A DNA stretch of 46,281 bases from Nevskia sp. (GTDB taxonomy: Bacteria; Pseudomonadota; Gammaproteobacteria; Nevskiales; Nevskiaceae), in the NCBI GenBank assembly GCA_030694365.1, contig JAUXYM010000045.1, forward strand, positions 1 to 46,281. The letters are read 5' to 3'. Of this stretch, positions 1 to 46,281 are shown piece by piece (within the stretch, counting starts at the first letter, position 1; each line of letters starts with the position of its first letter). The notes below the pieces were generated by a model. That model did no database searches, was not told the origin of the DNA, and saw only the letters and a program-made list of their open reading frames with translations. The translations under genes and the position numbers were made by a program.

Positions 1-946
1 CGCCGGTGCCGCCCGCGGTGGTGCCACCGACGTCCGCCGGATCAACCGCGACGCAGGCCTGGATCACGCCGAGCTGGGCCAGTGCGTTGAGCGTAGAACC
101 GAAGCTGACGCGCAGTTCGTTGAATGGCTGGGCCGGCACGAAGCTGGCGAAGGTCGGCTGGGTGCTGCCAATGATTGCCGAGCCGAGCAGGTCCAGCGAC
201 AAGGTCGTGCTATCGGCGCTGGACTGGACCACACCATTGTTGACGGCGCTGACCCTGATCGTCTGCAGCAGCGTGGCGCTCAGCAGCGCGCCGGCCGGGT
301 CGAAGATCACGAAGCCGGCACGACGGCCCGCCGGATAGAGCGTTGCGGTGTCCTGCACCTGCAGTTCCGCCGAGCCGCCGAGCAGGCCAACCGGCGTGTT
401 CAGCGTCGAGATCGTGGTGATATCGGTATCGATGGAGTTTTCCGGCGTGCCGACCGTGCAGCCGATGCAGATGCCGTTCACCTCGCCTCTGGCGGTGGCG
501 TTCGGAATCTGGATCGGACGGAAGGTGCTCGAGGTCGGATTGCAGACGATGCCGCCAATGGTGCCACCGGTGGTGGTGCCGCCTGTGGTTCCCGAAGTTG
601 TGCCGCCCGTGGTGCCAGCGGTCGTGCCACCAGTATCGCCGGCAGTCGTGCCGCCGGTGGTCCCTGCCGTGGTTCCCGAAGTCGTACCACCCGTGGTGCC
701 AGCGGTAGTGCCACCGGTATCGCCGGCAGTCGTGCCGCCGGTCGTCCCTGCCGTGGTGCCCGAAGTGGTGCCGCCGGTGGTGCCTGCCGTGGTGCCGGAA
801 GTCGTACCACCGGTGGTACCGCCGGTCGTGCCCGAAGTCGTGCCGCCCAAGCCGCTGGCGTCATCGGCGCAGCCTGCAAGGCCGACGACCAGTGCCATCG
901 CGGCGGCGATCGGGATCTTGCGCATGCGCTTTTGAAGATTGTTCAT
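1..946 (-). CDS. Lipoprotein with Gly-Thr-Thr repeat tract, incomplete at window edge
   Basis: The reading frame is open from an ATG at 946 to the left edge, with no stop codon, so the 3' end lies outside the window. The first 26 residues form a lipoprotein signal: basic start, hydrophobic stretch, and the lipobox L-A-G-C, with the Cys predicted to be lipidated. After a short ADDASG segment come about 95 residues made almost only of Gly, Thr, Ser and Ala in GGTT/SGTT/AGTT blocks with two GDT variants. A folded domain without repeats follows (about 180 residues seen), containing two C-x(2)-C-type cysteines near VNGICIGCTVG. The last visible residues return to a GGTTAGGT block. The Thr-rich part looks like a flexible, possibly glycosylated, cell-surface linker. 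I do not recognise the globular part. Neighbouring genes encode outer-membrane OmpA proteins, consistent with a cell-envelope role. Confidence 0.75.
   Translation of the reverse strand, partial: MNNLQKRMRKIPIAAAMALVVGLAGCADDASGLGGTTSGTTGGTTGGTTSGTTAGTTGGTTSGTTAGTTGGTTAGDTGGTTAGTTGGTTSGTTAGTTGGTTAGDTGGTTAGTTGGTTSGTTGGTTTGGTIGGIVCNPTSSTFRPIQIPNATARGEVNGICIGCTVGTPENSIDTDITTISTLNTPVGLLGGSAELQVQDTATLYPAGRRAGFVIFDPAGALLSATLLQTIRVSAVNNGVVQSSADSTTLSLDLLGSAIIGSTQPTFASFVPAQPFNELRVSFGSTLNALAQLGVIQACVAVDPADVGGTTAGGTG
559..847. repeat. Tandem repeat coding the Gly-Thr-Thr tract
   Basis: Degenerate 12-base units (minus-strand sense GGC-ACC-ACG-type codons) are organised into a higher-order unit of 84 bases that occurs about twice; the phrase CCCGTGGTGCCAGCGGT recurs at that spacing near 607 and 691. 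Because the units are multiples of three, changes in copy number keep the lipoprotein frame. The opposite strand is also open (Pro-Val-rich) but only as a by-product of the repeat. Confidence 0.8.
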
Positions 947-985
947 GGTGCTCTCCACTACATTGTCTGGTTGAGGACGACGGGC

Positions 986-2053
986 TTATCGAACGCCGAT
1001 GACCTTGAATTCAGTGCGGCGATTCAACTCGCAATCGTCTTCACTGGTTTCCGGGTTGATCAGCAAGCGCGATTCGCCGTAGCCGACCGCCGTCAACTGC
1101 TCCGGTCTCGCACCCTGCGAAATCAGATAGCTGCGGACGGAATTGGAACGGGCCTGCGACAGTTTCTGGTTGTAGGCATCGCTGCCCTTGGAATCGGTAT
1201 GTCCGCCGACTTCGACGGTCAGTGACGGCTGGCCGACGAAAGCCTTGACCACGGTATCGAGCACCGCTTCGGCGTTCGGCGTCAGGCGTGCCTTGTTGAA
1301 CTCGAAGGTAACGCCCTTCAGCTCGATGATCTGATCCGGAATCACGCAACCTTCAGCGTCGACCTTCAGACCGCGCGGCGTATCCGGGCACTTGTCGAGT
1401 TCGTCGACGACGGTGTCGCCGTCGGTGTCGATGAACGGACGCGGTACTTCGCGTATCACTTCGACAACTTTCGGTTCCGGGGCCGGGACGGTGACAGTGC
1501 TCGACGAGCTGCGGCCGAGCGGGAATTCCAGGCCCAGGGCAATGCGGACATCTTCATTGCCGGCGCGGAATTCGTCGCGGATGTAGCGGCCTTCCAGGCG
1601 CACGCGGATGCCGTGATAGAGGTCGGCGCTGACCAGACCGGCACCAGCACCGTAGATCACGCTGGCGGCGTCGCGGTTGTCCGGGGTCACATCGTTGTAG
1701 GCGCCGCCGACGCCGAGCAGCAGGAACGGATATACCGGCGACGAACCGTGCCGCTGGGTGATCGTGTAGACCAGATCGACCATGCCGCTGTACTGGTAGA
1801 AGTCGGTGCCGTTGCCATCGCCGGTCGCGTAGATCGCCGCGTGACCGTTGGCTTCGATGCCGATGTGCGGCGTCAGCGAGTGACCGTAGAGCAGCGATAG
1901 GCCGCTGCCGCTGCGAATGCCGGTGCGGGCTTTATCGGGAATTTCGTAGCTGGGCAGCACGCTGATGTACTCGTGCTCACCCACATCTCCTTCGCCGTGG
2001 GCAAGGGCACCGCCGCTGGCGAGCACCGTTGCCGCAATCAATGCATTGCGCAT
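986..2053 (-). CDS. OmpA-family outer-membrane protein (paralogue 1)
   Basis: A 355-residue protein. The start is set at the ATG at 2053, which gives a normal signal peptide (MRNALIAATVLASGGALAHG) and has GGGAAAAAC just upstream; a longer frame to 2143 would place non-signal sequence in front. Residues of about 25-190 are an alternating pattern fitting a small beta-barrel. Then comes an acidic thrombospondin-3-like calcium-binding motif (DTDGDTVVDELDKCPDTPRG) and a C-terminal OmpA domain with the peptidoglycan-binding signature GGHTDSKGSDAYNQKLSQAR. The family anchors the outer membrane to peptidoglycan. It shares the calcium motif and the OmpA domain with the next gene, so the two are tandem paralogues with divergent barrels. 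The 214-base gap to the next gene contains that gene's terminator, so this one probably has its own promoter. Confidence 0.9.
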   Translation of the reverse strand: MRNALIAATVLASGGALAHGEGDVGEHEYISVLPSYEIPDKARTGIRSGSGLSLLYGHSLTPHIGIEANGHAAIYATGDGNGTDFYQYSGMVDLVYTITQRHGSSPVYPFLLLGVGGAYNDVTPDNRDAASVIYGAGAGLVSADLYHGIRVRLEGRYIRDEFRAGNEDVRIALGLEFPLGRSSSSTVTVPAPEPKVVEVIREVPRPFIDTDGDTVVDELDKCPDTPRGLKVDAEGCVIPDQIIELKGVTFEFNKARLTPNAEAVLDTVVKAFVGQPSLTVEVGGHTDSKGSDAYNQKLSQARSNSVRSYLISQGARPEQLTAVGYGESRLLINPETSEDDCELNRRTEFKVIGVR

Positions 2054-2225
2054 GTTTTTCCCTGTATGAGCCTGTTCTGAATTGAACGGCGCGGCTCCCG
2101 CTAAACCCCCCGCTGCAGGGCCGCAGAATGAGCACCGAACCACCCAAAGTCAATTATTTGACAGCAATAAGCTTGCCGACCAAGTCGTCGGGTTTACCTA
2201 ACTAATCAAGCCTTTGTGACGCAAT

Positions 2226-2264
2226 GACGACGAACCCCCGGCGATCGGCAAGGGGTTCGTCGTC
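2226..2264 (-). terminator. Stem-loop after the second OmpA gene
   Basis: A perfect 13-bp inverted repeat (GACGACGAACCCC and its complement) with a 13-base loop lies 3 bases beyond the stop codon at 2268. There is no strong T-run after it on the minus strand, so it may be a weak intrinsic terminator or an mRNA-stabilising hairpin. Confidence 0.65.
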
Positions 2265-2267
2265 GTC

Positions 2268-3356
2268 TCAACGTGCCTTGACCCGGAACTCGACGCGACG
2301 GTTCAGCAGGTAGTCGTCCTGGTTCCGCTCCGGCTTGATCTTCAGCTGCGATTCGCCATAACCAACCGCCTTCAGCTGCTCGGCCGAAACGCCCTTGTCG
2401 ATCAGGTAGCTGCGCACGGCATCGGCGCGGCCCTGCGACAGCTTCTGGTTGTAGGCCGCAGAGCCCTGGCTGTCGGTGTGACCGGCGATCTCGACCTGCA
2501 GCGAGCGCTGACCGGCCATGCCCTTGGCAATGACATCGAGCACCGACTGCGCATTCGGACGCAGCTTGGTCTCGTCGAGATTGAAGGTGACGCCGCGCAG
2601 TTCGAGTAGCTGGCCGGCGAGGATGCAACCTTCAGCGTCGACCTTCAGGCCGCGCGGCGTATCCGGGCACTTGTCGAGTTCGTCGATCACGGTATCGCCG
2701 TCGGTGTCGATGAACGGACGCGGCACTTCCTTCTCGATCTCGATGATCTTGGTCGCTTGCGGCGTGAACAGGGTGGTCAGCGATTCGCGGACGCGGCCGA
2801 GCGGGATTTCTAGGCCGATGCCGACGCTGGGATCGCCGTAGCCGCTTCTGTAGGTCGAGTAGGTGTAACGGGCTTCGCCGCGAATCCGGATGTTGTGGAA
2901 TACCGGCTGGGTGACGAAACCGACGCCGGCGTTGAACGCGAAGCTGGAATCGTCACGGGCGTTGATCGCCACGTCATCGCTGTGCGCGGCAATACCGATC
3001 AGAGCAAACGGAGTCAGCGGACGTTCGTCACGGCGATCCCAAGGGGTCACGGTCACATCGACGCCGCCGGAAACCTGATAGAAGTCCGAGCCCTTGCCGC
3101 GTCCGGTTTCGAACAGCGAGAACGCGGCCCGACCTTCCACCGACAGCAGTTCGTGGAACTGGTTGCCGTAGCTGATGGCGACCCCGCCGCCGATGTTGTC
3201 GGTCCCGCGGCCATTGTCGGGGAACGCCGCAGCGGCGATCACGCTGACGTAATCGTTGGAGGTATAGACGAGGCGATCGCGGATGATCGGTTCACCTTCG
3301 GCCAGCGCCGCGCTGCTGGCGCAGATCAAGGTCAAGGTCACGAGATTCTTGAGCAT
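2268..3356 (-). CDS. OmpA-family outer-membrane protein (paralogue 2)
   Basis: A 362-residue protein with signal peptide MLKNLVTLTLICASSAALAEG and a good ribosome site (AGGAAGGGAA) directly before the ATG at 3356. Layout matches paralogue 1: barrel-like N-terminal half, linker EIEKEVPRPFIDTDGDTVID followed by the DKCPDTPRG calcium motif, and a C-terminal OmpA domain with AGHTDSQGSAAYNQKLSQGR. The family links the outer membrane non-covalently to peptidoglycan. The C-terminal halves of the two proteins are far more alike than the barrels, as expected of a duplicated gene whose exposed part has diverged. Confidence 0.9.
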   Translation of the reverse strand: MLKNLVTLTLICASSAALAEGEPIIRDRLVYTSNDYVSVIAAAAFPDNGRGTDNIGGGVAISYGNQFHELLSVEGRAAFSLFETGRGKGSDFYQVSGGVDVTVTPWDRRDERPLTPFALIGIAAHSDDVAINARDDSSFAFNAGVGFVTQPVFHNIRIRGEARYTYSTYRSGYGDPSVGIGLEIPLGRVRESLTTLFTPQATKIIEIEKEVPRPFIDTDGDTVIDELDKCPDTPRGLKVDAEGCILAGQLLELRGVTFNLDETKLRPNAQSVLDVIAKGMAGQRSLQVEIAGHTDSQGSAAYNQKLSQGRADAVRSYLIDKGVSAEQLKAVGYGESQLKIKPERNQDDYLLNRRVEFRVKAR

Positions 3357-3513
3357 TTCCCTTCCTGAGTCGATGTAATCAGTTACTGCAGCGGCGGTCA
3401 GCGCAGGACGCTTGCCGAGATTTTTAACGCTTATTTGCTGACAGTTTGGCCATCGGCCGCGCCAGCGTCAAAGGGGGGGCAATTTTGCAAGATTCGAGCC
3501 CTTCGGCAAGTGC

Positions 3514-4791
3514 TCAAAAACGACTGGGAGTGTACGGCTTCAGGTCCATTGACGGCGTTCGATCAGCCAGCAATTCCGATACCAGCTGGCCGGTAATCGC
3601 CGACAGACTGACGCCGAGCATGCCGTGACCGGTGGCCAGGGTCAGATTGGCCAGATGCGGCGCACGGCCGATGATCGGCAAGTCGTCCGGCGTCATCGGC
3701 CGCCAGCCGTACCACTCTTCTTCGACGGTCGGTCCGACCGGCTCCAGCAGGTATTCCGCAGCACCGCGCGCCAGCGCATCGAGCCGCAGGCGGTTTAGTC
3801 GGCTGTCGTAGCCGGCGAATTCCATCGTGCTGCCGAGCCGGTAGCCGGAATCCCAGGCGGTGACGCAGACGCTGCGCTCCTTCAGCACCATCGGGATCAC
3901 CGGCGCGACGTCGGGCCGGCTGTAGGTGATCGAATAGCCCTTGCCCGGCTGGATCGGAATCTTCAGGCCCAGGGCCCGTCCGAACTGCGGCGACCAGGCA
4001 CCGAGGGCGAGCACGACATCGCGGCCGCTATAGCGACCGTTGGCGGTTTGCACGGCGTCGATCCGGCCGTTGGCGGTTTCGAAACCGGTGATCGGCACGC
4101 CCTGCTCGATGACGCCGCCGGCGTCCCGGACGGCGCGTACCAGCTCGGCGATATAGGTACTCGGCCGCAGCCGCGCGTCGTCGGGATGAAAGTAGCCGCC
4201 GGCCACCGAGGCGTTCAGCGCCGGTTCCTTGGCGCGCAGCGCCTGGCCGTCCAGACCTTCGCAGGGAATGCCGAGCGAGCGCAGCAGCGCGGCGTCGCCG
4301 GCCGCCTGCTGGTAGCCGGCCGCCTCGCGATAGACGTACAGCGTGCCGCTGCGCTCGAACTCGCAGGCCATGCCTTCGTCGGCGATCAGTTGTTCGAGGC
4401 GCAGACGCGAGGCCTTGAGCAAGAGCGACTTGGTCTGCGCCGTGGCCAGGAAATCGCGCGGGTTGCACAGCTTCGCGAAACGCAGCAGCCAGCCGAGCAG
4501 TGCCGGGTCGAGGCTCGGTTTGATGCGCAGCGGTGCATCGGCCTTGAGCATCCACTTCAGCGCCTTGGCCAGTGTGCCGGGCGCATGCAGCGGCAGATGG
4601 CTCGGGGTGATGGTGCCGCAGTTGCCGTGGCTGGCGGCGCTGCCCGGGGCTTTCTGTTCCAGCACCGTCACCGCCCGGCCGGCGCGCAGGCAGAACAGCG
4701 CCACGCTGAGGCCGATGACGCCACCGCCGAGAATCAGGACATCGCTGGAGCGGGCAGAAGCGCTGGCGGGCTGGGAGTTGCTGTTGTTCAT
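3514..4791 (-). CDS. D-amino-acid dehydrogenase-like FAD oxidoreductase (DadA family)
   Basis: A 425-residue protein when started at the ATG at 4791 (MNNSNSQPASASARSSDVLI). An upstream in-frame ATG at 4896 would add an Arg/Ser-rich stretch that does not look like protein, so it is not used, although the ribosome site at 4791 is weak. The N-terminal Rossmann motif ILGGGVIGLSVA with a following acidic VLE binds FAD; SHGNCGTITPSH follows, and the C-terminal part has GWRPMTPDDLPIIGRAP and TGHGMLGVSLS, all typical of DadA/glycine-oxidase-type enzymes. The likely reaction is oxidative deamination of D-amino acids (or a related amine) to 2-oxo acids, with electrons passed to the respiratory chain. 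The substrate cannot be told from sequence. No alanine racemase gene is adjacent. It is transcribed away from glnE. Confidence 0.85.
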   Translation of the reverse strand: MNNSNSQPASASARSSDVLILGGGVIGLSVALFCLRAGRAVTVLEQKAPGSAASHGNCGTITPSHLPLHAPGTLAKALKWMLKADAPLRIKPSLDPALLGWLLRFAKLCNPRDFLATAQTKSLLLKASRLRLEQLIADEGMACEFERSGTLYVYREAAGYQQAAGDAALLRSLGIPCEGLDGQALRAKEPALNASVAGGYFHPDDARLRPSTYIAELVRAVRDAGGVIEQGVPITGFETANGRIDAVQTANGRYSGRDVVLALGAWSPQFGRALGLKIPIQPGKGYSITYSRPDVAPVIPMVLKERSVCVTAWDSGYRLGSTMEFAGYDSRLNRLRLDALARGAAEYLLEPVGPTVEEEWYGWRPMTPDDLPIIGRAPHLANLTLATGHGMLGVSLSAITGQLVSELLADRTPSMDLKPYTPSRF

Positions 4792-4973
4792 CGAGGAGCT
4801 GGAACCGGGCACGGACGAGGCTCGCGCCGGACGGCGGCCGAGCGCGCGGACTATAGAGCGGGCGGGATTTCCATTCAGCCCCCTGTCAGCCCCCATGTCA
4901 GCCCGCGGCTGCCCGGAATCATCGGTGTCGAAGGCTACACTCGCGCACCATTTCGATGCTGCCGCCCTGATCG

Positions 4974-7745
4974 ATGAGCGCTTCCGACCTGCTGGCCCGC
5001 GTAGTCACCGCCAGTCCTTTCGTCGCTTCGGTGTTCCGGCGCGAGCAAGCCTGGGCCGATGCCGCCTGGGCCAATGACGAGTTCGCCGCTGCGCTGCCGC
5101 CGGTCGCCGGGCGGCTGGCGGCAGCACTTGCCGGCATCGCCGACGAAGCCGCGCTGATGCGCGCGCTGCGCCGCTTCCGCAATCGCGAGATGGCCCGCAT
5201 CGCGGTGCGCGACATCGCCGGCTACGCGATGCTGGACACCACGCTCGGCGATCTGTCCGATCTCGCCGATGCCGCCATCGACGTCACCATGAGCTTCGTC
5301 GCCGGCACGCTGCAGGCCCGCCACGGCCGTCCGATCGCGGCCGATGGCGCGCTGGCAACGCCGTTCGTGCTCGGCATGGGCAAGCTCGGCGGCCGCGAGC
5401 TGAACTTCTCCAGCGATATCGACCTGATCTTCGGCTACACCGCCAACGGCGAGACGGTTTCTGAAAAGGGGGGCACTCGCTCGCTGGCCAACGAGGAGTA
5501 CTTCGCCAAGCTGGCCCGCGACACCTCCCGAATCCTGGCGTCGACGACCCAGGACGGTTTCGTGTTCCGCGTCGACACCCTGCTGCGGCCGTTCGGCAGC
5601 GTCGGCCCGTTCGCGGCCTCGGCTTCAGCGATGGAGGACTACTACCAGATCCATGGCCGCGAATGGGAGCGCTACGCGATGGTCAAGGCGCGGCCCTGCG
5701 CCGGTGATCTCGCCGCCGGCCGCGCGCTGCTCGATCGCCTGCGGCCGTTCGTCTATCGCCGCTACCTCGACTACGGCGCGCTCAATTCGCTGCGCGAGCT
5801 GAAAGGCCTGATCGACCGCGATGCCCAGGCCAAGGGCGCGGCCGACAACCTCAAGCTCGGCCCCGGCGGCATTCGCGAAGTGGAGTTCATCGTCCAGTTG
5901 TTCCAGCTCACCCGAGGCGGCCAGGACGCCCGCCTGCGCGATGCCCGGCTGCGGCCAGTGCTCGCCTATCTCGGCGAGGCCGGTCTGCTGCCGGCGGCGT
6001 CCGCGCAATCGCTCGATGCCGCCTACGTGCTGCTGCGCCGCGCCGAGAACGCCGTGCAGTTGCATGGCGATCTGCAGACCCACGTACTGCCGACCGACGC
6101 CACCGCACGCGCGGCGTTCGCGGCGGCACTCGGCAGCGCCGATTACGCCGCCGCGATGCTGCCGCTGGAAGCCGCTCGCCAGCGCGTGCGCCGCGAGTTC
6201 GAACGCTTGTTTGCGGCGCCGGAAAAAACGCCGCAGACGCGATCCTTCGACAGCGCCGCCGGCGAAGCCTGGGGCGCGTCGGCCGAAGACCTGGAAACGC
6301 TGGCGGCACAGGGCTTCGGCGACGGTGCCGCGCGGGTCGCCAAAGCGCTGACCGATCTGCGTCTGTCGCGGCAGATGCGCACCCTGAGCGATGCCGCTCA
6401 GCAGCGTCTGCGCAGCTTGTTGCCGCTGCTGCTCGATGAAGCGATCAAGCAGCCGGCGCCGGCGGTGGCCGCGACGCGGGTGCTCGAAGTGATCGCTTCG
6501 ATCCTCGGCCGCAGCCCTTATCTGATCCTGTTGCACGATTCCGCCGTCGCCCGCGCCGCGTTGCTGCGCCTGTGCGCCGCCAGCCCCTGGCTGACCACCT
6601 TGCTGGCGCGCACGCCGGCGCTGCTCGACGCGTTGCTCGATCCTCGGCTGGCCACCGAGGCGCCGTCGAAAGCCCAGCTGCGCGAGGAGCTGGCGACGCG
6701 CTACGGCCACCTCGAAGTCCGCGATGTCGAAGCCCAGATGGATGTGCTGCGCCGCTATCGCCAGGAGATGACCTTGCGCATCGCCGCCAGCGATCTGTCC
6801 GGCAGCCTGCCGCTGGTCCAGGTCAGCGATCGGCTGACCTGGCTGGCCGAAGCGATCGTCGATCGTGCCCTCGCCAGCGCCTGGGCGCAGCTCGTCGAAG
6901 CGCACGGCGAGCCCTGCCACGGCGATGGCCGCCCGGCCGGTTTCGCGATCCTCGGCTACGGCAAGTTCGGCTCGATCGAACTCGGCTACGGCTCCGATCT
7001 CGACCTGGTGTTCGTCTACGACTGCGACGTTCCGGATGCCGCCACCAACGGCGCGCGGCCGTCGACCAATGCCCAGTTCTTTGCCCGACTCGGCCAGCGC
7101 ATCGTCCATTACCTGGCCACCCAGACGTCGGCCGGCCGCGCTTACGAGATCGATCTGCAACTACGGCCCAGCGGCAACTCCGGCCTGGTGGTCAGCGGCT
7201 TGCCGAGTTTCGCCCGTTATCAGCGTGAAGCGGCCTGGACCTGGGAACATCAGGCGCTGCTGCGGGCGCGAACCGTTGCCGGCAGTGACGCGCTCTGTGT
7301 GGCGATCGCCGATGTCCGCCGCGAGGTGCTGTGCCGGGTTCGCGATGTCGACGCCCTGCGCCGCGAAGTGGTCGAGATGCGCGCCAAGATGCGGGTCAGC
7401 CTGGACAAGCGCACGGCCGGCAAGTGGGACGTCAAGCAGGGCAGCGGCGGCCTGATCGACGCCGAGTTCCTGACCCAGTACCTGTGCCTGCGCGATGGCC
7501 ACCAGGACGCGCGGCTGATCGAATACACCGACAACTGGCGGCAACTCGAAGCGCTGGCCGATGCAGGGCGGATCACCGCCGAGCAGAAGGACAGCCTGCT
7601 GTCTGCCACCCGCGCCTATCGCGGCTGGCTGCACCGTCGCGCCTTGCAGCAGGCCGATGGTCTGGCCGATCAGGCAGACTTTGCCGAAGCGCGCGCCGCC
7701 GTCGCGGCGTTGTGGCAGCAACTTGTCATTGGAGAAGTGCAGTGA
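4974..7745 (+). CDS. glnE: Bifunctional glutamine synthetase adenylyltransferase/deadenylase
   Basis: A 923-residue protein of usual family length. There are two nucleotidyltransferase domains. The first has [20 protein letters not shown] at about residues 134-153, with the paired Asp of the metal site. The second has [20 protein letters not shown] at about residues 661-680. Each is followed by a helical GlnD-like region. The N-terminal domain removes AMP from glutamine synthetase and the C-terminal domain adds it, under control of PII protein, so this enzyme tunes nitrogen assimilation. The 3' end overlaps hldD by 4 bases, implying translational coupling. The large opposite-strand frame here is a codon-bias shadow. 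Confidence 0.96.
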
Positions 7746-8677
7746 TCGTCGTCACCGGAGCCGCCGGCTTCATCGGATCGAACATCGTCCTCGGCCTCAA
7801 CGCCCGCGGTCGCAGCGACATCATCGCCGTCGACGACTTAAGCGACGGCACCAAGTTCCGCAACCTCGCCGACGGCGACATCGCCGACTACCTCGACAAG
7901 GACGAGTTCCTGGCCCGCATCGAAAGCGGCGATCTGCCGAAGATCCACGCGATCTTCCATCAGGGTGCCTGCTCGGCGACCACCGAGTGGAACGGCAAGT
8001 ACATGATGGACGTCAACTACCACTGCTCGAAGCGCCTGCTGCACTACTGCCAGGTGCATCGGGTGCCGTATTTCTACGCCAGCTCGGCTTCGGTCTACGG
8101 CATGGGCAGCAATGGTTTTCGCGAGGAGCGCGGCTGCGAGCAGCCGCTGAATGTCTACGCCTACTCGAAGTTCCTGTTCGATCAGTACCTGCGTCGCCAG
8201 TCACTGCAGTCGCAGGTGATCGGCCTGCGCTACTTCAACGTCTACGGCCCCAGAGAGCAGCACAAGGCCGGCATGGCCTCGACCGCCTTCCACTTCAACA
8301 ACCAGATCGTCAACGAGGGCTTCTGCCGACTGTTCGAAGGCAGCGACGGCTACGACAACGGCGGCCAGCGCCGCGACTTCATCCACGTCGACGATGTCGT
8401 CGCGATGAACCTGTGGTTCTGGGATCACCCGGAACATTCCGGCATCTACAACTGCGGCACCGGCCGCGCCCAGCCGTTCAACGACATCGCCAATGCGGTG
8501 ATCGCCTGGCATGGCAAGGGCTCGATCGACTACGTGCCGTTCCCGGACAACCTGCGTGGCCGCTACCAGAGCTTTACCGAAGCCAGCCATGACCAGCTAC
8601 GCGCGATCGGCTACGACCGCCCGTTCCTGACTGTCGAGGAAGGCGTCAAACGCTATCTGGATTGGCTGAACGCCTGA
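7742..8677 (+). CDS. hldD: ADP-L-glycero-D-manno-heptose 6-epimerase
   Basis: Starts with GTG at 7742, overlapping the glnE stop (GTGA), with GGAGAAG upstream; 311 residues, matching the family. The protein has the Rossmann motif [10 protein letters not shown] at residues 5-14, an active-site Ser in YASSASVYG and the catalytic pair Tyr139-x3-Lys143 (YAYSK). Later signatures include [20 protein letters not shown] and [12 protein letters not shown]. It epimerises ADP-D-glycero-D-manno-heptose to the L-form used for the lipopolysaccharide inner core, so the host is a Gram-negative with heptose-containing LPS. A longer in-frame ORF reaching back to 7331 is inside glnE and is not real. Confidence 0.95.
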
Positions 8678-8706
8678 TCGCTGTCGGCTGAGGGGGCCGA
8701 GGCGGA

Positions 8707-8780
8707 TGGAGCGGGTGATGGGAATCGAACCCATGCCAGCAGCTTGGGAAGCTGCAGTTCTGCCATTGAACTACACCCGC
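8707..8780 (-). tRNA. tRNA-Gly, anticodon CCC
   Basis: The minus strand folds as a complete cloverleaf: acceptor GCGGGTG pairs with CACCCGC. The D-arm is GTTCAATGGCAGAAC and the anticodon stem is GCAGC/GCTGC. The loop TTCCCAA puts CCC at positions 34-36 (plus-strand 8746-8748), and the T-arm contains GGTTCGATTCC. The CCA end is encoded (8707-8709). It lies 29 bases after hldD on the opposite strand. No duplicated 3' tRNA fragment marking an integrated island was seen nearby. Confidence 0.95.
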
Positions 8781-8915
8781 TCGGGTGCGTTTCGCGGCGC
8801 AAGGATGCACCGGCCGGGACCGGCCTGACAAGCGCAGCGCGGCGATTGGCCGAGGTAATTGACGGAGGCCCGGTCGGGTAAACTTCGCGCACCTTTCGAG
8901 CTTTCTCCCGCTGCC

Positions 8916-9116
8916 ATGCAGATCATCGTCAATGACGAGTCCCGCGACGTGGCCGAAGCCGCCACCGTCGCCGCCGTGATCGACGCGCTGGGCCTCAGCA
9001 GCCAGCGCTGCGCCGCCGAACTGAACGGCGATATCGTGCCGCGCAGCAGCTGGGGCGAGCGCAAGCTGGTGGCCGGTGATCGTCTGGAAGTGGTGCGAGC
9101 AATTGGAGGAGGATGA
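8916..9116 (+). CDS. thiS: Sulfur carrier protein ThiS
   Basis: A 66-residue ubiquitin-fold protein beginning MQIIVNDESRDV and ending in the required Gly-Gly (AIGGG). Its C-terminal carboxylate is adenylated and turned into a thiocarboxylate that donates sulfur to the thiazole ring of thiamine. The ATG at 8916 gives the usual family length; a longer frame back to 8859 adds non-conserved residues. thiG follows 179 bases later, separated by a REP element. Confidence 0.93.
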   Translation: MQIIVNDESRDVAEAATVAAVIDALGLSSQRCAAELNGDIVPRSSWGERKLVAGDRLEVVRAIGGG

Positions 9117-9154
9117 CCGCGCGGCGCTGGTCTCCCGCCCTTCCAAGATGCTCA

Positions 9155-9239
9155 CGTCATTCCCGCGCAGGCGGGAATCCAGTTCTGAAGCGGCGTGCTA
9201 CGGCCAAAACTGGATGCCCGCCTTCGCGGGCATGACGGA
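9155..9239. repeat. REP-type palindromic repeat, family R1, copy 1 (inside thiS-thiG)
   Basis: An 85-base element bounded by CGTCATTCCCGCG and its near-complement CGCGGGCATGACGG. It is made of two short stems (TTCCCGC/GCGGGAA and TGCCCGC/GCGGGCA) and a longer inner inverted match (CCAGTT...AACTGG). Other copies of the family lie at 20508-20597 and 23601-23755. It sits between two genes expected to be co-transcribed. Confidence 0.85.
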
Positions 9240-9295
9240 ATTCTTATTTGTCTGCCTTGCCGTAGAACGCTTAGTCGCACTGATCGAGATTCGAG

Positions 9296-10105
9296 ATGAC
9301 CCAAGCTGAACCCCTGTCTACCGCTACCGACGACTCGCTGATCATCGCCGGCAAGCGCTATCGCTCGCGGCTGCTGGTTGGCAGCGGCAAGTACAAGAGT
9401 CTGGAAGAAACCCGGCTGGCGACCGAAGCCAGCGGCTCGGAAATCATCACGGTGGCGATTCGCCGGGTAAACATCGGCCAGAACCCCAACGAGCCGAGCC
9501 TGCTCGACGTCGTGCCGCCGAGCCGTTACACGATCCTGCCCAACACCGCCGGCTGCTACACCGCCGACGATGCCGTGCGCACCTGCCGGCTGGCGCGCGA
9601 ACTGCTCGACGGCCACAAGCTGGTCAAGCTCGAAGTGCTGGCCGATCCGAAGACCTTGTATCCGGACGTGATCGGCACCCTGGCCGCTGCCGAAATCCTG
9701 GTCCGCGACGGTTTCGACGTGATGGTCTACTGCAGCGATGACCCGGTGCTGGCCAAGCGCCTCGAAGAAATCGGCTGCGTCGCGGTGATGCCGCTGGCCG
9801 CGCCGATCGGCTCCGGTCTCGGCATCCAGAACCGCTACAACCTCCTGGCGATCATCGAGAACGCCAAGGTGCCGATCATCATCGACGCCGGTGTCGGCAC
9901 CGCCAGCGACGCTGCCATCGCGATGGAACTGGGCTGCGACGGCGTGCTGATGAACACCGCGATCGCCGAAGCCCGCGACCCGGTGCTGATGGCCAGCGCG
10001 ATGAAGTACGCGATCATCGCCGGCCGCCAGGCCAAGCTCGCCGGCCGCATGCCGATGCGACGTTACGCCTCGGCTTCGTCGCCTCTGGCCGGCGTGATCG
10101 GGTAG
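9296..10105 (+). CDS. thiG: Thiazole synthase ThiG
   Basis: A 269-residue TIM-barrel enzyme. Family motifs are [19 protein letters not shown] near the N-terminus, [20 protein letters not shown], and [15 protein letters not shown] (about residues 107-123), which carries the Schiff-base lysine. Phosphate-loop sequences [25 protein letters not shown] and [12 protein letters not shown] follow. It joins 1-deoxy-D-xylulose 5-phosphate, dehydroglycine and ThiS-thiocarboxylate sulfur into the thiazole phosphate of thiamine. The ATG at 9296 leaves a slightly long N-terminal leader (about 14 residues) before the conserved part. It is followed 7 bases later by trmB, a gene order common in gammaproteobacteria. 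Confidence 0.95.
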
Positions 10106-10112
10106 CTCGCCG

Positions 10113-10859
10113 ATGGCTGAATTGCCGGTGTTGCCAGAGTTGCCAGTGTTGGATGGCGACCGCCGCGCCCGCGCGATTCGCAGCTTCGTGCGCCGCGAAG
10201 GGCGGATCACCGACGCCCAGACCGATGCGCTGGAGCGCCTGTGGCCGCAATACGGCCTGGGGCCGATGCCCGATGGCGAGCATGTTCATCCGCTGCCGCT
10301 GATCGATTTCGCCGAAGCCTTCGGCCGCGCCGCACCGCTATCGCTGGAGATCGGCTTCGGCAATGGTGAACGTCTGGCGCAGGCCGCGGCGGCGCATCCG
10401 GAGATCAACCACATCGGTGCCGAAGTGCATCGCCCCGGTGTCGGCCGGGTGCTGCAGGAAGTCGAGAAGCTGGGCTTGAGCAATGTCCGCGTGATGTGCG
10501 CCGACGCCGCCGAATTCCTGCGCGCGACGGCACCGAAAGGCGCGTTCTGCGAAGTGGTGGTGCAGTTCCCGGACCCCTGGCACAAGACCAGGCATCACAA
10601 GCGCCGGATCATCCAGCCGGCCTTCGTCGCCACGGTGGCCGAGGCGCTGGCACCCGGTGGCCGCTTCAAGCTTGCGACCGACTGGGCGCAATACGCCGAG
10701 CACATGCTCGAAGCGATCGCCACCGAGCGGCGCCTGAAGAACCTCAGCCCCGACGGCCGCTTCGTACCGCGCCCGGATGATCGCCCGCTGACCCGTTTCG
10801 AGAGCCGCGGCCTGCGCCTCGGTCACGAGGTCGCCGACCTCGAATTCATCCGCCTCTAG
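10113..10859 (+). CDS. trmB: tRNA (guanine-N7-)-methyltransferase
   Basis: A 248-residue SAM-dependent methyltransferase that makes m7G46 in the variable loop of tRNAs. Visible signatures are the SAM loop LEIGFGNGERLAQAA, the family motif GAEVHRPGVGRVLQEVE, and the diagnostic VVVQFPDPWHKTRHHKRRIIQ, followed by FKLATDWAQYAEHMLE. The first 25 or so residues (rich in Leu, Pro, Val) are not conserved in character. The gene is 7 bases after thiG and 17 bases before the next start, so the set from thiS on is probably one operon. Confidence 0.95.
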   Translation: MAELPVLPELPVLDGDRRARAIRSFVRREGRITDAQTDALERLWPQYGLGPMPDGEHVHPLPLIDFAEAFGRAAPLSLEIGFGNGERLAQAAAAHPEINHIGAEVHRPGVGRVLQEVEKLGLSNVRVMCADAAEFLRATAPKGAFCEVVVQFPDPWHKTRHHKRRIIQPAFVATVAEALAPGGRFKLATDWAQYAEHMLEAIATERRLKNLSPDGRFVPRPDDRPLTRFESRGLRLGHEVADLEFIRL

Positions 10860-10876
10860 CTCAAGGAGTGATGCCC

Positions 10877-11911
10877 GTGGAAATGCGCAAGCTCGGCCGC
10901 ACCGATCTGAAAGTCTCCGCCATCTGCCTCGGCACCATGACCTGGGGCGAGCAGAACAGCGAAGCCGAAGGCCACGAGCAGATGGATTACTCGTTGAGCC
11001 AGGGCATCAACTTCTTCGACGTTGCCGAGATGTATCCGGTGCCGCCGAAGGCCGAAACCTATGGCCGCACCGAAGAGATCATCGGCACCTGGTTCGCCAG
11101 GACCGGCCGCCGCAAGGACATCATCCTCGCCACCAAGGTCGCCGGCCCCGGCCAGATGGACTACATGCGCGGTGGCGCGAAGCTCGATCGCAAGAGCGTG
11201 CTCGCCGCCTGCGATACCTCGCTCAAGCGCCTGCAGACCGACTACATCGATCTCTACCAGATCCATTGGCCGTCACGCGCCACCAACTACTTCGGCCAGC
11301 TCGGCTTCAAGCCCAGCGATGACAGCCGCGCGCCGCCGATCGAGGAGACGCTGGGCGCGCTCGGCGAACTGGTGAAAGCCGGCAAGGTGCGCCACATCGG
11401 CGTGTCGAACGAAACGCCCTGGGGCGTTTCCGAATACCTGCGCCTGAGCCGCGAGCAAGGCCTGCCGCGCCCGGTGTCGATCCAGAATCCGTACAGCCTG
11501 CTGAACCGCAGCTTCGAGGTCGGCCTCGCCGAGTTCTCGCATCGCGAGCGGCTCAGCCTGCTGGCTTACTCGCCGCTGGCCTTCGGAATTCTGTCCGGCA
11601 AGTATCTGAACGGCCAGCGCCCGGCGAACGCGCGGCTGACCCTGTTCGCGCGCTTCAGCCGTTACAACGGCGAGCATGCGATGGCGGCGACTCAGGCCTA
11701 TGCCGATCTGGCGAAGGAGCACGGCCTGGCGCTGAACCAGATGGCGCTGGCCTTCGTCACTTCGCGGCATTTCACCACCGCGAACATCATCGGCGCGACG
11801 TCGATGGAGCAGCTCAAATCGAACATTGCCTCGCATGATCTGAAGCTGTCGAAAGCTGTGATCAACGGCATCGAAGGGATCCACAAGCACTACACGATTC
11901 CCTGTCCCTGA
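10877..11911 (+). CDS. Tas-like NADP(H)-dependent aldo-keto reductase
   Basis: About 344 residues. Four in-frame starts lie close together (GTG 10868, ATG 10871, GTG 10877, ATG 10883). The GTG at 10877 is chosen because the ribosome site AAGGAG ends at 10868, giving an 8-base gap, and VEMRKLGR then aligns with the family start. Motifs: LGTMTWGEQNSEAEGHEQMD, FFDVAEMYPVPPKAETYGRTE with the active-site Asp and Tyr, the Lys in ILATKVAGPG, and DLYQIHWPSR. The pattern with MYPVPP is specific to the Tas subgroup. It reduces aldehydes or ketones with NADPH; the physiological substrate is not known. It appears to be the last gene of the thiS operon and is followed by paired palindromes. Confidence 0.88.
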   Translation: MEMRKLGRTDLKVSAICLGTMTWGEQNSEAEGHEQMDYSLSQGINFFDVAEMYPVPPKAETYGRTEEIIGTWFARTGRRKDIILATKVAGPGQMDYMRGGAKLDRKSVLAACDTSLKRLQTDYIDLYQIHWPSRATNYFGQLGFKPSDDSRAPPIEETLGALGELVKAGKVRHIGVSNETPWGVSEYLRLSREQGLPRPVSIQNPYSLLNRSFEVGLAEFSHRERLSLLAYSPLAFGILSGKYLNGQRPANARLTLFARFSRYNGEHAMAATQAYADLAKEHGLALNQMALAFVTSRHFTTANIIGATSMEQLKSNIASHDLKLSKAVINGIEGIHKHYTIPCP

Positions 11912-11927
11912 TTCGCTGTGTTTTGCT

Positions 11928-12102
11928 CCTTCCCCCGTTCACGGGGGAAGGCCGGGTTGGGGGCGTTTGACGGCAGCGCTCACTTCAACCGCCCCGTCCA
12001 GGGTTTCCGCCCGTCGTCAGCGTGCTCGGAAGTGCCATCCGAGGCACTTCCGAAAGTGCACACGCTGCCGACCCCCAGCCCTCCCCCGCTTGCGGGGGAG
12101 GG
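11928..12102. repeat. Pair of inverted palindromic repeats (BIME-like) plus a third hairpin
   Basis: Three stem-loops lie between the aldo-keto reductase and the ModA-like gene. 11928-11951 is CCTTCCCCCG-TTCA-CGGGGGAAGG. 12026-12053 is an 11-bp stem around ATCCGA. 12079-12102 is an 11-bp stem, CCCTCCCCCGC and its complement. The first and third, with their flanks (GCCGGGTTGGGGG and its reverse-complement-like ACCCCCAGCC), are the same module in opposite orientation. The set lies between two converging genes and may terminate or protect both transcripts. Confidence 0.8.
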
Positions 12103-12116
12103 AGCGGGTGACCCGC

Positions 12117-12917
12117 TCAGGGTGTCGGCGTTGCTGCCGGCGCTTCAAAGCCCGCTTCAGCCAGCAGCGCCCGCGCCGCCGCCGAGCGCAGGAACTCGAC
12201 ATAGGCCTGCGCCAGCGCATTGCCGCTGCCGGCCTTGCTCAAGCTTGCCGTGTACTGCGCCGGTTCGTAGGCACCGATCGGCAGCAGGATGTACAGGCCG
12301 ATATCGCGATAAGCCGGTGCCTTGACCATCGGCATCGGCAGCAGGCCGATGTCCGAACCCTTGGCTTTGATCTCCTCGGCCACGGCCAGATCGTCAGCGA
12401 GCCGCTTCAGCTTGGGTGCCGCGATCTCGGCGACGCCGAGGCGATCCAGCGCCGTCGTTGCGATGACGCCGAACGGCGAGCTGGCCGGATCGGCGATCGC
12501 GATGCGGTTGATGTAATCGGCAGCGAACAGCGACCGGCCACGGCCCGGATTGACCCCCGGCGTGTTGGTCCACAGCGTCAGCAGCCCCAGGCCGATCACC
12601 CGCGTGCTGCTGCCGTCGAGCTTGCCGCTGGCCGCCAGCCGCTGCGGCAGCGCCTGATCATCGGCGAGCAGCACGTCGAAGGGGCTGTCGGCATCGATCT
12701 GCGCGCCGAGCGTCGCCGAAGCGGCGCTGCTGACGGTGATCGCCGTACCCGGATGCTGGCGCAGGAACTCGGTGTTCAGCGTCGCGGCGGCGGGCGCGAT
12801 GCTCGGCACTGCGGCAATTGCCAGATGGTCGCCATCAGCCTGCGTGTTGCCGGCCAGCATCAGCGGCAGTACAGCGGTCAGCAGCGCAGCGACGTGCTTG
12901 CGGATGAACAGCGGCAT
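12117..12917 (-). CDS. ModA-like periplasmic molybdate/oxyanion-binding protein
   Basis: A 266-residue protein with a signal peptide (MPLFIRKHVAALLTAVLPLMLAGNTQA). Class-II binding-protein features of ModA are visible: SSAASATLGAQIDADSPFDVLLADD near residues 63-86, IAIADPASSPFGVIA with the typical NPxxxPxG-like loop altered to DPASSPFG, and IGLLPMP near residue 200. It should bind molybdate or tungstate and pass it to a ModBC transporter, but no ModB or ModC gene is adjacent, so it is an orphan here. An alternative is a binding protein for another oxyanion. It is the second of two minus-strand genes, 101 bases after the DUF1338 gene. Confidence 0.8.
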   Translation of the reverse strand: MPLFIRKHVAALLTAVLPLMLAGNTQADGDHLAIAAVPSIAPAAATLNTEFLRQHPGTAITVSSAASATLGAQIDADSPFDVLLADDQALPQRLAASGKLDGSSTRVIGLGLLTLWTNTPGVNPGRGRSLFAADYINRIAIADPASSPFGVIATTALDRLGVAEIAAPKLKRLADDLAVAEEIKAKGSDIGLLPMPMVKAPAYRDIGLYILLPIGAYEPAQYTASLSKAGSGNALAQAYVEFLRSAAARALLAEAGFEAPAATPTP

Positions 12918-13018
12918 CGGAATCTCCTCAAGCGATTCGATTCAGACCAACTGAATCGGCCGTTCGAGTGTGCCAGCCGCTGTCTGATGGCGTCAGCGCG
13001 CCGCCGTCGATCCGCGCC

Positions 13019-13981
13019 TCAGCAGTTCTGCGGCGCGCTCCTGCCACGCGTCGACGCCGCATCGAAGATCTTCTCGGCGTTCGCCGCGAGGAAGTTGCGG
13101 AAGATCAGCGGCGAGCCATCATCGGCCCAGAGCGGCGCGCCATCGGCATCAACGGCCTGCGCCCGCTCGATGATCTCGACGAACTGCTTCTCGCTTTGCG
13201 CGTTGCCGAGCGAGCCATCGGCTTCCAGCACCGGTGTCGCCATCGTCGCCGCCATCGTCGCCGTCTGGCGCAGCTTGCTGCCGGGCGCGCCCTGAATCAC
13301 CGGCAGCATCCTGAAGCTGGCCGCGAGCATCGCCGCGGTCATCGTGTCGATGCCGCCGAAGCCGGCCGATGGCACATCGATGGTCACGTGATTGAAGTCC
13401 GGGCCCAGCGCCAAAGCACTGGCCGCTTCGCCGGAAACGGCGGCCACCGCATCGAGTGTGGCGCGCCGCAACGGTGGGCCGTTGCGCGCCATCAGCACCT
13501 CGACGAAATGGGCGATGAACGCGTCGGCGTCAGCTTCGCTCAGGCCGCCCTGCGCTTCGGCTTGTGCGATCAGTGCGACGAACGCGCTGTGATCGACAGC
13601 GCTGGCCTGCGTCGCGCAATCCTCGCGAACCAGCGCTGCAACCGTCGGCGGAAACGCGGCGAGATCGACTTCGCTGACGAACACCTTGAACTGATGCGCG
13701 TCATCGCCGATCACCTGCAGATCAAAGCTGAGCAGCTTCTTGGCCGGGAACGCATAGGCTCGCTCGCGCTGCAGGCCGAGCACGCGGGCGGCCCGGACGA
13801 ACAGCGCAGCCACCGCCGGATCAGCGGTGCGGATCGCGCCGTGATCGTTCAGGAAGCGCCCGCCTTGTGCCGCGACCAGCGCCTGCAGGCGAACGAAGTC
13901 CGGCACGTTGCGCGCGAACTTCGCGGTCGCGTGGCTGACGAAGGCTGCGCGCAACCGGCGCGGTGAAAGCAGGATGGGCAT
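13019..13981 (-). CDS. DUF1338 protein, possible 2-oxoadipate dioxygenase/decarboxylase
   Basis: A 320-residue protein. The central phrase GPDFNHVTIDVPSAGFGGID carries a His in the position used for metal binding by the vicinal-oxygen-chelate fold of DUF1338 (HglS/YdcJ) proteins. HQFKVFVSEVDLAAFPPTV and the C-terminal QSEKQFVEIIERAQAVDADG-type region also fit. Characterised members oxidise and decarboxylate 2-oxoadipate to 2-hydroxyglutarate in lysine breakdown, using Fe(II). This copy is shorter than the 450-residue HglS type. The assignment is from recollection of family motifs. No other lysine-degradation genes are near. Confidence 0.65.
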   Translation of the reverse strand: MPILLSPRRLRAAFVSHATAKFARNVPDFVRLQALVAAQGGRFLNDHGAIRTADPAVAALFVRAARVLGLQRERAYAFPAKKLLSFDLQVIGDDAHQFKVFVSEVDLAAFPPTVAALVREDCATQASAVDHSAFVALIAQAEAQGGLSEADADAFIAHFVEVLMARNGPPLRRATLDAVAAVSGEAASALALGPDFNHVTIDVPSAGFGGIDTMTAAMLAASFRMLPVIQGAPGSKLRQTATMAATMATPVLEADGSLGNAQSEKQFVEIIERAQAVDADGAPLWADDGSPLIFRNFLAANAEKIFDAASTRGRSAPQNC

Positions 13982-14143
13982 CGGCTGGAGCCTCGCCAGA
14001 ATAGGGTTGAACGGAGCTTACGGCAGTGGCGGTCGGCAGCGCAGCGCTGCGAAAAAGCTTGCCGCAGCCAGATCGGTGCTGGCGATCGGGCGTGATAGGC
14101 TTACCCAGAGGCTTACTTCGAGTCTTGATTGGGGGAGTTCAAG

Positions 14144-14422
14144 ATGTTCCAGGCGCAGGTTTCCAGCAAAGGACAGGTGGTTATCCCCAAGGTCTTGCGG
14201 GACCGCTGGGGCATCGACGAAGGCGCGGTCATCGCGTTCGTCGAAGACGCGCAGGGGCTGCGACTGACCGTGCAGCCGAAGCCGACCGACGACAGCGTCC
14301 GGCAGTCTCTGGACGCGGGTCTGGGGCTGGCCGCCCCGCCAGGCCAGTCACGCAGCCCAGCCCCAAGCCCAGCAGAAATGCGCGCGGATGTGCGCGCGGC
14401 ATTCAAGCGCAAACCCATCTGA
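14144..14422 (+). CDS. AbrB-type antitoxin
   Basis: A 92-residue protein starting at the ATG at 14144, which has GGGGGAG six bases upstream; a TTG at 14129 is less likely. The first half is a SpoVT/AbrB swapped-hairpin DNA-binding domain (VSSKGQVVIPKVLRDRWGI, then GAVIAFVEDAQGLRLTVQP). The tail (about residues 50-92) is Pro/Ala-rich and then basic, and probably wraps the toxin. Its stop codon overlaps the start of the PIN-domain gene by one base (TGATG). It should neutralise that toxin and repress its own promoter. Confidence 0.88.
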   Translation: MFQAQVSSKGQVVIPKVLRDRWGIDEGAVIAFVEDAQGLRLTVQPKPTDDSVRQSLDAGLGLAAPPGQSRSPAPSPAEMRADVRAAFKRKPI

Positions 14423-14823
14423 TGTGGGCGGCGGATACCAACGTTCTGGTCCGCTACTACACCCAGGACGATGCCGCGCAGACCAGCCGCGCGCTGGCCT
14501 GGCTGCATCGCCACGCGCCGTGTTTCGTGCCGGTCAGCGTGGTGCTGGAGCTGTACTGGGTGCTTGAAAACAGCTACCAATCACCGGTGACCAAGGTGCT
14601 GGCGGCCTTGCATCACCTGGCGCATAGCCCAGCGTTTCAGGTCGAATCAGCCGGGGCTGTCCGGCAGGCGCTCGGCCTTGCCGCGCGTGGTATCGAATTC
14701 CCCGATGCGCTGCACTGGGCGCTGAGCCGGGACTGTGACGGCCTGGCGACGTTTGATGACAAGGGCTTTGCCCGAAGGGCGAAGAAGCTCGGTCTGACGC
14801 CGGTTGTGGTGCTACCGGATTAG
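14422..14823 (+). CDS. PIN-domain ribonuclease toxin (VapC-like)
   Basis: A 133-residue protein translated from the ATG at 14422. The PIN fold is marked by AADTNVLVRYYTQDD (first catalytic Asp at residue 4), a Glu in VSVVLELYWVLENSY, and the late acidic pair in GIEFPDALHWALSRDCDGLATFDDKGFARRA. Such toxins cut RNA, often tRNA, when the antitoxin is degraded. The tight overlap with the AbrB gene makes a two-gene toxin-antitoxin operon. Confidence 0.88.
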   Translation: MWAADTNVLVRYYTQDDAAQTSRALAWLHRHAPCFVPVSVVLELYWVLENSYQSPVTKVLAALHHLAHSPAFQVESAGAVRQALGLAARGIEFPDALHWALSRDCDGLATFDDKGFARRAKKLGLTPVVVLPD

Positions 14824-14835
14824 CGGTCTGCTCAC

Positions 14836-15624
14836 TCAGAGACGCCCCAGCAACTCGCTCTTCTTGCTGTTGAATTCCTGCTCGGTCAGCGCGCCGGCAT
14901 CGCGCAGCCGGGCCAGCTTTTCGATCAGGCCGATCAGCTCGTCGGCCGATCCACTGCCGCCGATCACCGGCGGTGGGCTGTACGCAGGCGCGGGCGGTTC
15001 ATACGCCGGCGGCGGAGGGGCGATGTATACCGGCGCCGGTGCCGGCTGGGCGAAATTGTTCTGCGGGGCTTGCGGTAGCCCCAGGCCGGAAATGATCGGC
15101 AGGCTGCTGACCGACACGGTGCCGAACTGGCTGCTGAAGCTCAGCGAGGTATCGCCGCCCTGCTGCTGGCTGACGCCGCCGATGCTGTGATTGAGCGTGT
15201 CGTACACCGTGACCTGGCCATTGAGCTCCACCGCCAGCCGCTGCGGAAATACCGCATAGCGAATGTTGTTCTGGCCGCCGCTGCTGAACGGGCTGCCGAG
15301 ATCGCCGGGCCACCACTGGCTGCTGTGACGCGAGCCGGCTGGTGCCAGCGGAAACATCTGGGTATTCGCCAGCGCGTTGGACAACTCGTTGCAAAGGCTG
15401 TCGACCGTGTTCTTCAAGCCGTAATTGAACATGTCGCCAACCATGGTCATGCCGCCGCGCATCCACTGGCCACCGCCGCCGAGCTCGTTGCAGTAGAACT
15501 GCGCCATCGAGCCGCCGCCGTTGCTGACCGCCACCAGCATGTGCACGACAGCCTCCTGGCTCAAGCCATAACGGCGCGCCAGTTCATCGACTACGTTCTG
15601 TCCTGCGGGGGTCAACTGCTGCAT
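14836..15624 (-). CDS. SHOCT-domain protein of unknown function
   Basis: A 262-residue protein. The start is placed at the ATG at 15624 (MQQLTPAGQNVVDELARRYG), with GGAAGG upstream; the frame continues to 15741 but that part is His/Arg-rich and overlaps a palindromic site. The N-terminal 40 residues resemble a helical region also found in other SHOCT proteins. The middle has a Gly/Met-rich stretch (GGGGQWMRGGMTMVGDMFNYG) and a beta-rich part. Residues of about 195-225 are Pro/Ala-rich linker. The last 35 are a SHOCT domain (ADELIGLIEKLARLRDAGAL then TEQEFNSKKSELL). SHOCT domains are short oligomerisation modules, usually in membrane-linked or stress proteins. No enzyme motif is visible. Confidence 0.75.
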   Translation of the reverse strand: MQQLTPAGQNVVDELARRYGLSQEAVVHMLVAVSNGGGSMAQFYCNELGGGGQWMRGGMTMVGDMFNYGLKNTVDSLCNELSNALANTQMFPLAPAGSRHSSQWWPGDLGSPFSSGGQNNIRYAVFPQRLAVELNGQVTVYDTLNHSIGGVSQQQGGDTSLSFSSQFGTVSVSSLPIISGLGLPQAPQNNFAQPAPAPVYIAPPPPAYEPPAPAYSPPPVIGGSGSADELIGLIEKLARLRDAGALTEQEFNSKKSELLGRL

Positions 15625-15729
15625 GGCGTTCCTTCCGTGGTGACGCTGATGATGAGTATCGCGGAGCGCCAGCCTGCCTCGCGAGCCACGGAAAACGTCC
15701 AGGGCAAGGAGCAGAGCCAGCGTCTGCCT

Positions 15730-15758
15730 GATATCGGACACCGATATCTACCGATATT
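15730..15758. promoter_or_regulatory. Palindromic operator-like site upstream of the SHOCT gene
   Basis: A perfect inverted repeat GATATCGG-ACA-CCGATATC (15730-15748) is followed two bases later by a third half-site CCGATATT (15751-15758). It lies about 105 bases upstream of the SHOCT gene start and about 130 bases downstream of the methyltransferase stop. Three half-sites in 29 bases suggest binding of a dimeric repressor, but no regulator gene is adjacent. Confidence 0.5.
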
Positions 15759-15815
15759 TGATGAACAATTAGCGTAACACGCAAGGTTTCGGGGCTGGCT
15801 CGTGAAGTGCGAGGA

Positions 15816-15854
15816 GTAGGGCGGGAAAGCGGCTGCATCGCGCATCCCGCCAAG
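15816..15854. repeat. REP-type repeat, family R2, single module
   Basis: The module begins GTAGGGCGGGAAAGC and ends GCGCATCCCGCC, forming a stem of GGCGGGA with TCCCGCC. The same module occurs at 16726-16839 (two copies, inverted), 23839-23944 (two copies) and 24748-24788. It is in the intergenic space beyond the methyltransferase stop. Confidence 0.75.
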
Positions 15855-15886
15855 ACGTTTGCGATGCCCCGTGGGTCCGCACAGCA

Positions 15887-16699
15887 CTATTTCTCGATAG
15901 TCACCACGAGCGCCTGGATCTTGCCATCCACGGCATCCATCCCAAACCGCTGTGCGACGGCGGTGGCGGCCCTGTCAGTCGCTGCACCGAGTCGCCCAGC
16001 GTCGCGCGCTTCGATCTCGTTTCGGAGCGGTGTGCCCTGGCAGTAAGCGATTGCCGGCTCCCGGGCCGATGCTGCTCGGCTCCGCGCTGCGAGCCTGACG
16101 ATCTGGGCCGGCTTGGTGAATCCGGCGCTCGCAAGGTCCCGCTCGATGGTCGACCGGTCGTGGTAGCCATAGGGCGTGCGCGCCAGGAAGCGCGGTGGAT
16201 TCTCAGGGAAGACCGCTTCAAGCGCCGTCGTGATGGTGTCGGCGAACTCGTTATCTGAGATGCGATCCCAAACATTGAAAATGAACACGCCGCCCGGCTT
16301 GAGCACGCGGCGCGCTTCGGAAAACGCTTGGGCCTTGTCAGGGAAGAACATCACCCCGAACTGGCAGACGACGGCATCGAATTCTTCATCGACGAAGGGC
16401 AGGGCCATGGCATCCGCCTGTTGCCACTGGACAGGACGGGCTGTTCCTACCGCAGCGGCCTGATCGAGCATCGCCTGATTGAGGTCGGTGGCAACGATGG
16501 CAAAGCGTTCGTTCGGGATGCTTGCCAGTGCACGGGTCACCACGCCGGTGCCCGCAGCAACTTCCAATATCCGGGACAGCTTCATCGAAGCTAGCCGTTG
16601 CTTCAGGTCCGCCGCATACGGTTCGAAGATCAGCGGTACGAGATGAGTCTCGTAGAGCTTTGGAATCGAGCCGGAGAAGAGCTTGTCGGTATCAGACAT
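15887..16699 (-). CDS. Class I SAM-dependent methyltransferase (UbiE-like)
   Basis: A 270-residue protein with the SAM-binding motif ILEVAAGTGVVTRALA (about residues 44-59), the acidic ATDLNQAMLDQA, the adenine-site ADAMALPFVDEEFDAVVCQF, and motif III RVLKPGGVFIFNVWD. This fits the UbiE/COQ5-like methyltransferase-11 family. The substrate cannot be predicted. A His/Arg-poor C-terminal part includes a SAFT-like segment. It is followed by an R2 repeat and preceded by an R2 pair, and does not appear to be in an operon. Confidence 0.85.
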   Translation of the reverse strand: MSDTDKLFSGSIPKLYETHLVPLIFEPYAADLKQRLASMKLSRILEVAAGTGVVTRALASIPNERFAIVATDLNQAMLDQAAAVGTARPVQWQQADAMALPFVDEEFDAVVCQFGVMFFPDKAQAFSEARRVLKPGGVFIFNVWDRISDNEFADTITTALEAVFPENPPRFLARTPYGYHDRSTIERDLASAGFTKPAQIVRLAARSRAASAREPAIAYCQGTPLRNEIEARDAGRLGAATDRAATAVAQRFGMDAVDGKIQALVVTIEK

Positions 16700-16725
16700 G
16701 GATAAGTCTCTGTGTTGGCTTTTTG

Positions 16726-16839
16726 GTAGGGCGGGATAGCAGTTTCACCGCGTATCCCGCCAAGATATTTGCGCCGGCCTTCAAACCGTGGTTTTGGCGT
16801 CCGAGTTGGCGGGATACGCCGTTGGCTATCCCGCCCTAC
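16726..16839. repeat. REP family R2, two inverted modules (BIME-like)
   Basis: Module 1 (16726-16764) starts GTAGGGCGGGATAGC and ends GCGTATCCCGCC. Module 2 (16806-16839) is its reverse complement, GGCGGGATACGC to GCTATCCCGCCCTAC. The outer end of module 2 coincides with the R' position of the attC site described next. Confidence 0.8.
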
Positions 16840-16907
16840 TGCGCTCAGCCGCCGTTTTGCCGTAGCGAAGCGAAGGCAAAACGGTCGGCTGGAGCGCCTG
16901 GTTAGGC
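16833..16907 (-). mobile_element. Integron attC recombination site
   Basis: On the minus strand the site starts with the R'' box GCCTAAC (16907-16901), which also holds the stop codon of the preceding cassette gene. A long imperfect palindrome follows. On the plus strand GCGCTC (16841-16846) pairs with GAGCGC (16892-16897), AGCCG (16847-16851) with CGGCT (16886-16890) and CCGTTTTGCC (16852-16861) with GGCAAAACGG (16875-16884). That is 21 bp of stem with a 13-base loop. The only unpaired bases within the arm are T16885 and G16891, five pairs apart, both on the plus (attC bottom) strand. Extrahelical T and G on that side are the hallmark integron integrase reads. The R' box is GTAGGGC instead of GTTRRRY, a single mismatch at the third base. 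Confidence 0.82.
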
Positions 16908-17183
16908 ATGGCCGCAGGTAAATATGTGGCTCTCACTGAATTCAATTTTCTGACCTATAGAAAAGCCATTGCACTCAACTGATAAGCCAGGATCAAAACC
17001 ATAGATGGTTCCGCGGAAGTGACCTGGGCTTATGGTTTCTACGATGCGAACTAGAACCCGCTCTTCTTGTATTTTCAGTTCTACGCGGGCTCCGTCCGTA
17101 ATATCTTCTTTCATTTTCTGCCCGCGTGAGTAGTGGCCTTCAGAGAAGACGATGCTTTGCCCCGACATACGTTCAGAAAACAT
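16902..17183 (-). CDS. Cassette gene 2: small hypothetical protein
   Basis: A 93-residue protein if started at the ATG at 17183, which has GGAGG four bases upstream. A TTG at 17222 would add 13 residues but lacks a better site. The sequence (MFSERMSGQSIVFSEGHYSR, later RVLVRIVETISPGHFRGTIYG) looks like a small beta-rich domain ending GFSIGQKIEFSESHIFTCGHA. I do not recognise the family. The TAA stop falls inside the GCCTAAC box of the attC site, as is usual for integron cassette genes. Base composition is clearly richer in A/T than the neighbours, with codons such as AGA, TCT and ATA. It sits 39 bases after cassette gene 1. Confidence 0.65.
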   Translation of the reverse strand: MFSERMSGQSIVFSEGHYSRGQKMKEDITDGARVELKIQEERVLVRIVETISPGHFRGTIYGFDPGLSVECNGFSIGQKIEFSESHIFTCGHA

Positions 17184-17222
17184 ACCGCCTCCAGTAGAGA
17201 AAATTGGAACCAGAGAAACCAA

Positions 17223-17828
17223 TCATTGTTTCTCTGTAGCTGTCTTGTATTGCGACCACCATTCCGGCTTCTGCTTCTTAAACTCAGCCGCAAGGCTAAC
17301 GTACTTTCGGAGGGTCATGGCAGAACCTTGCTTTTGGGCGAACCGGTAAAGCTTTACGAGAGCCACCGCAGCCAAGTCTTGTTCTGTCTTTTTGTCGAAG
17401 CCGACCGCATCTTTTTCTAACATATCTGCTCCAACGCAAAACGAAAAAAATGATGTTGCTTCTGTAACTGTTGCCTGATCTTCTGCCGAAAGCTTCGCCA
17501 CTGCTGTTTGTAGCTGTTGTGGGAACGACTCCACCTTAGATACATCTGGCGCAATAAATGGTGCATCTAAGCCAACTGCCGCTGCCGTCTGGGCTGTGGC
17601 CCATGGAGGAGCACTCGGTGTTGTGGCTGTGGAATGTGGTGTAAGTGCCGTAATCAGGACGCGATGTAGCACGAACCCTAAAATGACGGCCCCGGAATAA
17701 TACTTGGAACCACCAAACGGCCGCTTTAATACGGCGCGGACTAGGAATGCAACAACCGCAGCTATTGCTACGACGATGGCAGCAAACACTAATCCTTCAA
17801 GAGCATTTTGCAACCGACCATCCAGCAT
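17223..17828 (-). CDS. Cassette gene 1: membrane-anchored hypothetical protein
   Basis: A 201-residue protein with GAGGATC shortly before the ATG at 17828. There are two predicted membrane segments (LEGLVFAAIVVAIAAVVAFL at about 10-29 and GAVILGFVLHRVLITAL at about 46-62). A Thr/Ala/Pro-rich linker and a helical soluble part of about 125 residues (SKVESFPQQLQTAVAKLSAE, later DLAAVALVKLYRFAQKQGSA) follow. I do not recognise it. Codon use and composition differ from the chromosomal genes on both sides, which fits a mobile cassette. It shares the cassette with the small gene downstream and is probably co-transcribed with it. Confidence 0.7.
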   Translation of the reverse strand: MLDGRLQNALEGLVFAAIVVAIAAVVAFLVRAVLKRPFGGSKYYSGAVILGFVLHRVLITALTPHSTATTPSAPPWATAQTAAAVGLDAPFIAPDVSKVESFPQQLQTAVAKLSAEDQATVTEATSFFSFCVGADMLEKDAVGFDKKTEQDLAAVALVKLYRFAQKQGSAMTLRKYVSLAAEFKKQKPEWWSQYKTATEKQ

Positions 17829-17947
17829 TTAGAGATCCTCAGCGTTCAACGTCAATCTTTGATCGTTGTGTGCGTAATGCTATCGACAGACCCGACGAGT
17901 CTCCGACTTGACGGACCAAAGGCAGGTTTTGGCCGCGCCTCTGGAAT

Positions 17948-17993
17948 GCCTAACTATATTTAGGATGCGGAACCGCACAATAAGCTGTCAGGC
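17948..17993 (-). mobile_element. Upstream cassette boundary: GTTAGGC core, degenerate att site
   Basis: On the minus strand the sequence ends CCTAAATATAGTTAGGC, with the core site GTTAGGC at 17954-17948. A possible partner box GCCTGAC lies about 40 bases upstream and a small hairpin TGCGG/CCGCA between them. The form CCTAAAxxxxxGTTAGGC resembles the end of class 1 attI as I remember it; a decayed attC is the other reading. The cassette would run from TTAGGC at 17953 to the G of R' at 16839, about 1.1 kb. The remaining sequence up to 18138 holds no gene that I can support; no integrase frame was found. Confidence 0.5.
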
Positions 17994-18138
17994 TTTCGTG
18001 CGCTTCCGCTCGATAATCTGTCTGTAGCCGCAGGATAATCTGGTGTGACTGAGTCAAGGGTCTGATTCTCTGAATTTTTCCAAAGCATAACCGTGCAAGC
18101 AATTCCGGCGCTGTGCCCCAAGCCAGGAAAAGCCATCA

Positions 18139-19323
18139 TCAAGCCGCCCGCAAAGCCACCGCAATCTGCATCCGCGCCGCCCGCAGCGCCGGAAAGAATC
18201 CGCCCAGAAAGCCGACGAACAAACTCAACACCAGCCCATTGATCAGCAATGTCGGCGTTACCCGGAAGCTGAAGGCGACCTGGGTGAAGCCGGCACCGAG
18301 TGTCGAGACGGTGTAGCCATTGAAGAAGGCATAGGCACCCACAGCGCCGATCAGGCCGCCGATCAGAGCCAGCACCATGGCTTCCAACACTGTTGCGGCG
18401 ATGACCACGCCGCCGCCGAAGCCGAGGGCGCGCAGGGTGGCGATCTCGACGGTTCTGGCCGCGACGGCCGAGTACATGGTGTTCAGCGCGGCGAAGATCG
18501 CGCCCAGGCCCATGATCACGCCGACGACGCTGACCAGCACGCCGATGGTCTTGGTGAAGCTGCGCGACTGCGACGAGAAGTATTCGACTTCGTTCTGCAC
18601 GTCGACCTGCAGGCGCGGGTCGGTGGTCAGGCTGTCCTTGAAGGCCTGGAACGCGGACGGGTCGGCCAGCTTCACCAGCAGCGAGGAGTAGCCGTTGCGG
18701 CGGAACGCCGACTGGGCGGTTTCGATGTCGACCAGCACCTCGGATTCATGGGCATCGCCGTTCGATGCGAAGACGCCGACCACGGTCCATTGCGAGCCGC
18801 GAATCTGCACGGCGCTGCCGATGTCCAGCCCGACGAATTGCTCACGGGCTTTCAAGCCGACGATCAGTTCCTGCAGACCGGGCTTGAAGCTGCGGCCTTC
18901 GACGATCTGCAGTTCCGGGCGGATCGCGAAGCCGGCAGGGCCGATGCCGCGCAGCGAGACATTGCTGTCGGTATTCGAGCGGCGCAGCGGCCGCTCGGCG
19001 ATCAGGCTCAGTTCGCCGGAGGCCAGCGGCTTGCCGTCGTCGCCTTTGGCAACGCCGGGGGCCTGCTCGATGACGATGGCCTGATCGCGGGTGAAGAAGC
19101 TCGACAGTTCGGAGTTCGAACCGCCTCTGAGCACGATCGCGCGATCGGCGCTGCCGGTAGCCCGCAAGGTGGCGACCATGCCGGTGGACATCGACTGGAG
19201 TGCGGTGACCACGCCGACGACACCCGCAAGGCCGACGACGATCACCAGAGTCGCGCCCCAGCGCGCCGGCACACTTTTCAGGTTGATGCTGATCAGCTTG
19301 AACATCTGGGCCAGAAATTTCAT
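18139..19323 (-). CDS. ABC transporter permease (FtsX/MacB type), second of pair
   Basis: A 394-residue inner-membrane protein. There is an N-terminal membrane helix (WGATLVIVVGLAGVVGVVTA), a large periplasmic domain (about residues 45-270), then three membrane helices (TIGVLVSVVGVIMGLGAIFA, AATVLEAMVLALIGGLIGAV and GLVLSLFVGFLGGFFPALRA), the FtsX-domain layout. VEIATLRALGFGGGVV is the coupling-helix region. It begins 3 bases after the preceding permease and forms a heterodimer with it in the model for this family (DevC/MacB-like). The set probably exports a peptide, lipid or drug using the ATPase and membrane fusion protein upstream. Confidence 0.88.
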   Translation of the reverse strand: MKFLAQMFKLISINLKSVPARWGATLVIVVGLAGVVGVVTALQSMSTGMVATLRATGSADRAIVLRGGSNSELSSFFTRDQAIVIEQAPGVAKGDDGKPLASGELSLIAERPLRRSNTDSNVSLRGIGPAGFAIRPELQIVEGRSFKPGLQELIVGLKAREQFVGLDIGSAVQIRGSQWTVVGVFASNGDAHESEVLVDIETAQSAFRRNGYSSLLVKLADPSAFQAFKDSLTTDPRLQVDVQNEVEYFSSQSRSFTKTIGVLVSVVGVIMGLGAIFAALNTMYSAVAARTVEIATLRALGFGGGVVIAATVLEAMVLALIGGLIGAVGAYAFFNGYTVSTLGAGFTQVAFSFRVTPTLLINGLVLSLFVGFLGGFFPALRAARMQIAVALRAA

Positions 19324-19326
19324 TGC

Positions 19327-20484
19327 CTATCTCCCGGCCAGTGCATCAACTATTTGCAGTCTTCTTGCGCGTAGCGCGGGGAAGATCCCCACCGCAAACG
19401 CCAGCACCAGCATGGTCACGAAGGCCTGCGCCCAGACGATCGGCAGCACGCTGACCGGCGCGCCGTTCAGGGCACCGCTGACGCCCTTGGCCGCGCCGAT
19501 CGCCAGCACCATGCCGAGTGCCGCGCCGACGAAGCACAGCACGAAGGCTTCGGCGAGCACCAGGCCGGTGACCTGGCCGTCGCTGAAACCGAGCGTCTTC
19601 AGCACCGCGAATTCCGGAATGCGTTCGCGCACCGCCTGGCTCATGGTGTTGCCGATCACCAGCAGGATGGTGAAGAACACCGCACCCAGAATGCCGGTGA
19701 CGATCAGGCCGATGTCGCCGATCTGGCGCACGAAGCTCAGGTTCCAGTCGCGCTCGGTCTGGGTCTTGGTTTCGTCCGGCGAGTTCTCGAATTGGCTGTC
19801 GATGGCCTTCGCGATCCGTTCGGAATCATCGGGGTTATCGACCCGCACGATGTAGACGCCGGCCGAGCCCTGGCCGAACTGGCGGGCTTCGTCGAACTGG
19901 CCGAAGTTCAGATACATCAGATTCGAACGACCACTCCAATCGGCGTCCTTGCCGTCGAAGATGCCGACCACGTCCCATTCCCAGGCGCGGCTGCCGTCCT
20001 TGCGGGTGAAGATGAAGGACTTCAGCGGAATCTTGTCGCCGATCTTGAAGCCGTACTGTTCGGCAAGCTTGCGGCCGACGATGGCACCGGTCCTGGTGCG
20101 CGTGAACGCTACGCGCTGCTCGGCCGGAAGTATCCATTCCGGGTAGGCATCGAGCAGGCGTTCCGGGTCTACCGCGAACTGCGCGAAGAAGTTGCGCTCG
20201 TCGATGTAGATGCCGCCAAAGAACTGCGACCAGGCGACGCGGGCGACGCCGGGAATCGATTCGATGCGCGGCAGCAAGGCCAGCGGCAAAGGCTGCGTGA
20301 AGCTGACCTTGGCTTGCGTGATCAGGCGGTTGGCACCGACGAAATCAGCACCCGAACTGAACAGCACGCTGACTGCCTGCAACAGACCAAACAACATGAA
20401 CGCAGCGATCAGGCTCAGCAAGGTCAGGATCAGGCGGGTTTTCTTGTGGAACAGGTTGGCCCAGACCAATGGCAGGAATTTCAT
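19327..20484 (-). CDS. ABC transporter permease (FtsX/MacB type), first of pair
   Basis: A 385-residue protein started at the ATG at 20484, with GGAGG six bases upstream; an ATG at 20505 would place the ribosome site inside the gene. Layout: N-terminal helix (TRLILTLLSLIAAFMLFGLL), periplasmic domain with GGIYIDERNFFAQFAVDPER, then three helices and the conserved EFAVLKTLGFSDGQVTGLVL coupling region, ending FPALRARRLQIVDALAGR. It is a diverged paralogue of the next gene. A REP element separates it from the ATPase gene upstream. Confidence 0.88.
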   Translation of the reverse strand: MKFLPLVWANLFHKKTRLILTLLSLIAAFMLFGLLQAVSVLFSSGADFVGANRLITQAKVSFTQPLPLALLPRIESIPGVARVAWSQFFGGIYIDERNFFAQFAVDPERLLDAYPEWILPAEQRVAFTRTRTGAIVGRKLAEQYGFKIGDKIPLKSFIFTRKDGSRAWEWDVVGIFDGKDADWSGRSNLMYLNFGQFDEARQFGQGSAGVYIVRVDNPDDSERIAKAIDSQFENSPDETKTQTERDWNLSFVRQIGDIGLIVTGILGAVFFTILLVIGNTMSQAVRERIPEFAVLKTLGFSDGQVTGLVLAEAFVLCFVGAALGMVLAIGAAKGVSGALNGAPVSVLPIVWAQAFVTMLVLAFAVGIFPALRARRLQIVDALAGR

Positions 20485-20507
20485 CGTAGGCCTCCATTTC
20501 CACAACT

Positions 20508-20597
20508 CGTCATTCCCGCGCAGGCGGGAATCCAGTTTTCCGGTATCCAGCGACGCGCGAACTGCAACACTGGATTCCCGCCTGCGCGGGAATGACG
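20508..20597. repeat. REP-type repeat, family R1, copy 2 (inside ABC operon)
   Basis: A nearly symmetrical 90-base element: CGTCATTCCCGCGCAGGCGG at one end and its reverse complement at the other, with inner GGAATCCAGT/ACTGGATTCC. It lies between the permease and the ATPase genes of one presumed operon. The long perfect outer arms could form a stable mRNA hairpin. Confidence 0.85.
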
Positions 20598-20617
20598 GCT
20601 CTTTTGGCTGTGCGCAC

Positions 20618-21304
<687 letters not shown>

Positions 21305-21332
21305 GGGGCTGCTCCGCTGCTGCTGATGAAGG

Positions 21333-22586
21333 TCAGTTGGGGGTTTTCTGGACGACGATCGCCGCGCCGTCCTTGAGTTTGGCGAGATCGCCGATAGCGA
21401 TCTGATCGCCGGTATTGAGCCCGGCGATGACGGTCTGCTCGCTGCCGGATTTGGTGCCGAGTTTCACCGCGCGGCGCTCCACGGTCTTGCCGCGAATCAG
21501 GAACACGGTGCCGCCAGTTCCATTGGGCTCGCCAGTGCCGAGCACAGCGGTCGACGGCACCACGACGCCAGCCTGATCGGTGCTGCCAGCTTTGGGCGCA
21601 GCACCGAGGAAGGACACGCGGGCACCCATTTCCGGCAGCACGCGGGCGTCCTTTTCCTTGAACGCGACTCGCACCTTCACCGTCGCCTTGCTGCGATCGG
21701 CGGTCGGGATCACCGCGATCACTTCGGCGGGAATGCTCCAGTCCGGATAGGCGTTGAGCTTGATCACCGCCGGCTGGGCGGCGGTGACCCGGTTGATGAA
21801 GTTCTCGTTGACGTCGACTTCCACTTCGAGAGAATCCATGTCGACGACGGTGCCGATGCCGGTACGCGTGAAGCCGCCGCCGGCCGACAGCGGCGAGACG
21901 ATTTCGCCGACCTGCGCCGCCTTCACGGTGATCACGCCGGCAAACGGCGCGCGCACCGTGGTGTCGTCGAAGCTGCGCTGGGCGACATCGACGGCGCGCG
22001 CGGCGACCGCGACATTGCGCTCGGCGGTGTTGTAGCTCGCACGCAGGCTGTCGAGCGTGGTCTGCGCGGTATCGAGTTCGGCAATGCTGATGAACTTCTG
22101 CTCCACCAATCCCTTGCGGCGCGACACGTCGCGCTCGGCATTGGCGACGCTGACTCTTACCTGGGTGGCGCTGGCGCGGGACGATTCCAGCTGCGCGCGC
22201 GCCTGTTCGAGCGAGGCGCGGATGTTGGTGTCATCGAGCCGGGCGACGATCTGGTTGGCTTCAACCCGGCTGCCTTCCTCGATCAGCACTTCGGTGACCA
22301 GGCCGGTGATTTTCGCCGACACCGTCGCCGCGCGGCGGGCGACGACATAGCCGGCGGCATCGAGCAGCGAGCTGCCACCAGCGTTGCCGTTCGAGGCGGC
22401 GGGCTTGGCGGTGGCGATGGTCACCGGCAGGCCGGGCGGCGGCGCAAGCCACAGCCAGGCACCGATGCCGAGCAGCACGATCAGCGCCATCGCGATGAGC
22501 CAGCGCAGCCAGGGCTTGCCGCTGTCCCCGTCGTCGTCGTTGCGGTCGATGCGAAGCTGGTTCAGCAGCGCGGCACGGTCGTCCAT
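21333..22586 (-). CDS. Periplasmic adaptor (membrane fusion protein, HlyD/MacA family)
   Basis: A 417-residue protein with a cytoplasmic N-terminus of about 27 residues, one membrane anchor (RWLIAMALIVLLGIGAWLWL), a split biotinyl-lipoyl domain, and a coiled-coil hairpin (about residues 120-205, ASLEQARAQLESSRASATQV onward). The beta-barrel part has VRAPFAGVITVKAAQVGEIV and the membrane-proximal domain follows. It bridges the ABC pump to an outer-membrane TolC channel, which is not encoded in this window. First gene of the four-gene export operon (22586 down to 18139). Confidence 0.9.
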   Translation of the reverse strand: MDDRAALLNQLRIDRNDDDGDSGKPWLRWLIAMALIVLLGIGAWLWLAPPPGLPVTIATAKPAASNGNAGGSSLLDAAGYVVARRAATVSAKITGLVTEVLIEEGSRVEANQIVARLDDTNIRASLEQARAQLESSRASATQVRVSVANAERDVSRRKGLVEQKFISIAELDTAQTTLDSLRASYNTAERNVAVAARAVDVAQRSFDDTTVRAPFAGVITVKAAQVGEIVSPLSAGGGFTRTGIGTVVDMDSLEVEVDVNENFINRVTAAQPAVIKLNAYPDWSIPAEVIAVIPTADRSKATVKVRVAFKEKDARVLPEMGARVSFLGAAPKAGSTDQAGVVVPSTAVLGTGEPNGTGGTVFLIRGKTVERRAVKLGTKSGSEQTVIAGLNTGDQIAIGDLAKLKDGAAIVVQKTPN

Positions 22587-22726
22587 TGGGGCGGAAAGGA
22601 TTCAGGAGGCAAGGAACCAAGCATAAAGAATGCCCGAAGGGCTGGGCGGGCGGCGACGGTCGCCGGCTTGTCACAATCGGTCCCGATACTGCGCGGGAAA
22701 ACTTTCGACCCCATGGGAGCAGCGCA

Positions 22727-23575
22727 ATGGCGAAGATCGCGCATCCGGACAAGCCGGAGAAAGCCACGTATCACTACCGCACCATCTGGCTGTCCGACAT
22801 CCATCTCGGCACGCCCGGCTGCAAGGCCGAGTTCCTGACCGATTTCCTGAAGCGCAACCACTGCGAAACGCTCTATCTGGTCGGCGACATCATCGACGGC
22901 TGGAAGCTGAAGAGCGGCTGGTACTGGCCGCAGGAACACACCAACGTCATCCGCCGGATCCTGACCAAGGCCAAGCGCGATACCCAGGTCATCTACGTGA
23001 CCGGCAACCACGACGAGTTCCTGCGCAAGTTCGTCGACTACCGGCTCGAGATCGGCAACATCAAGCTGGTCAACGAAGCGATCCACGAGACCGCCGACGG
23101 CCGCCGCCTGCTGGTGCTGCACGGCGACTACTTCGACGTCATCACCCGCTATCACCGTTGGGTGGCCCTGGCCGGCGACATGGCCTACGAAACGATGATG
23201 ACCACCAACCACTGGTTCAACCGCCTGCGGGCGATGGCCGGGCTGCGCTACTGGTCGCTGTCGGCCTACGCCAAGCAGAAGGTCAAGAACGCAGTCAGCA
23301 TCGTCTCCAGCTTCGAGGAAGCCGTGGCCCGCGAATGCAAGCGCCGCGGCCTCGATGGCGTGGTCTGCGGCCATATCCACCACGCCGAGATCCGCAGCAT
23401 CAACGGCGTCGAGTACCACAACTGCGGCGACTGGGTGGAAAGCTGCACCGCGCTCGCCGAAGACATGAACGGCAAGATCTCGGTGATCCGCTGGGTCGAG
23501 ATCGACCATCTCAACGAACGCCCGAAAGTCACGCCGCTGAAGCGGGCGGCGAAGGCGATCGGGGTTGCGGCTTGA
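22727..23575 (+). CDS. Metallophosphoesterase, UDP-2,3-diacylglucosamine diphosphatase-like
   Basis: A 282-residue protein started at the ATG at 22727, with GGGAGC upstream. The two-metal phosphoesterase motifs are all present: LSDIHLG, VGDIIDGW, TGNHDEFLR, LHGDYFD and CGHIHHAE. This is the LpxH-type (COG2908) family that cleaves UDP-2,3-diacylglucosamine to lipid X in lipid A biosynthesis. The sequence is longer than classical LpxH (about 240 residues) and may be a paralogue with another pyrophosphate substrate, so no symbol is given. It is divergent from the export operon, and a frame extending to 22586 is not supported by a start signal. Confidence 0.85.
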   Translation: MAKIAHPDKPEKATYHYRTIWLSDIHLGTPGCKAEFLTDFLKRNHCETLYLVGDIIDGWKLKSGWYWPQEHTNVIRRILTKAKRDTQVIYVTGNHDEFLRKFVDYRLEIGNIKLVNEAIHETADGRRLLVLHGDYFDVITRYHRWVALAGDMAYETMMTTNHWFNRLRAMAGLRYWSLSAYAKQKVKNAVSIVSSFEEAVARECKRRGLDGVVCGHIHHAEIRSINGVEYHNCGDWVESCTALAEDMNGKISVIRWVEIDHLNERPKVTPLKRAAKAIGVAA

Positions 23576-23600
23576 GGTAGAGCGTTTCCCGCGAAACACT

Positions 23601-23755
23601 CGTCCTTCCCCGCGCAGGCGGGACCGATTCGCCGGGAGCGAATCGGAGTGCAAGCCTGCGAAAGCAGGTCGAGCGCAGGGATGCGCTCGGCAATCCAGTT
23701 CTGATGCGGCGTGCTACGGCCGAAACTGGATGCCCGCCTGCGCGGGCATGACGGG
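23601..23755. repeat. REP family R1, copy 3, carrying a nested insertion of three hairpins
   Basis: The two ends match copy 1 closely, including the inner GCGGCGTGCTACGGCC phrase. Between the GCGGGA and ATCCAG parts lie about 69 extra bases (23624-23692). The extra stretch is three hairpins in a row: CCGATTCGC/GCGAATCGG (5-base loop), GCCTGC with GCAGG(T), and GAGCGCA/TGCGCTC. It fills part of the gene-free interval 23576-23974. Confidence 0.8.
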
Positions 23756-23838
23756 CCTTTGAGTTTCTGAAGCTGCTCAGCGAAAAACGGCACCTTCCGG
23801 CACCGTTTTTCATTCTGTCGAAGCGCGTCTCCTGGATA

Positions 23839-23944
23839 GTAGAACGGCGGGAAAGCGGCCAGCTGTATCGCCTCGCATCTCGCCACGCAGGAAGTCCGCA
23901 GTGTTGCAAAAGGCGGGATGCGCCTGCGGCTTTCCCGCCCGCGG
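23839..23944. repeat. REP family R2, two inverted modules
   Basis: Module 1 (23839-23884) starts GTAGAACGGCGGGAAAGC and ends CGCATCTCGCC. Module 2 (23911-23944) reads AGGCGGGATGCGCC to GGCTTTCCCGCCC, the inverted form. With the R1 copy this accounts for most of the 399-base interval between the phosphoesterase and the barrel protein; I see no gene in it. Confidence 0.75.
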
Positions 23945-23974
23945 GCTTGTCGTTTCAGCGCCAGACGCCGCGAC

Positions 23975-24631
23975 TCACGGGCTGACCGGCACCACGCGCA
24001 CCGACTCCGCCGGACGGCTGACCGGGAAGCTGTCAGCCCGGGCCGAGCCGAAGGAATAGCGCAGGGCGAGACTGACGAAGCTGCCGCGATACTTGTAGTC
24101 GACGCTGAGCGGCACGTCGTTGACGGTGTAGGAGAACGTGCTGTCGTCGAAAGTACCGACATAGCGATAGTCGATGCCGACCATCAGCTGCCGCGTCGCC
24201 GCCAGGCCGATGCCGGTGCCGGCGGTGTAGACCGGCGTGCCGTCCTTGTCCTTGCCGATACCGCCGATGGCAGCACTCAACTGGGCGTAGCCGCCGCCAC
24301 CGCCGAGGTAGAAGTAATAGCCGTTGCGGGAAAAGTTGTAGTACAGGCTGGCGACTGCCTGCCCGGCACGCACGTCGCCATCGCCTTCGAAGGCATTGCG
24401 CCGATAGCTGACCTCGACCTCCGGCCGCAGGCCGTTGGCGAAGGTATAGCCGGCGACCACGCCACCCGCCGGACCGTTCTTGATATCGGTGCTGTCGATC
24501 TTGCTGAGGCCGCCCTGCAGCCCCAGGTATGGACCTTCGTCGGCGACGACCGGGCAGGCCAGCGCCAGAATGGCGAGGCTGATCGCGGTCTTGCCGGCCA
24601 GATTGCTGATGAATTGTCCAGCAGTGCTCAT
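23975..24631 (-). CDS. Small outer-membrane beta-barrel protein
   Basis: A 218-residue protein started at the ATG at 24631 with GGGAGA upstream; the extension to 24712 has no signal character. An N-terminal signal region (KTAISLAILALACPVVA) is followed by alternating strands rich in aromatic residues: GPYLGLQGGLSKI, GGVVAGYTFANGLRPEVEVS, YYNFSRNGYYFYLGGGGGYA and SLALRYSFG near the end. It resembles OmpW/Opa-like eight-stranded porin-family proteins. A proline-containing tail (VSRPAESVRVVPVSP) extends beyond the final strand. Function unknown. It is flanked by R2 repeats on both sides. Confidence 0.8.
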   Translation of the reverse strand: MSTAGQFISNLAGKTAISLAILALACPVVADEGPYLGLQGGLSKIDSTDIKNGPAGGVVAGYTFANGLRPEVEVSYRRNAFEGDGDVRAGQAVASLYYNFSRNGYYFYLGGGGGYAQLSAAIGGIGKDKDGTPVYTAGTGIGLAATRQLMVGIDYRYVGTFDDSTFSYTVNDVPLSVDYKYRGSFVSLALRYSFGSARADSFPVSRPAESVRVVPVSP

Positions 24632-24747
24632 GCGGGGATCTCCCTGTCCGGATGGATGCGTCCCGGATTCGCGACGCCCGTCAAGTATCCCGAAAGCGCT
24701 GCCGTCGCACATCCCGCCTTCCGTGACACTCGACGCGCGGTAGAGAA

Positions 24748-24788
24748 GCGGCGGGATGCGCGGCCCAAACGCTGGCTACTTTCCCGCC
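24748..24788. repeat. REP family R2 module with a half module nearby
   Basis: GCGGCGGGATGCGCGG to CTACTTTCCCGCC is a degenerate inverted R2 module. A half module (CATCCCGCC) lies at 24710-24718. No gene is seen between 24632 and 24846. Confidence 0.6.
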
Positions 24789-24846
24789 CTCAGGCTACAG
24801 GCTGTTTGGATGACGACTCCCCGCAAGCGTGTTCAACAGCCAGACC

Positions 24847-25245
24847 TCAAGGAATCTGCCAGTTCTCCGTAACGAGGCTAGGCACCCGGTCGAACTCGCG
24901 CAGGTTGCGCGTCACCAGCACGAGGTTGCGGGCGCGGGCCTGACCGGCGATCAGCACGTCGTATGCGCCGATCGGTGTGCCCTGGTCCGCGAGCAGGGCG
25001 CGAATTTCGCCGGCGTGACGAGCGTCTTCGACATCCAGCGGCAACACCTCGAAGCGCAAGGCGTCGACCCGGCTGAGGTTCGCTTCGCGGCGCTGGCTGC
25101 GGAACGCTCCGAAGTACAGTTCGTGCATGACTACGACGCTGATGCCGACCTCACGCGGCTGCTGTGAACGCAGTCGCCTGGACAACGGGCCATCGGCATC
25201 GTTGAGTGCGGCAATGACGGCGTTGCTGTCCAGCAGGTAGCGCAT
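24847..25245 (-). CDS. vapC: VapC-type PIN-domain toxin
   Basis: A 132-residue PIN nuclease: MRYLLDSNAVIAALN with the first Asp at residue 6, the Glu in VVVMHELYFGAFRS, and a second acidic site in GTPIGAYDVLIAGQARARNL, then LVTRNLREFDRV. This is the usual VapC pattern. The ATG overlaps the vapB stop by one base. VapC toxins of this group cleave initiator tRNA or rRNA when released. Confidence 0.93.
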   Translation of the reverse strand: MRYLLDSNAVIAALNDADGPLSRRLRSQQPREVGISVVVMHELYFGAFRSQRREANLSRVDALRFEVLPLDVEDARHAGEIRALLADQGTPIGAYDVLIAGQARARNLVLVTRNLREFDRVPSLVTENWQIP

Positions 25246-25490
25246 CAGCGGAACAGCTTGTCGAGGTCCGGACGCGCATCGGGAGCAGGTTGCTGCTCTG
25301 TGGCTTCGCGGAAGTCGTCGTCAACGGGACCGGACAGCGCATTGAGCCAGGCCCAGTCGCTGGCGATCGGTTCGAGGATCACGGACGCGCCATGACGGCG
25401 AATGCGGACCTCGCTGCCATCGATGCGGAAGTCTTTCGGCAGCCGCACCGCTTGCGAGCGGCCGGACCAGAACAGCTTGGCGGTTTCCAT
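25245..25490 (-). CDS. vapB: VapB-type antitoxin
   Basis: An 81-residue protein. The N-terminal AbrB-like DNA-binding fold is clear: METAKLFWSGRSQAVRLPKD then GSEVRIRRHGASVILEPI. The C-terminal part (DDDFREATEQQPAPDARPDL) is the toxin-binding tail. It pairs with vapC in a minus-strand operon. It is unrelated in sequence to the AbrB antitoxin at 14144. Confidence 0.93.
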   Translation of the reverse strand: METAKLFWSGRSQAVRLPKDFRIDGSEVRIRRHGASVILEPIASDWAWLNALSGPVDDDFREATEQQPAPDARPDLDKLFR

Positions 25491-25582
25491 GACGGGCTTC
25501 CGAGTTGGTGGATATCAAAAAGATATACCTCTTGACGCCTCGCGCCAAGCTGTTCGTTTGCTGGATTGGCGATTGGCCAACG

Positions 25583-25609
25583 AAAAACGGCAGCCCGAGG
25601 GCTGCCGTT
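25583..25609 (-). terminator. Intrinsic terminator of acs
   Basis: AACGGCAGCC-CGAG-GGCTGCCGTT forms a 10-bp stem, followed on the minus strand by a run of five T. It lies 21 bases after the acs stop. Confidence 0.9.
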
Positions 25610-25629
25610 CTATATCGCAGGTACAGGCG

Positions 25630-27609
<1,980 letters not shown>

Positions 27610-27780
27610 GGTTCATCCTCGTGGTTCGAGTCTTGTTGTCTGGATCTTGTTGTCCGGGCCTCGTCGGCGAGGCGCCTTCTCGGCAGGCTTTTCGGACGCC
27701 TGGATTGTGCCAGCCGCTGCGCCGGTGTCGCGCGCAACCAAACATCACGCCGCCGGTGGCCAGCGCTTGATGCGACGCCG

Positions 27781-27807
27781 AAAGGCCCCGGCATTGCCGG
27801 GGCCTTT
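27781..27807. terminator. Terminator after the MFS transporter gene
   Basis: AAAGGCCCCGGC-ATT-GCCGGGGCCTTT is a perfect 12-bp stem with a 3-base loop, 17 bases after the stop codon of the transporter gene. The T-run is part of the stem, so it can work in either direction. Confidence 0.88.
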
Positions 27808-27824
27808 CGCTGCTGCTGATGCGA

Positions 27825-29495
27825 TCAGCGGTTGTCCGCATGCAGCGAAGTGCCCTTGGTTTCCTTCAGGAACAGCGTGCCGATCACCAGGGTCATCAGG
27901 GCGATGACGATCGGGTAGCGCAGGCCGTAGTAGATGTCGCCGTTCGAGGCGACCAGGGCGAAGGCGATGGTCGGCAGGAAGCCGCCGAACCAGCCGTTGC
28001 CGATGTGGTACGGCAGTGACATCGAGCTGTACCGGATCCGGGTCGGGAACATTTCCACCAGCCAGGCGGCGATCGGGCCGTAGACCATGGTCACGTAGAT
28101 CACCAGCAGCACCAGCAGGCTGACCAGCATCGGCGTGTTGACGCCGGCTGGATCGGCCTTGGCCGGGTAGCTGGCGGCTTTCAGTTGTTCGCCGAGTGCG
28201 GCGACGAAGGCCTTATTGGCAGCCTTGAACGCGACGGGATCCAGCGGCTCGCCGTCGAAGCTCGGCACGTCCACCGCACCGACCTTGACGCTGGCGATCG
28301 AGCCGGCGGCGGCCGGCACCACCTGGTAGGACACCGAAGCTTTGGCCAGTGCCGAGGTCGCCACGTCACAGGACGAACTGAAGTTCGGCTTGGTCGGGTT
28401 GGCGAAGAACTCGAACTGGAAGTGGCAGGTCGCCGGGTCGGCATTGATGGTCACCGGCGAGCTGATGAGCGCGGTTTCCAGTGCCGGATTGCCGTAGTGG
28501 GTGATGCCTTTGAAGATCGGGATATAGGTGACCGCGGCGATCAGGCAGCCGGCCATGATCACCGGCTTGCGGCCGATCTTGTCCGACAGCCAGCCGAACA
28601 GGATGAAGAACGGCGTGCCGATCAGCAGTGCCACCGCCAGCATCAGATTGGCGTCGGTGGAATCGATCTTCAGCGTCTGGGTCAGGAAGAACAGCGCGTA
28701 GAACTGGCCCGTGTACCAGACCACGGCCTGGCCGGCGGTGGCACCGAACAGCGCCAGGATGACGATCTTCAGATTCTTCCACTCGCCGAAGGCTTCCTTC
28801 AGCGGCGCCTTCGACGTGGTGCCCTCTTCCTTCATCTGCTGGAACAGCGGCGACTCGTGCAACTGCATGCGGATGTACACCGACACCGCCAGCAGCAGGG
28901 CCGACATCAGGAACGGAATGCGCCAGCCCCAGGCCTCGAAGCTTTCGGTGGACATGCTCAAGCGGCAGCCGAGGATCACCAGCAGCGACAGGAACAGGCC
29001 CAGGGTCGCGGTGGTCTGGATCCACGAGGTGGCCAGGCCGCGGTTGTGATCACCAGCATGCTCGGCGACATAGGTCGCGGCACCGCCGTATTCGCCACCG
29101 AGCGCCAGGCCCTGCAGCATGCGCAGGCCGATCAGGATGATCGGCGCGGTGTAGCCGATCGCGGTGTAGTTGGGCAGCAGGCCGACGCAGAAGGTCGACA
29201 GGCCCATGATCAGGATGGTGATCAGGAAGGTGTATTTGCGGCCGATCATGTCGCCGAGACGGCCGAACACCAGTGCGCCGAACGGACGCACGATGAAACC
29301 GGCCGCAAACGCGAGCAGGGCAAAAATGAAGGCCGAGCCTTCATCGAGTCCGCTGAAGAACTGCTTGGCAATGATGGCTGCCAGGGAGCCGTAGAGGTAA
29401 AAGTCATACCATTCGAAAACAGTGCCGAGTGACGAGGCGAAGATGACTTTCTTCTCCTCGGCGCTCATCGGCCTGGGGGCGGCTGCAGTTGCCAT
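27825..29495 (-). CDS. MHS-family MFS transporter with a large periplasmic insertion
   Basis: A 556-residue protein started at the ATG at 29495, with GGAGAC seven bases upstream; an upstream ATG at 29543 would add a hairpin-containing leader. The first half shows MHS (metabolite:H+ symporter) features: SSLGTVFEWYDFYLYGSLAA, the loop GRLGDMIGRKYTF, GLRMLQGLALGGEYGGAATY and AEHAGDHNRG. Between the seventh/eighth and later helices there is an insertion of about 110 residues (from THYGNPALE to KADPAGVNT) with two cysteines, likely periplasmic. Substrates in the family are small carboxylates, betaines or proline; the place beside acs makes acetate or a related acid possible, but this is inference. 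Confidence 0.87.
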   Translation of the reverse strand: MATAAAPRPMSAEEKKVIFASSLGTVFEWYDFYLYGSLAAIIAKQFFSGLDEGSAFIFALLAFAAGFIVRPFGALVFGRLGDMIGRKYTFLITILIMGLSTFCVGLLPNYTAIGYTAPIILIGLRMLQGLALGGEYGGAATYVAEHAGDHNRGLATSWIQTTATLGLFLSLLVILGCRLSMSTESFEAWGWRIPFLMSALLLAVSVYIRMQLHESPLFQQMKEEGTTSKAPLKEAFGEWKNLKIVILALFGATAGQAVVWYTGQFYALFFLTQTLKIDSTDANLMLAVALLIGTPFFILFGWLSDKIGRKPVIMAGCLIAAVTYIPIFKGITHYGNPALETALISSPVTINADPATCHFQFEFFANPTKPNFSSSCDVATSALAKASVSYQVVPAAAGSIASVKVGAVDVPSFDGEPLDPVAFKAANKAFVAALGEQLKAASYPAKADPAGVNTPMLVSLLVLLVIYVTMVYGPIAAWLVEMFPTRIRYSSMSLPYHIGNGWFGGFLPTIAFALVASNGDIYYGLRYPIVIALMTLVIGTLFLKETKGTSLHADNR

Positions 29496-29504
29496 GATCT
29501 TGTC

Positions 29505-29537
29505 TCCAAAAAATAAAGGCCCTCGACATGAGGGCTT
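29505..29537 (-). terminator. Terminator-like hairpin in the leader of the MFS gene
   Basis: On the minus strand AAGCCCTC-ATGTC-GAGGGCCTT is followed by TATTTTTT, which runs straight into the ribosome site GGAGAC of the transporter. It has the form of an intrinsic terminator only 10 bases before the start codon. It could stop transcripts from the block to the right, or act as an attenuator of the transporter gene. Confidence 0.65.
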
Positions 29538-29675
29538 GCGCAATTATTTTTGGAGTGACTGACCCAGCTCTGACGCGAAACCAACAGGAGCTTGCGCCAA
29601 ACTTATCGTCCCCTGACAAGTCAAGGGAAAACCCCCGGAGAAATTTTCGGTAGACGGAGAGTGCCGGGCGGCAGG

Positions 29676-30317
29676 CTATTTCCGGCGCGGGACGCCCGTC
29701 GCAAGCTGACTGGCCGCATCCCAGTCCGGGCCGTCAAACCAGGCATCACCAAGCAGAAAAGCCCGCAGCATGGGCAGCGAATCCAGACCCCAGAACAGCT
29801 TGCCGTCCACCGCGAGCGCGGGCACACCAAACACACCCTGCGCGATGGCCTCGTCGCTGTGCGCCTTCAACTGCGCTTTCACACCTGCACCGTCGATATC
29901 GCGTTGTGGCGCCAGTGACGCCGCCAGTGCAGCGAGCCGCTCCGTATCGGCCGCCTCCAGCCCGGTCTGCCACACATGGCGAAACAGGGTCTCACAGACA
30001 TAACGGTTGGGCGTGCCGTGCGCATCGCAGGCCACGGCCAGGCGCAGCAGGCCCAGCGGATTGAACGGATGACTGGCAGGCAGTTGCAGCCTGATGCCGT
30101 ACTGGTGGGCCAGCCACAACACCTGGCGGTAAGTCCAGTCGCGCTTGCCGGGGATTTCTGCGGGACCGAGCTGGCCGTGGTGTTTGAGCAGGCCGGCAAA
30201 CAGCAGCGGCTTGTAGGTCACGCTGTAGCTGAGACCCTTCAGGGCCTCGGGCAGCTTCTCGAAAGCCAGCCAGGCGTAAGGCGAGATGAAGTCGAGGTAG
30301 AAGGTGATGTGTTTCAT
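29676..30317 (-). CDS. DsbA-fold isomerase/GST-kappa type (2-hydroxychromene-2-carboxylate isomerase family)
   Basis: A 213-residue protein: MKHITFYLDFISPYAWLAFE with the active-site Ser of the family in ISPYAW, then KPLLFAGLLKHHGQLGPAEI and GIRLQLPASHPFNPLGLLRL. The C-terminal FGVPALAVDGKLFWGLDSLP includes the conserved cis-Pro. The founding member isomerises 2-hydroxychromene-2-carboxylate in naphthalene breakdown using glutathione, but most members in catabolic clusters of other substrates have no proven role. It is the last gene of the right-hand minus-strand cluster. Confidence 0.85.
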   Translation of the reverse strand: MKHITFYLDFISPYAWLAFEKLPEALKGLSYSVTYKPLLFAGLLKHHGQLGPAEIPGKRDWTYRQVLWLAHQYGIRLQLPASHPFNPLGLLRLAVACDAHGTPNRYVCETLFRHVWQTGLEAADTERLAALAASLAPQRDIDGAGVKAQLKAHSDEAIAQGVFGVPALAVDGKLFWGLDSLPMLRAFLLGDAWFDGPDWDAASQLATGVPRRK

Positions 30318-30357
30318 GGCACGCTCGCCGGGATGGATGTATGGAGGAAGGTGTCCG

Positions 30358-31092
30358 TCAGGCTTGCAGCGCGGCCATGCGCTGCTCGATCAGGGTCCAG
30401 ACCGCACGCTTGCCCGCATCCGTCGCCCCGCTCCAGCCGGCAATTTCGTCGCGGGTCCGAAAGCACCCCTCACACCAGCCGCTGACCGCGTCCATGCGGC
30501 ACACCGAAATGCAGGGTGAAGGAAGGTTTTCGGTCTCCCCCCTTATTTCACGGGCGCGGGCCGCTACCAAAAAAATAGCGCGTTGCTGCGCGGCCTGTTC
30601 CTGAACCGGGTCCACCGCGACGTCGGCCACAGGCGCGCCGGTGAGAGCGACGAGCTCCTGCGGGCTGAGTTTGAACACGCCATGCGGGTGGCCGGCCGCC
30701 GCCCAGACCTCTTCAAAACGGAACAGGCTCTGGTCGATCAGCGTGACGGGCGGTGTGGCATGCGCCAGCGGCGAGACGCCGCCTATCGAAAAGCCGGTGC
30801 GGGTTTTGACGAACTCCGCATCCGCACGGCCCAGCCGCTTGCCATCGGGGCAGACCAGGGCTTCGACCTTGCGCTCGTCGACCCGCTGGTCGCCGGCGGT
30901 GATGACCAGCACCGCCGCGTCATCGGACTTGCGGCGAAAAATGATGCTTTTGGCGATCTGGCCCAGGGCGATACCCAGGGCATCGGCCGCTTGCTGCGCG
31001 GTGCGTGCCGCGTCGTCCAGCATCACCGGCGAATGCGGATGGCCCCTGGCCTGCAGTTCCGCGGCAACGCGCTGCACACCTTCAGGCAGCAC
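30358..31092 (-). CDS. YbaK/aminoacyl-tRNA deacylase domain fused to DUF1289
   Basis: About 244 residues from the GTG at 31092 (VLPEGVQRVAAELQARGHPH); the frame stays open to 31317 but that part is Arg/Gly/Pro-rich and covers a Comamonadaceae-style repeat, so it is excluded. Residues of about 1-165 are the YbaK/ProX editing fold (AKSIIFRRKSDDAAVLVITA, GRADAEFVKTRTGFSIGGVS), which removes mischarged amino acids from tRNA. The last 60 residues are a DUF1289 domain with the four-cysteine pattern SPCISVCRMD...GWCEGC, probably binding iron or zinc. The start codon choice is uncertain. Confidence 0.8.
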   Translation of the reverse strand: MLPEGVQRVAAELQARGHPHSPVMLDDAARTAQQAADALGIALGQIAKSIIFRRKSDDAAVLVITAGDQRVDERKVEALVCPDGKRLGRADAEFVKTRTGFSIGGVSPLAHATPPVTLIDQSLFRFEEVWAAAGHPHGVFKLSPQELVALTGAPVADVAVDPVQEQAAQQRAIFLVAARAREIRGETENLPSPCISVCRMDAVSGWCEGCFRTRDEIAGWSGATDAGKRAVWTLIEQRMAALQA

Positions 31093-31238
31093 CTTGAGCT
31101 CATCACCACACACGTTATAAGCCCCCACGTTCGCGCACTGCGTGTCGCTCTCTGCACCTTGCAGGCCGCCGCTCGCCAGAGGCTTCGCTTCTGATACCTG
31201 TCCAAACCTGCCCAAGCAGGTTCGGAGCCGCAGGCACC

Positions 31239-31270
31239 AGCCCCGAGGGGGCCGCTGCGCCTGCGGCCCG
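31239..31270. repeat. GC-rich repeat, copy 1
   Basis: The sequence CCCCGAGGGGGCCGCTGCGC continuing CTGCGGCCC recurs in inverted orientation at 32343-32372, on the other side of the HMG-CoA lyase gene. It is in the 246-base gap 31093-31338, which holds other short GC palindromes (for example CCCGGCGATGCCGGGG) and no gene. Confidence 0.7.
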
Positions 31271-31338
31271 GCGATGCCGGGGCCGCGGCCCCTGCTTGAA
31301 GGGGAGGCGGCCTCCACGTTTGCTCAACACCGTGCTCA

Positions 31339-32247
31339 TCAGCCGGCCCTCTTATTGAGTAGCGCCGTCGCGGCACGGGAATTGGGTTTGCGCTCCAGGT
31401 AGTCGCTGATGAACTTGCCGGCATCGATCAGCTTGTCGAGGTCGATGCCGGTGTCTATGCCCATGCCCTGCAGCATGTAGACCACGTCTTCGGTCGCCAC
31501 ATTGCCGGTTGCACCCTTGGCATACGGGCAGCCGCCCAGGCCTGCCGACGAGGTGTCGTAGTTCCAGATGCCCATTTCGAGGCAGATCAGCGTGTTGGCC
31601 AGGGCCTGGCCATAGGTGTCGTGAAAATGGCCCGACACGTCGTTGATGTCGTAGTGCCGCAGCGTCGCTTCCATGGCGCGCTGGACCTTCAGCGGCGTGC
31701 CCACGCCAATCGTGTCGGCCACACCCATGTGCTGCACACCGATGTCCTTGAGCAGGCGTGCCACCATCTCGACACGTGCCGGTGCAACCTCGCCCTCGTA
31801 AGGGCAGCCCACGGCGCAGGAAATCGCACCGCGCACGCGAATGTTGTGCGCCCGGGCCGCCTCGGCCACGGGACGGAACCGCTCAATGCTTTCAGCGATG
31901 GAGCAGTTGATGTTGCGCTGGCTGAAAGCCTCGCTGGCCGCAGCAAAGACGACGATTTCATCGGGTTTGGACAACACGGCGGCCTCGAAACCCTTCATGT
32001 TGGGCGTCAGTACCGAATAACGCACACCGGGCTTGCGCGTGATGCCGGCCATGACCTCGGCGGCGTCCGCCATTTGCGGCACCCATTTGGGCGACACAAA
32101 ACTGGTGACTTCAATTTCAGTGAGGCCGGCGTCCTGCAGGCGGTGCACCAGCTCGATCTTGACGGCGGCGGGCACCTGCGCTTTTTCGTTCTGCAGGCCG
32201 TCGCGCGGACCGACATCAACAATTTTGACTTTGGAGGGGTATTTCAT
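31339..32247 (-). CDS. Hydroxymethylglutaryl-CoA lyase
   Basis: A 302-residue TIM-barrel enzyme started at the ATG at 32247 (MKYPSKVKIVDVGPRDGLQN), with AGGAACG upstream. Family motifs: VGPRDGLQNEK (catalytic Arg and metal-binding Asp), VTSFVSPKWVPQMAD, the GHFHDTYGQALAN metal-binding His pair, and GLGGCPYAKGATGNVATED with the conserved catalytic Cys. It splits HMG-CoA to acetyl-CoA and acetoacetate, the final step of leucine/isovalerate breakdown, matching the carboxylase, hydratase and dehydrogenase genes in the same cluster (LiuE role). GC-rich inverted repeats flank the gene. Confidence 0.93.
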   Translation of the reverse strand: MKYPSKVKIVDVGPRDGLQNEKAQVPAAVKIELVHRLQDAGLTEIEVTSFVSPKWVPQMADAAEVMAGITRKPGVRYSVLTPNMKGFEAAVLSKPDEIVVFAAASEAFSQRNINCSIAESIERFRPVAEAARAHNIRVRGAISCAVGCPYEGEVAPARVEMVARLLKDIGVQHMGVADTIGVGTPLKVQRAMEATLRHYDINDVSGHFHDTYGQALANTLICLEMGIWNYDTSSAGLGGCPYAKGATGNVATEDVVYMLQGMGIDTGIDLDKLIDAGKFISDYLERKPNSRAATALLNKRAG

Positions 32248-32342
32248 GGGGGCACGTTCCTGAGGTAGGGGGCAGAAATCTGGGCGCAATGGGCGACCGT
32301 AGGACTTCCAGTCAAGCAGGAGCCGCGGGTCTGGCTTTGCCA

Positions 32343-32372
32343 GCCCGCAGGCGCAGCGGCCCCCTCGGGGGC
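32343..32372. repeat. GC-rich repeat, copy 2 (inverted)
   Basis: Reverse complement of the element at 31239-31270 (GCGCAGCGGCCCCCTCGGGG core). It lies just upstream of the lyase gene and 40 bases after the reductase stop. Confidence 0.7.
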
Positions 32373-32412
32373 AGGGAGCTACACGCAGTGAGCGACCGTG
32401 GGGGCAACATGA

Positions 32413-33342
32413 CTAGTATCCTTTTTTCGGGTCAACCACACCGGCAAGGCTGGCAATCGGCTGCCCCGCCTGAAGCGCCGCGATCTTGCCCGCAATCTGC
32501 GCAATGCTTTCCTCCCGCAGGGTCCGCGCCGAGGTGTGCGGTGTGACGGTGATGAGCGGGTGTTTCCAGAAAGGGTGGGCAGCCGGCAGCGGTTCGGTGC
32601 GAAAGACATCCAGCGTCGCGCCGGCCAGATGGCCGCTGTCGAGCAGCGCCATCAGGTCCTCGTCCACCAGATGCGTGCCGCGCGCCACATTGATGACGTA
32701 ACCGCCGGGCCGCAATCTGGACAGCGTTTGCCGGTTCATGATGTCCTGCGTGTCAGGGGTCAGCGGCAACAGGCACACCAGCACACGCGTGCCCGACAGG
32801 AAATCATCCATCCCGGCCTGCCCTGAAAAACACTGCACACCCGCTATCGTTTTGGCGGACCGGCTCCAGCCGAGCACCGGGTAGTCAAACTGCGCCAGTG
32901 CCCGGGCCACGCGTTCGCCGAGCACGCCCAGGCCCATGACACCAACCGGAAAATCCTTGCGCAGCCGTGGCTTGCGGTAGGACCATGTGCCCTTCTTCAC
33001 ATCGGCCTCGTAGCCGTCGAACTCGCGGAAATGCCTGATCACCGCATGGCACACATACTCGGCCATCTGCACCGACATGCCGGCATCGTCCAGCCGTACC
33101 ACGGCCGCCTGGGGCGGCAGACGCAGCTTCATCAGCGCATCCACGCCCGCCCCGATATTGAACAAGGCCTTGAGCTGGGGCTGCTCGTCCAGAAACTGCT
33201 GGGGCGGCGCCCAGACCACCGCATAGTCCGCCGGCGGGGCGCCCGGCACCCACTGTTCAACGTGATCGGCCGGAAAGGCGGCACGCAATCCGGCCAGCCA
33301 GGGCTCGGCCTTGGTATCGGTACAACAAAAGGAAATTTTCAT
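32413..33342 (-). CDS. D-2-hydroxyacid dehydrogenase, glyoxylate/hydroxypyruvate reductase A-like
   Basis: A 309-residue protein from the ATG at 33342 (MKISFCCTDTKAEPWLAGLR); the frame to 33495 has no protein character. Motifs: nucleotide-binding GVMGLGVLGERVARAL, LPLTPDTQDIMN, the catalytic Arg in INVARGTHLVDEDL, the Glu in LDVFRTEPLP, and the His in TPHTSARTLREES. This is the GhrA subgroup, reducing glyoxylate, hydroxypyruvate or other 2-oxo acids with NADPH. Its link to the acyl-CoA pathway around it is not obvious; it may remove a 2-oxo side product. Confidence 0.88.
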   Translation of the reverse strand: MKISFCCTDTKAEPWLAGLRAAFPADHVEQWVPGAPPADYAVVWAPPQQFLDEQPQLKALFNIGAGVDALMKLRLPPQAAVVRLDDAGMSVQMAEYVCHAVIRHFREFDGYEADVKKGTWSYRKPRLRKDFPVGVMGLGVLGERVARALAQFDYPVLGWSRSAKTIAGVQCFSGQAGMDDFLSGTRVLVCLLPLTPDTQDIMNRQTLSRLRPGGYVINVARGTHLVDEDLMALLDSGHLAGATLDVFRTEPLPAAHPFWKHPLITVTPHTSARTLREESIAQIAGKIAALQAGQPIASLAGVVDPKKGY

Positions 33343-33400
33343 GCCGTGATTGTGCCGCGGGTGCGCGCTGTGTCGGCAACAGGGGCAGGAACCAGCGTCC

Positions 33401-35384
<1,984 letters not shown>

Positions 35385-35392
<8 letters not shown>

Positions 35393-35510
35393 GGTGGGTT
35401 CCCGCGGTGAAATCGCCTGCGCACGCTTCGCGTGCCAGGCAATGTAGCTTCGCTGCTGCGCCGCTTTGCGGCTGGTCACCACGATTGGCGATCAGAATTT
35501 TTTTAAACAT
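35385..35510 (-). pseudogene. Duplicated 5' end of the carboxylase gene
   Basis: A 41-codon frame beginning MFKKILIANRGDQPQSG, right after the DUF4126 stop. The first 33 or so bases repeat the start of the biotin carboxylase gene with about four differences, then diverge into a short GC-rich, hairpin-forming stretch that ends at the real gene. It overlaps the real start region in another frame. It looks like a relic of a partial duplication and not a functional gene, though it could be translated as a leader peptide. Confidence 0.6.
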
Positions 35511-35511
35511 G

Positions 35512-36174
35512 TCAGTCGTTCTTTGAAAAAGGAGATTTGAGGGTGAAGGCAGGAGGAGGCCCGGTATCGGGCTTGCCGCTGAAAATGCGGGCCACACGGG
35601 CAAACAACTGTGTCAGGAAGCGCCAGCAGAGGCGGATCAGCCACACGCTGGCCACCAGCACGAGCAGCAGCACGACCACAAACACCAGCGGGTGCGCAAT
35701 CGCCAGCCACAGGCCCAGCGGCACCATGCTGTCTTCCACCAGTGAAGCACCCACGTTGCTGAAGGGTTCGGGCGAGGTATTGATGGCCGCGCGGGCCGTC
35801 GCCTTGGCGGTGTGGCTGGTGGCCGCCAGCGTGCCGCCCGCCAGCGCCGCAAGCAGCGCCATCAAGCCGCTGTCGGCACCAAACACACCTGCCGCCAGGG
35901 CCGCGCCGGCGGGGATGCGGATCATGGTGTGCACCACGTCCCACAACGAATCCAGCCCCGGAATCTTGTCGGCAAAAAATTCGACAAACACCATGAAACC
36001 GCTGGCGCCCAGCACCACCGGATGCGCCAGCAGATGCAGGCCGGGCGGCAGCGTGATCCAGCCCATGAACCCGGCCAGGCCGGTCAGCAGCACCACCAGG
36101 TACAGCCGCACACCGCTGGCCCAGCCGAGCGCGCCGGCGAGGGCAATGAGTTGTGCGGTGTCCATGGTTTGCAT
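35512..36174 (-). CDS. DUF4126 membrane protein
   Basis: A 220-residue protein with GGAGG eight bases before the ATG at 36174. It is mostly hydrophobic: LIALAGALGWASGVRLYLVV, then LAGFMGWITLPPGLHLLAHP, the family's FMVFVEFFADKIPGLDSLWD, a Gly/Ala-rich helix pair, and LVFVVVLLLVLVASVWLIRL near the C-terminus. About five or six membrane segments. DUF4126 proteins have no assigned function. It is placed between the alpha/beta hydrolase and the carboxylase genes with short gaps, so it is probably co-transcribed. Confidence 0.85.
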   Translation of the reverse strand: MQTMDTAQLIALAGALGWASGVRLYLVVLLTGLAGFMGWITLPPGLHLLAHPVVLGASGFMVFVEFFADKIPGLDSLWDVVHTMIRIPAGAALAAGVFGADSGLMALLAALAGGTLAATSHTAKATARAAINTSPEPFSNVGASLVEDSMVPLGLWLAIAHPLVFVVVLLLVLVASVWLIRLCWRFLTQLFARVARIFSGKPDTGPPPAFTLKSPFSKND

Positions 36175-36186
36175 CGCAATACCCTC

Positions 36187-37323
36187 CTATTGCCACACGA
36201 CAAAGTCATCAACCGAATACAGCCGGCACTCGCCCTTGCTGTGGCGCTGGCAGTTGTGCAGCGCCCGTTTCAGCGGGTCTTCACCCCCGTCGGCCCAGCC
36301 CCAGGCGCCGTCGGGGCCAATGGCAAACGCGCGAGGAATCATTTTCATCAGATAAGCCTGGTATCCCGCACGGCCTGCGCTTTTGACATGCGGCAGCTTG
36401 ATGACATTTTCCAGCGCGGCAAAATCCGTTTCCGGCGGAAGGGGCGTCAGTCCGGCCGTTCCGTATTTGGCAAATTTCGCCTGTCGCTCGCTCGGCAGCC
36501 CCACGGCGGCCAGCAAGCGGCTGACTTCGGGCTGCCAGACCGGTTGGCCGGCACGCGATCCAAACAGGTGGTGCGCATCGCTTCCGAACTCGCCGAAAGC
36601 CACCAGCCTGGCCTGGCCGCCTGCTGCCGTGTACTGGGCGTGCATCGCGCGAAAAGTGTGGGTGCTGAAGTAGCTGTCGTTGTCGCCATAAAACCAGAGC
36701 GAGGGCAGGCGGGTGTCCCGGGCATAACGACCGGCGCCAAGCGCCAGGGCCTGCTCCCAGCCCGGGCACTTTTCCTGGCGCAGACCGCCGGCAAAGTTGA
36801 CCAGCGCCTTGACGCCGGGATAGGCTTGCGACCCAAAGGCCAGCGTGGTCCAGCCGCCGTGGGACTGGCCCAGCACGACGATGTTGCCCTTGTCTGCCCA
36901 CGGCTGCGCCGTCACGTAGTCGAGCGCGGCCTTCACGTCGCCGGCATGCGCCAGGCCATTGCCTTCGACATCGCATCCGGCCCCGGCATAGTTGCCGCCT
37001 GAGTTTGAGAACCCCTGCCGCATCGGGACAATGACCGCGTAACCGCGCTGCAGAAAGTAGCGGGCAGCGATCGCCGGGCGATAACGCGCCTGCTCACGCG
37101 CCTTGCCATAGGCCTTGCCGTGGTTGATGATCGCCACGGGAAAAGGCCCCTCGCCCTCGGGTTTGTAAACCGTGGTTTCCAGCGCGATCGCAGGCGACCC
37201 GGCTTTGGGAATCTGCACCACCGTCTCGTTGAGCGAGGCATCCAAATCGCCGGACTGCGCCGCGGCCGGGGACAGCGCGGCCCCCAGCAGTGCAGCAACA
37301 AGAAACAGCGTCTTCAGGTTCAT
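36187..37323 (-). CDS. Exported alpha/beta hydrolase (dienelactone-hydrolase-like)
   Basis: A 378-residue protein with a signal peptide (MNLKTLFLVAALLGAALSPA then AAQSG). The nucleophile elbow is GQSHGG, preceded by GNIVVL; a Gly-rich oxyanion region lies near INHGKAYGKAREQ, and candidate acid and His residues are in WFYGDNDSYFS and GSDAHHLFG. The N-terminal part includes QRGYAVIVPMRQGFSNSGG, typical of dienelactone-hydrolase/peptidase S9-like folds. Being exported, it may hydrolyse an ester or peptide outside the cytoplasm to supply the pathway encoded around it. Substrate unknown. Confidence 0.83.
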   Translation of the reverse strand: MNLKTLFLVAALLGAALSPAAAQSGDLDASLNETVVQIPKAGSPAIALETTVYKPEGEGPFPVAIINHGKAYGKAREQARYRPAIAARYFLQRGYAVIVPMRQGFSNSGGNYAGAGCDVEGNGLAHAGDVKAALDYVTAQPWADKGNIVVLGQSHGGWTTLAFGSQAYPGVKALVNFAGGLRQEKCPGWEQALALGAGRYARDTRLPSLWFYGDNDSYFSTHTFRAMHAQYTAAGGQARLVAFGEFGSDAHHLFGSRAGQPVWQPEVSRLLAAVGLPSERQAKFAKYGTAGLTPLPPETDFAALENVIKLPHVKSAGRAGYQAYLMKMIPRAFAIGPDGAWGWADGGEDPLKRALHNCQRHSKGECRLYSVDDFVVWQ

Positions 37324-37341
37324 GGTCCGTGCACCGCGGCT

Positions 37342-38130
37342 TCAGGCCGACGGCAGCCAGTTGGGCTTGCGTTTTTGCAGGAAGGACTGCACGCCTTCGC
37401 GGCCTTCCGGGCTGACGCGGATGTCGGCAATGCCTTCCACCGTCATCTGCACCAGCGCCGGGGTGATGGCCTGCTCCGCCACATCCTGCACCAGCTTTTT
37501 GCACAGGCGCACTGCCTGCGGGCCGGCGTTGACCAGCGTTTTCACCAGCTCGGCCACCTTGCTGTCGAGCTCGTCAGCACTCACCACCTCATGCACAAAC
37601 CCGATGCGCAAGGCCTCCGCCGCGCTGAAACGTTCGGCCGTCAGAAAGTAGCGGTGCGACGCCCGCGCGCCCATGGCGCGAATCACGTACGGGCTGATGG
37701 TCGCGGGAATCAGGCCCAACTTCACTTCACTGAGGCAATAACCGGCCGTGTCCACCGACACAGCCATGTCACAGGCCGCCACCAGACCGGTGCCGCCCGC
37801 ATACACATCGCCCTGCACGCGCGCAATGGTCGGTTTGGGGCAGGCATAAATCACGCGCAGCATTTCAGCCAGCGCGCCCGCATCGGCGAGGTTTTCCTCG
37901 CGCGAATAGGTGGCCATGCGTTTCATCCAGTTCAGGTCGGCCCCGGCACAGAAGGCCGTGCCGTTGGCCGCCAACACGATGCAGCGCACGTCATCACGCG
38001 CACCGAGATCCTGAAAACACGCGGTCATCTCGGCGATGACTTCGTCGTTGAACGCGTTGCGAACGTCGGGGCGATTGAGGGTGACGGTGGCCACGCCGCC
38101 GTCACAAGCCAGTTGCAGGTGTTCCATCAT
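37342..38130 (-). CDS. Enoyl-CoA hydratase, probably methylglutaconyl-CoA hydratase
   Basis: A 262-residue crotonase: TLNRPDVRNAFNDEVIAEMT, oxyanion-hole AANGTAFCAGADLNWMKRMA, then PKPTIARVQGDVYAGGTGLV and AGYCLSEVKLGLIPATISPY with the catalytic Glu. The ADLNWMK and GLIPATISPYV forms are usual for LiuC/AtuE-type hydratases that hydrate 3-methylglutaconyl-CoA to HMG-CoA. It lies 7 bases after the acyl-CoA dehydrogenase gene stop, in the same transcription unit. Confidence 0.9.
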   Translation of the reverse strand: MMEHLQLACDGGVATVTLNRPDVRNAFNDEVIAEMTACFQDLGARDDVRCIVLAANGTAFCAGADLNWMKRMATYSREENLADAGALAEMLRVIYACPKPTIARVQGDVYAGGTGLVAACDMAVSVDTAGYCLSEVKLGLIPATISPYVIRAMGARASHRYFLTAERFSAAEALRIGFVHEVVSADELDSKVAELVKTLVNAGPQAVRLCKKLVQDVAEQAITPALVQMTVEGIADIRVSPEGREGVQSFLQKRKPNWLPSA

Positions 38131-38137
38131 TTCTTCC

Positions 38138-39277
38138 TCAATACCTTTTGGCCACTTCTTCCAGCATCACTTCCGTCGCGCCGCCGCCGATGGCCAGCAC
38201 GCGTGCATCGCGCCACAGGCGCTCGATGGCGGTTTCGCGGATGAAACCCATGCCGCCGTGGAACTGCTGGCAGGTCTGCACCACCTCGTTGACCAGCTCG
38301 CCGGTCAGTGCCTTGAGCATGGAGACGTCCTGCACGATGTCGTGGCCCTGGGTCACGCGCCAGGCGCAGTGGTACATGAAGGCGCGTGCGGCACGCGTCT
38401 TCGCGTCCAGCATGGCCAGGCGCTGGCGAATCACCTGCTGGTCCCACAGCGGGCCGCCGAAGGCCTGGCGCTGGCGCACGTAGTCGAGCGTGAGCTTGAG
38501 CGCCTGCTGGCAATGGCCGACGGCCATGGCACCCAGCGCGATGCGTTCTGTCTGGAAGTTTTTCATGACCGAATAAAAACCCTTGCCCTCCTCGCCCAGC
38601 AAATTCCAGGCAGGAATGCGCACGTTGTCGAAGATCAGCTCGGCGGTGTCGGACGACAGCCAGCCGGTTTTCTTGAGCGCACGGCCGACGGTGAAGCCCG
38701 GCGTGCCCTTCTCGACGATGAACATCGAGATGTCGCGCTTGCCCGGGCCGGTCTTGGCGGCGACGAAGTACAGGTCGGCGTGCACACCGTTGGTGATGAA
38801 CATCTGGGTGCCGTTGATGACCCAGTCGTCGCCATCCCTTTTTGCCGTGCTGCGGATACCCGCCACGTCGGAGCCGGCGCCCGGCTCGGTGATGCCGACC
38901 GCAGTGATCAGCTCGCCGGCGATCACCTTCTTCATGTATTTGTCTTTTTGCGCCGCATTGCCCGCATGGTGCAAATGCGGGCTGGCCATGTCGGTGTGGA
39001 CCAGCACGGTGATGATGAAGCCGGCAAAGGTGGACTGCGACAGCGCCTCGGCAAACACCAGGTTGGTCATCGCGTCGCTGTCGGCGCCGCCGTATTTTTC
39101 CTCGTACATCAGGCCGAACAGGCCGGCCTGGCCCATGCGCTTGAGGACTTCGCGCGGCACAAAGCCCTGTTCTTCCCAGGCGGCGGCGTGCGGCTCCACC
39201 TCTTTGGTGATGAAGCGGGCGATCTGGTCGCGCAGGGATTCGTACTCGGGCGTGTCGTAAATGGAGGCGTTGGACAT
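38138..39277 (-). CDS. Acyl-CoA dehydrogenase (isovaleryl- or citronellyl-CoA type)
   Basis: A 379-residue flavoprotein. Signatures: GITEPGAGSDVAGIRSTAKR, WVINGTQMFITNGVHADLYF, ERIALGAMAVGHCQQALKLT, and the C-terminal FHGGMGFIRETAIERLWRDA and LAIGGGATEVMLEE. The general family removes two hydrogens from the acyl chain, passing electrons to ETF. In this cluster the likely substrate is isovaleryl-CoA, giving methylcrotonyl-CoA. The sequence style also recalls citronellyl-CoA dehydrogenase (AtuD), so a terpene acid is a real alternative. Confidence 0.88.
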   Translation of the reverse strand: MSNASIYDTPEYESLRDQIARFITKEVEPHAAAWEEQGFVPREVLKRMGQAGLFGLMYEEKYGGADSDAMTNLVFAEALSQSTFAGFIITVLVHTDMASPHLHHAGNAAQKDKYMKKVIAGELITAVGITEPGAGSDVAGIRSTAKRDGDDWVINGTQMFITNGVHADLYFVAAKTGPGKRDISMFIVEKGTPGFTVGRALKKTGWLSSDTAELIFDNVRIPAWNLLGEEGKGFYSVMKNFQTERIALGAMAVGHCQQALKLTLDYVRQRQAFGGPLWDQQVIRQRLAMLDAKTRAARAFMYHCAWRVTQGHDIVQDVSMLKALTGELVNEVVQTCQQFHGGMGFIRETAIERLWRDARVLAIGGGATEVMLEEVAKRY

Positions 39278-39317
39278 TTTTGCGTTGTTCTGAAAAATTT
39301 TCTATTTCCCCACCGTT

Positions 39318-39388
39318 CGCGTTGAGCTTGGTCTGTCCTGAGCTTGCCGAAGGGTCGAAACGCCTTCGACAAGCTCAGGCCGAACGGG
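39318..39388. repeat. Inverted repeat of Burkholderiales style
   Basis: CCTGAGCTTGCCGAAGG (39337-39353) and CCTTCGACAAGCTCAGG (39363-39379) pair with one mismatch, with more outer matches (GTTCG... to CGAAC). This phrase is a widespread intergenic repeat in Burkholderiales as I remember it. It lies in the 136-base gap between carboxyltransferase and dehydrogenase genes. Confidence 0.8.
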
Positions 39389-39413
39389 AGAGGCAAGGAG
39401 GATCACATGTGCC

Positions 39414-41048
39414 TCACATGCGGAAAACGCCGAACTTCGGCTCGGGAATCGGTGCGTTCAGGCTGGCGCGCAGCCCCAGCGCCAGCACGCGGCGCGTGTC
39501 GGCCGGGTCGATCACGCCGTCGTCCCAGAGCCGCGCGCTGGAGTAATAGGGGTGCGACTGGTGCTCGAACTGGTCCAGCATCGGCTGCTTGAAGGCTTTT
39601 TCTTCCTCGGCGCTCCAGCTGCCGCCTTTGGCCTCGATCGCGTCGCGCCGCACGCTGGCCAGCACGGAAGAAGCCTGTTCGCCGCCCATGACGCAGATGC
39701 GTGCGTTCGGCCACATCCACAAAAAGCGCGGGCTGTAGGCGCGGCCGCACATGCCGTAGTTGCCGGCGCCGAAGCTGCCGCCGATGATGATGGTGAACTT
39801 GGGCACCTGGGCGGTGGCCACGGCCATCACCATCTTGGCGCCGTGGCGCGCAATGCCTTCGGCCTCGTACTTGCGCCCGACCATGAAGCCGGTGATGTTC
39901 TGCAGAAACACCAGCGGGATCTTGCGCTGGCAGCACAGCTCGATGAAATGCGCGCCCTTTTGCGCCGACTCGCTGAACAGGATGCCGTTGTTGGCAATGA
40001 TGCCGACCGGCATGCCTTCAATATGCGCAAAACCCGTCACCAGCGTGGCGCCGAAGCGCGCCTTGAACTCGTCGAACTCGCTGCCGTCCACGATGCGGGC
40101 AATGATTTCGCGCACGTCATAAGGCTTGCGCGTGTCGGTGGGCACCACGCCGTACACCTCGTCTGCTGCAAATTCAGGAGCACGTGGCGCACGGCTGACA
40201 AGGACTTCAGGCACTTTTCTATTGAAATTTGCGTTCAGGTTGGCCACCGCCGAGCGGGCCAGCGCCAAGGCGTGGGCATCGTTCTGCGCCAGGTAGTCGG
40301 CCACGCCCGACAGGCGGGTGTGCACGTCGCCGCCGCCCAGGTCTTCGGCGGTGACGATTTCGCCGGTGGCGGCTTTCACCAGCGGCGGGCCGCCCAGAAA
40401 GATGGTGCCCTGGTTCTTGACGATGATGGTTTCGTCGCTCATGGCCGGCACATAGGCGCCGCCGGCCGTGCAGCTGCCCATGACCACGGCGATCTGTGCA
40501 ATGCCCTGCGCGCTCATGTTGGCCTGGTTGTAGAAAATGCGGCCGAAGTGGTCGCGGTCGGGAAACACCTCGTCCTGGTTCGGCAAATTGGCACCGCCCG
40601 AATCCACCAGGTAAATGCAGGGCAGGCGGTTTTGCTGCGCCACTTCCTGCGCGCGCAAATGCTTTTTGACCGTCATCGGGTAGTAGGTACCGCCCTTCAC
40701 CGTTGCGTCGTTGCACACAATCATGCAGTCCACGCCCTTGACCCGGCCTATGCCGGTGATCACGCCGGCGCAGGGTGCGCTGTCGCTGCCATCGCGGTCG
40801 GGGTACATGGCCAGCGCCGCCAGCGGGGCCAGTTCCAGAAAGGGTGTGCCCGGGTCCAGCAGCATCTGCACCCGCTCACGCGGCGGCAGCTTGCCGCGTG
40901 CCACGTGTTTGGCCCGGGCCGCTTCACCGCCGCCGGCAGCGGCCTTGGCCACCTGCAGCTTCAGGTCGTCCACCAGCGCGCGCATGGCAGCGGCATTGGC
41001 CTGAAAGTCGGCCGAGCGGGCGTTGAGTTTTGTCTCCAGAACAGGCAT
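39414..41048 (-). CDS. Biotin-dependent acyl-CoA carboxylase beta subunit (carboxyltransferase)
   Basis: A 544-residue protein started at the ATG at 41048 ([20 protein letters not shown]), with GAGGAATCT directly upstream; the frame to 41237 enters the divergent promoter. Carboxyltransferase motifs: [80 protein letters not shown] and [20 protein letters not shown]. These fit methylcrotonyl- or geranyl-CoA carboxylase beta subunits (LiuB/AtuC). It transfers CO2 from biotin to the acyl-CoA. It is the first gene of the cluster, divergent from the AraC regulator. Confidence 0.93.
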
Positions 41049-41160
41049 AGATTCCTCACAGCGGCGCCGGCGGCCGCGCATGGGCCACACCTTAACGCCA
41101 ATACCGCAGCTTAGGCGCAAAAGCCGCCAGACGGCCGCCACACAGGTTGCAAATCGTGCC

Positions 41161-41176
41161 AGCTTGCGCCAAACTT
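41161..41176. promoter_or_regulatory. Candidate operator in the divergent promoter
   Basis: The 16-base sequence AGCTTGCGCCAAACTT lies 5 bases before the AraC-type gene start and in the 133-base region shared with the carboxyltransferase promoter. An exact copy occurs at 29589-29604, at the far end of the cluster. A 16-base match in a window this size can occur by chance, so this is weak. Confidence 0.3.
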
Positions 41177-41181
41177 GGCCC

Positions 41182-42231
41182 ATGTCCGTCCGCCCCCCGC
41201 CCGCCACCCCGGCCCAGCCGGCTGCCGCCACCCCCATGGCCTTTGCACGGGTGATGGCGGCGGCGTACGAACTTTACGGTCGCAGCCCCGCCAACGCCCT
41301 GAAGCTGGCACAGATCACGCCATCCCGGCTGCAGCAACCCGAGGCCCGCATCACGGCACGCCAGATGGAAGTGTTGTCCGGCACGGCGATGCAGGAGCTC
41401 GACGACGAAGCCCTGGGCGCCTTCTCGAGAAAACTGCCTTGGGGCAGCTACGGCATGCTGGCCCGGGCCTCGCTCAGCGCGCCCGACCTGGGCGTGGCCC
41501 TCAAACGCTGGTGCCGCCACCACGCCCTGCTGGCGGGCGACATTGCCCTGAAGCTGGTCGTCACCGGCGACAGCGCCGCCATCACGATCGAGGAGCGCAC
41601 CGACCTGGCCCGGCATGGCCAAGGCGCGCGCGAGTTCTGCCTGGTGCACGTGCTGCGCAACATCCACGGCCTGGCCTGCTGGTACATCGACTCCCGCATT
41701 GCGCTGCAGGGCGCGCGCTTCCCCTTTGCCGCACCGCCACATGCCGATGCCTATGGGCTGATGTTTCCCGGCCCGGTCCGTTTTGATGCCGCGCAGGCCG
41801 AAATCCGCTTCGACGCGCGTTACCTCGCCCTGCCCTTGCGCCGCGACGAAAAAGCCCTGCAGCACATGCTGCAGCGCGCCCTGCCGCTGACGGTGCTGCA
41901 ATACCGGCGCGACCGCCTGCTGGTGCAGCAGGTGCGGCAGGTGCTGGCCGCCCACCCCGACCAGGCGCACAACGCCGACGGGGTGGCGGCGCTGCTGAAC
42001 ATCTCGGCGCGCACGCTGCACCGCCAACTGAAGGAAGAAGGCGCGAACCTGCAGCAACTGAAAGACGAGGTGCGCTGCGACCGCGCGAAAGACCTGCTGT
42101 ACCGCAGCGACAAACCGGTCAAGCAGGTGGCGGCGGCCGTGGGATTTTTGAACGAAAAGAGTTTTACCCGGGCCTTTCGCGCATGGACGGGCACGAGTCC
42201 GGGGGAGTTTCGCAAGGGCTTTATGGGGTGA
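41182..42231 (+). CDS. AraC-family transcriptional regulator
   Basis: A 349-residue protein from the ATG at 41182 ([20 protein letters not shown]); an upstream ATG at 41023 lies inside the divergent gene. The N-terminal 200 residues are the arabinose-binding-like domain of the OruR/ToxR-type AraC subgroup. The C-terminal part has two helix-turn-helix units: [20 protein letters not shown] and [20 protein letters not shown], then [17 protein letters not shown]. It probably senses an intermediate of the adjacent acyl-CoA pathway and controls the divergent cluster, by position only. Confidence 0.92.
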
Positions 42232-42323
42232 GCAGCGTGCCGGCCAACGGCGCAGGCAGCCCGGCGGTTTAACGCTTGGTTCAGGGCCTGGTTCAGGGCC
42301 TGTAAACGCCATTTTCCCAAACA

Positions 42324-42676
42324 GGGGTAAAATACCCCCGTTGCTGCAATTTAGCTTTCCTTTGCAGCAGCGCCAGTCTGACACGGTCCACGGCACCTCA
42401 CATGCCGCACCGCACCATTTTGGCCGGTAATACCGGCCCTCCCGGTCGTCAAACTCCCCCAGCGGCGAGCTTCACCCCGGTCTCTTTTCCTCCCCTGACC
42501 GAATTTTTTGACATAAGTCAGTGACCGGATTGATCTTCGGCTGATTGGCGCTCAGTCCTACAGCACGCATGCCCTCGGGCATGCGATTATTTCGTTGACC
42601 GGTTTTCTAACCAGAACCGTCATACCCGCTTCGCTCATTTGATTCAAACGTGCAAGCTTTTTTGAAAGGTCCCAAA
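42324..42676 (+). promoter_or_regulatory. Structured leader/promoter region of the RNA-binding protein gene
   Basis: The interval 42232-42676 has no gene. It holds three hairpins: GGGGTA-AAA-TACCCC (42324-42338), TGCTGCAA/TTGCAGCA (42342-42369) and CGCATGCC/GGCATGCG with a CTCG-containing loop (42566-42585). A possible promoter is TTGACA at 42508-42513 with TGATCT 17 bases on. A long structured leader is usual for cold-induced RRM proteins, but the promoter is a guess. Confidence 0.4.
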
Positions 42677-43057
42677 ATGGGCAAGAAACTTTACGTCGGC
42701 AACCTCTCCTACTCGGTGAACGACGACTCCCTGCAACAACACTTCTCTGAATTTGGCGCGATCACCTCCGCCAAAGTCATGATGGACCGCGACAGCGGCC
42801 GTTCCAAGGGCTTCGGCTTTGTGGAAATGTCCAGCGACGCAGAAGCCCAGGCAGCCATCAGCGGCATGAACGGCAAGTCCGTTGATGGCCGTGACATGGT
42901 GGTCAATGAGGCCCGTCCGATGGAGCCACGTACCGGCGGCTTCGGCGGCGGCGGTGGTGGTCGTCGTGAAGGCGGCGGCGGCGGTGGTGGCGGCTACGGT
43001 GGTGGTGGCGGCGGCGGCTACGGTGGCGGCGGCGGCGGTGGCCGCAACAGCTACTAA
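42677..43057 (+). CDS. Glycine-rich RRM RNA-binding protein (cold-inducible type)
   Basis: A 126-residue protein from the ATG at 42677, with AAAGG upstream; the frame to 42650 has a weaker start. Residues 1-80 are one RNA-recognition motif with RNP2 KLYVGNLSY and RNP1 KGFGFVEM. The remaining 40 residues are nearly all Gly with Arg and Tyr (GGYGGGGGGGY blocks), an RGG-like disordered tail that can bind RNA and promote condensation. Such proteins act as RNA chaperones, often induced by cold. It is followed by a strong terminator and appears to be monocistronic. Confidence 0.94.
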   Translation: MGKKLYVGNLSYSVNDDSLQQHFSEFGAITSAKVMMDRDSGRSKGFGFVEMSSDAEAQAAISGMNGKSVDGRDMVVNEARPMEPRTGGFGGGGGGRREGGGGGGGGYGGGGGGGYGGGGGGGRNSY

Positions 43058-43074
43058 GCTCTGCTTCTCCATTG

Positions 43075-43105
43075 AAAAAAACCGGCTTTTGGGCCGGTTT
43101 TTTTT
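43075..43105 (+). terminator. Intrinsic terminator of the RRM gene
   Basis: AAAAAACCGGC with loop TTTTGG and GCCGG, followed by eight T. Lies 17 bases after the stop codon. Confidence 0.93.
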
Positions 43106-43131
43106 CGCCTGTCCGCTGCCGGATCAGCCCG

Positions 43132-43298
43132 CTAGTGCTGCAACCTGGAAGTATCGGAACAAGATGAAAGTGATGGATTCGTGCCCAGGGCAAGGCGCAA
43201 GCCGCAGTGAAGGCTGTGCGCCTTCGCAAGGGTTGCAACGCTGCCATGGGTGCGAAGACGCGCTTTCATGTTTCGATATTTTCGGGTTGCAGTACTAG
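43132..43298. mobile_element. MITE-like element with about 40-bp terminal inverted repeats
   Basis: 167 bases bounded by CTAG at both ends. The left end CTAGTGCTGCAACC and the reverse complement of the right end CTAGTACTGCAACC continue to match with few differences through a GTATCGGAACA/ATATCGAAACA phrase and ATGAAAG, for about 40 bases. It is too small to encode a transposase. The right end supplies the last codons and stop of the neighbouring dehydrogenase gene. Confidence 0.75.
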
Positions 43299-44447
43299 AC
43301 CCTTGTTGGGGTTGAGCAGGTACTTGGTGCCGGTGGCGCGCTGGCCGTACACCGCAATCTCTGCGGGTTGCAGCGCCTCGGTCAGCGAGATCTCTTTCGA
43401 ATAACTGCTGGCAAAAGTGGTTTTCAGTTCGTCGGCCACCCGCTGGCGCAGGGCTTGCGCAGCCTCTGTGCCGATGCGCTGCAAAAACGGAAACATCAGC
43501 CAGCCGCCCATGCCCCAGGCCATGCCGAAGTTGCGGACGAACTCGGTGGGGCTGGTGTCCAGGCCGCCGTAGACGTAAACCTGCTTGTGGGTAGTGGAGC
43601 CGTAGCGGCTGTACTCCTTGGCCGTTCGGTTCAGCGCCGCCTCCATGCAGCCGAGAATCTGCCCCGCCAGCTTGCCGCCGCCGGTGGCGTCAAAGGCCAG
43701 GGTGGCGCCGGTGGCCACCAGCGCCTGCGTCAGGTCTTCGAGGAAGGTGGGTGCCGAGGCGTCGCACACATACACAGCGCCCTGCGACTTCAGCAGCGCC
43801 GCCTGTTCCGGTTTGCGCACGATGTTCACCAGGCCGATGCCGTCCTTGAGGCAGATCCGGTTGAGCATCTGCCCCAGGTTGGACGCCGCGGCGGTGTGCA
43901 CCAGGGCCGTGTGGCCCTCGCGGCGCATGGTCTCCACCATGCCCAGCGCCGTCAGCGGGTTCACAAAACACGAGGCGCCCTCGGCCGGCGTGGTGCCCTC
44001 GGGCAGCAGCAGGCATTGCTCGGCCTTGACGCAGCGGTATTGCGCATACATCGCGCCGCCCAGCGTGGCCACCGTCTTGCCCAGCAGCGCCTGCGCGGCA
44101 GGTGCGCTGCCGGCGGACACCACCACACCCGCGCCTTCGTTGCCCACGGGCAGCGCCTGGCCCAGGCGGCCGGCCATGGCTTTCATGGCCGCCAGGGGAA
44201 TCTGCATCGTGACCACGGGGTGGGTGGCCGTTCCTGACAGCTTCGCGGTACGGATGTCGCCCGCGCCGAACAGCAGGCCAATATCGGACGGGTTGATGGG
44301 GGTGGCCTCGATGCGCACCACCACTTCATCGGCGGCAGGGGTGGGCGTGGGCACACTGACCAGCGAGATCTCCAGCAGACCTTCGGGTTTGACGAGGGAT
44401 TGCAGTTGCAGGCCGGTGGGGGTGGGGGGTGTTGTCTTCGTCGTCAT
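43266..44447 (-). CDS. Zinc-binding-type (MDR) alcohol dehydrogenase/quinone oxidoreductase
   Basis: A 393-residue medium-chain reductase. PTPAADEVVVRIEATPINPSD and the GROES-like fold open the protein; LPVGNEGAGVVVSAGSAPAA and ALVHTAAASNLGQMLNRICL form the nucleotide-binding part. The catalytic zinc ligands of classical alcohol dehydrogenases are not evident, so it is more like quinone reductase or enoyl reductase of the superfamily. The last ten codons (LVLQPENIET) and the stop lie in a MITE-like element (43132-43298). It is 37 bases after the acyl-CoA synthetase gene and probably co-transcribed with it. Confidence 0.87.
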   Translation of the reverse strand: MTTKTTPPTPTGLQLQSLVKPEGLLEISLVSVPTPTPAADEVVVRIEATPINPSDIGLLFGAGDIRTAKLSGTATHPVVTMQIPLAAMKAMAGRLGQALPVGNEGAGVVVSAGSAPAAQALLGKTVATLGGAMYAQYRCVKAEQCLLLPEGTTPAEGASCFVNPLTALGMVETMRREGHTALVHTAAASNLGQMLNRICLKDGIGLVNIVRKPEQAALLKSQGAVYVCDASAPTFLEDLTQALVATGATLAFDATGGGKLAGQILGCMEAALNRTAKEYSRYGSTTHKQVYVYGGLDTSPTEFVRNFGMAWGMGGWLMFPFLQRIGTEAAQALRQRVADELKTTFASSYSKEISLTEALQPAEIAVYGQRATGTKYLLNPNKGLVLQPENIET

Positions 44448-44484
44448 GGTTATCTCCGTTGATTCAAATACATCTCTATCTCTA

Positions 44485-46050
44485 TCAGCTGCCAGTAAAC
44501 ACGTCCTGGTAACTCGCCCGCAAATCCCGCTTCAGCAGCTTGCCGCTGGGGTTCTTCGGCAGCGCGTCGGTGAACACAATCGCCTTGGGCGCCTTGAAGT
44601 TGGCAATGTGCTCGCTGCAGTGCGCCAGCACCTGCTGCTCGGTCAGCGCCTGGCCGGCCTTGACCACAATCACCGCCACCACGGCCTCCACCCACTTGGG
44701 GTGCGGCACGCCGACCACTGCCACTTCGGACACGGCGCCCAAGCGGTAAATCATTTCTTCCACCTCGCGGCTGGCCACGTTTTCGCCGCCGGTCTTGATC
44801 ATGTCCTTCTTGCGGTCCACCACGGTGATGAACCCTTCGTCGTCGATGGTGGCCAGATCACCCGAATGGAACCAGCCGCCCTGGAAGGCGGCCCTGGTTT
44901 TCTCCTCGTCGCGAAAGTAGCCCAGCATCAGGTGCGGCGAGCGGTGCACGATCTCGCCGACCGCGCCGGGCGCCACGTCGTTCATGGCGTCGTCCACCAC
45001 ACGCGTTTCCACATTGAGCACGGCGCGCCCGCAGGAACCGGGCCTGCGCAGCTGGTCGTCGGGGCCCAGCATGGTGGCCAGCGGGGCGATCTCGGTCTGG
45101 CCGTAGAGGTTCCAGAAGCCCACGTCGGGCAGGCGCCGCGCCAGCTCGCGCAGCACCTCCACCGGCATGATGGACGCGCCGTAATACCCCTTGCGCAGGC
45201 TGGACAGGTCGGTGCCGTCGAACAAGGGTGAGCGCAGCAGCGCGATCCACACCGTGGGCGGCGCAAAGAAAGAGGTGATGTGGTGCTGCGCCATCAGCGG
45301 CAGCAGGTTGTCGGGTGTCGGCTTGGCCGTGATGATGCTGGTGGCGCCCACATAAATGGCCGGGCCAAAAAACACGTCGAGCTGCGCGCAGTGGTACAGC
45401 GGCAACGCATGCAGCATCACGTCGCCATGGGCAATGCTGGCGTCCACCGCGCAGCTGGCGTACTGCGAGATCACCGCGTCGTGCGTCAGCATGGCGCCCT
45501 TGGGCATGGACTCGGTGCCGCTGGTGTAAACAATCTGCGCCAGGTCGCTGCTGCCCAGCGCCACCTCGGGCGGCGTGCCACGGGTGGCGGCCAGGTCGTC
45601 GAACGAGACCATGCCAGCCACCGGCGGCGTGGCCTCTTCCGACGGCAGCCAGACGAACTGCGTGACGGCCGTGTCCAGCGCCGCAGCGCTACGGGCCAGT
45701 TCGGCCAGGCCCGAGTCGGTGGCCAGCATCTGCGCCTCGGCATGGCGCAGGATGAAGGCCACCTCTTCGGCCTTGAGCATGAAGTTGATCGGCACCAGCA
45801 CCGCACCCAGCCGCGCCAGCGCAAAACGCATGGCCGCAAACCCGTGCGAGTTGCGCGCCAGCACGGCCACCCGGCTCGCGTGGCCCACGCCCCGGCCAGC
45901 GAGCCCGGCGGCCACGCGGTCGACCACCGCATCAAACTCGGCAAAGGTCCAGCGTGTGTTGCCGCAGATCAGGCCGGTTTTGTGGGGGTAACGTTTGGCA
46001 GTGCGGTGCAGCAGGTCGGCAATCGTTTGCCGGCGGATGGCGGGGTTCAT
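44485..46050 (-). CDS. Acyl-CoA synthetase (fatty/aromatic acid-CoA ligase type)
   Basis: A 521-residue adenylating enzyme. P-loop IVYTSGTESMPKGAMLTHDA (a Glu replaces the usual Gly after GT), motif YGQTEIAPLATML, the hinge WFHSGDLATIDDEGFITVVD with RKKDMIKTGGENVASREVEE, and C-terminal LPKNPSGKLLKRDLR with the catalytic Lys. It activates a carboxylic acid to its CoA thioester, probably medium-chain, branched or aromatic. Near a liu/atu-like cluster it could charge isovalerate or a terpene acid, but it lies on the other side of the regulator and RRM gene. The start is the ATG at 46050. Confidence 0.9.
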   Translation of the reverse strand: MNPAIRRQTIADLLHRTAKRYPHKTGLICGNTRWTFAEFDAVVDRVAAGLAGRGVGHASRVAVLARNSHGFAAMRFALARLGAVLVPINFMLKAEEVAFILRHAEAQMLATDSGLAELARSAAALDTAVTQFVWLPSEEATPPVAGMVSFDDLAATRGTPPEVALGSSDLAQIVYTSGTESMPKGAMLTHDAVISQYASCAVDASIAHGDVMLHALPLYHCAQLDVFFGPAIYVGATSIITAKPTPDNLLPLMAQHHITSFFAPPTVWIALLRSPLFDGTDLSSLRKGYYGASIMPVEVLRELARRLPDVGFWNLYGQTEIAPLATMLGPDDQLRRPGSCGRAVLNVETRVVDDAMNDVAPGAVGEIVHRSPHLMLGYFRDEEKTRAAFQGGWFHSGDLATIDDEGFITVVDRKKDMIKTGGENVASREVEEMIYRLGAVSEVAVVGVPHPKWVEAVVAVIVVKAGQALTEQQVLAHCSEHIANFKAPKAIVFTDALPKNPSGKLLKRDLRASYQDVFTGS

Positions 46051-46209
46051 GGTGTCTCCTTTTTTATTTGATACAGACCCAAGTATCCGTCCAGAAGGGC
46101 CTTGCCTGCAGCGGCTCGGGCTTGCGCAGAAAAGGGCATGCCCCCCGCGTCACAATGGTTGTCGCCTCCTTAGACTCAAGAACCCCGGGGGCGGCGATGA
46201 AGGACATTA

Positions 46210-46281
46210 GTGGCACGTTACGGACAATCATTCAAAGACCGGGCAGTAGCTCGGCTGTTGCCGCCAGAGAGCGCAGCACTG
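46210..46281 (+). CDS. Transposase N-terminus, cut by window edge
   Basis: 24 codons from a GTG at 46210, with AAGGA five bases upstream: VARYGQSFKDRAVARLLPPE continuing SAAL. This is the start of an IS3-type OrfA helix-turn-helix protein by resemblance. The element's left end should lie in 46051-46209 (candidate near TGGTTGTCGCC at 46153), but no inverted partner is in the window. An insertion sequence at the end of the right block may be relevant to how that block moved. Confidence 0.55.
   Translation, partial: MARYGQSFKDRAVARLLPPESAAL

Follow-up and report, generated by a model that had tools for sequence, protein, structure and literature searches.

On the minus strand of the window, the whole stretch of 46,281 nucleotides that was analysed, the gene for a MacB/FtsX-type permease is followed by an attI-type site, the box G|TTAGGC, two open reading frames (ORF1 and ORF2), an attC, a REP doublet and the gene for a class I methyltransferase (Table 1). 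An earlier note on this DNA had described an integron-type cassette at this place, and the boundaries on which it relied could be verified. The minus strand reads GTTAGGC at 17954-17948, where the cassette opens, and GCCTAAC at 16907-16901, which is the R'' box of the attC, and the stop codon TAA of ORF2 (16904-16902) falls within the latter box. Read in reverse complement, the 5' box is identical to the R'' box of the same cassette, and it agrees with the consensus G|TTRRRY. Moreover, GTTAGGC occurs once per strand in the 46 kb of the window, that is, only at the two cassette boxes. The insert is also AT-richer than its surroundings, as the note had stated, with a GC content of 50% vs 64% for the window. 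Elsewhere in the window (14129-14823, plus strand), two overlapping reading frames resemble, as judged by eye from their translations, an AbrB-type antitoxin and then a PIN-domain toxin (VapBC-like).

Table 1. Features of the cassette locus and its neighbours (positions in the window)
Feature	Position	Strand	Basis or remark
MacB/FtsX-type permease, left neighbour	18139..19323	-	PF12704, PF02687
attI-type site (type A)	17955..18077	-	TTATCNNGC-type repeats, L-box CCTAA-ATATA, crossover G17954|T17953
5' box G|TTAGGC, attI junction	17948..17954	-	reverse complement of R''
Gene cassette, 1,115 bp, 50% GC	16839..17953	-	bounds: G|TTAGGC and attC
ORF1, 201 aa	17223..17828	-	two hydrophobic segments near the N-terminus, no family assigned
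ORF2, 93 aa	16902..17183	-	ATG behind GGAGG, stop inside the R'' box
attC	16833..16907	-	fold, covariance model; R'' 16907-16901, R' replaced by G|TAGGGC 16839-16833
REP doublet (GTAGGGCGGGATA ... TATCCCGCCCTAC), chromosomal repeat directly behind attC	16726..16839	.	
Class I methyltransferase, right neighbour	15887..16699	-	PF08241

Canonical attC sites contain an extrahelical T and an extrahelical G. In the fold of the plus strand of 16833-16907, which is the attC bottom strand, T16885 and G16891 are unpaired and lie five pairs apart, as the earlier note had described. This fold, which the note had proposed as a check, has a free energy of -28.1 kcal/mol (z -5.65) and was equalled by none of 200 shuffles; the opposite strand yielded -26.1 kcal/mol (z -5.09). 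A covariance-model search, also suggested in the note, recovered the site as well: a model of 21 attC of relatives, with the window excluded, matched 16907-16833 on the minus strand with 68.9 bits (E 8e-15 over 290 kb) and the opposite strand with 20.3 bits. The 21 attC had been recruited by similarity to the window attC, so that the model is not fully independent, and they come from true arrays, several of which are located beside intI. Throughout the genome to which the window belongs, the model matched only the window site and a weak one on contig C48 (35.3 bits) at E <=0.001. Furthermore, BLAST searches with the window DNA uncovered attC-like sequences of up to 95% identity in arrays from the genus and the family to which the window belongs, and an Rfam search of the window returned a tRNA only and no attC family. 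The features that define an attC, namely the R'' and R' boxes, the paired arms and the extrahelical bases of the bottom strand, are present, with an R' box that is atypical: its position is occupied by G|TAGGGC, the GTAG head of a REP element, and not by GTTRRRY. The bases before R' are shortened to GCA, compared with GGC in 60 of 70 attC picked from the covariance-model matches and GC in nine of the other ten. Judged by its sequence, the stretch is an integron gene cassette with a genuine attC, and the unusual R' box, together with its unusual spacing, means that the cassette may be frozen.

The two encoded proteins matched no family in Pfam or NCBIfam over the cut-off and none in PADLOC up to an E value of 1, and thus no known toxin, antitoxin or defence family in these three collections. 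A comparison of both proteins with PHROGs gave no confident match either, nor did one of ORF2 with the PDB sequences. When 85 genomes of the order were searched, ORF2 found only itself. Searches for ORF1 in plasmids and for ORF2 in viral contigs yielded nothing useful. According to the earlier note, one protein has two membrane helices and the other is small and beta-rich. The two hydrophobic stretches of ORF1 are indeed present and the model of ORF2 consists entirely of strands, but the structure models, which were computed from one sequence each, are poor (mean pLDDT 55.7 for ORF2 and 55.0 for ORF1). ORF2 is probably a small, strand-rich protein, going by this low-confidence model, and it is a weak guess that ORF1 might be anchored in the membrane and carry a soluble helical domain. 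The suggestion that the two form a paired system was not borne out by these searches: ORF1 and ORF2 share one cassette, and no evidence ties them functionally. No promoter-like site that reads into the cassette was detected; the one site found lies on the other strand, and 1.0 was expected.

The site attI1 has L and R boxes. The stretch of approximately 123 bp that precedes the cassette (18077-17955) constitutes an attI-type site according to both a model and an alignment. The attI model R2, built from 11 attI of relatives with the window excluded, matched 17948-18070 with 54.6 bits (E 2.3e-14), which is its sole match in the window genome; across 58 genomes of the family it matched 17 places in six genomes, all of them in the genus and none outside it. 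The upstream stretch of the window resembles the start of an integrase-less array in genome G005 (69.6% over 79 nt), and a search with that array start retrieved the same sequence from contigs G005:C29 and G011:C27, where intI lies on one side of it and the first cassette on the other. In BLAST, the window attI and the intI-linked attI of G005:C29 share 71% identity across 124 nt. The intI-linked attI of this type, referred to as type A, end in CCTAATTGTAG|TTRRRY. When 84,980 species genomes were scanned by pattern, the attI core turned up in four assemblies only, at ten places, all in MAGs. Among 17 type-A attI, the pairwise identity is 0.30 upstream and increases towards the core, where it reaches 0.82. 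The left edges of the copies vary. In several type-A copies the DNA similarity reaches up to and past the start region of intI, and only the final stretch of about 60 bp is common to the weak copies.

Compared with a complete integron, the locus has the attI that adjoins the cassette and lacks the intI beside it; moreover, tblastn detected no remnant of IntI in the window. The earlier claim of a single cassette without an integrase therefore stands in part, since the cassette is genuine and the window contains no intI, but the cassette is not alone because it sits at an attI, which makes the locus an integrase-less integron and not a cassette that landed at random. The note had also advised looking for intI elsewhere in the genome, and one intact copy is indeed present on another contig, C44 (470.9 bits vs a cut-off of 265). 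The attI beside this resident intI is of type B, unlike the type-A site of the window, and the identity between the resident and the type-A IntI is 64%. A type-A intI was not found in the window genome, the assembly of which is 89% complete.

The closest relative that has the locus, G014 (contig C56), carries 196 bp between the permease and methyltransferase genes, compared with 1,439 bp in the window, and its flanks are 85-89% identical to those of the window. Neither the attI nor the attC model matched this stretch. Thus, the locus of G014 is empty, and the possibility raised in the note that the two genes are stable chromosomal genes in related genomes does not apply to G014. When compared with G014, the insert is best fitted with its left edge at 18078 or, equally well, at 18070, which is where the similarity to attI starts. 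Since the attI is absent from the empty site and the edge of the insert is at the attI start, the attI arrived with the insert, and the inserted unit begins near 18077, not at 17954. The REP doublet is found at this place in G014 as well, without a cassette, and its repeats are the same as those elsewhere in the window genome. For this reason, a later insertion of the REP into the attC was rejected. The idea that the cassette alone had entered a secondary site, the GTAG head of the REP, was overturned for the 5' side by the upstream attI. GTAG-headed REP elements are situated at 16726-16839 and at about 15816-15863 of the window, with copies on contigs C12, C60, C63 and C91; GTAG-tagged REPs are described as a known superfamily (PMC3733652). 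At the same locus in G010 (contig C22), other, unrelated DNA lies directly behind the permease stop codon, and no attC or attI match was obtained there.

These observations bear on two rival explanations. In an attG-type insertion, IntI would have placed the cassette at a non-classical chromosomal site with no attI involved. The 3' junction is indeed chromosomal, with G|TAGGGC being the REP head, and the genome does carry an intI; however, the 5' side is attI by model and alignment and has no counterpart in the empty locus of G014, and we regard such an insertion as highly improbable. Somewhat less improbable, although still unlikely, is a circle of attI and cassette without intI, which would have been excised by recombination between attC and a site to the left of the attI and inserted in one step, and which would make the attI itself mobile. 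The insert sits between the GCTTTG and the TAGGGC of the empty site, from which little has been lost, and this precise fit would also suit a unit that was inserted without intI, as would the many attI copies dispersed at unrelated places and the short shared end of the weak ones. Against this explanation, the left edges differ from copy to copy, other genera retain intI remnants of graded length, and divergence that rises away from the core can give short matches without any boundary.

Orphan attI are dispersed over the chromosomes of related freshwater bacteria in the uncultured Lysobacteraceae genus, where 16 of type A and six of type B were counted. The type-A orphans comprise all matches of R2 except the two beside intI (15) and one truncated site that was added by eye (G016:C1, near 1,398 kb, at the E2-like locus described below); five are in G005, four each in G011 and G016, and one each in G015, G010 and the window genome. 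For type B, four copies are linked to intI in addition to the six orphans. A tblastn search of the fetched stretches with 14 IntI proteins (E 0.01) revealed no IntI remnant at any of the 22 orphan loci. An attC follows ten of the 16 type-A orphans, one of them weak (G005:C11, E 0.05-0.08, with the matching box GCATAAC), and all six type-B orphans, again with one weak case (G002:C9, E 0.014). No attC was found behind the type-A orphans of G011:C48, G011:C54, G016:C2, G005:C26 and G005:C1, or behind that of G010:C325, where the contig ends 175 bases on. In the assembly of G016, which has six contigs, ten attC matches at E <=0.001 were observed besides the four orphan attI, and several of these attC (C5, C2 and C4:142 kb) lie away from known orphan attI.

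Two chromosomal loci hold an orphan attI in more than one species, and the cassettes differ at one of them. The neighbour genes called SET-like, E2-like and TamB-like were named by reading translations, not from search results. Behind the SET-like gene, an orphan attI is present in G005:C23 and G015:C16, and between the stretches that follow the two sites tblastx detected no similarity and blastn a single match of 48 bp. G005 and G015 are labelled as coming from the same lake sample, but the flanks of this locus differ by 16%. At the E2-like gene, related type-A sites occur in G011:C48 and G016:C1 and a type-B site in G015:C18, and the first ORFs differ between the genomes. Behind the G011 and G016 cassettes at this locus, a repeat roughly 170 bp long recurs with 75% identity and with inverted pieces. 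Among the genomes inspected, the SET-like locus is without attI in G011, G016, G002, G014 and the window genome, and the E2-like locus in G005, G014, G008, G002 and G004.

Integrase-less arrays of other genera were also considered, by comparing 16 loci without an integrase in other genomes with 12 attI regions that are linked to intI or, in one case, adjoin an intI fragment. A copy of the attI was identified at three of the 16 (G020:C2, G025:C4 and G024:C2) and not at the other 13, for some of which the array start is off the contig or a reference attI is missing. The attI of G020:C2 is 93% identical to the resident one and lies beside an IntI remnant of 109 aa, and a remnant of 42 aa is present in G019:C1. 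In G025:C4 and G024:C2, attI that are 83-85% identical to the resident ones open arrays of 8 and 14 cassettes, respectively, counted as model matches within the fetched stretch. In G024, moreover, the first cassette next to intI shares 92% identity over 177 nt at its start (L199:8508-8684) with a cassette of the orphan array on another contig (L200), which would fit traffic between intI-linked and orphan arrays.

Taken as a whole, the window unit is likely an orphan integron, consisting of an attI and one two-gene cassette with no integrase adjoining, which lost its integrase and received its cassette through an IntI from elsewhere. As a route to an orphan attI, integrase loss is the likeliest one, and it is inferred because graded remnants of intI adjoin attI copies in other genera. 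An integron platform would first have been copied or moved to the locus, with at most the first few intI codons left at the left edge; the integrase part would then have been lost and the attI core kept. Subsequently, an IntI encoded elsewhere would have inserted the cassette at the G|TT of the attI, with the REP head G|TAGGGC as the chromosomal sequence behind it. If the site is still in use, IntI may act in trans, which we put forward as a proposal only. Several points speak against the orphan integron, namely the resident attI of type B and the lack of a type-A intI in the assembly, the six of 16 type-A orphans without attC, the 13 of 16 integrase-less loci outside the genus without attI, the atypical R' box with its spacing, the lack of a promoter-like site that reads into the cassette and the precise fit of the insert to the empty site.

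The unit could be a plain relic of a former integron, the integrase and the activity of which are gone and which is kept for its cassette genes or by chance, and we give this a substantial chance that nevertheless stays below even. The atypical R' box would agree with a relic, as would G016 and G002, which have four orphan attI and one, respectively, and no intI match at E 1e-25. However, conservation within the site is highest at the attI core, and two species carry different cassettes at one shared locus, which requires exchange after the site had been founded. A more far-reaching and rather doubtful possibility is a distributed integron, in which several attI at separate, partly conserved places would serve as landing sites for one IntI acting in trans, so that cassettes reach different neighbourhoods.

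Integrase-less arrays, the decay of intI and the duplication of integrons are already in print (PMC12444791, PMC8618304, PMC2426708). In the open-licence literature, the only literature searched and thus weak evidence of absence, no published account of orphan or dispersed attI was found, and orphan attI that are dispersed and common to several species appear to be new on this basis. Integrase-less cassette arrays are common (PMC8618304). A search for an attI at the start of an array separates their possible origins, and standard software does not make such a search (PMC9024848). IntegronFinder 2 is described as seeking attI for class 1 only and as reporting at least two attC by default (PMC9024848); because of this scope and default, it would miss or split the window unit. 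If orphan attI were still served in trans, an integron would be a network of landing sites and not one locus, and active integrons would have to be counted anew. Likewise, if the distributed integron were true, many integrase-less arrays would be functioning platforms and would represent neither ruins nor the outcome of off-target insertion.

Loot et al. 2024 reportedly observed that IntI inserts cassettes at non-classical chromosomal sites (attG) in E. coli. The window resembles such an insertion in that the cassette is away from the resident integron. It differs in its target, since an attG is neither attI nor attC and an attI is present on the 5' side here. The window unit is also similar to a CALIN, as it has an attC, in this case a single one, and a cassette without a neighbouring intI, but it begins with an attI. 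For CALINs, off-target insertion, loss of the integrase or rearrangement have been given as origins (PMC8618304), and in Xanthomonas they were reported at seven other loci, in an account that does not discuss attI where it treats them (PMC12444791). With sedentary chromosomal integrons that have an inactive intI, the unit shares a chromosomal attI with cassettes and the decay of the integrase (PMC2426708, PMC12444791). An intragenomic duplication has been proposed for many pseudo-integrons (PMC2426708); in contrast to these, the IntI-coding part is wholly gone at 22 places within one genus here, the attI persists and loci are common to several species. Finally, the Delta-attI-type cassettes of mobile integrons also have an attI outside its usual place; in those cassettes it replaces the attC, whereas in the window the attI lies upstream of the cassette as its landing site (PMC12901181).
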